DNA of 64,000 nucleotides from Georgenia yuyongxinii (GTDB lineage: Bacteria; Actinomycetota; Actinomycetes; Actinomycetales; Actinomycetaceae), in NCBI RefSeq assembly GCF_006352065.1, contig NZ_CP040915.1, forward strand, positions 3,472,001 to 3,536,000, in the 5' to 3' direction. The position numbers and the translations under genes were made by a program. The notes under the pieces were generated by a model. The model worked only from the letters and a program-made list of their open reading frames with translations. It did no database searches and was not told where the DNA came from. Positions 1 through 64,000 of the stretch are shown one piece after another; within the stretch, counting starts at the first letter, position 1, and the number at the start of each line of letters is the position of its first letter.

Positions 1-292
1 CGGAGCCGGGACCCTTGACGAAGACATCGACCTTCTTCATGCCGTGCTCCTGGGCGCGGCGAGCGGCGGCCTCGGCCGCGAGCTGCGCGGCGAAGGGCGT
101 CGACTTGCGCGAGCCCTTGAAGCCGACCTGGCCGGAGGACGCCCAGGCGAGGACGGCGCCGGTCGGGTCCGTGATGGACACGATCGTGTTGTTGAAGGTG
201 CTCTTGATGTAGGCGTGGCCGTGGGAGACGTTCTTCCGCTCCTTGCGGCGCGGCTTGCGCGCCGCGGTCGCCGTACGAGTCTTGGGAGGCAT
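1..292 (-). CDS. rpsK: Small ribosomal subunit protein S11 (5' part of gene)
   Basis: S11 sits on the platform of the 30S subunit and helps shape the mRNA exit/E-site region. The reading frame begins with ATG at 292 ([10 protein letters not shown]) and runs off the window edge after 97 codons. The typical S11 core [17 protein letters not shown] is visible, followed by [10 protein letters not shown] and a run rich in Ala and Arg, so the identity is clear although the C-terminal third is missing. It lies 71 bp downstream of rpsM, as in the actinobacterial infA-rpmJ-rpsM-rpsK-rpsD-rpoA-rplQ cluster; rpsD, rpoA and rplQ presumably follow outside the window. Confidence 0.96.
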
Positions 293-363
293 AGGGGTTT
301 TTTTCTCCTGGTGAGGTCATCGGACCGGGCCGGCGCGGCGGGCGCCGGGCTCGGACTGCTGGG

Positions 364-738
364 TCAGCGGGCCTTCTTCTTGCCGGCCACGGTGCGCTTG
401 GGTCCCTTGCGGGTGCGCGCGTTGGTCTTGGTGCGCTGCCCGTGCACGGGCAGGCCACGACGGTGGCGCAGGCCCTGGTAGCAGCCGATCTCCACCTTGC
501 GGCGGATGTCCGCGGCGACCTCGCGGCGGAGGTCACCCTCGACCTTGAAGTTGCCCTCGATGTAGTCACGCAGCGCGACGAGGTCCGCGTCTGTCATGTC
601 CTTGACGCGCAGGTCAGGGCTGATGCCCGTCGCCTGGAGCGTCTCGGCGGCGCGGGTGCGCCCGACGCCGTAGATGTAGGTGAGCGCAACCTCGAGCCGC
701 TTCTCGCGGGGGAGGTCGACGCCAGAGAGACGTGCCAA
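364..738 (-). CDS. rpsM: Small ribosomal subunit protein S13
   Basis: S13 is a head protein of the 30S subunit; its C-terminal basic tail reaches the P-site tRNA and it forms an intersubunit bridge. The 124-residue product has the family's usual length, starts [14 protein letters not shown], carries the helix-hairpin region [14 protein letters not shown], and ends in the expected basic tail ([14 protein letters not shown]). The gap to rpmJ upstream is 145 bp and very GC-rich, unusually wide for this cluster, with a possible small hairpin (CCCGCC/GGCGGG near 820-840) and no gene. Assignment is by direct family recognition. Confidence 0.97.
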
Positions 739-883
739 CTTTCACTCCTGTTGTGGGTCGGAGGTCTGGTGCACCACCCTCCCGCGAAGCCGCGGGCCCC
801 GGCCTCCGAGCCGGGGGTCGCCCCCGCCTTCCGGCGGGCGTTGCGGTGGTGCGTTGGTGCCGGGGAGACCCCGGCTCAGGGCG

Positions 884-997
884 TCAGCCCTGACGCTGCT
901 TGTGGCGCAGGTTCTGGCAGATGACCATGACCCGGCCGTGGCGACGGATGACCTTGCAGTTGTCGCAGATCTTCTTGACGCTGGGCTTGACCTTCAT
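884..997 (-). CDS. rpmJ: Large ribosomal subunit protein L36 (zinc type)
   Basis: This 37-residue protein is a small basic component of the 50S subunit. It reads [19 protein letters not shown] and continues to RHKQRQG, with the zinc-ligand set C11, C14, C27 and H32, so it is the zinc-binding (C+) form. It is too short for most ORF thresholds but is unmistakable. A GGAGG-like ribosome site lies just upstream of the ATG at 997. A small perfect stem (TCAGGGC/GCCCTGA, 876-893) surrounds the stop codon. It lies between infA and rpsM, the usual actinobacterial position. Confidence 0.96.
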
Positions 998-1064
998 GTT
1001 TCCTCCGCCGCCGCGCATGGTGGACCCACCCAGGTCCGTCACGACGGCGATTCGATCGTGGTGG

Positions 1065-1286
1065 TTACTTGTAGCGGTAGACGATGCGACCCCGGGTGAG
1101 GTCGTACGGGCTCAGCTCGACGACCACCCGGTCCTCGGGGAGGATCCGGATGTAGTGCTGGCGCATCTTGCCCGAGATGTGTGCAAGGACCTTGTGCCCG
1201 TTGCTCAGCTCCACGCGGAACATCGCATTGGGGAGTGCCTCGACCACACTGCCCTCGATCTCGATGACGCCGTCCTTCTTCGCCAT
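1065..1286 (-). CDS. infA: Translation initiation factor IF-1
   Basis: IF-1 is a single OB-fold protein that binds the 30S A site during initiation. The 73-residue frame begins at ATG 1286 ([18 protein letters not shown]) and ends [12 protein letters not shown], matching the family over its whole length. A longer in-frame extension to 1637 is possible but has no family similarity and is not used. In most actinobacteria infA directly follows map; here a 7 kb accessory block lies between them, so infA-rpmJ-rpsM-rpsK probably have their own promoter in the 214 bp upstream of 1286. I could not place that promoter with confidence. Confidence 0.97.
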
Positions 1287-1414
1287 GACCCCCGCTAACG
1301 TAGGTGTTTGAACTATCTGCGGTGCCGACTCCGTCCGCCGTGCGAGCGCACGGACGTAGAAGCCACGCCCAGCGGACCATCCTACGGCATCCCCTCCACC
1401 CAGGAAACCGTGCC

Positions 1415-1436
1415 GCCGGTGACGGCCGTCACCGGC
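1415..1436 (-). terminator. Perfect palindrome, possible terminator of the LuxR pair
   Basis: A perfect 22-bp inverted repeat (arms GCCGGTGAC/GTCACCGGC around GGCC) lies 65 bp past the stop codon of the downstream LuxR gene. It can form a very stable hairpin, but no T-run follows on the minus strand. It may end the LuxR transcript, or be an operator for the infA promoter that must lie in the same gap. Confidence 0.45.
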
Positions 1437-1500
1437 AGGCCCGAGAAGCGGGGACGACGGCAGCCGGCGCACCGTCAGGCACGCGACGACGGCGCCCGGC

Positions 1501-3969
1501 TCACCCAGTAGGCAGGATACCGAGCGCCCGGGCCCGGCTGAGGGCGTCGGCGCGGGTGTGCACGTCCAGCTTGCGGTAGATGCTGCGCACCTGGGTCTTG
1601 ACCGTGCTCTCGGACACGAACAGGCGCCGTGCCACATAGGTGACCGGCCGCCCGGTCGCCAGCTCGACCAGCACGCGCAGCTCGCTGCGGCTCAGGTTCA
1701 CGGGCCGGCTGGGGAGCGGCTGTGCCACGGCACCGGCGGCGAGCTCGGGCCGGTCGAGGATCTCCCGAGCGCGCGGGGCGTGCGCGGCGAGCTGCTCGAT
1801 GTCACCCCGGGGCACCAAGGCGAAGGCGCGGATGTTGCCCGAGCCGACCGCCAGCCCGGTCGCCAGGTCGAGAGCCTCGACGGCGGTCTGCCGGTGCCCG
1901 GCGCGGTGGGCCGCCACCGCGCGGATGACCGCCAGCTTCAGGGCGGTGCGGGGCCGCAGCGCCGCGAGCTGGTTGACGTCCCCCGTGAGCTCCATCGCGA
2001 GGTCGTGCTCGCCGGTGTACAGGGCCACCCGGGCGCGGGCCGCACGCATCCACGAGGTCTCCTCACCGTTCTCGTGGCCGTCGACCAGGGCCCGTGCGCG
2101 GTCCCCGCGTCCGGCGGCGAGGTAGAGGTCGACGAGCGCCGCGATCATGAGGTGCTCCGCGAGCGGGAAGTGCCCGGCCGGGCCGTGCCGGAACTGCTCG
2201 AGCTCGCCGACCACCTCGTGCGCGGCCCCGCTGTGCAGGGCGGTGCCCGCCCGGACGTAGAGGGCGATCGCCTCGAGGCCGGCGAGGTGTGGCGGCAGGG
2301 CGACGTCGTCGGCCGGCACGGTCGGGGTGAGGGCGTCCAGGGCGAGCAGGCTCGGCACGAGCGTGGCCGCCACGCGGCCGAGCGCGCCGTCCGCCGTGCC
2401 GCCGGCGAGGTAGCGGCGCGCCGCGGTGGGGTGTCCCAGGAGGGCCATGCTCACGGCGGCGCCGGCACGGGCCCTGCCGGCCGTGCCGTTGGCCCCGCCA
2501 CCCGCCGGGCCGATGGCTCCGCCACCCGCCGGGTTGGCCCCGTCGCCGTCTGCCAGCCGGACCTCCGCGTCGGCGAAGGCGTGTGCGGCGCGCAGCGGGT
2601 CGCCGTCGAGCAGCGCCTGCGTGCCCAGCCGGACCAGGAGCTCGGCCTCCTCCGCCACATCGGTGCCAGGCGCCGGCAACCGGTCCGCGCCGTCGTCCTC
2701 CCACCCGGCGCCCGGTTGGAGCCCGCTGACCACGGCCATGAGGAAGCTTGTCGATACCTCGGCGGGCAGCAGGTGGTCGCGGGCCACGCGGCCTTTGGCG
2801 GAGCGTTCGAGCAGGTCGGCCGGCACGTGGGCGAGCGCGGCCCGCACGGCCGCGGGGTGGCCGACGAGATCGTTCCAGCCGTCCTCCACGACGTCGAGCA
2901 CGGCGCCGGGGTCCTGGGTGCGCACCGCGTGCCCCAGCGCCCCGACGAAGTCTCCGGACCGCCTGGCGTGCTGCGTCATCGACCGGTTGAGGTCGCGGTA
3001 GCGCGTCGGCGAGTCCTCCCGCAGGATGCGCCGGAGCAGGTCACGCACGGTGGCGGGGTAGGTGAGGGAGTGGTCGCCGTCGGGCACGAGCCCGGCGGCC
3101 TGGGCGCGCGGCAGGGCCTCCGCGAGCACGTGGGGGCCGACCAGGTGGGCGGCCACCTCGTCGGTCACCGCCTCCGGGACGGCCAGCGCGGTGAGGTCCT
3201 CGCCGGTCCCGGCGAGCTCGTCGTCCTGGAGCACCAGCCGGAGGTAGTCGGCGAGACCACCGGTGTCGAGCACCAGGTCGCCGCCGGGCCCGCGAGACGC
3301 GGTGAGCAGGGCGGCGCGGAGCAGACCGGGCCACCCGCCGAGGTCCTCGCTCAGCCGGACCGCCTCGTCCGCGGTGACGGGTCGGCCGGTGGCCCGGGCG
3401 AGCTCCACCACCTGGACCGCGTCGAGCGCGAGGTCCTCCCGGGTCAGGACCACGGTGTCCATGGCCACCCGCGCCAGCGCCTCGACAGGCCGGCTGACGC
3501 GCATGAGCAGGGCGAGGTGGAGCTCCTCGTGGGCGTGGACGAGCGCCACGAGCTCTTCGTCCACCTGCGGGTCCCGCACCCGGTCGTAGCCGTCGACGGC
3601 GAGCACGAGCCGCCGTCGCCGCGCCTGGGCAACCTGGGCGACGCCTTCCCAGCCGTCGGCGGCGAGAGCCTCCCCCAGCCCTGCGCGCTCGACGGCGGCG
3701 TCCACCGCCCGCCAGAAGGTGGCACCGGTCGCGGGTTGGGGCGGGAGGGTCACCCACACCACGTCGTGGTCGGGCAGGTCCGGGCGTCGCAGCCACTCGG
3801 CGGCGGTGCTCGACTTGCCGAACCCGCGCGGCGCCCGCAGGACCACCACGGACGGCAGGGTGGAGAGCAGCTCGCGGGCCCGGGGCGTCGGGGTGAACGT
3901 GGCGGACACCCGCGGCAGCGGCGTCCCCGCCCGCGTGTACCTGCCCCCCCGCTGCGCCATCACGCTCAT
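1501..3969 (-). CDS. MalT-like LuxR-family ATPase regulator (second of pair)
   Basis: A large (822 residue) transcription regulator of the MalT/LAL type: an N-terminal STAND ATPase module, a helical-repeat middle and a C-terminal LuxR helix-turn-helix. A Walker A loop (APRGFGKSS, about residues 46-54) and a Walker B-like LVLAVDGYD are seen. The C-terminus has [17 protein letters not shown] followed by [16 protein letters not shown], a classic LuxR recognition region. The start at 3969 is chosen because its ATG overlaps the stop of the upstream paralogue (ATGA), indicating translational coupling. Residues about 510-535 hold short Gly/Ala/Pro-rich degenerate repeats. The inducer is unknown; the adjacent sugar transferase suggests envelope or exopolysaccharide control, which is inference only. 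Confidence 0.85.
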
Positions 3970-6443
3970 CCCTTCGCCCACTGCGGTCCCGGCGCCGTCG
4001 CCCCGCGGGCGGCCGCGGCGACCAGGGCCTCCTCACGGCTGCCCACACCCAGCTTCCTGTATACGGCTCGGAGGTGGGTTTTGATTGTGTTGACCGACAG
4101 TCCCAGCTCCTGCGCCACCCCGACGGCGCCCGCGTGCCGGCCGAGCGCGTCCAGCACCTGGTGCTCGCGGCGGCTCAGCGGCTCCGCGGGCCGGGCGGCC
4201 GAGGCGACATCGTCCTCCTGGGCGCGGGGCCGGAACCGCTCCGGCCACAGGGCCGCCGTGGCGGTGTCGGTGCCGGCCAGCTGAACGAAGGTCGCGTACC
4301 GCATGGTCAGCAACGGCCGGCGCTGGCCGGACCCGACCGCCACCTCGATGGCCTGCTCGAAGGCGCGGTGGGCGGCGAGCCGCTCGCCGAGGGCGTACTG
4401 CGCCGAGGCCACCACCAGGTGGCACACGACGGCGGAACGCTGGCTGAGCCGCGGGTGCGCCAGGCCGGTGCGCGCGTGCGCGATGGCCCGGGCGTAGTCG
4501 CCGTCGGCCAGGCTCATCCGCGCGTGGGTCGGCAGGCTCACCACGGAGACCGGCAGATTCAGCGCGGCCTGCCGGGCCGCGGCGACCATCCCGCCGTCCA
4601 TGAGCAGGTCCACCAGCTCGACCCGGATCACGGTCTCGGCGAGCCCCGCCCGGGGCAGGTAGTGCCGGGCGGCCCGCAGGTTCGCCGCCCACCTGGCGAC
4701 CTCCGCGGCCTCACCCGCGAGCCCCGCGCGGCTGGCGCGCAGGAACACGGTCAGGGACCAGATCTCGTCCCGGCGGTGCCGCTCGGGGATCGCGTCCACG
4801 GCGTCGTCGAGGTCCTCGTCGAGCGCGTCGAGCGCGACCAGGGCGCGGGCGATGCCCGCCGCGGTGGCGGTGAGCTCGGCGCCCTGCCGCGACTCGTCGT
4901 CGGGCAGCACCCGCAGCGCGGGGTCCTCGAGCCAGCCCCGGGCGATCTCGACGTCACCCAGCAGGGCGTGGGTCAGGGCGAGCCCCGCCGTCGCCGGCCG
5001 CACGGCACCGGGCACGTCCCCGCGGCTGTGCCCCCGCTCGCGGCAGCGCCCGAAGGCGTACAGGGCGGTGCCGAGGTCCCCGGCCATGACCGCCGCCACG
5101 CCCCACTGGAGCAGCGCGAGGGAGTTGCCGTCCCAGGCCTCGGCGCGCCGGGCGCGCAGCTCCGCGGTGAGGCCGCGCAGGTCGCTGGTGGGCCAGGGCG
5201 GGACGGGCAGCGCGCCGTCGTCATTGGCAGGCAGAGCCGGCCCGACCTCCTCGCGGACCACCTGCAGCCGCGGGTGGGCGGCGGCGACCTCCGGCGGGAT
5301 CAGCTGCGCCGCCGCGACGAGGGACCACGGCTCCTGGGTGATGAGCCGCGCCCAGTGCTCCTCCATGAGCTGTTCGACCGTGTCCCACGCACCGGCCTGG
5401 ACGGCGTGCAGGATGGCGCGGACGGGGTCGCCGTTGCGGATGTGCCAGCCGGTCAGGGCGGCGTGGACCTCGTGCAGCTGCTGGGGCCGGGACTCGGTGA
5501 GCACCCGGACGAGGGCTTGGCGCACCAGGGGCGCGTAGGAGTAGACCCGGCGCTCGTCCCGGACCTCCTCGCGCAGCAGACCGGCGGAGCGCACGTTGCG
5601 CAGGATGGCCAGCACCTTCTCGCTCGGGGCGACCTCCCCCGCGAGCTCGGCGTCGAACTCCTCCGGCACCGCGGTGCGGAGCATGAAGCTGCGGACCGCT
5701 TCGTGCCGCAGGTCGCGCACCATGGTGGCGATGTACTGGTCGGCGAGGGCGAGGTTGACCCGGCCGCCGTCGCCGCGTGAGCGGACCAGGACGTCACGGA
5801 TCGCCGCCGGCCAGCCACCGAAACCGTCGGCGAGCCGCGCGGCCTGGGCCTCGCCGATCGCGACCCCGGTACGCGCCGCGAGGGCGGCCACGCTGGCCGC
5901 GCTCAGGCGCAGCTCGCGCGGGGAGATGACGGTGACGTCGATGGACAGCGAGCCGGTGGTCTCCAGGACCCGGCTGGTCCGGGTGGCCACCACGAGGTAG
6001 AGGTTTTCGTTCTGGCGGACGAGCTCGACGAGCTCGTCGTCGATGTCGGCGGCGTCCTCGCGCCGTCCGGCGTGGTGGAAGTCGTCGATGACGACGGTCA
6101 GCGGCCGCGACCGGGAACCGAGGTGGCGCACCACCTCCTCGCGGGCGTCGCCGGCCGGGTCCGGGTCGATGGCGCCTGCCGCGGCCAGCCCGCCGGCCAG
6201 GCCTGACCAGAAGGTGGCGGCGTCGTTGCTGGCCCGGGTGAGCCGGAGGTAGACCGCGTCCTGTTCCGTGGGCAGCGCGGCGAGCCAGGCCCCGATGAGG
6301 GTGGTCTTGCCGAAACCGCGGGGGCCGCGCACCACAGTCAGCGGCGTGCGCGCGTCCAGCAGGTCGAGCAGGCGCTGCTCGACGACGACGTCCTTGGGCG
6401 TGCGGGGCCGCTTGATCACCACCGCGGGTGCCACCTCGACCAT
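3966..6443 (-). CDS. MalT-like LuxR-family ATPase regulator (first of pair)
   Basis: An 825-residue paralogue of the downstream regulator, with the same plan: Walker A GPRGFGKTT (about residues 40-48), a Walker B-like VVIDDFHHA, a long alpha-helical middle and a C-terminal LuxR domain (LSRREHQVLDALGRHAG, then SVNTIKTHLRAVYRKLGV). The ATG at 6443 (MVEVAPAVVIK) is preferred over an in-frame start at 6521 because GAGGTG lies just upstream of it. Proteins of this class are usually activated by binding ATP plus a small ligand in the repeat region. It overlaps the second regulator by 4 nt. The 275-bp gap before it holds TTGACG (minus strand, near 6552) but no convincing full promoter. Confidence 0.85.
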   Translation of the reverse strand: MVEVAPAVVIKRPRTPKDVVVEQRLLDLLDARTPLTVVRGPRGFGKTTLIGAWLAALPTEQDAVYLRLTRASNDAATFWSGLAGGLAAAGAIDPDPAGDAREEVVRHLGSRSRPLTVVIDDFHHAGRREDAADIDDELVELVRQNENLYLVVATRTSRVLETTGSLSIDVTVISPRELRLSAASVAALAARTGVAIGEAQAARLADGFGGWPAAIRDVLVRSRGDGGRVNLALADQYIATMVRDLRHEAVRSFMLRTAVPEEFDAELAGEVAPSEKVLAILRNVRSAGLLREEVRDERRVYSYAPLVRQALVRVLTESRPQQLHEVHAALTGWHIRNGDPVRAILHAVQAGAWDTVEQLMEEHWARLITQEPWSLVAAAQLIPPEVAAAHPRLQVVREEVGPALPANDDGALPVPPWPTSDLRGLTAELRARRAEAWDGNSLALLQWGVAAVMAGDLGTALYAFGRCRERGHSRGDVPGAVRPATAGLALTHALLGDVEIARGWLEDPALRVLPDDESRQGAELTATAAGIARALVALDALDEDLDDAVDAIPERHRRDEIWSLTVFLRASRAGLAGEAAEVARWAANLRAARHYLPRAGLAETVIRVELVDLLMDGGMVAAARQAALNLPVSVVSLPTHARMSLADGDYARAIAHARTGLAHPRLSQRSAVVCHLVVASAQYALGERLAAHRAFEQAIEVAVGSGQRRPLLTMRYATFVQLAGTDTATAALWPERFRPRAQEDDVASAARPAEPLSRREHQVLDALGRHAGAVGVAQELGLSVNTIKTHLRAVYRKLGVGSREEALVAAAARGATAPGPQWAKG

Positions 6444-6718
6444 TCGCACCTCACCCTCGCCACACGGGCCCCCGGCCCGGTCACCCGGGCCACGGCGGGC
6501 CTTCGGGCGGCCCAGCGCCACCCGTCAGGCCACTCAGGTTAGGTGCAAATCGTCAAACGTCGACGGGAAACGGACCCCCCATGTTCCTGGGGCGGGCGCG
6601 CGGGTGTGCGGGCGTCCCGCGCCCGGAAGAGTCGATGCTGTCGTTCTGGGTCTGCTTGGTTGTCCTCTTCTGGCCGCAGGGGCCGGGTCGATGGTGTGTC
6701 TCGGTGGGTTCAGTGGGG

Positions 6719-8194
6719 TCAGTACGCTCCCTTGCCGCCGAAGACGGCGCCGACCGTGCGCCCGAGGATGGCGAGGTCCATGGGGACGGACCAGTTGTCG
6801 ACGTAGCGCAGGTCGAGCCGGACGGACTGTTCCCAGCTGAGGTCGGACCGGCCGGAGACCTGCCAGAGTCCGGTCAGGCCCGGCTTGACGCGGAGCCGGC
6901 GGGCCGCGGCGGCGTCGTAGGTCTCGGCCTCCCGCGGCAGCGGCGGCCGGGGACCCACCAGGGACATCTCCCCGCGCACCACGTTGATCAGCTGGGGCAG
7001 CTCGTCCACGGAGTACCGGCGCAGGAACTTGCCGACCGGGGTGACCCGGGGGTCCTGCCGCATCTTGAACAAGGTCCCGTTGCCGTCGGAGTGCTCGACG
7101 AGGTCGGCCAGTCGGGTGTCGGCGTCGGTGGTCATCGAGCGGAGCTTGAACATCGTGAACGGTTTGCCGTCCGAGCCGATCCGGGTCTGGCGGTAGAACG
7201 CCGGACCGGGGGAGGTGATCTTGACGGCGAGGGCGGCCGGGACCAGCACGGCCGCGGCGGCGAGCAGCAGCAGCGCACCGGCCACCCGGTCGAGCACCGC
7301 CTTGGTGGCCAGCCGGCGCCGGGAGGCCCCGATGGTCACCGACAGCAGGGCCATGCCCGCGGTGGGCTGCATGGAGATCCGGGGCATCCCCACCTCGAGG
7401 AGGTTGGGCGCGACCATGAACTGCACGCCCGCGCCCTCGAGCAGCCACGACAGCTCGCGCAGCTCGGCGGCGCTGACCGAGGCCGAGGCGACGATCACCA
7501 CCTCCGCGCGGGACTCCATCAGGGCGTGCCGCAGGCAGGCGATGTCCCCCAGGACCGGCAGCGGCCAGGGTGCGTCGTCGGCTGCGGTGGTGCAGATCCC
7601 GATCGGCTCGAGACCGTATTCGGTGCCCTCGGCCAGCGCCTGGAGGAGGGGTTCGACGTGCTCGCGCCCGCCCACCACCAGTGCCGGGCGCATGAGGCGG
7701 CCACGGCGCCGGCGCCGGCGCACCACGGACCGCTGCGCTGCCCGGCCCGCCGCGATCGCGGCCAGGGTCAGGGGCAGCGCGCCGAGCAGCAGGGGACGGG
7801 GCAGGGCGACGTCGGCCACGTACGCGGCCGCGAGGGCGAGCCCGGCCAGGATGGTCCCGCCCCGGAAGATCGCCGCGAACTCTCGCGGCCCGTTGGCGGC
7901 GGTCTCGGCCGCGTAGCCGTGGTGCAGCGCGATCAGGCCCACCAGGAGGGCGGCGGTCGCCGCGGCCACCGCCACCACGGCCGCGGCGGGCAGCGTGGGC
8001 CCGCACACCACGGCCACCCCTGCGGCGGTGAGCAGCACGTCCTGCGCCACCGCGAGGAGGCGGTACACCGGTGCCCAGGTCCGCCACACGCCCACGGCGC
8101 CTGCGGTGCGGTGACCTGGCACGCGCCAGGCGCGTGAGCGCCAGGCCCGGTGGGACAGCGGGAGGAGCTCGCGCTGCTCCACGGTGACGGCCAT
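6719..8194 (-). CDS. Polyprenyl-phosphate sugar transferase (exopolysaccharide priming type)
   Basis: A 491-residue membrane enzyme of the polyprenyl glycosylphosphotransferase family, which puts the first sugar-1-phosphate on undecaprenyl phosphate to begin exopolysaccharide or glycan synthesis. The N-terminal part has several hydrophobic segments, then a Rossmann-like stretch. The C-terminal 200 residues are the bacterial sugar-transferase domain with a membrane helix, FTMFKLRSM, YSVDELPQLINV, GEMSLVGPRPPLP and RVKPGLTGLWQVSGR, all expected catalytic-core motifs. The start at 8194 (MAVTVEQREL) is chosen because GGGAGG precedes it by 7 nt; that sequence would be inside the coding region if the ATG at 8212 were used. 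No other glycan gene is nearby, so its pathway is unknown. The two downstream LuxR regulators share its strand. Confidence 0.88.
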   Translation of the reverse strand: MAVTVEQRELLPLSHRAWRSRAWRVPGHRTAGAVGVWRTWAPVYRLLAVAQDVLLTAAGVAVVCGPTLPAAAVVAVAAATAALLVGLIALHHGYAAETAANGPREFAAIFRGGTILAGLALAAAYVADVALPRPLLLGALPLTLAAIAAGRAAQRSVVRRRRRRGRLMRPALVVGGREHVEPLLQALAEGTEYGLEPIGICTTAADDAPWPLPVLGDIACLRHALMESRAEVVIVASASVSAAELRELSWLLEGAGVQFMVAPNLLEVGMPRISMQPTAGMALLSVTIGASRRRLATKAVLDRVAGALLLLAAAAVLVPAALAVKITSPGPAFYRQTRIGSDGKPFTMFKLRSMTTDADTRLADLVEHSDGNGTLFKMRQDPRVTPVGKFLRRYSVDELPQLINVVRGEMSLVGPRPPLPREAETYDAAAARRLRVKPGLTGLWQVSGRSDLSWEQSVRLDLRYVDNWSVPMDLAILGRTVGAVFGGKGAY

Positions 8195-8364
8195 CAGACC
8201 GCCTCCCGGCATGGGCGCGCGGCACCAGGTGCCTGCCCGACCACGACGCTGCCGACCACCCGTTGCCTCCCCGGTTCACCGACCGGGGCGGACGGGCCAC
8301 GGACGGGCCCGTCACTCACTTCCCGGATACCCGAAGGCAACCAGCGACGCCCGGCCGGGATGGT

Positions 8365-8387
8365 GGCTCCCGTGGGTGATGGGAGCC
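8365..8387 (-). terminator. Hairpin downstream of map
   Basis: A 7-bp perfect stem (GGCTCCC/GGGAGCC, 9-nt loop) lies 76 bp past the map stop codon in a 268-bp gap before the sugar transferase. There is no T-run, so it may be a weak or factor-assisted terminator. The rest of the gap holds no gene; it must contain the sugar transferase leader, but I recognise no riboswitch class in it. Confidence 0.4.
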
Positions 8388-8462
8388 TGAAAGGGTTGGA
8401 TCTAGGCGGGTGAGACGGTCCTGGTGTGCAGGGCTACGGGGTGGTGCGGGGGTGAGGGGTGC

Positions 8463-9296
8463 TCACCCGAGCGGCGCCACCCGAACACCGAGCTCCCCGA
8501 GCGGGCCGGCGCCGCCGTCGGGGGCGGTGAGCACCCAGATGCCGCCGTCGAGCAGGGCGACGGTGTGCTCGAAATGCGCGGCGCGGGAGCCGTCGAGGGT
8601 GACGACGGTCCAGTCGTCCGCCAGCGTCTTGTTCTCCGGGGAGCCGGCGGTGATCATGGGCTCCACGCACAGGCACATGCCCGGGCGCAGCCGGGGGCCC
8701 TTGTCGCGGGTGCGGTAGTTCGGCACGTCCGGCGGCTGGTGCATCGCGGTCCCGATGCCATGGCCGACGTACTCCTCGACGATGCCGAGCTCGACCCCGC
8801 GGGCCGCGTTCGCCCGCGTGACGACGTCCTCGACGGCGTCACCCACGCCCCCGAGCCGGCTGCCGGTGGCCAGCGCGGCGATCCCCGCCCACATGGCTTC
8901 CTCGGTGGTCTCCACGAGCGCCTGGTCCTCGGCGGTCCCCTCCCCCACGACCAGCGAGAACGCGGCGTCGCCGTGCCAGCCGTCCACCACTGCGCCGCAG
9001 TCGAAGGAGACGACGTCGCCGTCGCGGATCACACGGTCCCCCGGGATGCCGTGGACGATCTCCTCGTTGACCGAGATGCAGGCGGTGGCCGGGAAGCCGT
9101 GGTAGCCGAGGAAGTTCGGCTTGGCCCCGGCGCGGGCGATGACATCGGCGGAGACGGCGTCGAGGTCGGCGGTGGTCATGCCGGGAGCGACGGCGTCGCG
9201 CAACGCCGCGTGGATGTCGGCGACCACCAGCCCGGCGCGCCGCATGGCGCGGACCTGGTCGGGGGTCTTGTACTCGATCTTCTCGCGGCCGAACAC
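8463..9296 (-). CDS. map: Methionine aminopeptidase, type I
   Basis: This enzyme removes the initiator methionine from new proteins and uses two divalent metal ions. The metal ligands of the family are visible: the two Asp in FDCGAVVDGWHGDAA, the His in GHGIGTAMHQPP, the Glu in LCVEPMI and the Glu in HFEHTVALL. The GTG at 9296 (FGREKIEYKTPDQV follows) is chosen because AGGAG lies 7 nt upstream; the longer frame reaching 9353 runs into the repeat array at 9325-9372 and has no family similarity. The product is 277 residues, normal for the type Ia form. It follows adk, as is usual, but the expected downstream neighbour infA is displaced 7 kb. Confidence 0.95.
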   Translation of the reverse strand: MFGREKIEYKTPDQVRAMRRAGLVVADIHAALRDAVAPGMTTADLDAVSADVIARAGAKPNFLGYHGFPATACISVNEEIVHGIPGDRVIRDGDVVSFDCGAVVDGWHGDAAFSLVVGEGTAEDQALVETTEEAMWAGIAALATGSRLGGVGDAVEDVVTRANAARGVELGIVEEYVGHGIGTAMHQPPDVPNYRTRDKGPRLRPGMCLCVEPMITAGSPENKTLADDWTVVTLDGSRAAHFEHTVALLDGGIWVLTAPDGGAGPLGELGVRVAPLG

Positions 9297-9324
9297 GGCG
9301 CTCTCCTTCTCTCCCCGCCGGGGC

Positions 9325-9372
9325 GACATGTCATCCGTCCGGCGAGATGTCATCTCCTCCGCGACATGTCAC
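9325..9372. repeat. Three-copy array of the GAGATGTCAT-type motif
   Basis: Three related 10-mers lie exactly 19 bp apart: GACATGTCAT (9325), GAGATGTCAT (9344) and GACATGTCAC (9363). They occupy the short map-adk gap. The same motif with the same 19-bp spacing recurs at 11400-11428 (opposite orientation) and at both ends of the element at 21511-21945. This looks like a transposase-binding end or the relic of one. Confidence 0.8.
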
Positions 9373-9403
9373 CGGGCAGGCGCTCACAGCACGGCAAGCG
9401 GTC

Positions 9404-9982
9404 TCAGCCGAGTCGCGGCTCGAGCGCAGCCATGATGCGGTCGGTGACCTCGTCGACCGCGCCGATGCCGTCGACCCGGACGACCAGGTCGCGCTCGTCG
9501 TAGGTCCGCGCCAGCGGCGCGGTCTGCTCGGCGTAGACCTCGAGACGACGCCGGATCACGGGCTCGGTGTCGTCCGGACGCCCCTGCTCGGCGGCGCGCT
9601 TGAGCATGCGCTGGACCACCTCGTCGGTGTCGGCGGTGATCTCCACGACGGCGTCGAGCCGGGTGCCGCCGTCGGCCAGCATGCCGTCGAGCTCCGCCAC
9701 CTGATCCGCGGTGCGGGGGTAGCCGTCGAGGAGGAAGCCCTCCGCGGCGTCGGACTGGGCCAGGCGGTCCCGGACCATCGCGTTGGTGACCTCGTCGGGC
9801 ACGTACTCGCCGGCGTCCATGTAGCGCTGGGCACGCTTGCCGAGCTCGGTCTGCTCCGCGACGTTGGCGCGAAAGATGTCGCCGGTCGAGATCGCGGGGA
9901 TGCCGAGGCGCTCGCTGATGCGGGCGGCCTGGGTGCCCTTGCCGGCCCCGGGAGGACCGAGGAGGACGAGACGTGCACTCAT
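9404..9982 (-). CDS. adk: Adenylate kinase
   Basis: Adenylate kinase interconverts ATP + AMP and 2 ADP and keeps cellular adenylates in balance. The 192-residue product begins MSARLVLLGPPGAGKGTQA, the family's P-loop, and continues with the AMP-binding STGDIFRANV and the DGYPRT motif. The lid is the short type without zinc cysteines, as in other actinobacteria. Its ATG at 9982 overlaps the secY stop codon (ATGA), so the two are translationally coupled, as in the usual secY-adk-map order. Confidence 0.96.
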   Translation of the reverse strand: MSARLVLLGPPGAGKGTQAARISERLGIPAISTGDIFRANVAEQTELGKRAQRYMDAGEYVPDEVTNAMVRDRLAQSDAAEGFLLDGYPRTADQVAELDGMLADGGTRLDAVVEITADTDEVVQRMLKRAAEQGRPDDTEPVIRRRLEVYAEQTAPLARTYDERDLVVRVDGIGAVDEVTDRIMAALEPRLG

Positions 9983-11268
9983 CGCAGGAACCCTTCGTAG
10001 TGACGCTGCTGCAGCTGGGAGTCGATCTCCTTGACCGTCTGCAGGCCGACGCCCGCGACGATGATGATCGAGGTGCCGCCCAGCACGAGCTGGGTGATGT
10101 TCATCTGGGCCATGACGATGGTGGGCAGCAGGGCCACCACGGTGAGGTAGATGGCACCGGCGGTGGTGATCCGGGTGATCACGTACTGCAGGTACTCGGC
10201 GGTGGGCCGGCCGGCGCGAATGCCCGGGATGAACCCGCCGTACCGCTTCATGTTGTCCGCGACCTCGTCCGGGTTGAACGTGATCGAGGTGTAGAAGAAC
10301 GCGAAGAAGAGGATCAGCAGGCCGTAGAACGCGATGTACAGGGGCGCCGTCGGGTCGGCGACGTTGGCGATGAGCCACTGCACCCAGCCGGAGGTCTGGT
10401 CGCCGAACTGGGCGGCCAGGGTGGGCAGCGCCAGCAGCGAGGACGCGAAGATCACCGGGATCACGTTCGCCATGTTGATCTTGATCGGGATGTAGGTGGA
10501 CGAGCCGCCGTACAGGCGCCGGCCCACCATCCGCTTGGCGTACTGCACCGGGATGCGCCGCTGCGACTGCTCGACGAAGACCACCAGAAGGGTGACCAGG
10601 AGCAGGAGGACGATGACCACGATGAGGTTCAGGACGCCGTTGGTGCCGCCGGCGATGGAGCCGAGCGCCGAGGGGAAGCTCGCCACGATCGAGGTGAAGA
10701 TGAGCAGCGACATGCCGTTGCCGACGCCGCGCTCGGTGATGAGCTCACCCAGCCACATGATCAGGCCGGTGCCGGCGGTCATCGTGGTGATGGTGATGAG
10801 CAAGTTGAGCGGGGAGTCGTCCGGGATCGGCAGCACGGGGCAGCCCTGGAACAGTGCCGTGTTCGCGACGGTGACGATCACCGAGGACTGCAGCACCGCC
10901 AGGAAGATCGTCAGGTAGCGCGTGTACTGCGTCAGCTTGGACTGGCCCGCCTGGCCCTCCTTGTGGAGGTCCTCGAAGCGGGGGATCACCACGCGCATGA
11001 GCTGGACGATGATGCTGGCCGTGATGTACGGCATGATGCCCAGCGCGAAGACGGACAGCTGCAGCAGCGCGCCGCCGCTGAACAGGTTGACCATCCCCAG
11101 GAGGTCACCGGTGCCCGCGGCCGAGAGGCACTGCTGCACGTTGGAGTAGGACACCCCGGGGGCCGGGATGAACGTCCCGATGCGGTAGATCGCGATGATC
11201 CCCAACGTGAAGAGCAGCTTGCGCCGCAGGTCAGGCGTGCGGAACGCCTGGGCGAATGCGCTGAGCAA
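9979..11268 (-). CDS. secY: Protein translocase subunit SecY
   Basis: SecY is the ten-helix pore of the Sec translocon, acting with SecE (encoded at 53286) and SecG. The protein (429 residues) shows the family start LSAFAQAFRTPDLRRKLLFT, GTFIPAPGV, and the conserved loop sequence GRRLYGGSSTYIPIKIN. The start is a TTG at 11268: the AGGAGG ribosome site at 11274-11279 sits 5 nt before it, and the apparent ATG at 11283 would place that site inside the coding region. It is separated from rplO by about 230 bp holding a hairpin and a repeat array, so it may be transcribed partly independently. Confidence 0.95.
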   Translation of the reverse strand: MLSAFAQAFRTPDLRRKLLFTLGIIAIYRIGTFIPAPGVSYSNVQQCLSAAGTGDLLGMVNLFSGGALLQLSVFALGIMPYITASIIVQLMRVVIPRFEDLHKEGQAGQSKLTQYTRYLTIFLAVLQSSVIVTVANTALFQGCPVLPIPDDSPLNLLITITTMTAGTGLIMWLGELITERGVGNGMSLLIFTSIVASFPSALGSIAGGTNGVLNLIVVIVLLLLVTLLVVFVEQSQRRIPVQYAKRMVGRRLYGGSSTYIPIKINMANVIPVIFASSLLALPTLAAQFGDQTSGWVQWLIANVADPTAPLYIAFYGLLILFFAFFYTSITFNPDEVADNMKRYGGFIPGIRAGRPTAEYLQYVITRITTAGAIYLTVVALLPTIVMAQMNITQLVLGGTSIIIVAGVGLQTVKEIDSQLQQRHYEGFLR

Positions 11269-11273
11269 AACTT

Positions 11274-11279
11274 CCTCCT
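11274..11279 (-). promoter_or_regulatory. Ribosome binding site fixing the secY TTG start
   Basis: AGGAGG on the minus strand, 5 nt upstream of TTG (11268). It decides the secY start in favour of TTG over the in-frame ATG at 11283, which lies upstream of this site. Confidence 0.8.
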
Positions 11280-11399
11280 GCATGTTCGGCCCGGTCGGGG
11301 CCTGCCGGCCGCCGGACGCGGCACGGGCCGTCGGTCAGACTACAGCGTGCTCTGCCACCACCGATTCCCCGGCCCGCGGCGGCCGGAGCCTCGTCCCCG

Positions 11400-11428
11400 A
11401 TGACGTCTCACCGAGGAGATGACATCTC
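11400..11428. repeat. Two-copy array of the ATGACATCTC motif
   Basis: ATGACGTCTC (11400) and ATGACATCTC (11419), 19 bp apart, are the reverse complement of the motif at 9325-9372. The two arrays therefore face each other across adk and secY. Same family as the ends of the element at 21511-21945. Confidence 0.75.
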
Positions 11429-11457
11429 ACGCGCATGTCTGCGGCGGGGACGACGAC

Positions 11458-11489
11458 GCGGGCGGCCCGGCATGTGCCGGACCGCCCGC
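11458..11489 (-). terminator. Hairpin downstream of rplO
   Basis: A long GC-rich stem (GCGGGCGG-CCGGCA against TGCCGG-CCGCCCGC with one mismatch) directly follows the rplO stop codon on the minus strand. No T-run follows. It may reduce read-through from the spc operon into secY. Confidence 0.6.
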
Positions 11490-11497
11490 GCGCTGGG

Positions 11498-11965
11498 TCA
11501 CTTGGCGGAGATGGTCCCGCCGGCGGCCTCGATCTTCTCCTTGGCCGAGCCGGACCAGGCGTCCACCGCGACCTCGAGCTTGACGGCGACCTCGCCGGTG
11601 CCGAGGACCTTCACCAGCTGGCCGGAGCGCACCGCGCCCTTGGCCACGAGGTCCTCGACGGTGACGGCGCCACCCTCGGGGTAGAGCGCGCCGAGCTTCT
11701 CCAGGTTGACCACCTGGTACTCGGTGCGGAACGGGTTCTTAAAGCCCCGGAGCTTGGGCAGCCGCATGTGCAGCGGCATCTGCCCACCCTCGAAGCGCTC
11801 GGGCACCTGGTAACGGGCCTTGGTGCCCTTGGTGCCACGACCCGCGGTCTTGCCCCGCTTGCCGCCCTCACCACGACCCACGCGGATCTTGGTGGACTTG
11901 GCACCGGGCGCCGGCCGCAGGTGGTGCACCTGCAGCGGGCGGGGGTTGTTCGTGCTGTCGGCCAT
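11498..11965 (-). CDS. rplO: Large ribosomal subunit protein L15
   Basis: L15 is an early-to-middle assembly protein of the 50S subunit with an extended N-terminal arm in 23S rRNA. The 155-residue product shows the Gly-rich arm ([20 protein letters not shown]), [14 protein letters not shown] and a compact C-terminal domain ending [11 protein letters not shown]. It starts one base after the rpmD stop codon, in the usual rpmD-rplO order. A strong hairpin follows it. Confidence 0.97.
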
Positions 11966-11966
11966 G

Positions 11967-12149
11967 TCAGTCGACCTCCTCGACGGTGACGAGGTGCGCC
12001 ACCGTCGTGATCATGCCGCGGACCTCGGGCCGGTCCTCGTGGACCGCCGACTGGCGGATCTTCCGCAGCCCGAGGGTGCGCAGCGTGTCACGCTGGTTCT
12101 GCTTGCCGCCGATGACGGACTTGGTCTGGGTCACCTTGAGCTTGGCCAT
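11967..12149 (-). CDS. rpmD: Large ribosomal subunit protein L30
   Basis: A 60-residue 50S protein of the short bacterial L30 form. It reads [33 protein letters not shown] and ends HLVTVEEVD, which spans the whole family. The ATG at 12149 shares a base with the rpsE stop codon (TGATG). A GTG one codon earlier is possible but lies inside the overlap and is less likely. It is part of the spc operon. Confidence 0.96.
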
Positions 12150-12841
12150 CACGCACCAGCCCCGACGGCCTCGGCGGCCTTGTCGCCACGGTCCTTCGCC
12201 TCGCCGGCGGCACGCTCACGCAGCAGCGCGGCCGGGGCCACGTGCTCCAGGGGCAGGCCACGACGTGCGGCGACGGCCTCGGGCTGCTCAAGCATCTTCA
12301 GCGCGGCCACGGTGGCGTGGACGATGTTGATCGCGTTGGACGAGCCCAGCGACTTGCTCAGGATGTCGTGCACCCCGGCGCAGTCGAGGACGGCGCGCAC
12401 CGGGCCGCCGGCGATGACGCCGGTACCCGGGGAGGCCGGGCGCAGGAAGACGACGCCGGCAGCGGCCTCGCCGGTCACGGCGTGCGGGATCGTCCGCTTG
12501 ACGCGGGGGACGCGGAAGAAGTTCTTCTTCGCCTCCTCGGTGCCCTTGGCGATCGCCGCGGGCACCTCCTTCGCCTTGCCGTAGCCGACGCCGACGGTGC
12601 CGTCACCGTCGCCCACCACGACCAGCGCGGTGAAGCTGAATCGGCGACCACCCTTGACGACCTTTGAGACGCGGTTGATCGTGACCACGCGCTCGATGTA
12701 GTTGCTCTTCTCCTCGGCCCCGCGGCGGTTGTCGCGGCGGTCGCCCCGCCCACGCCCGTCGCGGCGGTTGCCGCCCTCGCGGTTATCGCCCGAGGCGGCG
12801 GCGGGACCAGAACCGGTCCTGCTTCGCTGCGGTGCAGCCAT
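12149..12841 (-). CDS. rpsE: Small ribosomal subunit protein S5
   Basis: S5 lies at the mRNA entry side of the 30S subunit and affects decoding fidelity. The 230-residue protein has an N-terminal extension of about 45 residues rich in Gly, Arg and Asp (common in actinobacteria), then [19 protein letters not shown], the double-stranded RNA-binding domain, and the core [17 protein letters not shown]. It overlaps rpmD by 1 nt and follows rplR by 34 bp. Confidence 0.97.
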
Positions 12842-12875
12842 CAGATGTTCCTCTGCTCTCGTACGGTGCGCGTGC

Positions 12876-13247
12876 TCACAGGGTCAGACCACCCTCGCGG
12901 GCGCCGTCGGCCACAGCCGCGACCCGCCCGTGGTACTTGTTGCCGCCGCGGTCGAAGACCGCCGCGCCGACACCGGCGGCCTTGGCGCGCTCGGCGACGA
13001 GCTCACCGACCCGGCGGGCCTTGGCGGTCTTGTCGCCCTCGCCGGCCCGCAGGTCGGCCTCGAGCGTGGAGGCGGAGGCCAGGGTGCGGCCGGTGGTGTC
13101 GTCCACGAGCTGGGCCACCATGTGGCGGGCCGACCGGGTGACGACCAGACGCGGCCGCTCCGTGGTGCCGGAGATGCGCTTGCGCAGCCGGAGGTGGCGG
13201 CGCGTGCGGGCGATGGACTTGCCCTTGCCCTTGATCGAGATTGCCAT
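12876..13247 (-). CDS. rplR: Large ribosomal subunit protein L18
   Basis: L18 binds 5S rRNA with L5 and L25 in the central protuberance. The product (123 residues) begins [20 protein letters not shown] and has [20 protein letters not shown] and a C-terminal [20 protein letters not shown], all typical. It starts 3 bp after the rplF stop codon. Confidence 0.97.
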
Positions 13248-13250
13248 GGC

Positions 13251-13790
13251 TTACTTACCAGCCTTTCCGACCTTGCGGCGGACCTGCTCGCCGGCGTAAC
13301 GCACGCCCTTGCCCTTGTAGGGCTCGGGCTTGCGGATCTTGCGGATGTTCGCAGCGACCTCGCCGACCTGCTGCTTGTCGATCCCGGACACCGTGAGCTT
13401 CGTTGCGCCGTTCACGGTGAACGTGATGCCCTCGGGGGGGCTCACGACGACGGGGTGCGAGAAGCCGAGCGTGAACTCGAGGTCCGAGCCCTTCGCGAGC
13501 ACGCGGTATCCGGTGCCGACGATCTCGAGGTCCTTGGTGTAGCCCTGCGTGACGCCGGTGACGAGGTTCGACAGCAGCGTGCGGGTCAGGCCGTGCAGCG
13601 AGCGGGACTCGCGCTCGTCGTTCGGGCGCGTCACCACGAGGGCGCCGTCGTCGTCACGGGAGACGGAGAGAGGCTCGGCCACGGTGTGGCTGAGGGTGCC
13701 CTTGGGGCCCTTGACGGTCACCAGCGCGCCGTCGATGGCGATGTCGACGCCAGCGGGGACCGGGACGGGGACCTTACCGATTCGGGACAT
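13251..13790 (-). CDS. rplF: Large ribosomal subunit protein L6
   Basis: L6 binds near the sarcin-ricin loop and factor-binding site of the 50S subunit. The 179-residue protein starts [20 protein letters not shown] and has the two repeated L6 folds; the C-terminal signature [20 protein letters not shown] is present. It lies 18 bp downstream of rpsH. Confidence 0.97.
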
Positions 13791-13808
13791 GGTTGATCTC
13801 CTTCCTGG

Positions 13809-14207
13809 TCACCAGACGAAGGCGAGGACTTCCCCGCCAACGCCCTTGTTCTGTGCTTCGCGGTCGGTCAGCAGGCCGGAGGAGGTGGACAGGATGGCCA
13901 CCCCGAGACCGCCGAGGACCCTGGGCAGGTTCGTGGACTTCGCGTAGACGCGCAGACCGGGCTTGGACACCCGGCGCACGCCCGCGAGCGAGCGCTCACG
14001 GTTCGGACCGAACTTGAGGTCCAGGGTCAGCTTCTTGCCGACCTCGGCGTCCTCCACCGTCCAGCTCGCGATGTAACCCTCGGACTTGAGGATCTCCGCG
14101 ATGTTTGCCTTGAGCTTCGAGTACGGCATGGTCACCGACTCGTGGTACGCCGAGTTGGCGTTACGCAGACGCGTGAGCATGTCTGCGATGGGGTCAGTCA
14201 TAGTCAT
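13809..14207 (-). CDS. rpsH: Small ribosomal subunit protein S8
   Basis: S8 binds helix 21 of 16S rRNA and is a primary assembly protein; in enteric bacteria it is also the feedback repressor of the spc operon, though I see no proof of that here. The 132 residues read [20 protein letters not shown] and end GGEVLAFVW. Met1 (14207) and Met3 (14201) are both possible starts; Met1 is used because the form [10 protein letters not shown] is usual in this phylum. Confidence 0.96.
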
Positions 14208-14261
14208 CGGGCCTCGGCCCTTCCTCGTCGCGGTTTCCTCACGGGACCTACGACGTCAGTG

Positions 14262-14447
14262 TTACCAGCTGGACTTGGTGACGCCGGGGAGATGGCCGGC
14301 GAGGGCCATCTCGCGCAGGCACACGCGGCAGAGGCCGAACTTGCGGTAGACCGAGTGCGGGCGTCCGCAGCGCTGGCAGCGGGTGTAGCCGCGCACGCCG
14401 AACTTCGGCTTACGGTTGGCCTTCTGGATCAGAGCGGTCTTCGCCAT
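14262..14447 (-). CDS. rpsZ: Small ribosomal subunit protein S14, zinc-binding short form
   Basis: The 61-residue short S14 of the 30S head, with two CxxC pairs (CQRC and CRVC, residues 24-27 and 40-43) that hold a zinc ion. It starts [16 protein letters not shown] and ends [11 protein letters not shown]. This is the C+ type normally found inside the spc operon of Gram-positive bacteria. A zinc-free paralogue elsewhere in the genome would be expected in many actinobacteria but cannot be seen here. Confidence 0.97.
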
Positions 14448-14448
14448 C

Positions 14449-15009
14449 TCAGTCCTCCTTGAAAGGGAAGCCCAGGCGACGCAGCAGCGACCGCCCCTCT
14501 TCGTCGGTTGTGGCCGAGGTGACGACCGTGATGTCCATGCCGCGCACGCGGTCGATCTTGTCCTGGTCGATCTCGTGGAACATCGACTGCTCGTTCAGAC
14601 CGAACGTGTAGTTGCCGTGCCCGTCGAACTGCTTCGGGCTGAGGCCGCGGAAGTCACGGATGCGGGGCAGCGCCAGCGAGAGCAGCCGGTCGAGGAACTC
14701 CCACATGCGGTCGCCGCGCAGCGTGACGTGCGCGCCGATCGGCTGTCCCTCGCGCAGCTTGAACTGCGCGATGGACTTGCGGGCCTTGGTGACCTGCGGC
14801 TTCTGACCGGTGATCAGGCTCAGGTCGCGGATGGCGCCCTCGATGAGCTTGGAGTCGCGTGCCGCGTCGCCCACGCCCATGTTGACCACGATCTTGGTCA
14901 GGCCGGCGACCTGGTTGACGTTGGCGTGCTGGAACTCCTCGCGCAGGCCGGCGATGATCTCGTCGCGGTAGCGCTGCTTGAGGCGCGGGAGGGTGATGGT
15001 CTCGCTCAT
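14449..15009 (-). CDS. rplE: Large ribosomal subunit protein L5
   Basis: L5 binds 5S rRNA and touches the P-site tRNA in the central protuberance. The 186-residue protein shows [13 protein letters not shown], the [19 protein letters not shown] stretch and [17 protein letters not shown] near the C-terminus. It starts 2 bp after the rplX stop codon and ends 1 bp before rpsZ. Confidence 0.97.
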
Positions 15010-15011
15010 GC

Positions 15012-15353
15012 TCAGATGTCCTTACCGGAGCGCTTGGCCACACGGACCCGCACGGAGCGGGTGCGCCCGTCACGCTCGACAGTCTCGGTGCGGTAGCCCA
15101 CCCGGGTGCCCTTCTTGGTCTCCGGGTCGACCAGCATCACGTTGCTGACGTGGATGGGGGCCTCGATGGTCTCGATGCCGCCCGTGCGCGCGCCACGGCT
15201 GGACTGGCCAACCTTGGTGTGCTTCTTCACGCGCTGCACGCCCTCGACGACGACGCGGCGGCTGTCGACCTGGACCTCGAGCACCCGGCCCTGCTTGCCC
15301 TTGTCCCGGCCCGAGATGACGACGACGAGGTCGCCCTTCTTGATCTTCGCCAT
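15012..15353 (-). CDS. rplX: Large ribosomal subunit protein L24
   Basis: L24 starts 50S assembly and lies near the exit tunnel. The frame begins at ATG 15353 ([20 protein letters not shown]), the KOW motif, and the 113-residue product ends [13 protein letters not shown] much longer open frame continues upstream to 15665 but there it is the shadow of rplN, so the internal ATG, 2 bp after the rplN stop codon, is used. Confidence 0.96.
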
Positions 15354-15355
15354 GG

Positions 15356-15724
15356 TCAGAGCACCTCCGGCGCCAGAGAAATGATGCGCATGAACTTCTT
15401 GTCGCGCAGCTCGCGGCCCACCGGGCCGAAGATGCGGGTCCCACGAGGCTCGCCGTCGCCCTTGAGGATCACGGCTGCGTTCTCGTCGAACTTGATGTAC
15501 GAGCCGTCGGGGCGACGACGCTCCTTGCTGGTGCGGACGATGACCGCCTTGACGACGTCGCCCTTCTTGACGTTGCCGCCGGGGATGGCGTCCTTGACAG
15601 TGGCGACGATCGTGTCGCCGATGCCGGCATAGCGCCGGCCGGAGCCGCCGAGCACACGGATGCAAAGGATCTCCTTGGCACCGGTGTTGTCGGCGACCTT
15701 CAGCCGCGACTCCTGCTGGATCAT
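15356..15724 (-). CDS. rplN: Large ribosomal subunit protein L14
   Basis: L14 contacts 16S rRNA across the subunit interface and L19 in the 50S subunit. It is 122 residues, starts [18 protein letters not shown], contains [20 protein letters not shown] and [20 protein letters not shown], all diagnostic. It stands 75 bp after rpsQ, the first widened gap in the S10-spc run, where the spc operon is conventionally taken to begin. Confidence 0.97.
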
Positions 15725-15799
15725 TCGATGTACTCCTGTCGTCGTGCCGGTTCTCGGGCGAACCGAGCCTGGCCGAACGGATGGTGGGCTTGGCCGGGC

Positions 15800-16084
15800 T
15801 TACTTGGCCTTCTCAAGAATCTCGACCACGCGGTACCGCTTGGTCGCGGAGAGCGGACGGGTCTCCATGATGAGGACCAGGTCACCGACGCCGACCTCGT
15901 TCTTCTCGTCGTGGGCCTTGACCCGCTCGGTGCGGCGGATGACCTTGCCGTAGAGCGCGTGCTTGACGCGGTCCTCGACCTCGACCACCACGGTCTTGTC
16001 CATCTTGTCGCTGACGACGTAGCCGCGCCGCGTCTTGCGGAAGTTGCGCTCCGCCGTCGGGTCGACGGTCTGGTTCTCGCTCAC
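15800..16084 (-). CDS. rpsQ: Small ribosomal subunit protein S17
   Basis: S17 is a primary 16S-binding OB-fold protein at the body of the 30S subunit. The 94-residue product starts at a GTG (16084) followed by [20 protein letters not shown], with [14 protein letters not shown] and [18 protein letters not shown]. The GTG has ACGAGG upstream and lies 11 bp after the rpmC stop codon; the open frame continuing to 16354 is the shadow of rpmC. Confidence 0.95.
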
Positions 16085-16095
16085 TAGGACCTCGT

Positions 16096-16335
16096 TCACT
16101 TCTCGGTGCTGGGCGCGGTACGGATGCCGAGCTCCCGCTCGCGCACGATCGTGTAGATGCGGGCGATGTCCCGGCGCACGGCCTTGAGCCGGCCGTGGTC
16201 CTCGAGCTGCCCGGTCGCCGCGGAGAACCGCAGGTTGAACAGCTCGGCCTTGGCCTTGTCCAGCTCCTCGGCGAGACGGTCGTTGTCCATCCCGTCGAGG
16301 TCCTGGGGCGCCAGCCCCTTGGTTCCGATGGCCAT
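16096..16335 (-). CDS. rpmC: Large ribosomal subunit protein L29
   Basis: L29 is a small two-helix protein by the exit tunnel, where it helps dock the signal recognition particle and trigger factor. The product (79 residues) reads [36 protein letters not shown] and [14 protein letters not shown]. Its ATG shares one base with the rplP stop codon (TGATG). Confidence 0.96.
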
Positions 16336-16754
16336 CAGCCTTCACCACCCTCACGACGCACGAAGCGCGTCTTCATCGGGAGCTTGTGCTGCGCGCGGCT
16401 CATGGCCTCGCGCGCCAGCCCCTCATCGACGCCGGCGAGCTCGAACATGACGCGGCCGGGCTTGACGTTGGCGATCCACCACTCCGGGGAGCCCTTGCCG
16501 GAACCCATGCGGGTCTCGGCGGGCTTCTTCGTGAGCGGACGGTCGGGGAAGATGTTGATCCACACCTTGCCGCCACGCTTGATGTGACGGGTCATGGCGA
16601 TACGCGCGGCCTCGATCTGCCGGTTGGTGACGTACGCACCCTCCACGGCCTGGATGCCGAAGTCGCCGAAGGCGATGGTGGTGCCACCCTTGGCCACGCC
16701 GCGACGCGTGGGGTGGTGCTGCTTGCGGTGCTTGGTCCGCCGGGGGATGAGCAC
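16335..16754 (-). CDS. rplP: Large ribosomal subunit protein L16
   Basis: L16 organises the A-site tRNA corridor of the 50S subunit. The product is 139 residues from a GTG start at 16754 ([14 protein letters not shown] follows), with [24 protein letters not shown], here seen as the central block, and [19 protein letters not shown]. It starts 3 bp after rpsC. Confidence 0.96.
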
Positions 16755-16757
16755 GGC

Positions 16758-17585
16758 TCAGGCCTCCGTTCCGGTCGATGCCGAGGCGGCGCCGTCGGCC
16801 GGGGCCGCCTGCGCCTGGGGAGTCTCCGGTGCGCGGGACTCGCCGCCACGACCCGAGCCCTCGCGGCGCGGAGGAGCGCCACGGCGCTCACCACGACCAC
16901 GCGGGGCCCGGCCGGCGGAGTCGGCCTGCTCGCGGGCGTACTCCTTCTCGGTCACGTCACCCTTGTAGATCCACACCTTCACGCCGATACGGCCGAAGGT
17001 GGTCCGGGCCTCGAAGAACCCGTAGTCGATGTTCGCGCGGAGCGTGTGCAGCGGCACCCGGCCCTCGCGGTAGAACTCCGAGCGCGACATCTCCGCGCCG
17101 CCGAGGCGACCGGCGCACTGCACCCGGATGCCCTTGGCGCCGGCGCGCTGGGCGGACTGCATGCCCTTGCGCATGGCGCGACGGAACGAGACACGGCTCG
17201 CGAGCTGCTCGGCGATGCCCTGGGCGACCAGCTGGGCGTCCGCCTCGGGGTTCTTCACCTCGAGGATGTTCAGCTGGACCTGCTTGCCGGTGAGCTTCTC
17301 GAGCTCGCCGCGCAGGCGGTCGGCCTCGGCGCCGCGGCGGCCGATGACGATGCCCGGGCGCGCGGTGTGCAGGTCGACGCGGACCCGGTCACGGGTGCGC
17401 TCGATGTCCACCTTGGCGATGCCGGCCCGCTCCATGCCGGCGGACATGAGCCGCCGGATCGCGACGTCCTCGCGGACGTAGTCACGGTAGCGCTGGCCGA
17501 CCTTGGTGCTGTCGGCGAACCAGCGCGAACGGTGATCGGTGGTGATGCCGAGTCGGAACCCGGTCGGGTTGACCTTCTGACCCAC
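16758..17585 (-). CDS. rpsC: Small ribosomal subunit protein S3
   Basis: S3 forms part of the mRNA entry tunnel and helicase centre of the 30S subunit. The 275-residue protein starts at a GTG (17585; [14 protein letters not shown] follows), has the KH domain with [19 protein letters not shown] and the C-terminal S3 domain with [13 protein letters not shown] 55-60 residue Arg/Gly/Ala-rich tail follows the core, as in other actinobacteria. The GTG shares a base with the rplV stop codon (TAGTG). Confidence 0.97.
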
Positions 17586-17983
17586 TATCGGGTCCTCCCC
17601 TTCGTGCCGGCGGCCGCCTTGGCCGCGCCGTTGGACTCAGCCTCACCCACGACGACCGTGATGTGACTGGTGCGCTTGAGGATGCGGGCTGCCCGGCCCT
17701 GAGCACGCGGACGGAACCGCTTCAGGGTGGGGCCCTCGTCCACGTAGGCCTCGAGGACGACGAGCTTGCTCTCGTCGAACGCCTCGCTGGCCTGATCGGC
17801 CTTGACGCGTGCGTTCGCGATCGCGCTCTCGACGACCTTGCGCACGGTCTCGGCCGCCGCCTGCGGGGCGAACCGCAGCACCGCCACAGCCTCCTCGGCA
17901 CGCTTGCCGCGGACAACGTCCACGACCCTGCGCGCCTTCTGGGGCGTGACGCGGACGAATCGCGCCTGCGCCTTGGCTTCCAT
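17585..17983 (-). CDS. rplV: Large ribosomal subunit protein L22
   Basis: L22 lines the narrow part of the peptide exit tunnel with its long hairpin loop and is a known site of macrolide-resistance mutations. The 132-residue product has [20 protein letters not shown], the loop region [20 protein letters not shown] and an Ala/Lys-rich tail. No insertion or deletion is visible in the loop. Confidence 0.97.
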
Positions 17984-18027
17984 GTTCCTGCCTTACTTGT
18001 CGGTTCGGTGTGCTCGGGACCCGCGCC

Positions 18028-18309
18028 TCAGCGGCGGCGGGCCTTGCGGTCGTCCTTGTCGTGCCCGCGGTAGGTGCGGGTCGGGGCGAACTCCCCGAGC
18101 TTGTGGCCGACCATCGACTCGGTGACGAAGACCGGGACGTGCTTGCGTCCGTCGTGCACCGCGAAGGTGTGCCCCAGGAAGTCAGGGGTGATCACGGACC
18201 GGCGGGACCAGGTCTTGATGACGTTCTTGGTGCCCTTCTCGTTCTGGACGTCCACCTTCTTCTGCAGGTGGTCGTCGACGAAGGGACCCTTCTTCAGACT
18301 GCGCGGCAT
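18028..18309 (-). CDS. rpsS: Small ribosomal subunit protein S19
   Basis: S19 pairs with S13 in the 30S head. The 93-residue protein reads [20 protein letters not shown], contains [21 protein letters not shown], and ends [11 protein letters not shown], complete for the family. It lies between rplB (18 bp) and rplV (44 bp). Confidence 0.97.
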
Positions 18310-18327
18310 GTCGTCGCCCTCTCCCTA

Positions 18328-19164
18328 TCAGCGCTTCTTGCCGGTACGGCGACGGCGCACGATGAGCTTGTCGCTCGGCTTGTTCGGACGGCGGGTACGG
18401 CCCTCGGGCTGACCCCACGGGCTGACCGGGTGACGACCACCGGAGGTCTTGCCCTCGCCACCACCGTGCGGGTGGTCGACGGGGTTCATGACGACGCCTC
18501 GGACGGTCGGGCGCTTGCCCTTCCACCGCATGCGACCGGCCTTGCCCCAGTTGATGTTCGACTGCTCGGCGTTGCCGACCTCGCCGATGCTGGCGCGGCA
18601 GCGCACGTCGACGTTGCGGATCTCCCCGGAGGGCATGCGCAGCTGCGCGAACTGCCCCTCCTTGGCGACCAGCTGCACCGAGGCACCGGCCGAGCGGGCG
18701 ATCTTCGCGCCGCCGCCGGGCTTGAGCTCGATGGCGTGGATGACCGTACCGACCGGGATGTTGCGCAGCGGGAGGCTGTTGCCCGGCTTGATGTCCGCGC
18801 CGGCGCCGTTCTCGATGCGGTCGCCCTGGCTGAGCTTGTTCGGGGCGATGATGTACCGCTTCTCGCCGTCTGCGTAGTGCAGCAGCGCGATGCGGGCGGT
18901 GCGGTTCGGGTCGTACTCGATGTGCGCGACCTTCGCCGGCACGCCGTCCTTGTCGTGACGACGGAAGTCGATGACTCGGTAGGCCCGCTTGTGGCCACCG
19001 CCCTTGTGGCGGGTGGTCACACGACCGGTCGAGTTGCGGCCACCGGACTTGCTCAGCGGACGGACCAGCGACTTCTCCGGCTCGGACCGGGTGATCTCGA
19101 CGAAGTCGGCCACGCTCGAACCGCGGCGGCCCGGCGTCGTCGGCTTGTACTTACGGATTCCCAT
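18328..19164 (-). CDS. rplB: Large ribosomal subunit protein L2
   Basis: L2 is needed for subunit joining and peptidyl transfer. The 278-residue product starts [20 protein letters not shown] and has [18 protein letters not shown] and the conserved [20 protein letters not shown] containing the His critical for activity, then a basic C-terminus. Third gene before the end of the S10 run towards rpsC. Confidence 0.98.
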
Positions 19165-19200
19165 GGGTGTCGATCCTCAATCTGCTCTGGCCGCCGGCGG

Positions 19201-19506
19201 TCAGCCGGCCACCTCGCCAAAGATGTCGATGGAGCCCTCGCGCAGCGTGACGATCGCGCGCTTGGTGTCCTTGCGCTTGCCGAGGCCGAACTTCGTCCGG
19301 CGGGACTTGCCCTGCCGGTTCGCGGTGTTCACCGAGGCGACCTTGACGTCGAAGATCTTCTCGATGGCGTTCTTGATCTCGGTCTTGTTCGAGCGGGGGT
19401 CCACCTCGAAGGTGTACTTGCCCTCGTCGATCAGGCCGTAGCTCTTCTCCGAGACGATCGGCTTGAAGATGATGTCGCGCGGGTTCTTGCCCGACTCGAT
19501 GCTCAC
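19201..19506 (-). CDS. rplW: Large ribosomal subunit protein L23
   Basis: L23 surrounds the tunnel exit and is the docking site for trigger factor and the signal recognition particle. The 101 residues read [40 protein letters not shown] and [18 protein letters not shown]. Its ATG overlaps the rplD stop codon by ATGA. Confidence 0.96.
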
Positions 19507-20153
19507 TTGGTCTCCTCCTCGCCCGCCGGGCCACCCACGAAGGTGGCCAGCGCGCCGGCGGTGAACACGACGTCGTCGTGGACGAGGACGTCGTAGGTGT
19601 TCAGCTGGTCGACCCAGAGCAGGTGCACGCTGGGGACGTTGCGCAGGCTCAGCACCGACAGCTCGTCACTACGCTCGAGGACGACCAGCGCACTGCGCTC
19701 GGCGACGACGTTGCGCAGCGCGGTCAGCGCGGCCGAGGTCTTGGGGGTCTCCCCCTCGACCAGGGTGCTGACCACGTGCACGCGGCCGGCGCGGGCCCGG
19801 TCGGACAGGGCACCGCGCAGGGCGGCGGCCTTCATCTTCTTGGGGGTCCGCTGGCTGTAGTCACGCGGCTGCGGGCCGTGGACGACGCCACCGCCGGCGA
19901 ACTGCGGGGCGCGGGTCGAGCCCTGACGGGCGCGGCCGGTGCCCTTCTGCTTGTAAGGCTTCTTACCACCGCCGCGGACGTCGCCGCGGGTCTTGGTGGA
20001 GTGGGTGCCCTGGCGCGCCGCGGCGAGCTGGGCAACCACGACCTGGTGGATCAGCGGAACGTTCGTCTGGACGTCGAACATCTCCGCGGGCAGGTCGGCG
20101 GAGCCGGCCTTGTTGCCCGCGGCGTCGAGCACGTCGACGGTCTGCGTAGCCAT
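19503..20153 (-). CDS. rplD: Large ribosomal subunit protein L4
   Basis: L4 reaches into the exit tunnel near L22. The 216-residue product starts at ATG 20153 ([17 protein letters not shown]), and the extended loop [20 protein letters not shown] with [19 protein letters not shown] is intact. A longer open frame upstream overlaps rplC and is a shadow. It begins 5 bp after the rplC stop codon. Confidence 0.96.
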
Positions 20154-20158
20154 GCGGG

Positions 20159-20827
20159 TCACGCCCCCTTCGCGGCGGTACGGACCACGACGATCCCGCC
20201 CTTGGGGCCGGGGACGGCGCCGGCGACGAGGAGGAGGCCCTTCTCGGCGTCGACAGCGTGGATCGTGAGGTTCTGGGTGGTCTGGCGGGCGTTGCCCATC
20301 CGGCCGGCCATGCGCTGACCGCGGAAGACGCGGCCGGGCGTGGAGGCGCCGCCGATGGAGCCCGGCTTGCGGTGGTTGCGGTGCGAGCCGTGGGAGGCCG
20401 AGACGCCGGCGAAGCCGTGACGCTTCATGACACCGGCGGTGCCCTTGCCCTTGGTCGTGCCGACCACGTCGATCTTCGCGCCGGCCTCGAAGGCGTCGGC
20501 GGAGATCTCCTGGCCGAGGTTGTACTCGGCCGCGTCGGCGGTGCGGATCTCGGCCACGTGGCGACGCGGCGTGACGCCGGCCTTGCTGAAGTGGCCCTTG
20601 AGCGGCTGGGTGACCTTGCGCGGGTCGATCTGGCCGAAGGCGAGCTGGACGGCGCTGTAGCCGTCCGTCTCCGGGGTGCGCACCAGCGTCACCACGTTCG
20701 TGCCCACCTGGACGACCGTGACGGGGATGAGGCGCCCGGCCTCGTCCCAGACCTGGGTCATGCCGAGCTTCGTGCCGAGCAGCGCCTTGACGGCGCGGGC
20801 GGCAGCCTGCTGGGAAGTCGTAGTCAT
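20159..20827 (-). CDS. rplC: Large ribosomal subunit protein L3
   Basis: L3 is an early 50S assembly protein reaching the peptidyl transferase centre. The 222-residue protein starts [18 protein letters not shown], then [20 protein letters not shown], and has the signature [20 protein letters not shown] in the long loop. The start at 20827 is 11 bp after the rpsJ stop codon. Confidence 0.97.
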
Positions 20828-20838
20828 TGGTGGAGTCC

Positions 20839-21147
20839 TCAGAGCTTGATCTCGATGTTGACGTCCGCCGGCAGGTCGAGACGCATGAGCGAGTCGACTG
20901 CCTTCGGCGTCGGGTCGACGATGTCGATGAGCCGCTTGTGCGTGCGCATCTCGAAGTGCTCGCGGCTGTCCTTGTACTTGTGGGGCGAACGGATGACGAC
21001 GAAGACGTTCTTCTCCGTCGGCAGCGGCACCGGGCCCACGACCGTCGCACCAGCGCGAGTCACCGTGTCGACGATCTTGCGCGCCGAGCTGTCGATGACC
21101 TCGTGGTCGTAGGACTTGAGCCGGATGCGGATCTTCTGTCCCGCCAT
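20839..21147 (-). CDS. rpsJ: Small ribosomal subunit protein S10
   Basis: S10 is a head protein of the 30S subunit and also the NusE partner of NusB in antitermination. The 102-residue product starts [20 protein letters not shown] and ends [14 protein letters not shown]. It is the first gene of the S10 operon; a large non-coding region lies upstream. A frame extending to 21318 has no family similarity and is rejected. Confidence 0.97.
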
Positions 21148-21510
21148 GGCGTCGTCTAACCTCTCTCGTACCGCTACCTGTACCGACCCCCGCACTCGGG
21201 CGTGTCGCGTTTTCGCGTCGCGCTCCGACCGGGCACCCCGGCACGGGGCAGGTCGTTGTGATGCTTGTGGGAGCGGGTGGTGGCACCCGTTCCAGCAGTC
21301 GTGACGTCTGGGGCCCAACCCCAGGCAACCGGACTAGTCTGCCAGACCGATCAGCCGCTTGGCTAATCCGAACGGCGCCTCGCGGTGAGGTTCCGGTCAC
21401 GTCCCAGCAGGCCACGCTTGCGCGTGTCCGGCCCGCAACGTTATCAGTTCGGGGCCCTCCCCCGCGAGTCCGCTTGACGCGCAGCGACTGTGACTCCCCT
21501 TACCCCCCAC
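21148..21510 (-). other. S10 operon leader and promoter region
   Basis: No gene is seen in this 363-bp stretch. It must carry the promoter and 5' leader of the rpsJ operon on the minus strand. Weak -10-like boxes (for example CAGACT near 21334-21339, TAACGT near 21439-21444) lack convincing partners at -35, so I do not assign a promoter. A GGGGTTGGGCCCC inverted stretch near 21311-21322 could form a leader hairpin. Confidence 0.4.
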
Positions 21511-21945
21511 GAGATGTCATCTGCTCGGTGAGATGTCATTTCCCTTCGCTGTCGGCCGCTTAGGCGGCCGCCGGCTCGACCGTGCGGGCCGGCTCGACCG
21601 TGCGGGCCAGGCTTGCCCCTGCAGCCCCGGGCTGGCGTCGGCGCTCGACGCGGCTACACGTGCCTGGCCGTACCGCCGCAGCGCCGATCGCGCGCACCCG
21701 GTTGCCACGGCGCCGACCCACCGGTCGAGGATCGCCGCGGCACACGACGCACGCGCATCCCTCCTGGTAGCCAGGTGCGGCGTCTCTGAACCGCAACAAC
21801 GTCGCACTCAGTACGCTCGGGCGGCGCGCCGAGAGACGAGTCTGACGCGCTTGCGGTCAGCATCGACCCTCCTCGGCGACACGTCGCACGGTTCGACGTA
21901 GCACCTGGAGGAACTGCTGACATCTCACGGAGAAAATGACATCTC
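21511..21945. mobile_element. Non-autonomous element (MITE-like) or insertion-sequence relic
   Basis: A 435-bp non-coding block is bounded by inverted repeats. The left end has GAGATGTCAT at 21511 and 21530; the right end has the reverse complement (CTGACATCTC at 21917, ATGACATCTC at 21936). In both ends the copies are 19 bp apart, and the bases between them are also similar (CTGCTCG against the complement TTTCTCC), giving inverted ends of roughly 30 bp. No transposase frame lies inside. Clear target-site duplications are not seen. The arrangement resembles transposase-binding ends of actinobacterial insertion sequences; assignment to a family such as IS481 is inference. Confidence 0.55.
21571..21606. 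repeat. 18-bp perfect tandem repeat
   Basis: CCGGCTCGACCGTGCGGG occurs twice head to tail inside the non-coding element. No coding role is visible. Confidence 0.9.
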
Positions 21946-22008
21946 ACGGGCGAAGAGGGGGCGAGTGAAGGGGGTGGGCGAGCGGGTGGGCACGTGGGAC
22001 TGGGCACG

Positions 22009-22048
22009 ACGAGGGCCCGGCAGCCAAGAACGGCTGCCGGGCCCTCGT
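22009..22048 (-). terminator. Strong hairpin after tuf
   Basis: A perfect 17-bp stem (ACGAGGGCCCGGCAGCC and its complement, 6-nt loop) lies 34 bp past the tuf stop codon. It is the most stable kind of hairpin in the window and is the likely terminator of the str operon, though no long T-run follows on the minus strand. Confidence 0.8.
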
Positions 22049-22082
22049 AGGTCCTGCGATGCCGGGCAGTGCCCGGCGATCA

Positions 22083-23276
22083 TCACTCGATGATCTTGGT
22101 GACTCGGCCCGAGCCAACGGTGCGGCCACCCTCACGGATGGCGAAGCCGAGGCCCTCCTCCATGGCGATGGGCTGGATCAGCTCGACCGTCATGTCGGTG
22201 TTGTCGCCGGGCATGACCATCTCGGTGCCCTCCGGCAGCGTGATGACGCCGGTGACGTCCGTGGTGCGGAAGTAGAACTGCGGGCGGTAGTTCGAGTAGA
22301 ACGGGTTGTGACGCCCGCCCTCGTCCTTGGCGAGGATGTAGACCGCGCCCTCGAACCTGGTGTGCGGGGTGATCGAGCCCGGCTTGCAGACGACCTGGCC
22401 GCGCTCGACGTCCTCACGCTTGGTGCCGCGGAGCAGCAGCCCGACGTTCTCGCCGGCGTCCGCGGTGTCGAGCAGCTTACGGAACATCTCGATGCCGGTG
22501 ACGATCGTCTTCTGCTTCTCGGGGTGGATGCCGACGATCTCCACCTCCTCGTTGACCTTGAGCTGACCGCGCTCGACACGACCGGTGACGACGGTGCCAC
22601 GACCGGTGATCGTGAAGACGTCCTCGATCGGCATGAGGAAGGGCTTGTCGATGTCGCGGACCGGGTCCGGCACGTTCTCGTCCACGGCCTCCATGAGGTC
22701 CTCGACGGACTTGACCCACTGGGGGTCGCCCTCGAGCGCCTTCAGGGCGGACACGCGCACGACCGGCGCGTCGTCGCCGGGGAAGCCCTGCGCGGACAGC
22801 AGCTCGCGGACCTCCATCTCGACGAGCTCGAGGATTTCCTCGTCCTCGACCATGTCGGACTTGTTCAGCGCCACCAGGAGGTAGGGCACACCGACCTGAC
22901 GGGCGAGCAGCACGTGCTCGCGGGTCTGGGCCATGGGACCGTCGGTCGCGGCGACCACCAGGATCGCGCCGTCCATCTGGGCGGCACCGGTGATCATGTT
23001 CTTGATGTAGTCGGCGTGACCCGGGGCGTCCACGTGAGCGTAGTGACGCTTCTCGGTCTGGTACTCGACGTGCGAGACGTTGATCGTGATACCGCGCTGA
23101 CGCTCCTCGGGAGCGTTGTCCACCTGGTCGAACGGCGTGAAGCTGTTCAGGTCCGGGTACTTGTCGGCCAGCACCTTGGTGATGGCCGCCGTCAGCGTCG
23201 TCTTGCCGTGGTCGACGTGACCGATGGTGCCGATGTTGACGTGCGGCTTGGTCCGCTCGAACTTGGCCTTCGCCAC
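22083..23276 (-). CDS. tuf: Elongation factor Tu
   Basis: EF-Tu brings aminoacyl-tRNA to the ribosome as a GTP complex. The 397-residue protein has the G1 loop [10 protein letters not shown], switch [11 protein letters not shown], and NKSD for guanine recognition, then domains II and III ending [10 protein letters not shown]. The start is a GTG at 23276 ([15 protein letters not shown] follows) with AGGAGG upstream. It is last in the rpsL-rpsG-fusA-tuf operon, 123 bp after fusA, and may have an additional promoter in that gap. Confidence 0.98.
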
Positions 23277-23352
23277 TGGGGTCCTCCTGGGACTCGGGTA
23301 GTTGTCTCTCAGCTCTGGCAGGTGCGGGGTTGCTCCCGCCGGGGCGGTTGGG

Positions 23353-23358
23353 ATCCTA
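23353..23358 (-). promoter_or_regulatory. Possible internal tuf promoter (-10 box)
   Basis: TAGGAT on the minus strand lies in the fusA-tuf gap, 77 bp before the tuf GTG. A weak -35-like CTGCAA lies 19 bp upstream of it. A separate tuf promoter is common in bacteria, but this assignment is tentative. Confidence 0.3.
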
Positions 23359-23399
23359 CGGGTCGGTTATGGATTACTTGCAGGGTCGACCTGTGGGAC

Positions 23400-25502
<2,103 letters not shown>

Positions 25503-25578
25503 GTGAGGCTCTCTTCGGTCGTGTCGGTACGTAAGGACATGGCGCGGCCACCGGGGTGGGGCGGCCGCGCGGGCCCTG

Positions 25579-26049
25579 CTACCAGCGGTAGTGGGCGAAG
25601 GCCTTGTTGGACTCGGCCATCTTGTGGGTGTCCTCGCGACGCTTCACCGCGGCACCCAGGCCGTTGGACGCGTCGAGGATCTCGTTCATGAGGCGCTCGG
25701 TCATGGTCTTCTCGCGCCGCGCCCGGGAGTAGCTGACCAGCCAGCGCAGGGCCAGCTGGGTCTGCCGCGGGATGCGGACCTCGATCGGGACCTGGTAGGT
25801 GGCGCCACCGACACGGCGGGAGCGGACCTCGAGGGCCGGCTTGATGTTCTCCAGCGCGCGCTTGAGGACGACGGCGGGGTCGCCCTGCGTCTTGTCGCGG
25901 ACACCCTCGAGGGCGCCGTACACGATCCGCTCGGCGGTGGACTTCTTGCCGTCGAGCAGCACGCGGTTGACCAGCTGGGTGACGACCTGCGAGCCGTAGA
26001 CCGGGTCGACGGCGAGCGGGCGCTGCGGTGCGGGGCCCTTACGAGGCAT
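25579..26049 (-). CDS. rpsG: Small ribosomal subunit protein S7
   Basis: S7 starts assembly of the 30S head and lies at the E site. The 156-residue protein starts [20 protein letters not shown] and includes [19 protein letters not shown] and the C-terminal [11 protein letters not shown]. Its ATG at 26049 overlaps the rpsL stop codon (TAATG). A longer open frame upstream is the shadow of rpsL. Confidence 0.97.
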
Positions 26050-26423
26050 TACTTCTTCTCCTTCTTCGCGCCGTAGCGGCTGCGGGCCTGCTGGCGGCCA
26101 CGAACACCCTGGGTGTCGAGCGCGCCGCGGACGATCTTGTAACGGACACCAGGCAGGTCCTTCACACGACCGCCACGCACGAGCACGATCGAGTGCTCCT
26201 GAAGGTTGTGGCCGACGCCCGGGATGTACGCGGTGACCTCGATGCCGCTGGACAGCCGCACACGGGCGACCTTGCGAAGCGCCGAGTTCGGCTTCTTCGG
26301 GGTCGTGGTGTACACGCGGGTGCACACACCACGACGCTGGGGGCTGCCCTTGAGGGCGGGCGTCTTGGAGGTCCCGACCTTGCGGCTGCGGCCCTTGCGG
26401 ACCAGCTGCTGAATCGTAGGCAC
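26049..26423 (-). CDS. rpsL: Small ribosomal subunit protein S12
   Basis: S12 sits at the decoding centre and governs accuracy. The 124-residue product begins at GTG 26423 ([14 protein letters not shown] follows), with GGAG 8 nt upstream. The two lysines where streptomycin resistance usually arises are wild-type: [10 protein letters not shown] and [12 protein letters not shown]. First gene of the str operon; a good promoter lies 300 bp upstream. Confidence 0.97.
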
Positions 26424-26719
26424 TACATCTCCGTCTCGAAGTACTTGCTGTGTCGATGTTTCTGCTCGCCCGACCATGGGGGTCGACCGGCTCGGGCACG
26501 GCGTAACGGCCCGTCCAGGCTCGCTCCCCTGCCCCCGTTGTCGGGCGTGTCGACCAGCAACGGGCACTCCGGGTCTGCCACCTTAGAAGGGGACGGACGC
26601 CGGTTCACCCAGCTGGCGCGGACGCCTGCATTGCTCCGCTCGGGGTGCGGCCAGGATGTCGCTTCCAGCCACGTGAGAGGCGCACACACGAGAGCCCGAT
26701 GTCGCGGGCACCGCCGACC

Positions 26720-26749
26720 AGAATACTCTGCGCCGCTTAACGGCGTCAA
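26720..26749 (-). promoter_or_regulatory. Promoter of the rpsL-rpsG-fusA-tuf operon
   Basis: TTGACG (26744-26749) and TATTCT (26720-26725) on the minus strand are separated by 18 bp, a good housekeeping-sigma promoter. It lies in the 426-bp gap between rpoC and rpsL, leaving a leader of roughly 290 nt before the rpsL GTG. The rest of the gap shows no gene. Confidence 0.75.
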
Positions 26750-26849
26750 AGCGTGGGACCTGTCCGGCACGTGGTCTGCGCCACGGGCGTGCCGCCCGCC
26801 GGTGGTAACCGGCCCGACGGCGGAGCGGTCACCGCTTCCGCGACGCACC

Positions 26850-26880
26850 GCGGCGGGGCCGGGTGACCCGGCCCCGCCGC
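26850..26880 (-). terminator. Strong hairpin after rpoC
   Basis: A perfect GC stem (GCGGCGGGGCCGGGT against ACCCGGCCCCGCCGC, one unpaired base) begins 9 bp past the rpoC stop codon. Likely terminator of the rplJ-rplL-rpoB-rpoC operon; no T-run follows. Confidence 0.75.
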
Positions 26881-26889
26881 AGGGGTACG

Positions 26890-30777
<3,888 letters not shown>

Positions 30778-30844
30778 GGGTTCCTACTTCCTCCGGTAGA
30801 ACACCGTGTACAGCATTAGTGGGGCGCCGAGGGCCGTCGGTGCC

Positions 30845-30890
30845 GCCGGCGTCGGGGGAGCGTGTTCCGTGCACTCCCCCGGACGCCGGC
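30845..30890 (-). other. Long hairpin in the rpoB-rpoC gap
   Basis: GCCGGCGTC-GGGGGAG pairs with CTCCCC-GACGCCGGC across a 13-nt loop. It fills much of the 130-bp gap between rpoB and rpoC. It may be a processing site or a partial attenuator that sets the beta to beta' ratio. Confidence 0.55.
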
Positions 30891-30907
30891 AGCGGGCCCG
30901 GGGAGCC

Positions 30908-34417
<3,510 letters not shown>

Positions 34418-34423
34418 AGGGGG

Positions 34424-34429
34424 TCCTTC
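34424..34429 (-). promoter_or_regulatory. Ribosome binding site fixing the rpoB TTG start
   Basis: GAAGGA on the minus strand, 6 nt upstream of TTG 34417. No ATG or GTG in frame near here has a comparable site. Confidence 0.65.
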
Positions 34430-34511
34430 CCTGCGAATGGGTTGCACACAGCGCCGACCACCTGGGGCGGGTGGCGAGCCTGGCGACAGGCATGAGTCAG
34501 CGCAAAGCGAC

Positions 34512-34542
34512 AGCATAGCCGGTGGACGTGTGCGCGTCCACC
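34512..34542 (-). promoter_or_regulatory. Probable rpoB promoter with embedded inverted repeat
   Basis: On the minus strand TGGACG (34535-34540) and TATGCT (34512-34517) are 17 bp apart, a fair promoter about 95 bp before the rpoB start and beyond the rplL hairpin. A perfect inverted repeat GGTGGACG-N6-CGTCCACC (34521-34542) covers the -35 box and most of the spacer, as an operator would. Confidence 0.55.
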
Positions 34543-34580
34543 TGCTGGGGTCCGACGGCGGCGCCCGCCGAGCGTGATAG

Positions 34581-34624
34581 AGGACGAGGCCCGCACCGTT
34601 CTATGTCGGTGCGGGCCTCGTCCT
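34581..34624 (-). terminator. Hairpin between rplL and rpoB
   Basis: A perfect 17-bp stem (AGGACGAGGCCCGCACC and its complement, 10-nt loop) lies 49 bp past the rplL stop codon. Partial termination here is the usual means of making more L7/L12 than polymerase; the sequence supports the hairpin, the role is inferred. Confidence 0.7.
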
Positions 34625-34672
34625 TGAGCCGGCTCTACGCCACGACGGGCGCGGCGTCGGGGCCGGCGGGGG

Positions 34673-35062
34673 TCACTTGAGGGTGACGGTGGCGCCGGCG
34701 CTCTCGAGCTGCTCCTTGGCCTTGTCCGCGGCCTCCTTGGCAACGCCCTCGAGGACGGCCTTGGGGGCGCCGTCGACGAGGTCCTTGGCCTCCTTCAGGC
34801 CGAGGGAGGTCAGGGCGCGCACCTCCTTGATGACCTGGATCTTCTTGTCGCCGACCGACTCGAGGACGACGTCGAACTCGGACTTCTCCTCGACCTCCTC
34901 GGCGGCGCCACCACCGGCCGGCGCGCCGGCAGCGGCCACGGCGACGGGGGCGGCGGCGGTGACCTCGAAGGTCTCCTCGAACTGCTTCACGAACTCCGAG
35001 AGCTCGATGAGCGTGAGCTCCTTGAAAGCCTCGATGAGCTCGTCGGTGCTGAGCTTCGCCAT
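34673..35062 (-). CDS. rplL: Large ribosomal subunit protein L7/L12
   Basis: L7/L12 is the multi-copy stalk protein that recruits GTPase factors. The 129 residues comprise the dimerising N-terminal domain ([20 protein letters not shown]), an Ala/Pro/Gly hinge ([17 protein letters not shown]), and the C-terminal factor-binding domain ([20 protein letters not shown]). It lies 72 bp downstream of rplJ. Confidence 0.97.
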
Positions 35063-35134
35063 GGTTGGCGTTCCTTCCTGGTTGTCCTGCTACGCGAGCA
35101 GAGGGTGGGGTGGTGCGTGCCGGTGCCCGATGGC

Positions 35135-35656
35135 TCAGGCGTCGGCGGCCTGCTTCTCGCGCAGGGCCTCGATGGTGCGGACGGCCTTGGTGGCCGGCGC
35201 GGTGAAGAGGTAGGCGGCCTGGAACAGGGCCGCCTTGAACGCGCCGGCTGCCTTGCCCAGCAGCACGTCGCGGGACTCGAGCTCGGCGAGCGTGGTGATG
35301 TCCGCGGCGGAGAGCTTGCGGCCCTCCAGGACACCACCCTTGATCACGAGCTGGGGGTTCGCCTTGGCGAAGTCACGCAGCGACTTGGCCGCCTCGACCG
35401 GCTCACCGGTCACGAAGGCGATCGCCGTCGGGCCGGAGAGGTCGCCGTCGAGCACGTCGATGCCGGCCTCCTTCGCCGCGATGGCCGTCAGCGTGTTCTT
35501 CACCACGGCGTAGCTAGCGGTACCGGCGAGCGAGCGGCGCAGCTGCTTGAGCTGGGCGACGCTGAGCCCGCGGTACTCGGTCAGCACGACGGCGCTCGAC
35601 CCACGGAACTGCTCCGTGAGCTCGGCAACCGCTGCCGCCTTGTCAGGCCTCGCCAT
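35135..35656 (-). CDS. rplJ: Large ribosomal subunit protein L10
   Basis: L10 anchors the L7/L12 stalk on 23S rRNA and with L12 represses its own mRNA in many bacteria. The product is 173 residues from ATG 35656 ([20 protein letters not shown]), with [19 protein letters not shown] and [12 protein letters not shown]. The C-terminal helix is rich in Ala and Lys as expected. Its usual upstream neighbour rplA is 15 kb away, beyond the pilus island, so it needs its own promoter. Confidence 0.96.
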
Positions 35657-35705
35657 GGCCCTCCTTCCGGTAATGCCGCACGGTCGGTGGGCCCGGGACG
35701 AGGAA

Positions 35706-35735
35706 GAGCCCCGTGCACAGGAAGGCACGGGGCTC
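35706..35735 (-). promoter_or_regulatory. rplJ leader hairpin (L10 leader-like)
   Basis: A perfect 11-bp stem (GAGCCCCGTGC/GCACGGGGCTC, 8-nt loop) lies in the untranslated leader 50 bp before rplJ and is followed on the minus strand by TTCCTCG. It is placed as the L10-L12 autoregulatory leader is in other bacteria; binding is inferred. Confidence 0.5.
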
Positions 35736-35842
35736 GCACGCCACGAGGGCTGGGGAACTCGCATCTCACCTGCGCTGGCTCCGCGTTCGCGGACTTGGCC
35801 CCGTCTGGTGGACGGGCGACCGGCGGTCTTTGGCAGTTGTCG

Positions 35843-35872
35843 AGGCTACCGGAGCGGCGGCGGCCGGAGCAA
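35843..35872 (-). promoter_or_regulatory. Candidate rplJ promoter
   Basis: TTGCTC (35867-35872) and TAGCCT (35843-35848) on the minus strand, 18 bp apart, about 190 bp before the rplJ start and upstream of the leader hairpin. Moderate match only. Confidence 0.45.
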
Positions 35873-35936
35873 GCGGGCGACGGCGGAGCGGGCGTGACGT
35901 GTACCACGTGCCAGCTCCCACGTGCCACGGCGCGCG

Positions 35937-36422
35937 TCAGCGCGTGGCGTCCTCGTGGTCCAGGCGGCGCAGGTAGACGTTGTCCGCGCGGCTCGGTGCG
36001 CCGGGCGCCACGAACAGCACGCCCATCAGGGCTCCGAGGACCCAGGTGGCGAGGTTCGTCACGGTGCCCCACGTGAGCACCGCGCCGTTTCCCCCGCCCA
36101 GCAGCGACAGCGGTGTCAGGAGCACCCAGGTGCCCAGCCCGAAGAGGGCCGCGAGCCGGGCCGCCTCGCTGCGGTCGGTGAGCCCGTGGCGCTGGCGCAC
36201 GAGGACCAGACCGATGACGCCCACGACGGCCATGCGGATCACCTCGAGTGCGAGGAGGGGGGTGACCCACCCGGGACGGCCGGCCCCCAGGTGCAGGCTC
36301 AGCGTGGGTGAGGCCAGGACCATCCAGGCGAGGGCGATGTTCGTCACGGCGCCCATCGCGCTGGTCAGGGCGACCTCGCGCCAGCGGCCCGGGCCGGCGG
36401 TGCGCACGCGGGAGCGGCTCAT
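35937..36422 (-). CDS. Small membrane protein, end of the pilus island
   Basis: A 161-residue protein I do not recognise. About four hydrophobic segments are visible (roughly residues 20-40, 50-75, 90-110 and 118-138), with positively charged loops, so it is an integral membrane protein. The start at 36422 is used because the ATG overlaps the stop codon of the lipoprotein gene (ATGA); an open frame extending to 36623 is a shadow. It is the last gene of the long minus-strand series that includes the Tad cluster. Function unknown; a role in the pilus system is only suggested by coupling. Confidence 0.7.
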   Translation of the reverse strand: MSRSRVRTAGPGRWREVALTSAMGAVTNIALAWMVLASPTLSLHLGAGRPGWVTPLLALEVIRMAVVGVIGLVLVRQRHGLTDRSEAARLAALFGLGTWVLLTPLSLLGGGNGAVLTWGTVTNLATWVLGALMGVLFVAPGAPSRADNVYLRRLDHEDATR

Positions 36423-37051
36423 CCCAGCGTCGCGCTCAGCACGGCGTCCTCGGCCGCGGAGCCGTCGAGCTCGCCCTCGGGTGCCACGGCCATGACGGTG
36501 TAGGTGCGCCCCTGCTCGTCGGCGAGCCAGAGCTGGAGGACGTCGTTGGTGTGCGTGCCACCGCCGTCCTCCTCGACCGACTGCGACCAGGTCAGGGCCA
36601 CGGCCTCGGCGGCCCCGGGCCACTTCTCGGCGGAGCGGTGGATGTCGCTGTTGATCCCCGCCCCCTCAAGGAGCTGCTGCTGGAAGTAGGTCTCCTCGGT
36701 GAGCCCGCGGCCGAGGTCACCTTCCTGGACCTGCAGCGCGGGCAGCCCGGAGGCGGCGTCACCGCCCGGCAGCCGGTAGACGGCGGTGGTCATGCCCTTG
36801 TCGGTGGTGGGGGCCTCCTCGCTGGTGCCGTCCGGCACGGTGAGGGTGAGGCCGTCCACCGGGCTGACCTCGCGGCCCGCGGCGTCGGAAGGCACCAGAC
36901 CGAGCGGTGCGTCGGTGGGCGTCATGTCGCCGGCCTCCTGGCTCGTCGTGGCCCCGGCCGCGTCGTCGGCGCCCTCGCCGTCCTGCCCGGCGCACCCGGC
37001 CAGGGCGAGCACGATCAGCGGGACGACGGCAAGGCTGCGCAGACTTCTCAT
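36419..37051 (-). CDS. Lipoprotein, pilus island
   Basis: A 210-residue predicted lipoprotein: a short basic start (MRSLRS), a hydrophobic stretch and the lipobox LAGC at about residues 18-21, so it would be attached to the outer face of the membrane. The rest is acidic, with a disordered TTSQEAGDM region and then a folded part. No known domain is recognised. AAAGGA lies ahead of the ATG at 37051. It follows the large prepilin-like gene by 68 bp, a gap that includes an imperfect 27-bp duplication, and overlaps the membrane protein gene by 4 nt. Confidence 0.75.
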   Translation of the reverse strand: MRSLRSLAVVPLIVLALAGCAGQDGEGADDAAGATTSQEAGDMTPTDAPLGLVPSDAAGREVSPVDGLTLTVPDGTSEEAPTTDKGMTTAVYRLPGGDAASGLPALQVQEGDLGRGLTEETYFQQQLLEGAGINSDIHRSAEKWPGAAEAVALTWSQSVEEDGGGTHTNDVLQLWLADEQGRTYTVMAVAPEGELDGSAAEDAVLSATLG

Positions 37052-37089
37052 GTGGGGGTCCTTTCGGGGGTGCGGCGGACTACGGCGGG

Positions 37090-37143
37090 CGGTCACGAGG
37101 GGCAGCTCACCCACGGCGGTCACGAGTGACAGCTCACCCACGG
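37090..37143. repeat. 27-bp tandem duplication across a stop codon
   Basis: Two head-to-tail 27-bp units (37090-37116 and 37117-37143) differ at two positions. The second contains the last codons and stop (TGA) of the prepilin-like gene; the first is an in-frame copy just past it with its own TGA. The product's end is therefore duplicated but not translated. Confidence 0.9.
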
Positions 37144-38574
37144 CGCCCATGCCTGGCCGTCCCAGTACTGGGCGTCGGTCACGTTCGTCTCGCTGGTGCT
37201 GTTGTCGTAGCGCGCGCCGAGGCCGATGCCGATCTTGCCGGAGGCGTTGAGCGCGAACGGCGTCTCGGAGGCGCCGTCGATCTCCTGGCGCCAGAGCTCT
37301 CCGCGGTCCTGGGCCGCCTGGACGAAGGTCTGGGCGGCGTTCAGCAACGATACCGGCCCGTTGGGGTTGGCTCCCCCGCGGTGTGCACCGGCGGGCACCG
37401 GGATGCCGGCGCCGCGGAGCAGGTCGGTGGCGATGGACAGGCTCTCGGGTGCGGTGAGGTCCACGGACGCGTTGATGACCTGACCGCCCGAGGCGTCGGG
37501 GCTGAAGCTCGGCCCGAAGACGGGGTCGATGCTCGCCTCGGCGGAGCCGAACATCGTGGCCTGGTACTCGACGTTGGTGAGGTAGTCGCCCGCGGGATCC
37601 ACCGTCACGGCGATGACCCCCTGGATCCTGCCGTCGGCGGAGCCGCTCGTGTTCACCAGGCCGCCGGGCAGGTCCACGTCCGCCTGGGCGCCGGCATCGG
37701 CGTCGACCTGGTAGTAGGTGGTGATCTCGCCGGTCTCGAGGTTGGTCTCGACACCGATGGCCATCGCGAGGTTCGCCTCGGCCGAGGCCGACTGGTCCAG
37801 CGCGGTGGCGCTGGCGCTGGCGCTGCCCGTGGCGCCGACCGCACCGAAGATCGACGTGGGTGTGGGCGGCTGGTAGCGGTCCACCCAGGGCATGGCGTTC
37901 CACAGGTTCCGCGCCGGGCCCACGATGGGGGTGGTGGCGTTGAAGAGCTCGTCCTGGAAGTACCCGACGAGCGCGTCCTTCTCGGCCGCGTCGACCTCCC
38001 AGACCATGCCGCCCTCGATGAGGGCGCCACCGGAGGCCCCGGCCGTCAGCTCGCCGCCGTACTGCTGGTCGCCAACCGTGACCTGCAGGCCGCCGCCGAC
38101 GCCGGCGCTGACCGCACCCTTGACGTCGCCCTGGTAGGTGACCCGGAAGGTGCCGTCCGCCAGCTCCTCGACGGCGACCGAGCCGCCCGTGTCCACGTCG
38201 ATGAACGCGACGGAGACCCCGAGGGAGCGGGAGGTCTCCTCGGTGGCGACGACGCATACCTCGCCGGGCTCGCGCGAGTCGGCCGCGGCGTTACCGGAGC
38301 CGCCGCACTCGAGGCCGAAGGAGGAGAAGGCACGGCACAGGGTGTTCTCGAACGCGCCAGACAGTGCGCCACCCGGGGCGGCGGAGGTCAGCAGTGCGCC
38401 GACGACGAGCACGACGACGAAGAGGGTGCCCACCAGCTCGGCGGACGCGGCGCCCCGCTCGCCGTCCGGGCCGCCCGCAGCGGGGCGCGGCGCGAGCGCG
38501 CGGGCACGGGCCACCGCGCGGGCGACGGCCCCCCGCGCGGGCGCCGGCGGGTGGGTCGGGTGCGCTGGGCTCAC
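37120..38574 (-). CDS. Large prepilin-like secreted protein of the Tad island
   Basis: A 484-residue protein with a basic, Pro/Ala-rich cytoplasmic leader of about 45 residues, then GERGAASAELVGTLF and a hydrophobic helix. G followed by AASAE places a Glu at +5, the pattern cut by prepilin peptidases in TadE/Flp-type proteins. The remaining 400 residues are a mostly acidic, Gly/Ala/Ser-rich extracellular region without a recognised domain; four Cys are visible in it (two near its start, one in EVCVVA and one at the C-terminus). The start is a GTG at 38574 with GAGGAG upstream. It is far longer than a usual TadE or Flp protein and could be a minor pilin or adhesin; this is inference. Confidence 0.75.
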   Translation of the reverse strand: MSPAHPTHPPAPARGAVARAVARARALAPRPAAGGPDGERGAASAELVGTLFVVVLVVGALLTSAAPGGALSGAFENTLCRAFSSFGLECGGSGNAAADSREPGEVCVVATEETSRSLGVSVAFIDVDTGGSVAVEELADGTFRVTYQGDVKGAVSAGVGGGLQVTVGDQQYGGELTAGASGGALIEGGMVWEVDAAEKDALVGYFQDELFNATTPIVGPARNLWNAMPWVDRYQPPTPTSIFGAVGATGSASASATALDQSASAEANLAMAIGVETNLETGEITTYYQVDADAGAQADVDLPGGLVNTSGSADGRIQGVIAVTVDPAGDYLTNVEYQATMFGSAEASIDPVFGPSFSPDASGGQVINASVDLTAPESLSIATDLLRGAGIPVPAGAHRGGANPNGPVSLLNAAQTFVQAAQDRGELWRQEIDGASETPFALNASGKIGIGLGARYDNSTSETNVTDAQYWDGQAWAPWVSCHS

Positions 38575-38627
38575 CTGGTCTCCTCGGGTCGGCTGTGCGG
38601 CACCGTGACGGTGCCCGCGTCCGGTTC

Positions 38628-38640
38628 GGACGTTACGGAC
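38628..38640 (-). promoter_or_regulatory. Shared 13-bp upstream motif (prepilin-like gene)
   Basis: GTCCGTAACGTCC on the minus strand, its near edge 54 nt before the GTG of the prepilin-like gene. The identical 13-mer lies 54 nt before the Flp pilin gene. A target of the adjacent NarL-type regulator is the natural guess. Confidence 0.55.
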
Positions 38641-38684
38641 GGTCCTGGTAGGGCGGCCAGGGGCGGGTGCCCCGCCGGCGCCCC

Positions 38685-39437
38685 TCAACCGACGAGCCGG
38701 GTCTCGATCCGCAGCGCCGAGACCGGCGGGTCGAACGGGTCTGGGGGCTCGGGCGTGCAGGTCGGTTCGGGCTCGGGGGTCTCCCCGTCCTGGCCGGTCG
38801 GCGTCTCGGTCGCGCCGTCCGCGGGGCACTGGGTCTCGGCCGTCTCGTCCTCGGTCGGCTCGGCCGCCGTGCGGCAGCCGCCGTCGAGGTCGACACCGAG
38901 GAGCCCGCCGGCCAGGCAGAGGCCGCCCCGGAGCTCGATGCGGGCGGTGGCCTCGGCGTAGATGTAGTGCCCGGTCGGGTCCACCGGCTCGTGCGACTTC
39001 ACCTCGACGCGGACCTCCCCGGCCCCCGGTCGCACACGCACATCGTGGCTCTGGAGCTCGGCGTCGTTGCGACCTGCGTACGTCCCGGCGGCCGCCCGCA
39101 TGCCCGACGGCCCGTACGCGTCCAACGGCCGACCGAGCAACGCCCAGAAGTCCGCAGGTGACGTCGCGTGCAGAAGCCTGGAGTGCACGTCCTCCAGGCC
39201 GTCGGCCCAGAGCTCCACGGACGCCAGCGCGGCGGCGTCGGCGGCGGTTGCCTGCGTGCGCCGCTCGGTGACGGCCTGGCCGAGCGGCACGAGGAACAGC
39301 AGCCCGATCAGCGTCAGCAGTGCGGCCCCGGCCACGGCGAAGGGCAGGATGCTGCCCCGCTCACCGGCCAGGCGGGTGGCGCACCACCGCGGAAGCCGGA
39401 TGACGCGCAACCGACCCAGCCGGGCGGCCAGCCTCAC
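38685..39437 (-). CDS. TadG-like pilus assembly protein
   Basis: A 250-residue protein of the TadE/TadG-like class. After a short basic start it has [20 protein letters not shown], a single membrane helix, and then [20 protein letters not shown], which is the typical 'aqueous face' sequence of TadG-like proteins. There is no Glu at +5, so it may not be processed. The outer part ends with an acidic Pro/Thr-rich stretch ([20 protein letters not shown]). The start is a GTG at 39437 overlapping the stop codon of the OmpA-domain gene (GTGA). Probably a surface component of the pilus machine. Confidence 0.78.
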
Positions 39438-40963
39438 CCGGCCACCTCGATGTCGGTGAGGCGGAACGGCGGCTGGAACGAGTACGCGACCGGGTTGTCG
39501 TCCTCGTTGTGGACGTCGAGGGTGACGGAGTCTGCCGGCACCCCGGGCCAGACGACCGTGAGGGTCACCTGCTCCCCCGCCGTCAGGCCCGTGCGGGCGG
39601 CGAGCTCCGTCAGGCCACGCGGGTCCTCCTCGCCCATCTGGTAGTCCAGCGGGTAGATGCGCTGCCCGCCGTCGACCAGGGTGAGGTTGGTGGGCGAGAA
39701 CTGCTGGGTCGGGGCGAAGCTGCCGCGGCTGTTGGCGGCCGTGCCCACGGAGAACCAGTTGCCGATGCTGGCGACCTCGCCGGCGACGTGCGAGACCTCG
39801 ACCTCCCCCACCAGGTAGTCGCCGAGCCGGCGGACCTGCGCCAGCCGGACCGCGACCTGGCTGCCGTCGCGGCCCTCGAGGGTGACACCCTCGGACCCGG
39901 GGCCGGTGGGCCCGGCGCTGGCGGGCAGCTCCACTCCTGAGGCGCCGCCGACGACCCCGGCCGTGGGCGTTTCCTCGGGACGGAACTGCAGCTCGACGCG
40001 CCGGTTCTGGGCGCGTGCCTCGGTGGAGGTGCCCTCGGCCCGGGGCTCGGACTCCCCGCGTCCTTCGGTAGCCACGGTGTACGCGCCGAGGTCGGCCAGC
40101 GTCCCCAGGCGGGTGGCGACGGCGGCGGCTCGCTGCTCGGAGAGCGCCTGGTTGGCGGCGTCGTCGTCGACGGCGTCGGTGTGCCCGATGATCGTCAGCT
40201 CACCCGCGCCGTAGTCCGCGAGCTGCTCGGCCACCCCCGTCAGAGTGGCGTCGGCGTCCGGTGACAGGTCCGCGCTCGTGGGCGCGAACAGCACGTCGGC
40301 GGCGACGTTGATCTCGACCTCGTCCTCCACCACGCGGGTGTCGCTGGAGTCGTCGAGGGCCTCGGTGTAGGTGTTTAGCGTGGCCTCGTGGGCGGTGGCG
40401 CCGGGCTCGGCAAGCTCACCCAGGGCCTGCACGGCGTCCTCGCCGGCGTCCGCCGCCAGGATCACCGGGACGTCCTCGACCAGCCCGACCATGGGAATCA
40501 TCACCGCGACGTCCTCGACGTCGACGGCACCGAACGCGACGTACCCGGTGACGGGCTGGTCCGGGCCGGCCACGAGCGGGTCGGTCGACGCGGCGATCTC
40601 CTCCTGGACGGTGCCTGCCACCGGGTCCACCAGCCGGAGGGCGTGCGGACCGGGCCGCTCCCCGGCGCCGAACGTCCAGTACTGCGCGAGGTCGACCGGC
40701 TCCGCGCCGTCTGCGGCGACCGCGGTGAGCGGCAGCACGCTGACGGCGCCGTCGTTCACGAGCGGACCGACCTCGACGGTGATCTCCGCCGCGCCGACGA
40801 CAGCCGTGGTCGTCACTCCCGCCGGAGCCGCCGGCGTGGCGGTGGCCGAGGGCGTCTCGGACGCCGTCGGCGATGCCTCCGCGCCGGGGTCCTGGGCCGT
40901 GCAGCCGGCGAGCAGGCCGACGGCGCCCAGGAACGGCAGGATGATGGTGGTTCGGCGTCTCAC
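39434..40963 (-). CDS. OmpA-domain lipoprotein of the Tad island
   Basis: A 509-residue predicted lipoprotein. From a GTG start at 40963 ([20 protein letters not shown] follows) it has a signal peptide with lipobox LAGC, a Thr/Ala/Pro-rich linker, a domain of about 170 residues, an OmpA-like peptidoglycan-binding domain ([56 protein letters not shown]) and a further C-terminal domain of about 160 residues. GGAAGG precedes the start. In a single-membrane organism it would tie the pilus base or pilin to the wall. Overlaps the TadG-like gene by 4 nt. Confidence 0.8.
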
Positions 40964-41011
40964 GGGCGACCTTCCGGATCGGAGGGGTGGGTAGGCGTGC
41001 ACGCGTGCGGA

Positions 41012-41057
41012 TGCGGGTGCGCGGTGCGGCCCCCCTGCTCCGCACCACGCACCCGCA
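41012..41057 (-). terminator. Long hairpin after the Flp pilin gene
   Basis: TGCGGGTGCG-GGTGCGG pairs with CCGCACC-CGCACCCGCA (one mismatch, 10-nt loop), 15 bp past the pilin stop codon. As in other pilin operons it may stop or protect transcripts so that pilin mRNA exceeds that of the following genes. No T-run. Confidence 0.6.
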
Positions 41058-41072
41058 CCCGGCGGACCTGCA

Positions 41073-41306
41073 TCAGCCCCCGATGTTGCCGACTGCCTCG
41101 GTGATCCGCCCGCCGATCGCGCTGGCGATGCTGGGGCCGAACGCCACCAGGGCGGCGATGATCGCGACGACGACGAAGATGATGCCGGCGTACTCGGCGG
41201 AGCTCTGGCCCTTCTCCTCGTTCCGCAGGCGGTCGAACGCACCGGCCACGAGGGCCACGGTCGCGATCTGCGCGGCGAGAACCTGGGTCTTGACACGGTT
41301 CATCAT
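41073..41306 (-). CDS. flp: Flp-family type IVb pilin
   Basis: The major pilin candidate: a 77-residue precursor with a basic leader, then [21 protein letters not shown] followed by QSSAEY gives the Glu+5/Tyr+6 pattern of Flp prepilins, and a single hydrophobic helix follows; mature length would be about 43 residues. Its start is ATG 41306 (GGAG 6 nt upstream), with a second ATG immediately after. It has its own upstream region with the 13-bp motif and a strong hairpin downstream, so it is probably regulated apart from the assembly genes. Confidence 0.9.
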
Positions 41307-41359
41307 GGAGTGCTCCTCGCTATCGGCAGGGTTCTGAGCCCCGCTGTGGTTGTCAGTTG

Positions 41360-41372
41360 GGACGTTACGGAC
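41360..41372 (-). promoter_or_regulatory. Shared 13-bp upstream motif (Flp pilin gene)
   Basis: GTCCGTAACGTCC on the minus strand, near edge 54 nt before the pilin ATG, identical in sequence and distance to that before the large prepilin-like gene. Flanking similarity extends to AAC a base further on. Confidence 0.55.
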
Positions 41373-41374
41373 AC

Positions 41375-42052
41375 CTAGCGCCCCACGGGCAGGGCCGTCT
41401 GCCCCGAGACGCGCCCCTGGTCGGGGCCCCGCCCCGCCTCCGCGTCGAGCCAGGCCACGACGGCCTCGGCACGGTTGTGCACGCCGAGCTTGGGGTAGGT
41501 GGCGTTGAGGTAGTTCTTCACCGTGCGGGGCGAGAGGAACTGCGCGCGGGCGATCTCGTCGTTGCTCAGGCCCTGCGCGGCGGCCTCGAGCACCTCGGCC
41601 TCACGCTCGGTGAGGGCGGCGCGCAGCGGGTTCACGCCGGTCGGTCCGCCCGAGGTGACCGCCATGACACCCGTGGCCTGCCTGCTGAGGACGAGGCCGC
41701 CGGAGAGGCAGGTGCGCAGGGCGCCGGCGAGCTCGCGCGGGCCGATCTCGCCGTGCACCAGGTACCCGCGGGCGCCGGCGCGCAACGCCTCGCGGACGAT
41801 CTCGGGGTCTTCTGAGTGGGTCAGCATGAGTGTCGGCGTGCTCGCCGCGATCACGTCGAGCACCTCGAGGCCGGACATCCGAGGCATCCGCACGTCCAGC
41901 AGGACGACGTCGGGCGGGTCGGCGGCCACGGCGTCGACGGCGGCGCGGCCGTCCGCGGCCTCGCACACCTCGCCCACCTCGTCCACCTGCTCGAGGGCGG
42001 CGCGCACGCCGAGCCGCACGATCGGGTTGTCGTCCACGACGAGGACCTTCAT
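41375..42052 (-). CDS. NarL/LuxR-type response regulator of the Tad island
   Basis: A 225-residue response regulator: receiver domain with acidic pocket D7/D8 and phospho-acceptor D53 (LLDVRMPRMSGLEVL), then a LuxR helix-turn-helix (LTEREAEVLEAAAQGLSNDE, SPRTVKNYLNATYPKLGV). The conserved Lys expected in GYLxK is replaced: the sequence reads GYLVHG. That could change phosphorylation signalling. It starts at ATG 42052, overlapping its kinase partner (ATGA), and lies immediately before the Flp gene; the pilin promoters are likely targets. Confidence 0.88.
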   Translation of the reverse strand: MKVLVVDDNPIVRLGVRAALEQVDEVGEVCEAADGRAAVDAVAADPPDVVLLDVRMPRMSGLEVLDVIAASTPTLMLTHSEDPEIVREALRAGARGYLVHGEIGPRELAGALRTCLSGGLVLSRQATGVMAVTSGGPTGVNPLRAALTEREAEVLEAAAQGLSNDEIARAQFLSPRTVKNYLNATYPKLGVHNRAEAVVAWLDAEAGRGPDQGRVSGQTALPVGR

Positions 42053-43353
42053 GACGGTTGGTTCCTTCCTGTCGGGATGGTGGGTGCGGGCGCCGCGGCG
42101 TCGACCGGAACCGGGGCTCCGGCGTCGTCCAGGGCAGCCGCCGGCTGGTGGGGCACCGCCGGCAGGTGCACGTGGATCTGGGTGCCGGTCCCGCCCGGTG
42201 GGACGCTCACGGTCACGCACCCGCCTACCTCCGCCGCCCGCTCGCGCACCCCGATGAGGCCGTAGTGGCCGCCGAGCGCGAGGGCGTCGTGGTCCAGCGG
42301 CGGCAGCCCCCGCCCGTCGTCGGCGACCACCAGGTCGAGGGCGTCCGGGGCGAGGCGAAGCGTGACGGTGGCACGGGAGGCCCCGGCGTGGCGGTGGATG
42401 TTCTCGAGGAGCTCGCCGAGGATGCGGATCGCGCGCCAGCTGGCCTCCGCGTCGGTCGGCCCGGTGTCCTCGCCCTGGACCTGGAGGTCGACGGGGATGC
42501 CGGTCCGCTCGTGCCAGAGCCGGGCCTCGAGCCGGACGGCGTCACCGAGCTGGTCCCGCGCGAGCGCGCGAAGCCCGCCCAGCACCTCCCGCGCCTCGCG
42601 GGTGGCCGTGTCGCACGCGTCGAAGATGACGTCCGCGGTCCCGGCGTGCGCGGAGCCGTCGGCGTGGAGACGCTCCGCGAGCACCTCGGTGAGCATGCGC
42701 ACACCGTGCAGGGTCTTGGCGAGGGAGTCGTGCATCTCCCGTGCCAGGGCCGCGCGTTCGCTCACCGCGGCCTTGCGGGTGCGCAGCTCGATCAGCTCGC
42801 GGGCTAGGCGGCCCTGACGGCGCAGCGCCTGCCCCAGGCGGCCCGAGAGGTGTGAGAGGAACGCCGCCGCGGGGACGAGCAGCAGCCACTCCGGCGCGGT
42901 GCGGCCCGGCGTCGCGATCGAGGCGGCGAGCAGACAGCAGGCCGAGACGACCACGGCCCACGCCAGTGCGCGCCACCGGGGAAGGAGGATGCCCAGCAGC
43001 GCCGCGGAGACCAGGACGTACGCGGCGGTCAGCGCGTTCCCGGCGCCGGCGGCCCCGGCCGCCCCGGCGACGACGAGCGTCATGAGCGCGTCACTGAGGA
43101 GGAACCGGCGGTCGTCGGAGAAGAGCCGGGGCCGGGCGGCCCAGTACCGCAGGGGCAGCCAGCTGAAGGGGATCGCGAGCAGCAGCACCACGAGGAGGGG
43201 GCTCGGCCGGGCGGTTGCCTCCAGGACGACGAGCGCGGCCAGGGTGGCCAGGCGCGCGTCGCAGACGAACTGCACCGCGCCGGTGATGCTGGCCGTCTCC
43301 AGCGATCCCGGTCCGCGCGCCGCCAGCCGGGCGGTCAGGTCAGCCGAAGACAT
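42049..43353 (-). CDS. NarL-system sensor histidine kinase of the Tad island
   Basis: A 434-residue kinase of the HisKA_3 family. About five hydrophobic segments occupy residues 30-170 with no sizeable outer domain, then the phospho-acceptor His (REMHDSLAKTLHG, H208) and a HATPase domain with ELLENIHRHAGAS, VADDGRGLPP and HYGLIGVRERAAEVGG. A Pro/Ala-rich tail follows. It overlaps tadC by 14 nt and the regulator by 4 nt. The lack of an outer domain suggests sensing within the membrane or of the pilus machinery; inference. Confidence 0.88.
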   Translation of the reverse strand: MSSADLTARLAARGPGSLETASITGAVQFVCDARLATLAALVVLEATARPSPLLVVLLLAIPFSWLPLRYWAARPRLFSDDRRFLLSDALMTLVVAGAAGAAGAGNALTAAYVLVSAALLGILLPRWRALAWAVVVSACCLLAASIATPGRTAPEWLLLVPAAAFLSHLSGRLGQALRRQGRLARELIELRTRKAAVSERAALAREMHDSLAKTLHGVRMLTEVLAERLHADGSAHAGTADVIFDACDTATREAREVLGGLRALARDQLGDAVRLEARLWHERTGIPVDLQVQGEDTGPTDAEASWRAIRILGELLENIHRHAGASRATVTLRLAPDALDLVVADDGRGLPPLDHDALALGGHYGLIGVRERAAEVGGCVTVSVPPGGTGTQIHVHLPAVPHQPAAALDDAGAPVPVDAAAPAPTIPTGRNQPS

Positions 43354-44224
43354 CGCCGAGCGACCCGAGGTTGGAGATGAGCATCCCGGCCATCATGAGG
43401 ATGAGGGCGCCGGGCACGATCGTCATGGTCACGACCAGCGAGACCCGCGGCGCGGCCTTCGCCGCGTCGCGACGCACCTGCTGGGCACGCTGGCGCCGGA
43501 CCTCCGAGGAGATGCTGCCCAGGGCCTCGGCGAGCGGCACCCCGAGCTCCTCGGCCTGCAGCAGGGCGGTGACGAAGGTGCTGACGTTCTCGGACTGGGC
43601 GCGGTCGCGCACCCCGATGAAGGCGTCCCGGCGAGGGATGCCGAGCTGCATCTCGCGCAGGGCGGTGGCCATCTCCTCCGCCAGCGGGCCGGCGTGGAAA
43701 GCGCTCACGCGCTCGACCGCCTGCCGGAACGAGGTACCGGCGCGCACGGTCACCCCGAGCACGTCGAGGAAGTCGGGCAGGTCGCGGTCGATCTGGCGGC
43801 GCCGGCGCGCGGCGACCATGCGCAGCCACACCTCCATCCAGGCCGCGAACACGAGGCCGAAGATGACGCCGAGCAGTGCCTGCCCCGCCAGGGCGAGAAG
43901 GACGACGACGACCATGCCGAGCACGGTGAAGCCCGCCTGCCGCTGCATGAACGCACTGACGGTGAGCCGCTCCGGCCGGCCGGCACGGCGCAGGCGGTCC
44001 TCGAGCCGGCGCAGCCGGGCGGGACCGTACATGGCCATCAGCGTGCGCTGGAACCGGGCGCCGAGCCGGTCCACGAACGCCGCGAACCCGCGCGGACCCT
44101 CGTCCTCCTCGCCCTGGCGGGTGATCACCTGGTCCTCGAGCCCGGTGGAGCCGAGCAGCCGCAGACCCTGGGCGCCGAAGAGCACGAGCAGCGCACCCGC
44201 GGCCCCCACGAGCAGGGCCGCCAT
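43340..44224 (-). CDS. tadC: Tad pilus inner-membrane platform protein TadC
   Basis: One of the two T2SF/GspF-domain platform proteins on which the pilus is built. The 294-residue protein has an N-terminal membrane helix, DLPDFLDVLGVTVRAGTSFR and LREMQLGIPRRDAFIGVRDR, then SEVRRQRAQQVRRDAAKAA and C-terminal helices. It starts at ATG 44224, overlapping the tadB stop codon (TGATG). Downstream it overlaps the kinase gene. Confidence 0.9.
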   Translation of the reverse strand: MAALLVGAAGALLVLFGAQGLRLLGSTGLEDQVITRQGEEDEGPRGFAAFVDRLGARFQRTLMAMYGPARLRRLEDRLRRAGRPERLTVSAFMQRQAGFTVLGMVVVVLLALAGQALLGVIFGLVFAAWMEVWLRMVAARRRRQIDRDLPDFLDVLGVTVRAGTSFRQAVERVSAFHAGPLAEEMATALREMQLGIPRRDAFIGVRDRAQSENVSTFVTALLQAEELGVPLAEALGSISSEVRRQRAQQVRRDAAKAAPRVSLVVTMTIVPGALILMMAGMLISNLGSLGDVFG

Positions 44225-45156
44225 CAGATCTCCACCTTGGTCATCATCTTCATCAGCACGAAGCCGACGACGAAGCAGCCGCCGGCCGCGGCCAGCGCCA
44301 GCTGCCCGAGGGGCGAGCTGGCCATGACGTCGAGGATCCCGGGCACGAACAGGTTCATGAGGAGCACCGAGGCCACGCCGATGGCCACGACGGCGTAACC
44401 GCCGAAGACGGAGCCGAGCATGACCGTGCCGACCTCGCGGCGCAGCTCCTTGCGGTCCTCGAGGGAGGAGGCGATGTCGCTGAGAGCGGTGACGAGCGCA
44501 CCGCCGGCGCGCGACTGGATGACGATGGTCTGCACCAGGACGCTGAGCTCGCGGGAGGGCAGGCGGGTCGCGAGGTCGCGCATGGCGTACTCGAGGTCGC
44601 GGCCGAGGCGCAGCTGGCCGACGACCTTGACCAGCTCGCTCGACGCCGGCTCGCTCATCTCCCGGGACGCCATCTCCAGGCCGCGGCGGATGGACAGGCC
44701 GGCCGCGGCGGAGTTGGCGAGCAGCCGGGCGAGCTCGGGCAGCTGGGCGATGAACCGGTCGGTGCGGCGCAGCACCCGGTGGTCGAGCCACCGGGAGACC
44801 GCCACCGGGATGGCGACGACGATCACGATGGTGCTGATCCGCCCGAGGGTGGGCAGCAGGACCGCGACGGCCAGGGCCATCGCGAGCAGCTCGGTGGTGA
44901 CCAGGCGGGCCGGCGACCAGCTCAGGCCCGCGCCACCGAGCCGGGCCTGGAGCCGCCGGCCGGGCCGGGTGCGCCGGATCCAGCCGTCCACCCGGACGAG
45001 CAGGCCGGCGACCGGCCGGCGGGTGAGAGTCCCGGACACCTCGACCACCTGCTGCGTGCGCAGGGCGTTGTCGATGAGCACGGACATGGCCCACAGGCCC
45101 ACGGCCAGGGTGAGGAGGGTCGCGAGCAGGACCGCCTCGGCGGAGCCCCACGTCAT
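44224..45156 (-). CDS. tadB: Tad pilus inner-membrane platform protein TadB
   Basis: The partner platform protein of TadC. Of 310 residues: N-terminal helix, a cytoplasmic part with LGGAGLSWSPARLVTTELLA, the T2SF domain (QLPELARLLANSAAAGLSIR, SSLEDRKELRREVGTV) and a C-terminal helix. The start overlaps the tadA stop codon by ATGA at 45156, supporting translational coupling. Confidence 0.9.
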   Translation of the reverse strand: MTWGSAEAVLLATLLTLAVGLWAMSVLIDNALRTQQVVEVSGTLTRRPVAGLLVRVDGWIRRTRPGRRLQARLGGAGLSWSPARLVTTELLAMALAVAVLLPTLGRISTIVIVVAIPVAVSRWLDHRVLRRTDRFIAQLPELARLLANSAAAGLSIRRGLEMASREMSEPASSELVKVVGQLRLGRDLEYAMRDLATRLPSRELSVLVQTIVIQSRAGGALVTALSDIASSLEDRKELRREVGTVMLGSVFGGYAVVAIGVASVLLMNLFVPGILDVMASSPLGQLALAAAGGCFVVGFVLMKMMTKVEI

Positions 45157-46472
45157 CGCGGCACCTCGCTCGGCCGGCCGGCGTCGGCGAACTGCTGCGG
45201 CACGGCCTCCCCCGCGCGCAGGAGGCGGTCGCGCAGCGTCCCCGGCAGCACGAGGTGGCGGAAGGTCGGCGGGGTGCCGGCCGGGGCACCGAACGGCGCG
45301 GGCACGAGCTCGGTGAGGGCCTCGGTGCGGAAGGCCTCCCGGCGGGAGGAGGTGACGGCGTGGACCTCGCTGACCCGGCGGCTGCCGTCGGCGCCGCGCT
45401 CGAGCTGGACGACGACGTCGATCGCGCCGTTGATCTGGTCGCGCAGCGTCTCCACGGGCAGGGCCAGGTCGGTCATCGACGCCAGGGTCTCCAGCCGGCC
45501 GAGCGCCTCGGCCGCACCGTTGGCGTGCACGGTGGTCAGCGAGCCCTCGTGACCGGTGTTCATGGCCTGGAGCATGTCCAGGGTCTCACCGCCGCGGACC
45601 TCGCCGACGACGATGCGGTCGGGCCGCATGCGCAGGCTGTTGCGGACGAGGTCGCGGATCGTCACGGCGCCCTGACCCTCGACGTTGGCCGGGCGCGACT
45701 CCAGCCGGACGACGTGCGGCTGCTGGAGGGACAGCTCGGCGGCGTCCTCGATGGTGACGATGCGCTCGCCGTCGGGGATCATGCCGGACAGCGCGTTGAG
45801 GAAGGTGGTCTTGCCCGAGCCGGTGCCGCCGGAGACCAGCACGTTGCACCGGGCACGCACCATCGCCGCGAGCAGCAGGGCCAGCGGCTCGTCGATGGTG
45901 CCGCGCGCGACGAGGTCCCCCATGCGGAAGGGCTGGGGGAACCGGCGGATGGTCAGGGTCGGGCCGTCCATGGCGAGCGGCGGGATGATGACGTTGACAC
46001 GCTCGCCGGTGGCGAGGCGGGCGTCGACCATGGGGCTGGACTCGTCCACGCGGCGGTTCACCGAGGACACGATGCGGTCGATGGTCTGGTACAGCTGGGC
46101 CTCGGAGGCGAAGGCGGTGGGCACGCGTTCGATCCGGCCGCGCCGCTCGACGAAGACGTCCCGGTAGCCGTTGACCATGATCTCGGTGACGGTCTCGTCG
46201 GCGAGCAGTCCCTCCAGGACACCGAGCCCTACTGTGTCGTCGACGATCCGCTGGATCAGCCGCCCGCGCTCGCGGGAGGACATGACCGGGCCCTCGAAGG
46301 AGAGCACCCGGGCCAGGACCCGCTCGAGGCGTGCCCGCCGCTTGGGCAGATCGAGGTCGGTGACCTCCTCGAGGTCCACCTCCTCGAGGAGCCGGGCCTT
46401 GAACTTGGTGACGAGGTCGTCTGAGTCGTCGACGGACCGGGAGTCCGTCGAGAGCCTGTCTCGCAGCGCCAT
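45153..46472 (-). CDS. tadA: Tad pilus assembly ATPase TadA/CpaF
   Basis: The VirB11/CpaF-type ATPase that powers pilus assembly. The 439-residue protein has Walker [16 protein letters not shown] (around residues 214-228), Asp box [15 protein letters not shown], Walker [15 protein letters not shown] and His box [16 protein letters not shown], all intact. It begins 3 bp after tadE. No retraction ATPase accompanies it, as usual for Tad. Confidence 0.93.
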
Positions 46473-46475
46473 CGG

Positions 46476-46847
46476 TCAGCCCGGGAAGTCCGCGGTGCGC
46501 CGCACGGTGACGGTGTCCACGCTGAAGGAGGGGATGCCGATGGGGATGCGCGCCTCCACGCTGACGCAGTGCCCCGCGCAGTCGGCGACGGCGGCCGCAC
46601 CGGTGTCGATGCGCTCGACGGTGATCCAGTCGGGGACCTGGTCGTGCACCGCCTGGTCGACGGACCGCTGGCCGGTCATCTGCGCGCGCGCGCCGTCGCG
46701 GGCGGCCTGCTGGACGGCGGAGACGGTGGTCACTGCCAGCATGCCCTGGACGACGACGAGGGTGATCAGCACGAGGATGGGCACGACCCCGACGAGCTCC
46801 ACGCTCAGGGCGCCGCGCTCCCGGCCCGCCTGGCGGAGCCGCCTCAT
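46476..46847 (-). CDS. tadE: TadE-like minor pilin
   Basis: A 123-residue pseudopilin: basic start, RERGALSVELVGVVPILVLI (G followed by ALSVE, Glu at +5), one membrane helix, then SAVQQAARDGARAQMTGQRS, the alpha-helical part typical of TadE. Two Cys (DCAGHC) near residues 93-97 may form a disulfide outside. Start ATG 46847 overlaps the fusion gene's stop (ATGA). A longer open frame upstream is a shadow. Confidence 0.87.
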   Translation of the reverse strand: MRRLRQAGRERGALSVELVGVVPILVLITLVVVQGMLAVTTVSAVQQAARDGARAQMTGQRSVDQAVHDQVPDWITVERIDTGAAAVADCAGHCVSVEARIPIGIPSFSVDTVTVRRTADFPG

Positions 46848-48403
46848 CGGCCCTCCCACAAGATCTCCGCGGTGGCGCGGGTGTCGGGCAGGGTCAGCGG
46901 CGAGGGGGTGCGCAGCGTGACGGTGACCTTGTCCGCCGTCGGGTCGGAGACGGTGCCGCCCGAGCGCCAGGCGGCGGGGACTCGGTCCATGACCTCGGTG
47001 TAGACATCCTCGGCCGGCATGCCGCGGCCGAAGGCACGCGCAGCCTCCTGGGCGGCGTTGCCGGCGTAGATGTGGGTGACGCCCCACACGATCAGCTGGA
47101 TGCACACCAGGAGCACGAGCGTGGCGAGCGCGAGGACGACCGGGGTCTCCACCGCGATCTGCCCGGACTCACCGGCCGGCTGACGCAGCCGCGGGACCCG
47201 CCGAGCGGGCTCGCGGCGTCGGCGCACGCGCGTCTCGCGCTGCGGCGCCTGTTCGGCGGTCGGTGGCGGGGGCGGCGCGAGGGATGCCTTCACGGCCTGC
47301 ATGGGCTTCGCCAGCTCGGGCAGCCGGGCGTCGAGGGCGGTCGCGGTGTTCAGCGCGGCTTCCAGGGACTGCCCGGCGCGCGGGATGCTGGCCGCGACCG
47401 GGATTCCGGAGAGCTTGGGCGCCATCGCGGGCTGGATCTCCGCGGACCGGTCGGTCATGTTGAGCAGGAGCCGCAACGGTGCCGAGCCGCGCACCTCCAG
47501 CCGGTCCAGGGCCTCCGAGAGACGACGGGCGCCCCGCAGCGCGGGCACGTCCGGGGTGGTCACCACGAGGATCTCGTTCGCGGACTCCAGCCCCATGGCC
47601 GTGACATCGTCGAGGCGCGACCCGCAGTCGATGACCACGCGCTCGTACTGGTAGCGCAGCGCCTGGACGATCTGACGCGTCGCCGCCTCGGACATCTCCT
47701 CCCCGTGCTCGCCCTCGTTGGGCGCCGGGATGAGGCTGATGCGGTGGGGCAGGGAGTAGGTGACCTCGCCGAGGGCCCGGCCGGTCAGCTCGTCCGCGAC
47801 CTCGACCAGGTCCACCACGCTGCGGCGCACCGAAACACCGGCGTAGGAGGCGAGGTCGCCGCCGCGCACGTCGAGGTCCACCAGGCAGGTGGTGTGCTCG
47901 GCGGCCAGCTCCTTCGCGAGCAGCAGCGCGAGCAGGGAGGTGCCCACCCCGCCCTTGGCCCCGACGAGGGCGATGACCTCACCCGCGGCACCCTGGTTGC
48001 CGCTGGAGTCGTCGATCTGGCGCCGCACCGACCGCGACCAGGTGGCCGCGGACTCGATGCGCGTGACGAACTGCTCCAGCGACGGCGGCATGGCCAGGAT
48101 CGAGCGCGCGCCGACATCCATCGCGGTGGCCAGCGCCTCGGGCGTCGCTTGCTGGACGAGGACCAGGGTGGCGATCAGCGGGTGGTCCAGACCGACCTCA
48201 CGGGCGGTCTCGAACCCCAGACCGCCATCGAGGCGCTCGTCCACGAGCACCACGTCCGGCGAGGACAGGGCGAGCTCGTGGCGCAGCTGCGCGACCGAGC
48301 CGACGACGGCCTGCGCCAACACGCTCTCCGCCTCGGCCAGGGTGGCCCGGACCTGCTCGACCGTTCGGGCGTCGTCCGAGACGACGAGCACGTTGAACGT
48401 CAT
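46844..48403 (-). CDS. TadZ/CpaE-like ATPase fused to a TadE-like pilin domain
   Basis: A 519-residue two-part protein. Residues 1-125 resemble a receiver domain (VLVVSDD, DVVLVDE); 140-345 form a MinD/CpaE-type ATPase with VGAKGGVGTSLLALLLAKEL (Walker A with K150 but Thr at the second Lys place), LVDLDVRGGDLA and VVIDCGSRLDD. After a Pro/Arg-rich linker (380-410) comes AGESGQIAVETPVVLALATL, a prepilin-like motif with Glu+5 and one membrane helix, then HIYAGNAAQEAARAF and about 65 outer residues, a complete TadE domain. The frame is open throughout. TadZ places the pilus machine in the cell; TadE is a pseudopilin. Cleavage at G414 would separate the two. Confidence 0.85.
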   Translation of the reverse strand: MTFNVLVVSDDARTVEQVRATLAEAESVLAQAVVGSVAQLRHELALSSPDVVLVDERLDGGLGFETAREVGLDHPLIATLVLVQQATPEALATAMDVGARSILAMPPSLEQFVTRIESAATWSRSVRRQIDDSSGNQGAAGEVIALVGAKGGVGTSLLALLLAKELAAEHTTCLVDLDVRGGDLASYAGVSVRRSVVDLVEVADELTGRALGEVTYSLPHRISLIPAPNEGEHGEEMSEAATRQIVQALRYQYERVVIDCGSRLDDVTAMGLESANEILVVTTPDVPALRGARRLSEALDRLEVRGSAPLRLLLNMTDRSAEIQPAMAPKLSGIPVAASIPRAGQSLEAALNTATALDARLPELAKPMQAVKASLAPPPPPTAEQAPQRETRVRRRREPARRVPRLRQPAGESGQIAVETPVVLALATLVLLVCIQLIVWGVTHIYAGNAAQEAARAFGRGMPAEDVYTEVMDRVPAAWRSGGTVSDPTADKVTVTLRTPSPLTLPDTRATAEILWEGR

Positions 48404-49113
48404 GGCGCCACCACCTGTGGGATCTGTTCGTACACGCGTTGCTCGGCCGGTACGTCGGTCTCGTCCCCGAGCCCGCGCAGCGCGAGCCGGAGCTTGACGG
48501 CGAAGCTTTCCGCGTAGGCCACGCGGAGGGCGTCGTTCGTGCTGAGTGCGAAAGTCACGGGCACGCCCTGCGAGTCGGTGAAACCGCCCTGGGGGTTCTC
48601 CTCCTCCACGGCCTGGGGCAGGCCGACCTCGATCACGAGGGCGTTGCTCACCCAGACCTCGGCACGCTGGGCGTCGGTGACCGGGTCGACGGTGGTCGCC
48701 AGGAGGTCCACCCGGTCGCCCGGGCCGACCTTGCCGGCGACGCCGGTCTCGGCGTCGACCATGATGGCGACCTCGCGGTAGCCGGGCTGCAGACCGGGCG
48801 CCTCGCGGAGCATGCCGTCCTGGACGAGCGCACCGGCCCGATAAGTGCCGGCCGAGACCAGGCCGGCCACCTGCTCGGGCTCGGTGAGCGCACCCTCTGG
48901 GACCCAGCGAGCAGGCCGCTCGACCACCTCGATCATGTCCTGCGTCACCGGTTCAAGCTCTTCGACGTCCCGGCTCAGGGTCACCACCGGGACGAGGTTG
49001 CCCACCTGGGAGGCCACCGACGACACGTACGCGGAGACCGCGAAGAAGACGATGACGGCGCCGATTCCGGTGGCCAGCAGGAGGAGCACGCCGCGGCGCT
49101 GCCGCGGGTTCAT
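48400..49113 (-). CDS. cpaB: CpaB/RcpC-like SAF-domain pilus protein
   Basis: A 237-residue protein with an N-terminal membrane helix (GVLLLLATGIGAVIVFFAVS), then an SAF domain (VVTLSRDVEELEPVTQDM, GTYRAGALVQDGML) and the CpaB/RcpC part with VGPGDRVDLLATT. In other Tad systems this protein works at the periplasmic side; here it would face the wall. It overlaps its neighbours on both sides by 4 nt (ATGA). Confidence 0.85.
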   Translation of the reverse strand: MNPRQRRGVLLLLATGIGAVIVFFAVSAYVSSVASQVGNLVPVVTLSRDVEELEPVTQDMIEVVERPARWVPEGALTEPEQVAGLVSAGTYRAGALVQDGMLREAPGLQPGYREVAIMVDAETGVAGKVGPGDRVDLLATTVDPVTDAQRAEVWVSNALVIEVGLPQAVEEENPQGGFTDSQGVPVTFALSTNDALRVAYAESFAVKLRLALRGLGDETDVPAEQRVYEQIPQVVAP

Positions 49114-49916
49114 CGTGCGCCCCCGGAATTCACGGTCACGGCGGTCTCCGAACGGTCGGCGGCCCCGGCAGTGACGTCGTCGCCGCCGGTGTTGCCGCAG
49201 AAGATGCAGCGCGGTCCGGTCGCGGGCCGGTCACACATCGGGCACGGCCGGGCCGGGAGCGCGGCGAGGATCTCGCGCGCGACGACGTCAGGCGTCCGGT
49301 CGAGCCAGCTGGCCTCCGCCCACTCGCGGGCGCGCCAGGCGGGGGCCTGGGGACGCGCCGGAAGGGTGAGGTCGGGGTCGCGGGCCGGCTCGAGCGTGAC
49401 CGTGAGGCGGCGGCGCTCCGGCGAGGCATCCCAGACGACGACGTCGGCAGGGGCGACCGGCCAGACCACAGACCGGGTCTCGCGGACCTCACCGGCGGTG
49501 ATGTCCACGTCGAACGCGGTCGACGGGAGCCAGCCGCGCACGTGCTGGCGCAGCGTCGGAGCCGGGTTGCCCAGGCGGCTGACCGAGGAGAGGGCGAGCC
49601 GCGTGCGGACGCGGCCGGCGGCGCGGGCCGCGACGGCCGGAGCGCTGGCGTAGCGCGCGAGGGGAAGCGCGAGAAGGCAAGACGCCACGAGGATGCGAGC
49701 AGTGCGGTGACCGCTCAGCACGACCAGCCCCACATCGCCCCGGGCCATCGCCGTGCGCGCCATGCGGGAGGTGCGCTCCGTCTCGCCGGGGCCGGAAATC
49801 ACCAGCACGTCCCCGCCGCGCGAGCGGTCGAGAACATCGGCCGCCTCCTCTGCGTCGGAGACTGCGACGACGCCGTCACCGCCCGGCAGCTCGCCGAATC
49901 CGACGAGTACCCTCAT
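49110..49916 (-). CDS. Zinc-ribbon protein of unknown function, first gene of the Tad operon
   Basis: A 268-residue protein I do not recognise. From ATG 49916 (MRVLVGFGELPGGDGVVAVS) it starts with an alpha/beta-like stretch containing VLVISGPGETERTSRMA, a possible nucleotide- or phosphate-binding fold, then a central hydrophobic patch (RILVASCLLALPLARY) and, near the end, CPMCDRPATGPRCIFCG, a zinc-ribbon with two CxxC pairs. It overlaps cpaB by 4 nt and is the most upstream gene of the operon; a 63-bp divergent gap separates it from the DUF192 gene and must hold the operon promoter. GGGGGAG lies close before the ATG. Confidence 0.75.
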   Translation of the reverse strand: MRVLVGFGELPGGDGVVAVSDAEEAADVLDRSRGGDVLVISGPGETERTSRMARTAMARGDVGLVVLSGHRTARILVASCLLALPLARYASAPAVAARAAGRVRTRLALSSVSRLGNPAPTLRQHVRGWLPSTAFDVDITAGEVRETRSVVWPVAPADVVVWDASPERRRLTVTLEPARDPDLTLPARPQAPAWRAREWAEASWLDRTPDVVAREILAALPARPCPMCDRPATGPRCIFCGNTGGDDVTAGAADRSETAVTVNSGGAR

Positions 49917-49979
49917 AAACTCCCCCTGTCCCCCGTTGCCACGAACCTGCGGGCGCGCCAAAAGATCGGAAGAAACCTC

Positions 49980-50345
49980 ATGACAGCCGCCGCGCCGGTG
50001 TGGGCAAACCGGAACGAAGTCTACCGATTGGCTGTTAACGGGCAAATGGTGACCAATTTGTGGGTGGCCCGCAACCGGGCGGAACGGCGCCAGGGACTGC
50101 TCGGGACCGACCACCTGGACGGCGCACTGTTGATCGAGCGGTGCTCCTCGGTGCACACCGTCGGCATGCGCTACGCCATCGACGTGGCGTTCGTCGGTGC
50201 CGCGGGGCGGGTCCGCGATGTCGTCACCATGGTGCCCGGCCGGGTGGGCCTGCCGCGTCCGCTGGCGCGCGCGGTCGTCGAGGCACCGGCCGGAGAGCTG
50301 CGGCGCCTGGGGGTGCGGCCGGGGACGGTTCTCGCTGCCCTATAA
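49980..50345 (+). CDS. DUF192 family protein
   Basis: A 121-residue protein of the DUF192 family: LAVNGQMVTNLWVARNRAER, QGLLGTDHLDGALLIERCSS, VHTVGMRYAIDVAFVGAAG and VPGRVGLPRPLARAVVEAPA match the family core. The family's function is not well defined. The ATG at 49980 (MTAAAPVWANRNE) is chosen for GGAAG 8 nt upstream; a much longer open frame is the shadow of the opposite gene. Divergent from the Tad operon with a shared 63-bp gap. The first 80 bases are AT-richer than their surroundings. Confidence 0.82.
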   Translation: MTAAAPVWANRNEVYRLAVNGQMVTNLWVARNRAERRQGLLGTDHLDGALLIERCSSVHTVGMRYAIDVAFVGAAGRVRDVVTMVPGRVGLPRPLARAVVEAPAGELRRLGVRPGTVLAAL

Positions 50346-50380
50346 CCCCGCCAGGGTGGCGACGGCGCGACGGTGGCAGC

Positions 50381-50421
50381 GGGCACGGGCACGGGCACGG
50401 GCACGGGCACGGGCACGGGCA
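50381..50421. repeat. GGGCAC hexanucleotide repeat
   Basis: Nearly seven copies of GGGCAC run head to tail between the DUF192 and DUF3592-like genes, in the leader of the latter. Non-coding; such tracts can vary in length by slippage. Confidence 0.95.
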
Positions 50422-50505
50422 GTCGATCGTCGCAGCGTGTGGTTAGGGTGACCCGGTCGATCGACGTGCCGACACCGGCACCGAACCGGAGGGACGCGCG
50501 AGCGC

Positions 50506-50937
50506 ATGGCGGCACTGGTCATCTTCTTGTTCCTGGCGGGTCTTGCCCTCGTGGCGGGCGGCATCATCCTGCTGGTGCGCCGTGGCGCCGGCGCGGGCTC
50601 GTCCGGCCCGCGCGTGCCGGTCCCGGCGACCGTCGTCCGGCAGGTCGGTCTGCGTCAGCCGCCCGTGCTGGAGGTCGACTACCCGGGGCCGGACGGCCGC
50701 CCGTTGCGCGGGCGCGTGAGCGTCCCGATGAGCGCGGCCGGCTTCGGGCAGGCGCTGCTCACAGGCGGTTCGCCCACCACGGTGTGGGTCGATCCCCGCC
50801 GGCCCGAGGACATCTCGCTGCAGCAGTCCGGCCGGTCCGGCTCGGGACGGGCGCTCGGCGGCGCGCTGATGCTGTTCTTCGGTCTCGGCGCGCTCTTCTT
50901 CGGCGCCATGTTCTCGTTCCTGCTCCCGTTCGGGTGA
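50506..50937 (+). CDS. DUF3592-like two-helix membrane protein
   Basis: A 143-residue protein with a membrane helix at each end (ALVIFLFLAGLALVAGGIIL; LMLFFGLGALFFGAMFSFL) and a small domain between that resembles DUF3592: VPATVVRQVGLRQPPVLEVD, GRPLRGRVSVP and TTVWVDPRRPEDI. Function unknown. It starts at ATG 50506 and is followed by a strong two-way hairpin shared with rplA on the opposite strand. Confidence 0.75.
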   Translation: MAALVIFLFLAGLALVAGGIILLVRRGAGAGSSGPRVPVPATVVRQVGLRQPPVLEVDYPGPDGRPLRGRVSVPMSAAGFGQALLTGGSPTTVWVDPRRPEDISLQQSGRSGSGRALGGALMLFFGLGALFFGAMFSFLLPFG

Positions 50938-50982
50938 CTGCGCCCACGCCGTCGGGTGGCATCTCGACGTCGTGACAGAGAA

Positions 50983-51024
50983 ACGCCCGGCCCGGCACTC
51001 CCCGAGGAGTGCCGGGCCGGGCGT
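50983..51024. terminator. Bidirectional terminator hairpin
   Basis: A perfect 19-bp stem (ACGCCCGGCCCGGCACTCC and its complement, 4-nt loop) lies between the converging DUF3592-like gene and rplA, preceded by GAGAAACG. Likely ends both transcripts. Confidence 0.85.
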
Positions 51025-51038
51025 CGATCAGGCCTAGA

Positions 51039-51755
51039 TCAGGACGCGTCCTCGCTGACGAGGTTGCGCGTCTTGGTGGCGTCCAGCGGGATGCCGGGGC
51101 CCATGGTCGTGCTCATCGTGGCCTTGGTGATGTAGCGGCCCTTGGAGCTGGCCGGCTTGAGGCGGAGGATCTCCTCCTGCGCAGCGGCGTAGTTGTCCAC
51201 GAGCTGCTTCTCGTCGAAGCTGGCCTTGCCGATGATGAAGTGCAGGTTCGAGTGCTTGTCCACGCGGAACTCGATGCGGCCGCCCTTGATGTCGGACACG
51301 GCCTTGGCCACGTCCATCGTCACGGTGCCGGTCTTCGGGTTCGGCATGAGGCCACGCGGGCCGAGCACGCGGCCGAGCCGGCCGACCTTGCCCATGAGGT
51401 CGGGGGTGGCCACCGCGGCGTCGAAGTCGACGTATCCGGCCGCGACCTTCTCGATCAGCTCGTCGCCACCGACCTCGTCGGCCCCGGCCTCGATGGCCTG
51501 GTTCGCCCGGTCACCGACGGCGAAGACCAGGACCCGAGCGGTCTTGCCGGTGCCGTGCGGCAGGTTGACGGTGCCGCGCACCATCTGGTCTGCCTTGCGG
51601 GGATCGACGCCGAGGCGGAAGACGACCTCGACGGTGGAGTCGAACTTGGTGGTGGCGGTCTCCTTCGCCAGGCGCACGGCCTGGAGCGGAGCGTAGAGCT
51701 CGCCGTCGTGGATCTTCTCGGAAACCTTGCGGTACGTCTTGCTGCGCGTTGCCAT
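51039..51755 (-). CDS. rplA: Large ribosomal subunit protein L1
   Basis: L1 forms the mobile stalk at the E site and, in some bacteria, represses the rplK-rplA mRNA. The 238-residue product starts [20 protein letters not shown] and has [20 protein letters not shown] and [16 protein letters not shown]. Its ATG (51755) is 86 bp after rplK. It is the last gene before the pilus island; the usual neighbours rplJ-rplL lie beyond that island. Confidence 0.97.
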
Positions 51756-51841
51756 CTGCTTCTCCTGGATGCAGTCGTGGTCTGCGGGTCCGCGCGGACC
51801 CTGCCACTGCACGCCCGAGGGCGCGCTTACGGATGTGTCGG

Positions 51842-52273
51842 TCAGCCCTCGACCGTGATGCCCATGGAGCGGGCGGTGCCGGCGATGATCTTCTCGGCGG
51901 CGTCGATGTCGTTGGCGTTGAGGTCTTCCTGCTTGGTGCGGGCGATCTCCTGGACCTGCTCACGGGTGATCTTGGCGACCTTGACCGTGTGCGGGGTGGC
52001 GGAGCCCTTGGCCACACCGGCGGCCTTCTTGATCATCTCGGCGGCCGGCGGGGTCTTCGTGACGAAGGTGAAGGAACGGTCTTCGTAGACCGTGATCTCC
52101 ACCGGGATCACGTTGCCACGCTGCGACTCGGTGGCCGCGTTGTAGGCCTTGCAGAACTCCATGATGTTGACGCCGTGCTGACCCAGCGCGGGGCCGATCG
52201 GCGGCGCGGGGGTTGCTGCGCCGGCCTGGATCTGGAGCTTGATCAGGCCTGCAACCTTCTTCTTGGGGGGCAT
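51842..52273 (-). CDS. rplK: Large ribosomal subunit protein L11
   Basis: L11 forms the base of the stalk with 23S rRNA, the site of thiostrepton-type antibiotics and of stringent response signalling. The 143 residues read [40 protein letters not shown] (with the drug-contact prolines) and a C-terminal [16 protein letters not shown]. It lies 66 bp after nusG. Confidence 0.97.
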
Positions 52274-52339
52274 GTTCGGGTCCTTACGGTTCTTCCTCGT
52301 GTCCTGCCGGAACGGGCGTCCGGCGGTGCTGCCGTCTCG

Positions 52340-53209
52340 CTAGATCTTGGCGACCTGCGAGAACGACAGCTCGACCGGCGTCTCCCGGCCGAAGATCGTG
52401 ACCAGCACCTTGAGCTTTTGGCTCTCGGGCGTGATCTCGGAGATGGTGGCGGGCAGGGTCTCGAACGGACCGTCGGTGACGGTGACGGACTCACCCACGA
52501 TGAAGTCGACCTTGATGGGGGTCGCAGCGGCGGCACCGCCGGCACCCTTGGAGGGCGCCGTCGCGGACTTCGCCTGGATGGCGGGGGCCAGCATGGAGAA
52601 GACCTCGTCCTCGGTCAGCGGGACGGGCTGGTGCGTGTTGCCGACGAAGCCGGTCACGCCGGGGGTGTGCCGCACAGCACCCCACGACTCGTCGGTCAGG
52701 TCCATGCGCACCAGGGTGTAGCCAGGGATGCGCACGCGGTTGACGAGCTTGCGCTGGGCGTTCTTGATCTCCACGACCTCTTCCATGGGGACTTCCACCT
52801 GGTAGATGTAGTCCTCCATGTTCAGGCTCTGGATGCGGTTCTCCAGGTTGGCCTTCACGCGCTTCTCGTAGCCCGCGTAGGTGTGCACGACGTACCAGTC
52901 GCCCGGCAGCAGGCGCAGCTCCTTGCGGAATGCCTCGGCGGGGTCGAGCTCCTCTTCCTCCTCGGGCTCGACCTCGGCCTCGTCGGCCGGCTCGGCGCCC
53001 TCAACCTCGTCGGTCGGCCCGGCGTCCTCGTCGGCGTCGACCTCGTCGGTCGGCCCGGCGTCCTCGGCGTCGTCGGCCGTGGCGGCATCCTGCTCGTCCC
53101 CGGCCTCGGCGAGGTCGGCAGCGGGCGCGTCGACGACGACGTCGTCCGCCGGCTGTCCGGGCTCGGCCGACGCCTCGTCGAGGTCCGTAGGCTCGAGGTT
53201 CTCAGACAC
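52340..53209 (-). CDS. nusG: Transcription termination/antitermination protein NusG
   Basis: NusG binds RNA polymerase (NGN domain) and Rho or S10 (KOW domain). The 289-residue protein has a long acidic N-terminal extension (about residues 1-95), then [20 protein letters not shown] and [20 protein letters not shown] of the NGN domain and [20 protein letters not shown] of the KOW motif. Within the extension a tandem duplication is visible ([20 protein letters not shown]). Acidic extensions are common in actinobacterial NusG. It lies 76 bp after secE. Confidence 0.96.
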
Positions 53210-53285
53210 GTGCGACCTGCTTTCTGATCGATTGGGACTTCTGGCGGGTCAGCCAGCTAGGGGCGGGCGGACGGCGTCATGCGGC

Positions 53286-53555
53286 TCAGCCGAAGACCCA
53301 GAGCACGAGCTGCCCGAACCCCAGGTCGAGCAGGCCGACGATCACCCCGATCGCGAGCACGAATGCCAGCACGACCACGAAGTACGTCATCAGCTCGCTG
53401 CGCGTGGGTCGCACGACCTTCTTGAGCTCGGCGATGACCTGCCGGAAGAACAGGACGATACGGCCGAAGAACCCGCGCTTCTTGACGTCCTTCTCCTCGG
53501 ACGCGCTGCGGGCGCGCTCGGGCCGCCCCGAGGTCGCGCTTGCAGACTCGCTCAC
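53286..53555 (-). CDS. secE: Protein translocase subunit SecE
   Basis: SecE clamps the SecY pore. The 89-residue protein has a charged N-terminal part, then the amphipathic helix VKKRGFFGRIVLFFRQVIAE, the signature LKKVVRPTRSELMTYFVVVL and one membrane helix (VVLAFVLAIGVIVGLLDLGF). It is the single-helix form normal in this phylum and lies between tRNA-Trp and nusG. Confidence 0.96.
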   Translation of the reverse strand: MSESASATSGRPERARSASEEKDVKKRGFFGRIVLFFRQVIAELKKVVRPTRSELMTYFVVVLAFVLAIGVIVGLLDLGFGQLVLWVFG

Positions 53556-53672
53556 AGGTTCTTCCTCACGATTTTCCGCGGGGTCTCATCCCCGCCCATC
53601 TCGGGCAGGTAGGCCCGCCGGGTGGCGGGACCCCTCAGGACACGTGCACCCCTGAACGGGAGCCAGTCCTGG

Positions 53673-53745
53673 CAGGGCAGGAGGGACTCGAACCCACAAC
53701 CGCCGGTTTTGGAGACCGGTGCGCTACCAATTGCGCCACTGCCCT
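53673..53745 (-). tRNA. trpT: tRNA-Trp (anticodon CCA)
   Basis: A 73-nt cloverleaf: acceptor AGGGCAG/CTGCCCT with G discriminator, D arm GGCGCAATTGGTAGCGC, anticodon stem-loop CCGGTCTCCAAAACCGG (loop TCTCCAAAA-type with anticodon CCA) and T arm with GGTTCGAGTCC. CCA is encoded directly after it (53670-53672). The trpT-secE-nusG order is usual. Confidence 0.97.
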
Positions 53746-53824
53746 ATCAGCGATCGACCTTCCCGGGCCGCGCGGCGCCCTCGTGGGCGTGCACCAGCCT
53801 GGCGGACGTCAACCACCGGCGTCG

Positions 53825-53830
53825 AGTGTA
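53825..53830 (-). promoter_or_regulatory. Possible trpT-secE-nusG promoter (-10 box)
   Basis: TACACT on the minus strand, 80 bp upstream of tRNA-Trp, with a weak TCGACC 18 bp upstream as -35. Position fits; sequence match is moderate. Confidence 0.35.
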
Positions 53831-53886
53831 CGGCCTCGCTGCCGTTTTGGTCGAACCCGTCGGCTCGGGAGCCTCATCACACCGGC

Positions 53887-53982
53887 CGACGGCGGAGCGC
53901 ACCTGGCACCGCACGCCTCGACGGCTGAGCGCAGCTGCCACCGCACGTCACGACGGCGGAGCGCATCTGCCCGGCCCACGAC
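53887..53982. repeat. Three 32-bp tandem repeats upstream of the aminotransferase gene
   Basis: Three imperfect units begin at 53887, 53919 and 53951 with an exact 32-bp period, each opening CGACGGC-GAGCGCA. They lie in the 285-bp divergent gap between tRNA-Trp and the aminotransferase. No gene is seen in that gap; the role of the repeats is unknown. Confidence 0.8.
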
Positions 53983-54029
53983 ATGGGCGCCCAGGCGCGG
54001 CCTTCGGTGCCCGTGCCACGATAGTCGCC

Positions 54030-55247
54030 GTGAGCGCACCCACCTCCCCCATGACGAAGCCCCGCGTGTCCGCCCGCCTGGCGGCGATCGCCGAGTCGGC
54101 CACCCTGGCCGTGGACGCCAAGGCCAAGGCCCTCAAGGCGGCCGGCCGCCCGGTGATCGGGTTCGGCGCCGGCGAGCCGGACTTCCCCACCCCCGACTAC
54201 ATCGTCGAGGCGGCCGTCGCCGCCGCGAAGGATCCCGCGAACCACCGGTACACCCCCGCGAAGGGCCTGCCGGCGCTGCGCGAGGCGATCGCTGCTAAGA
54301 CGCTGCGCGACTCCGGGTACGAGGTCTCCCCCGACGACGTGCTGGTCACCAACGGCGGCAAGCAGGCCGTCTACCAGTCCTTCGCCGCCATCCTCGACCC
54401 GGGCGACGAGGTGCTGCTGCCCGCGCCCTACTGGACGACCTACCCCGAGGCCATCCGGCTGGCGGGCGCGACCCCGGTGGAGGTCTTCGCCGGCGCCGAC
54501 CAGGAGTACCTCGTCACCGTCGAGCAGCTCGAGGCCGCCCGGACCGACCGCACCAAGGCGCTGCTGTTCTGCTCGCCGTCGAACCCCACCGGGGCGGTGT
54601 ACTCGGCCGAGCAGACCGAGGCGATCGGCCGTTGGGCACTCGAGCACGGCATCTGGGTGGTCACCGACGAGATCTACGAACACCTGCTGTACGACGGCGC
54701 CGCCTTCACCCCGATCCAGCGGGTGGTCCCCGAGCTGGTCGACACCTCGATCGTGCTCAACGGCGTCGCGAAGACCTACGCGATGACCGGCTGGCGGGTG
54801 GGCTGGATGATCGGCCCCAAGGACGTCATCAAGGCCGCGACCAACCTGCAGTCGCACCTGACCTCCAACGTCGCCAACGTCTCCCAGCGCGCGGCCATCG
54901 CGGCGCTCACCGGTGACCTGTCCGCCGTGGAGTCCATGCGGACGGCGTTCGACCGGCGTCGGCGCACGATGATGGACATGCTGCGTGCGATCGACGGCGT
55001 CGAGCTGCCCACTCCGCGCGGCGCGTTCTACGCCTACCCGTCGGTCGAGGGTGTCCTGGGCCGGACGATCCGCGGTCGCACGCCGATTACCTCCGCCGAG
55101 CTGGCGACCCTGATTCTCGAGGAGGTCGAGGTGGCGGTCGTGCCCGGTGAGGCGTTCGGCCCCAGCGGGTTCCTCCGGCTGAGCTACGCCCTGGGCGACG
55201 ACGACCTCGCCGAGGGTGTCGGGCGCATCCAGGAGCTGCTCGCCTGA
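54030..55247 (+). CDS. PLP-dependent aminotransferase (aspartate aminotransferase family)
   Basis: A 405-residue class I aminotransferase, most like bacterial aspartate aminotransferases of subgroup Ib. Visible marks: [20 protein letters not shown], the PLP-contacting [39 protein letters not shown], the catalytic Lys in [16 protein letters not shown] and the substrate-binding Arg in [17 protein letters not shown]. The GTG at 54030 ([12 protein letters not shown] follows) is used; an ATG 21 bp later is possible. No ribosome site is seen before either, so the mRNA may be leaderless. It ends just before a strong hairpin. Confidence 0.9.
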
Positions 55248-55262
55248 GCGTCGATCCGTCAT

Positions 55263-55292
55263 CGTGAGGCCGCCCTTCTGGGCGGCCTCACG
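55263..55292 (+). terminator. Terminator after the aminotransferase gene
   Basis: A perfect 13-bp stem (CGTGAGGCCGCCC/GGGCGGCCTCACG) with loop TTCT begins 15 bp past the stop codon and is followed by TCGTTC. Good intrinsic terminator candidate. Confidence 0.8.
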
Positions 55293-55405
55293 TCGTTCAG
55301 GGGAGCTCCGGACCCGGAGCACCCCTTGCGGCAGCCCCGCCGCACGAGTCTCAGCCTCAGGGCGTTCTCATCCGCATCTCATCGGCGCGCGCGAAGATGT
55401 GCCTC

Positions 55406-55882
55406 ATGAAGCGGTGGGGACTGGTCATGGTCGGTGCGTGCGGGGCGCTCGCGCTGGTGGCGCTGGCCTCGCTCGGCGTCGGCGCGCTGGCCGGCCCCCG
55501 CGACGACGTCGTGGTGCAGACGGAGATCGTCCGCGACGCCGGCCCCACGCCGACACCTCCCCCGGCCCCGTCCGCGCCCGCCGCATCGCCCACCCCCGCC
55601 GACCCCGATCCCACCACGGCGCCGCCCACGCCGGCGCCCTCGCCGGCCCCAGCCCCCACCACGGCGCCGGCGCCGGCTCCCGCCCAGGGAACCGCCCCCA
55701 CCGTCGTCCAGCCCGCCGCCCCGCGCTACGTCGACGACGACGACGACGATGACGACGACGACGACGACCGGCGTGATCGCAGGCGTGACCGGGACGACGA
55801 CGACCGCCGCGATCGCCGCGGCGACCGGGACGACCGCGGCCGCGACCGTGACCGGGGCGACGACGATGACGACGACGATTGA
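55406..55882 (+). CDS. Asp-rich membrane-anchored protein
   Basis: A 158-residue low-complexity protein with three parts: a signal or anchor helix (MKRWGLVMVGACGALALVAL), a Pro/Ala/Thr-rich spacer (residues about 45-105), and a C-terminal 50 residues almost only Asp and Arg. That includes a run of 12 Asp encoded by a GAC tract (55733-55768) and ends in seven Asp. The outer, strongly acidic tail could bind cations. Met at 55397 is an alternative start. The stop codon lies 17 nt inside the sensor kinase gene, so the two are coupled. I do not recognise a family; it may be an accessory part of the sensor. Confidence 0.72.
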   Translation: MKRWGLVMVGACGALALVALASLGVGALAGPRDDVVVQTEIVRDAGPTPTPPPAPSAPAASPTPADPDPTTAPPTPAPSPAPAPTTAPAPAPAQGTAPTVVQPAAPRYVDDDDDDDDDDDDRRDRRRDRDDDDRRDRRGDRDDRGRDRDRGDDDDDDD

Positions 55883-57344
55883 GCGGCTTCGCGGCAGCGG
55901 TGGCGCCGGTGGCCTCACGGTCCGCTCGCGCATCCTCGCGACCGTCCTCGCGCTGACCCTGCTCACGCTCGTCGTGGCCGGCGGCACGGCCTGGGTGCTC
56001 CAGCGTGACCGCGTGGACGCCGGGATCGACGCGAGCCTGCAGCGCACGGTGGAGGAGTTCACCGCCTTCGCGACGTCGGCCACCGACCCGCAGACCGGCC
56101 AGCCGTACGCGAGCGCGCAGGACCTCATCTACGCCGGCATGCAGCGTGAGGTGCCCGGGCCCCACGAGGGCATGGCCGGGTTCGTCGAGGGCCGGCTGGA
56201 GCTCGAGCTGCCCACCGGCCTGAAGATCAACGAGGACCCCGAGCTGACTAGCCACCTCGAGGAGATGATCGCCACCGGGCCGGGGCGCATCGCCTCGGTG
56301 ACGACCGCCTCGTCGGAGTACCGGTACGCGATCGTCAAGGTCACCCTCACCGACGTCGGGCAGGGAGCGCTGGTGGTGGCGTACAACCGCTCCGCCGAGA
56401 TGGACGAGGTCGACGACACCTTCCGCACCTATGCCCTGGTGGCCGCCATCGCGCTGGTGGTTCTGGCCGCCGTCGGCTGGGTGCTGGCCGGCCGGCTGCT
56501 CTCACCGCTGCGGCACCTGCGTGAGACGGCGGAGTCGATCACGGACACCGACCTCTCCCGCCGCATCGAGGTGCGCGGCAACGACGACCTCTCCGAGCTC
56601 ACCCGCACCGTCAACGCCATGCTCGGCCGGCTCGAGGACGCGTTCACGTCCCAGCGTGAGCTGCTCGACGACGCCGGGCACGAGCTGCGTACGCCCATCA
56701 CCATCGTCCGCGGCCACCTCGAGCTCATGGACCCGGACGACCCCGCGGACGCCGCGGCGACCAAGGAGCTGGCGCTCAGCGAGCTCGACCGCATGCACCG
56801 GCTGGCCGACGACCTCGTGCTGCTGGCGAAGTCCGAGCGGCCCGACTTCGTCCAGCCGGCGAAGACCTCCATCGGCGAGCTGACGGACAACGTGCTGGAC
56901 CAGGCCCGGGCGCTGGGCGAGCGTCGCTGGCTCATCGACGCCCGGCTGGAGGGCGAGGTCCTCGTCGACACCCAGCGCATCACCCAGGCGCTGCTCCAGC
57001 TCGCGGCCAACGCGGTGAAGTTCTCCGAGCCCGGCTCGGTGATCGCGCTGGGCTCGACCCTGCGCGGTGGGCGGCTCCTGCTGTGGGTGCGCGATGAGGG
57101 CATCGGCATCGCCCCGGACGAGCAGGCCCGCGTCTTCGAACGGTTCGGCCGGGCGAGCCAGTCGGTAGGCCGCGACGGCGCGGGCCTGGGCCTGGCCATC
57201 GTCGCCGCGATCGCCGCCGCACACGGTGGCCGGGTCGACGTCGACTCCAAGGTCGGCGCCGGGTCGGTGTTCGTCCTGGACCTGCCCGCGCGTGGCGCCG
57301 TCGTCGAGCAGGTCACCGAGGAGATCGAGCCGGTGACGGGCTGA
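55866..57344 (+). CDS. OmpR-system sensor histidine kinase
   Basis: A 492-residue kinase: membrane helix 1 (about 22-45), an extracellular sensor region of about 140 residues (46-188), helix 2 (189-210), a HAMP domain (LLSPLRHLRETAESITDTDL), phospho-acceptor H272 in LDDAGHELRTPITIV, and a HATPase domain with LLQLAANAVKFSEPGSVIAL, VRDEGIGIAPDEQ and GRDGAGLGLAIVAAIAAAHG. The ATG at 55866 (MTTTIERLRGSG) lies in the GAC-rich end of the Asp-rich gene; a longer frame upstream is the shadow of that gene. The partner regulator follows 82 bp later, an inverted order (kinase first). Confidence 0.9.
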   Translation: MTTTIERLRGSGGAGGLTVRSRILATVLALTLLTLVVAGGTAWVLQRDRVDAGIDASLQRTVEEFTAFATSATDPQTGQPYASAQDLIYAGMQREVPGPHEGMAGFVEGRLELELPTGLKINEDPELTSHLEEMIATGPGRIASVTTASSEYRYAIVKVTLTDVGQGALVVAYNRSAEMDEVDDTFRTYALVAAIALVVLAAVGWVLAGRLLSPLRHLRETAESITDTDLSRRIEVRGNDDLSELTRTVNAMLGRLEDAFTSQRELLDDAGHELRTPITIVRGHLELMDPDDPADAAATKELALSELDRMHRLADDLVLLAKSERPDFVQPAKTSIGELTDNVLDQARALGERRWLIDARLEGEVLVDTQRITQALLQLAANAVKFSEPGSVIALGSTLRGGRLLLWVRDEGIGIAPDEQARVFERFGRASQSVGRDGAGLGLAIVAAIAAAHGGRVDVDSKVGAGSVFVLDLPARGAVVEQVTEEIEPVTG

Positions 57345-57426
57345 TTCCCCGCCCGCCTCCACCGGACCGGGGCATGCCGGTGTCAGACTCGGACCGAACC
57401 CGCCCGCACACCGAACGGAGGCCGAC

Positions 57427-58101
57427 ATGGCGCAGATCCTGATCGTCGAGGACGAGCCCGGCATCTCGTCCTTCATCACCAAGGGGCTGAAGTCCGCCGG
57501 GCACCAGCCCACCGCGGTGGGCACCGGGCGCGAGGGCCTGGCGCACGCGCACACCGACGGCTACGACCTCATGATCCTCGACATCGGCCTGCCCGACGTC
57601 GACGGGTTCGAGGTGCTGCGCCGCCTGCGCGGCCAGGGCTCGACGATGCCGGTCATCATCCTCACGGCCCGCTCGTCGGTGGACGACACGGTCGCCGGTC
57701 TCGAGGGCGGGGCCGACGACTACGTGCCCAAGCCGTTCCGGTTCGAGGAGCTGCTCGCCCGGGTGCGGCTGCGGCTGCGGACCACCGACCCCGCCGCCCC
57801 CGAGACGACGGTGCTCACCCACGGCCAGCTCTCGCTGGACATGCTCACGCGCCGGGTGAACGTGGACGGCAAGGAGGTGGAGCTCTCCGCCCGTGAGTTC
57901 GCGCTGCTCGAGACGTTCATGAGCCACCCGGGTCAGGTCCTCTCGCGCGAGCAGCTGCTCTCCCGGGTGTGGGGCTACGACTTCGACCCCGGCTCCAACG
58001 TGGTGGACGTCTACGTGCGCTACCTGCGCAAGAAGATCGGCGCCGAGCACCTGGCCACCGTGCGCGGGATGGGTTACCGCCTGGTCGACGCGAGCCGCTG
58101 A
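57427..58101 (+). CDS. OmpR/PhoB-type response regulator
   Basis: A 224-residue regulator. Receiver: EDE acidic pocket, D52 phospho-acceptor (MILDIGLPDVDGFEVL), Thr in IILTARSS, and K102 in DDYVPKPF, all intact. Winged helix: VELSAREFALLETFMSHPGQ, LSREQLLSRVWGYDFDPGSN, VDVYVRYLRKKIG and RGMGYRLV. It lies just after the sensor kinase and ends 2 bp before the convergent reductase gene. Confidence 0.93.
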   Translation: MAQILIVEDEPGISSFITKGLKSAGHQPTAVGTGREGLAHAHTDGYDLMILDIGLPDVDGFEVLRRLRGQGSTMPVIILTARSSVDDTVAGLEGGADDYVPKPFRFEELLARVRLRLRTTDPAAPETTVLTHGQLSLDMLTRRVNVDGKEVELSAREFALLETFMSHPGQVLSREQLLSRVWGYDFDPGSNVVDVYVRYLRKKIGAEHLATVRGMGYRLVDASR

Positions 58102-58103
58102 CC

Positions 58104-58958
58104 TCAGCCCAACCGGCCGCGCACGTCCCCGACGACTCGGGCGAGGACGGGCACGTCGATCCCGTGCCGCTCGGCCAGGCGCAGCAGGTCCCCGCCGAGC
58201 GCCTCGATCTCGGCCGGGCCCCCGGCGTGGACGTCGTGCTGCAGCGAGGAGCGCATGGTTTCCGGCAGCCGCCGCAGCGCCCGGTCCAGCCCGGCGGGCT
58301 CGGTGGGCACACCCTCGGCGGTAGCCACCGCCGCCACCTCGGCGACGAGGCCGGCAGCGAGGGCCGGCTCCCGCTCGAGGGCCGGCCCGATCGGCTCGTC
58401 GGTCCAGCTCGTCAGGAGCGCCATCGGGGCCAGGAAGGCGTACTTGTGCCAGAGCACCTCGGTCTCGGTGCCCCCGGTGCGCACCGCCACCCCGGCCCCC
58501 TCCAGCGCCCGCGTGGTACGCCAGGAGGCGGCGTCGTCGGGCACCGTGAGGTTGCAGAAGCCGCCACGATGGACGACGACGCCGCCCTCACGCACCGACT
58601 CGACCTGGATGGACGCGCCCGCGACGGTTAGGCCCGCGCGGCGCAGGGTCTCGGCGTGCGCGGTGCCGTTGAGGAGGGCGAGCACCTCCGCGGGCCGGGC
58701 GGTCACCAGGTCCGGCAGCACGTGGGGCAGGGCGTAGGCCTTGACGGCGAGGACGACGGCGGCGCCGTCGGGGGCCTCGGTGGCGACGGGCAGGTGCGCC
58801 GTCCACTCCCCGTAGAGCTCGGAGCGCACGTGCAGCCCGTCCGCGAGCAGGCGTTGGGCGGTGGCGGGGCGGGCGACGGCGACGACGTCCTCCCCCGCAC
58901 GATGGAGGAGGGCGGCGAGCAGCCCGCCCACGGCTCCTGGACCCACGACGGCGAGCAT
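58104..58958 (-). CDS. panE: 2-dehydropantoate 2-reductase-like protein
   Basis: A 284-residue NADP(H)-dependent reductase of the ketopantoate reductase (PanE/ApbA) family. The Rossmann motif VVGPGAVGGLLAALLHRAGE opens the protein, LAVKAYALPHVLPDL carries the conserved Lys, and the C-terminal domain has KYAFLAPMALLTSW and SLQHDVHAGGPAEIEALGGD, family marks. It is short but complete. Whether it makes pantoate for CoA or acts on another 2-oxo acid cannot be told. Converges with the response regulator. Confidence 0.85.
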   Translation of the reverse strand: MLAVVGPGAVGGLLAALLHRAGEDVVAVARPATAQRLLADGLHVRSELYGEWTAHLPVATEAPDGAAVVLAVKAYALPHVLPDLVTARPAEVLALLNGTAHAETLRRAGLTVAGASIQVESVREGGVVVHRGGFCNLTVPDDAASWRTTRALEGAGVAVRTGGTETEVLWHKYAFLAPMALLTSWTDEPIGPALEREPALAAGLVAEVAAVATAEGVPTEPAGLDRALRRLPETMRSSLQHDVHAGGPAEIEALGGDLLRLAERHGIDVPVLARVVGDVRGRLG

Positions 58959-59026
58959 CCGTCTCTCCCTTCGACGCCGGCCCGCCGAGGTTATCGTGCG
59001 ATCGGCCTGAACCGGCGGCCGGGGCG

Positions 59027-59374
59027 TCAGTCGGCCGAGGCGGCGCTCGGCGCGCTGACCGGACTGGCGGCGCTGACCGGGCTGAGCGGGGCGACGACGC
59101 GCGGCGCCGGGTCCGCTGGGGCTGCGGTGGCTGCCTCGGCCGGCACGGTCACCTCAGGTGCGGGGGTCGTGGCGGGCGCGATAGCCGTGGCGGCCGGCGC
59201 CGCCCCGCCCCCGGCGGGCTGCTTCGCACCGCGCGTGGCATCGGCCGCCGGGGCGTCCAGCACCACGGGCGCGACGGGCAGCGTCTCCGGCTGCTGGGCC
59301 ATGGCCAGGTTCATCCCGCCGACCACCCCCGCGATCCCGATCGCCCCCGTGATGACCCAGCTCCGGCCCCTCAT
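59027..59374 (-). CDS. Small exported Ala/Pro-rich protein
   Basis: A 115-residue protein of low complexity: after a basic start (MRGRSWVITGAIGIAGVVGG) with one hydrophobic segment, almost all is Ala, Pro, Thr and Val. No known domain. GGGAG lies 5 nt before the ATG at 59374; an extension to 59440 is possible but without support. The hydrophobic segment may be a signal peptide (AMAQQPET looks like a cleavage region). Function unknown. Confidence 0.6.
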   Translation of the reverse strand: MRGRSWVITGAIGIAGVVGGMNLAMAQQPETLPVAPVVLDAPAADATRGAKQPAGGGAAPAATAIAPATTPAPEVTVPAEAATAAPADPAPRVVAPLSPVSAASPVSAPSAASAD

Positions 59375-59450
59375 GTCTGCTCCCGCGACGTCTCGTGTGC
59401 TCCTGACGAGAACAACTCTGCGCTGTGCGAGTGAGACCACGGGAAGGGCA

Positions 59451-59470
59451 GCATGAGAGGCCTCTCATGC
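59451..59470. promoter_or_regulatory. 20-bp perfect palindrome (possible operator)
   Basis: GCATGAGAGGCCTCTCATGC is a perfect palindrome with no loop, between the end of the phosphotransferase gene and the start of the small exported protein. Such a site fits a dimeric repressor more than a terminator. Confidence 0.5.
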
Positions 59471-59485
59471 CGGGTGTGTCAGGGC

Positions 59486-60769
59486 TCAGTGCGGGCCGCG
59501 CTGGGCGAGCACCTCGCGGCCGCGGGCAAGCCAGGCCTCCGCGCGGGCGAGGCGCCCCTCGGCGTCGGCACGCCAGTGCGCGCCGTCGGACCGCCGCGCA
59601 CCCGCGACGAGGGAGAGGACCACCCCGGCCGACCGGGCGTGCAGGGCCACCGGGTCCACGAGCTGCTCGCACGAGCGGGTCCAGCGCTCGAGCAGGTCGG
59701 GCACGTGCGGGTAGGTGGTGGGTGCGAGGTGCGGGAGCACGCTGACGTGGCCGAGCAGGCACGCGAGGTCGTCCACCCGGTGGCCGGGGCCGACGGCGTC
59801 GACGTCCAGCAGCGCGGTCACCCCGACGGCATCCTCCCGCGGGTCCATCAGGACGTTGGCCTCGTAGAAGTCACCGTGGCTGGGCACCACGGGTCCGGGG
59901 TCGGAGGCGGCGAGCAGGCTCTCCACGCCGTCCGCGAGCGCCGTGGTCCGGTCGGCGTGCTCGGGCAGCACCGTGGCGGCCGCGTGCGCGTAGTGCTGGG
60001 CTCGTTCGGCCCACGCGGGCCGGCGTGGCAGGTCGAGCACGTCGGCGGGTAGCGCGTCGAGCACGCGCAGCAGCGCGGTCAGCACCGCGGGCGCCGCCCG
60101 TCCGACGCCTCGGGCGAGCAGGTTGGACAACGGGGTGCCGCGCCCCTCCCCCAGCAGCACCAGCCCGTCGTCGTCGGCGCGCAGCACCTCCGGGGCGGGC
60201 ACGCCGGCGGCGGTGAGCATACGGTGCCGGTCGGCGAAGACGCGGGCCCCGGAGGGGCGCACGACCTTGAGGTACGCCGTCGCGGTGGGGTCGCTGCGGC
60301 GCACCCGCAGCACCGCGCGGCGGGTGGGCCGGTAGGCGAGCAGCTCGACCGTCACCGGGGTGCCGAGGCGCCGGGACAGCAGGCTCGCGTCGCACGCCAC
60401 GGGCAGCGCGGGGAGCTCCGGGTCGGCGGGATGCCGCCAGAGGTGCACGACCGGCCCCTCGCCATCCTGCTCCAGGCGCACCAGGCCGGGCCCGGCCGGC
60501 TGGCTGAGCCGCGCCGTCGTCGCGCACAGGTACTCCTCGCTGCGCAGCGCGGAGCCCGCGCCGGGCACCTGCCGCTCGACGGTCACCGTGTACCCGACCG
60601 TCACGCCCGCACCGGGCCGGTGGTGGATCGTGTGCACCTGCCAGTCCACGAGGTGACTGCCCTCGACGCCGAGGGCACCGGCCAGCATCGGGCCGGCCTC
60701 CGGTCCGGTCAGCAGCGCGACGTCGGCCGGTTCGTGCTGCGCGGCCACGGGAACGCTCATGGGAGACAT
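59486..60769 (-). CDS. APH-fold phosphotransferase
   Basis: A 427-residue protein of the aminoglycoside phosphotransferase/choline kinase fold. The catalytic loop is seen as VVPSHGDFYEANVLMD and the metal-binding motif as ALLDVDAVGPGHRVDDLACL; YLKVVRPSGARVFADRHRML holds the likely ATP-binding Lys. The N-terminal 150 residues are a separate domain with repeats of beta-strand type. Substrate cannot be told; many family members are not resistance enzymes. Start at 60769 or 60760 (MSVPVAAQHEP); neither has a clear ribosome site. Confidence 0.78.
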   Translation of the reverse strand: MSPMSVPVAAQHEPADVALLTGPEAGPMLAGALGVEGSHLVDWQVHTIHHRPGAGVTVGYTVTVERQVPGAGSALRSEEYLCATTARLSQPAGPGLVRLEQDGEGPVVHLWRHPADPELPALPVACDASLLSRRLGTPVTVELLAYRPTRRAVLRVRRSDPTATAYLKVVRPSGARVFADRHRMLTAAGVPAPEVLRADDDGLVLLGEGRGTPLSNLLARGVGRAAPAVLTALLRVLDALPADVLDLPRRPAWAERAQHYAHAAATVLPEHADRTTALADGVESLLAASDPGPVVPSHGDFYEANVLMDPREDAVGVTALLDVDAVGPGHRVDDLACLLGHVSVLPHLAPTTYPHVPDLLERWTRSCEQLVDPVALHARSAGVVLSLVAGARRSDGAHWRADAEGRLARAEAWLARGREVLAQRGPH

Positions 60770-60858
60770 AGTGCATCACGTGACGGTGCAGGTGGGCCCG
60801 TGCGCGCGTGTGACGGCGCGTCCGGCGCACGACGGTGCGGGCATGGTGGCGGGGCGGG

Positions 60859-60910
60859 GGCGCCGTCGCCTCGCGAGGGCGCCGTCGCCTCGCGGGGGGC
60901 GCCGTCGCCG
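60859..60910. repeat. Short tandem repeats upstream of the adenosine deaminase gene
   Basis: Three imperfect copies of GGCGCCGTCGCCTCGCG lie at 60859, 60878 and 60898 (19-20 bp period) in the divergent gap before the adenosine deaminase gene. Confidence 0.8.
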
Positions 60911-60942
60911 GGCGGCGGTGCCGCGAGTGGCAGACTCGGCAG

Positions 60943-61977
60943 GTGCGTGACCTCGCCCTCCTGCCCAAGGCCCACCTGCATCTCCACTTCACCGGGTCGA
61001 TGCGGACCTCGACGCTGGCCGAGCTCGCGGACGCGCAGGGCATCAAGCTGCCCCACCACCTCGTGGACGACCATGCCCTGCACGTCCCCGCCGACCAGCG
61101 CGGCTGGTTCCGATTCCAGCGCTCCTACGACACCGCCCGCGCCGTCGTCCGCTCGGAGGCGGCGATGCGCCGGATCGTGCGGGAGGCCGCCGAGGACGAC
61201 GCCGCGGAGGGCTCACGCCGGCTCGAGATCCAGGTGGACCCCACCTCCTACGCGCCGTTCGTCGGCGGCATCACACCGGCACTGGAGATCGTGCTGGACG
61301 AGGCGCGGCTCGCCAACGCGGCCACGGGCGTCGAGGTCGGCGTCATCGTCGCGGCCTCCCGCACCCGCCACCCCCTCGACGCCCGCACGCTGGCCCGGCT
61401 CGCGGCCGCGCACGCCGGGGACGGCCCGGGCCAGGTGATCGGGTTCGGGCTGAGCAACGACGAGCGGCGCGGCAACACCGCCGATTGGGCGCCGGCCTTC
61501 CGGATCGCCCGGCACGCCGGGCTGGTGGGGGTGCCGCACGGCGGGGAGCTGCTCGGCCCGGAGCACGTGCGCGACGTCGTCGCCCACCTCAAGCCCGCCC
61601 GGCTCGGCCACGGCGTGCGCACCGCCGAGGACCCCGACCTGCTCGCGAGGATCGTCGACGCGGGCATCGCACTGGAGGTGTGCCCCTCCTCCAACGTCTC
61701 GCTGGGCGTCTACCCCGACGCGGGGCACGTGCCCCTGCAACGGCTGCTCGACGCCGGCGCCGAGGTGGCCCTGGGCGCGGACGACCCGCTGCTGTTCCTC
61801 TCGCGCCTGAACGACCAGTACCGCATCGCCCGCGACGAGCACGGCCTGGACGACGCCGCCCTGGCCGGCCTGGCGCGCAGCTCCATCCGCGCCTCGCTGG
61901 CCTCGGAGACGTCCAAGCGGGAGATGCTGGCCGACGTCGACGCCTGGCTGGCGGCTGAGCCCGTGCCCGCGTGGTGA
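60943..61977 (+). CDS. add: Adenosine deaminase
   Basis: The enzyme turns adenosine into inosine with a zinc ion. The 344-residue protein has the metal-binding HLHLHFTGSM near the N-terminus, the catalytic motif VPHGGELLGPEHVRD, LGHGVRTAEDPDLL, CPSSNVSLGVYP and GADDPLLF with the paired Asp. The first motif has FTGS where many family members have LDGS; that variant is known in actinobacteria. The start is the GTG at 60943 (RDLALLPKAHLHL follows); the frame open to 60835 is GC-rich repeat. Confidence 0.88.
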   Translation: MRDLALLPKAHLHLHFTGSMRTSTLAELADAQGIKLPHHLVDDHALHVPADQRGWFRFQRSYDTARAVVRSEAAMRRIVREAAEDDAAEGSRRLEIQVDPTSYAPFVGGITPALEIVLDEARLANAATGVEVGVIVAASRTRHPLDARTLARLAAAHAGDGPGQVIGFGLSNDERRGNTADWAPAFRIARHAGLVGVPHGGELLGPEHVRDVVAHLKPARLGHGVRTAEDPDLLARIVDAGIALEVCPSSNVSLGVYPDAGHVPLQRLLDAGAEVALGADDPLLFLSRLNDQYRIARDEHGLDDAALAGLARSSIRASLASETSKREMLADVDAWLAAEPVPAW

Positions 61978-62050
61978 CGGCACGCCGGCCGCCCGCACGA
62001 GGTGGCCCACGCGGCACTGGCTGTCCTCGCGGTGTCGCGGGGTCGGCGTC

Positions 62051-62782
62051 GTGAGCCCCCTGCCTCGTCCCTGGCGGGTCATGCGCCTGCGGGAGAGAGC
62101 CGCGGACTATGCCTTCGCCCTGCGGCACGAGGCGCGGGCGCTCCTTCGGCGGACGGATCCGCACGTGTACCGTCGGTCAGCCGCGGCCGCGGCGGTCCTG
62201 CTCCTGCCGGGCGTGTTCGAGACGTGGCGGTTCATGGAGCCGCTCGCCGCCCGGCTCGCCGTCGACGGGCACCCCGTGCACGTTGTCAGCGCGCTGGGCA
62301 TCAACCGCCGTCGAGTCCTCGACGGGGCCGAGCGTGCCGCGCGCTACCTCGAAGAGCAGGACCTCACCGGAGTCGTGCTCGTCGCGCACTCCAAGGGGGG
62401 CCTCATCGGCAAGACCCTCATGCTCGCCGACGGCGGAGCCCGGGTGGCCGGCATGGTCGCCGTGGCCACACCGTGGGAGGGCTCGGTCTACGCCCGCCTC
62501 TTCCCGCCCGGCTCCGCCGTGCGCCACTTCTCGCCACGCGACCCGCACATCGTGGCGCTGGGTCGGGCGCGCGGCGTCAACGACCGGATCATCGCAGTGG
62601 CCCCGGCGTGGGACCCGCACATCCCGGGCACCGGGGCGCTGCCGGGTGCCCGTCGCACGGTGCGGCTCAAGGGGTCCGGGCACTTTCGCGTGCTGGATGA
62701 CGCGGACCTCGTGGAGGCGGTCCGCACCGCCGTGACCGAGCTCGGCGACGAGGGCTCGTTCCCGCGGGTCGACGGGGCCTGA
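62051..62782 (+). CDS. Alpha/beta hydrolase (lipase-like)
   Basis: A 243-residue alpha/beta hydrolase. LLPGVFETWRFMEPLAARLA gives the oxyanion side, VVLVAHSKGGLIGKTLMLAD the nucleophile elbow (Ser in AHSKG), and GSGHFRVLDD the probable catalytic His. It begins at GTG 62051 or at the ATG 62081 (MRLRERAADYAFAL). The Lys after the nucleophile (HSKG instead of HSMG/HSLG) is unusual but occurs in this kind of protein. Substrate unknown; it is not attached to a pathway by its neighbours. Confidence 0.75.
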   Translation: MSPLPRPWRVMRLRERAADYAFALRHEARALLRRTDPHVYRRSAAAAAVLLLPGVFETWRFMEPLAARLAVDGHPVHVVSALGINRRRVLDGAERAARYLEEQDLTGVVLVAHSKGGLIGKTLMLADGGARVAGMVAVATPWEGSVYARLFPPGSAVRHFSPRDPHIVALGRARGVNDRIIAVAPAWDPHIPGTGALPGARRTVRLKGSGHFRVLDDADLVEAVRTAVTELGDEGSFPRVDGA

Positions 62783-62884
62783 CCGCACCTGACGCGCCCT
62801 GGCACGGCCGACGCCGGCCGAGCATCCCGGCGCCCGTGGCCCGCCCCTCGCACCCCCGCGTACCCCGGCCCCACGCCCCCGCTG

Positions 62885-62913
62885 TTGACAGCACCACGCC
62901 CCACGAGCACGAT
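62885..62913 (+). promoter_or_regulatory. Promoter of the membrane protein-gntR operon
   Basis: TTGACA (62885-62890, perfect) and CACGAT (62908-62913) are 17 bp apart. It lies 42 bp before the ATG of the membrane protein gene. Confidence 0.65.
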
Positions 62914-62916
62914 GCG

Positions 62917-62944
62917 TCATTGATATAGATCATTGAGTCATTGA
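62917..62944 (+). promoter_or_regulatory. TCATTGA repeat cluster, possible operator
   Basis: TCATTGA occurs three times (62917, 62930, 62938) in an AT-rich patch directly after the promoter and before the ribosome site. It is a likely binding site for the GntR regulator encoded two genes on. Confidence 0.55.
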
Positions 62945-62954
62945 GGTGGTCGCG

Positions 62955-63839
62955 ATGTCGTCTCCGCTCCTGCTCCTGGTGTTTGCTCCGCTGCTCGCCC
63001 TCGCCGTGGGCACCGCCCTGCTCGCCGCTGTGCTGGCCTGGACCGGTGCGCGCGCCCGGCCGGCGGGGACGGCCGACGCAGCGGCTGCCGCGGCTCGCCG
63101 CCACCAGCTCACCACCGGGGTGCTCGCGCTCGTCGGCGGCCTGGTCGTCGCCGCCGCCGCGGCCTCGCTCGCCCCGACCGCACTCCTCTCCGTCACCGGC
63201 GTGCCCGGACTCGTGGCCGCGCTCGCGCCCTACGGCGCCGCCCTGGTGCTCCTGGCGGTCCACGCGGCCGGCGAGCTCACCTGGCCACGCCCACGCGGCG
63301 CGGTGCGGTCTGCGGTGCTGGTGCACCGGAGCCTCCGCGACCTCACCGGTGCCCGGGCGTGGCTCCTAGCCGGCACCTCGGCCGTCACGGTCGCGCTGCT
63401 GGTGGCCTTCGGGGCCACCGCGGCCGACGACGGCCGCATGGTCGCCAACCACCTCACCGCCGCCGAGATCGCGGCAGGTATCTCGGGCCTGCGGGGGCCC
63501 TACCCCGGCTGGCCGTACGGCGGACCGGCCCTGGTGGCGCTCGGGCTGGTGCTCCTGAGCACGCTGGCGGTGCTGCACCTGGTCGCCCGCCGCGCCGCGG
63601 TGGGCGGCGCGGACCGGGAGGTCGACCACGCGCTGCGCCTCGCCTCTGTGCGGCGGGTGCTGGGTGGGGTGCAGCTGCTCGTGGGGGCGGCCCTGACCGG
63701 TTACGCAGTCGTCGGCGGGATCTCCCTGTACGGGGCGGGCTGGCAGGGTGCGGCGCTCACGTGTCTAGGGGTCGCCGTCGTCTCGCTGGTGGTCTCGTTC
63801 GGCGCGCTGCTGAGCTCGTTGCGCCCGGTCCGGGCGTGA
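62955..63839 (+). CDS. Multi-span membrane protein of unknown function
   Basis: A 294-residue integral membrane protein with about seven hydrophobic segments, mostly Ala/Leu/Val. The ATG at 62955 (MSSPLLLLVFAPLL) is preferred over GTG 62946 because GAGG lies 8 nt before it. It overlaps a GntR-type regulator gene (GTGA) and so is co-expressed with it. YtrA-type regulators often control transport proteins, so this may be a transporter or its accessory; I recognise no family. Confidence 0.75.
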   Translation: MSSPLLLLVFAPLLALAVGTALLAAVLAWTGARARPAGTADAAAAAARRHQLTTGVLALVGGLVVAAAAASLAPTALLSVTGVPGLVAALAPYGAALVLLAVHAAGELTWPRPRGAVRSAVLVHRSLRDLTGARAWLLAGTSAVTVALLVAFGATAADDGRMVANHLTAAEIAAGISGLRGPYPGWPYGGPALVALGLVLLSTLAVLHLVARRAAVGGADREVDHALRLASVRRVLGGVQLLVGAALTGYAVVGGISLYGAGWQGAALTCLGVAVVSLVVSFGALLSSLRPVRA

Positions 63840-64000
63840 GCGCGCGCATCGCCGTCGACCTGACCTCCGCGGTGCCGCCCTACGAACAGGTCCGCACCCA
63901 GGTCAGCGCCCTCGTCACCGCCGGCGAGCTGCGGCCCGGCGACCGGCTCCCGACCGTGCGCGACCTCGCCGCGGACCTCGGACTGGCCGTCGGCACCGTG
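63836..64000 (+). CDS. GntR-family regulator, YtrA type (5' part of gene)
   Basis: Only the first 55 codons lie in the window. From GTG 63836: SARIAVDLTSAVPPYEQVRT, then VTAGELRPGDRLPTVRDLAA and LGLAVGTV, the typical winged-helix start of GntR proteins with a YtrA-like short N-terminus. The GTG overlaps the stop codon of the membrane protein gene. Such regulators usually repress their own operon. Confidence 0.85.
   Translation, partial: MSARIAVDLTSAVPPYEQVRTQVSALVTAGELRPGDRLPTVRDLAADLGLAVGTV

Follow-up and report, generated by a model that had tools for sequence, protein, structure and literature searches.

The window, i.e., the whole stretch of 64,000 nucleotides of Georgenia yuyongxinii DNA that was analyzed, carries a Tad pilus operon on its minus strand, in which a TadZ/CpaE-type ATPase and a TadE pseudopilin are encoded by one gene. 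Along the minus strand, the order is a gene of unknown function, cpaB, the fusion, tadE2, tadA, tadB, tadC, a histidine kinase, a response regulator, a Flp-like pilin, an OmpA-domain protein and a TadE/G-like protein. The named genes are listed below, with a slash in the motifs marking the putative cut:

48400..49113, minus strand: CpaB/RcpC (TIGR03177, 99.8 bits, cut-off 71; PF16976)
46844..48403, minus strand: CpaE/TadZ-TadE fusion, 519 aa (Pfam/NCBIfam profiles, AlphaFold2 model)
46476..46847, minus strand: second TadE pseudopilin, tadE2, with G/ALSVE (Pfam TadE, 33.8 bits, run on 46476-46856)
45153..46472, minus strand: TadA/CpaF motor ATPase (PF00437, 225.5 bits)
44224..45156, minus strand: TadB-type platform protein (T2SSF, 59.4 bits; named B rather than C from its position)
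43340..44227, minus strand: TadC-type platform protein (T2SSF, 74.7 bits; named C rather than B from its position)
42049..43353, minus strand: histidine kinase (Pfam; a similar open reading frame lies at the same place in locus L057, judged by eye)
41375..42220, minus strand: LuxR-type response regulator (Pfam; similar open reading frame in L057, by eye; true start probably inside the frame)
41076..41306, minus strand: candidate Flp-like major pilin, 77 aa, with G/QSSAEY (sequence motif)
38685..39437, minus strand: TadE/G-like protein (PF13400, 25 bits, cut-off 22.3)

The fusion ATG overlaps the cpaB stop codon, and the tadE2 ATG overlaps the stop codon of the fusion (ATGA). From the gene of unknown function to the response regulator, the order matches, by eye, that in Actinomyces oris (L057). 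A Pfam scan of the pilin candidate gave no match over the cut-off, and a 77-aa open reading frame of the same kind is present in a related genome, G008. Several further genes in or beside the cluster deserve mention. The gene upstream of cpaB (49110-50156, minus strand) encodes a protein with a C-terminal CxxC...CxxC pair that gave no hit above threshold in Pfam or NCBIfam; counterparts, judged by eye, occupy the equivalent position in L057 (4491-5276) and in L003. A divergent gene for a DUF192 protein lies beside the operon (49542-50345, plus strand). Inside the cluster, 39434-41296 (minus strand, with the true start probably close to 41030) encodes an OmpA-domain protein with a lipobox-like start (PF00691, 56.6 bits), which could anchor the pilus to peptidoglycan; a counterpart was seen by eye after the broken remnant of the same kind of operon in L045 (genome G064), where cpaB is interrupted and the ATPase frame has shrunk to 107 codons, and which was excluded from all counts. 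The product of 37120-38829 (minus strand) is a long protein with a class III-like signal (G/AASAE), a hydrophobic stretch and a large outer part, without a Pfam or NCBIfam match, and is a possible adhesin or tip pseudopilin.

The fusion itself is a single open frame of 519 codons plus stop, as the preliminary description had stated, and has the following parts:

47276..48403, minus strand: pseudo-receiver and MinD/TadZ-type ATPase, residues 1-376, with the atypical Walker A motif KGGVGTS at residues 150-156
47165..47275, minus strand: Pro/Arg-rich linker, residues 377-413, of low model confidence
47147..47164, minus strand: putative prepilin peptidase site G414/QIAVE419, with Gly kept in 42 and Glu in 41 of 42 fused proteins
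46847..47164, minus strand: TadE pseudopilin domain, residues 414-519, consisting of helix 414-459 and a small head (Pfam TadE, borderline score)

On the ATPase side, Pfam Response_reg (residues 5-116, 35 bits) and AAA_31 (residues 142-303, 46.9 bits) both score over their cut-offs, while the profile of the actinobacterial CpaE homolog Ssd, TIGR03815, gives 73.1 bits, below its curated cut-off of 154.45. The pseudopilin side is matched by Pfam TadE at residues 414-456 with 19.6 bits in hmmscan (cut-off 22.9) and with 23.8 bits, above that cut-off, in a six-frame genome scan; the Rv3655c subfamily profile NF041390 reaches 29.7 bits, short of its curated cut-off of 40. Among 32 fused members, 20 have a Pfam TadE match at E<=0.01. 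The AlphaFold2 model has a mean pLDDT of 89.4, falling below 50 at residues 388-416, in keeping with a flexible, basic linker region, and shows residues 414-459 as one helix followed by a small head. A two-domain structure from E. rectale, 3fkq, which we take to be TadZ, aligns over residues 1-376 of the fusion. The two-part layout of the preliminary description thus stands, while its domain limits (1-345 and 410-519) were slightly off: by the model and the PDB matches, the ATPase fold extends to about 375-380, and TadE begins at 414. The preliminary description named no strand for the frame. A plus-strand frame is also open across 46844-48403 and, the DNA here being GC-rich, was set aside as a presumed antisense artefact; the family profiles were run on the minus-strand protein.

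The search for other proteins of CpaE/TadZ plus TadE architecture, as the preliminary description had suggested, established that the fusion is not peculiar to G. yuyongxinii. Of 91 similar loci (89 distinct), 42 are fused and 49 unfused; this set was picked by similarity and an ATPase pattern, and hence gives no frequency. It comprises the window, ten loci from similarity searches (L002-L006, L041-L044, L133) and the best 80 of 528 relatives from named contigs, these relatives having been found by an alignment-based scan, whereas a single-protein scan of named genome contigs returned none. Other matches of the similarity searches were set aside as probable, more distant CpaE/MinD paralogues or as probable receiver-only or ATPase-only matches, by their lower scores and partial span. 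Two pairs, L041 with L057 and L042 with L062, are identical in the ATPase part and are apparently the same genomes counted twice. The statement that the two proteins are normally separate consequently holds for about half of the loci examined, where they are encoded by neighboring genes, and fails for the rest: a separate tadE lies downstream in 48 of the 49 unfused loci, while in L104 the contig ends before any TadE, so that split partners are counted out of 48.

The fused forms range from Actinomyces and Streptomyces (for example S. netropsis, locus L117) to Solirubrobacter. Similarity searches found the fusion in eight more genomes, all from the family or the order (L002-L006, L041, L042, L044), and also in L133. 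In a sample of 121 genomes of the family, 13 match at E<=1e-12; seven genomes carry the fused gene (G000, G004, G008, G021, G042, G118, G129), with 76% identity in G008, and in G094 the ATPase and TadE are separate genes. In a phylum sample of 100 genomes, five match at E<=1e-30, four of them fused (G000, G242, G194, G236) and one unfused (G185). Two further Tad loci in the window's own genome (L138, L139) have unfused ATPases that read KGGVGKT; the Lys of this motif is replaced by Thr or Val in nine fused proteins found without the P-loop pattern, and by Cys in the fused L135.

The joint between the two parts has the features of a prepilin cleavage site. As the preliminary description had claimed, G414 is followed by QIAVE, with Glu at +5, and then by a membrane helix (predicted at 414-459); about 20 hydrophobic residues follow the site. 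For the wider comparison, all 44 open reading frames with >=340 residues after the P-loop were aligned with MAFFT independently of the motif, the unfused L075 and L083 among them. In these two split loci, the ATPase frame has a long C-terminal tail, with TadE starting at -4 in another frame. In the alignment, Gly occupies -1 in 42 of 42 fused proteins, Glu +5 in 41 (Asp in L059) and an acidic residue -3 in 39; the fused L134, L135, and L137 of the phylum sample likewise keep Gly and Glu. All 48 split partners have Gly, Glu and the acidic -3 residue, their sites having been picked by a motif that requires Gly. Across 40 distinct fused sequences, acidic -3 is the only other near-constant position within 30 leader residues, the next best being Arg at -9 (24/40 without gaps; 39/42 with gaps allowed), and the linker, from P-loop+205 to the Gly, varies from 47 to 175 residues. 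The upper value belongs to L042 and L062, whose much longer linker of 175 residues still ends EEG/ATAVE. Net charge is higher before the site than after the helix in 39 of 42 fused proteins (mean +4.1 versus +0.1), as expected if the ATPase stays inside. The cleavage-type junction, on which the preliminary description had built its reading, and a positive-inside charge layout are hence intact and conserved across several changes between fused and split states.

In prepilins, the Gly at -1 is the residue preceding the cut, which is made on the cytoplasmic side (PMC4471445, in the available part). Prepilin peptidase (PF01478) scores over its cut-off in all 35 genomes searched among those behind the 91 loci, 30 with fused and 5 with split genes, and is also found in 12 of 14 control genomes. 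In G021 and G118 it lies about 2 kb from the fusion (in G118, whose contig coordinates L057 shares, the match is about 1.8 kb upstream of that to the fusion), while the window's genome has two, both away from the Tad fusion cluster. We know of no other use for Gly at -1, nor of any need for it in a chain that is never cut. That it is kept in all fused proteins points to cutting after this Gly, and this is the main argument for the proposal we regard as probable: the fusion would be a prepilin whose "leader" is a folded TadZ/CpaE-type ATPase, from which prepilin peptidase would make two pilus parts. Judged from sequence, cutting is the most likely fate of the fused chain.

The arrangement of the split loci bears on whether the fusion brings any benefit. 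The TadE gene is in frame with the ATPase gene in 25 of 48 split loci, and its nearest ATG or GTG lies, relative to the ATPase stop, at +3 nt in 17, at -4 in 8, at -1 in 5 and elsewhere in 9, with none in range in 9; in 30 of 48 loci the genes thus overlap or lie 3 nt apart. The split leaders are at least about 8 aa long, the exact length varying with the choice of start; in L043, a split ortholog, the TadE ATG overlaps the stop codon of the ATPase gene, and the leader has 15 aa and ends NG/QATVE. Where TadE is in frame and starts 3 nt past the stop, the fused and split forms differ by one stop codon. A tree built by a quick method from the ATPase part of 91 rows, which has long branches (L043 above all), requires seven changes of the fused/unfused label, five of them forced by well-supported (starred) branches; without four long rows it requires six, and the grouping of all fused rows in one clade is rejected (p-AU 0.00014; 39 fused versus 48 unfused rows). 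On this tree, fused and split states have replaced each other several times, and as it is unrooted, each change may be read as fusion or fission. These data suit the view that the fusions are neutral, arising through stop-codon losses between adjacent genes and tolerated as the peptidase restores the split state, with neither tethering nor advantage. Against it, whole groups are fused, namely all seven rows of Cellulomonas, Promicromonosporaceae and G021, and 12 of the 13 rows around Actinomyces and the window. We give this view a serious chance, though a somewhat less than even one; it agrees with the cutting of the chain and differs only on benefit.

It would be otherwise if the fused chain stayed uncut and held the ATPase and TadE in lasting contact. 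Repeated fusion is compatible with such contact, and a basal position of both parts has some precedent: TadE, TadE2, and TadF of Micrococcus luteus, a species without TadZ, were not found in sheared pili and have been proposed to act at the base (PMC4322843, in part), and a fit of Caulobacter CpaE places it around the inner-membrane motor (PMC13170226, in part). However, an uncut chain would let Gly at -1 drift, yet every one of the fused proteins keeps it, as do the split ones, and the acidic -3 residue is mostly retained too, which makes a permanently joined protein unlikely in our estimate. Far less probable still is that an internal start gives rise to TadE as an additional, separate product and that the fusion is a by-product, as fused genes should then keep such a start and these are scarce. 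Some ATG or GTG does occur within 45 codons upstream of the site in 29 of 42 fused genes, including that of the window (a GTG 21 codons upstream, without a Shine-Dalgarno-like word), but 12 of 42 lack ATG, GTG and TTG alike in this range, and an ATG or GTG with a Shine-Dalgarno-like word is found there in 6 of 42 fused versus 31 of 48 split genes (Fisher p 1.4e-6), by a simple word match that would miss leaderless or unusual starts. A sequencing error or misassembly joining two genes, which the preliminary description had itself named as fatal to its reading, is ruled out for practical purposes, as the genome is a single contig and independent genomes share the fusion, from G008 to the other fused loci of the 42 among 91; the fusion in the window is confirmed as genuine.

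On the proposal of a cut prepilin, a monoderm Tad (type IVc) pilus has its TadZ/CpaE-type ATPase produced in a single polypeptide together with a TadE pseudopilin. Its charge and the known topology of prepilins suggest that this polypeptide would insert so that the ATPase and the basic linker stay inside while the TadE head faces outward. Prepilin peptidase would most likely cut after G414 at the inner face, which would free a soluble ATPase and leave a mature pseudopilin whose first residue is Gln415. In this way the usual leader peptide of 6-26 residues would be replaced by the ATPase, and the outcome would equal that in relatives with separate, tightly adjacent genes. We infer the insertion, the cutting, the release and any placing role before release alike. 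In the preliminary description, such cutting would also bring the ATPase to the pilus base and give the two parts in equal amounts; we regard both as hypothetical consequences. A further step, which we put forward tentatively as somewhat doubtful, is that the peptidase serves as a polyprotein processor: the ATPase leader would be held at the membrane of the assembly site by the pseudopilin and freed only on maturation of the latter, coupling the placement of the base to pilus initiation.

The preliminary description knew of no account of this arrangement, and a full-text literature search, with most subscription papers, preprints and architecture databases outside its scope, likewise found no TadZ/CpaE-TadE fusion described; none appears in the available parts of PMC4322843, PMC6916266, PMC6668835, PMC13170226, PMC3244431, and PMC4471445. 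A study devoted to the type IV filament family describes, in its available part, tadB/tadC fission and does not name a TadZ-TadE fusion (PMC6668835). As far as seen, the fusion is a widespread, apparently undescribed variant of the Tad pilus machinery. How the base of the Tad pilus holds together, and whether TadZ takes the place of the PilM-PilN-PilO bridge of other type IV pili, is a question raised in a review (PMC6916266, in part). That TadZ is repeatedly fused to one particular pseudopilin suggests that these are two parts that meet, and natural fused and split versions allow this meeting to be tested. If the chain is cut, the size of prepilin "leaders", so far tens of residues, would grow to that of a complete working enzyme.

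Compared with known systems, the fusion shares with TadZ/CpaE the pseudo-receiver, the MinD-like ATPase with the atypical Walker A motif KGGVGTS, and a Tad operon with cpaB, tadA, tadB, and tadC, but adds a C-terminal transmembrane pseudopilin. Its ATPase part may have the role in pilus placement that marks TadZ/CpaE. TadE/TadF pseudopilins, which are reportedly matured by TadV, have the same G/xxxxE motif, hydrophobic helix and small outer domain, the fusion scoring on either side of the Pfam TadE cut-off, whereas the "leader" of the fusion, of about 414 residues, is a folded ATPase. The atypical Walker A motif is a known feature of TadZ (PMC6668835, PMC13170226, both in part), while leaders of class III signal peptides span 6-26 residues (PMC4471445, in part), a range that the 414 residues of the fusion would far exceed. 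Among known fusions, PilM-PilN seems nearest in spirit, although neither PilM nor PilN is related to TadZ or TadE, and we know of no prepilin site between the two. It likewise joins a cytoplasmic and a membrane part of the pilus base in a monoderm, namely in the type IVa pili of Clostridioides difficile (PMC6916266, in part). The unfused cpaE-tadE neighbors found in Streptomyces and elsewhere share the operon position and the cleavage motif but give two polypeptides, with TadE bearing its own leader. The architecture of the fusion is surprising, but its likely outcome is that of the split genes.
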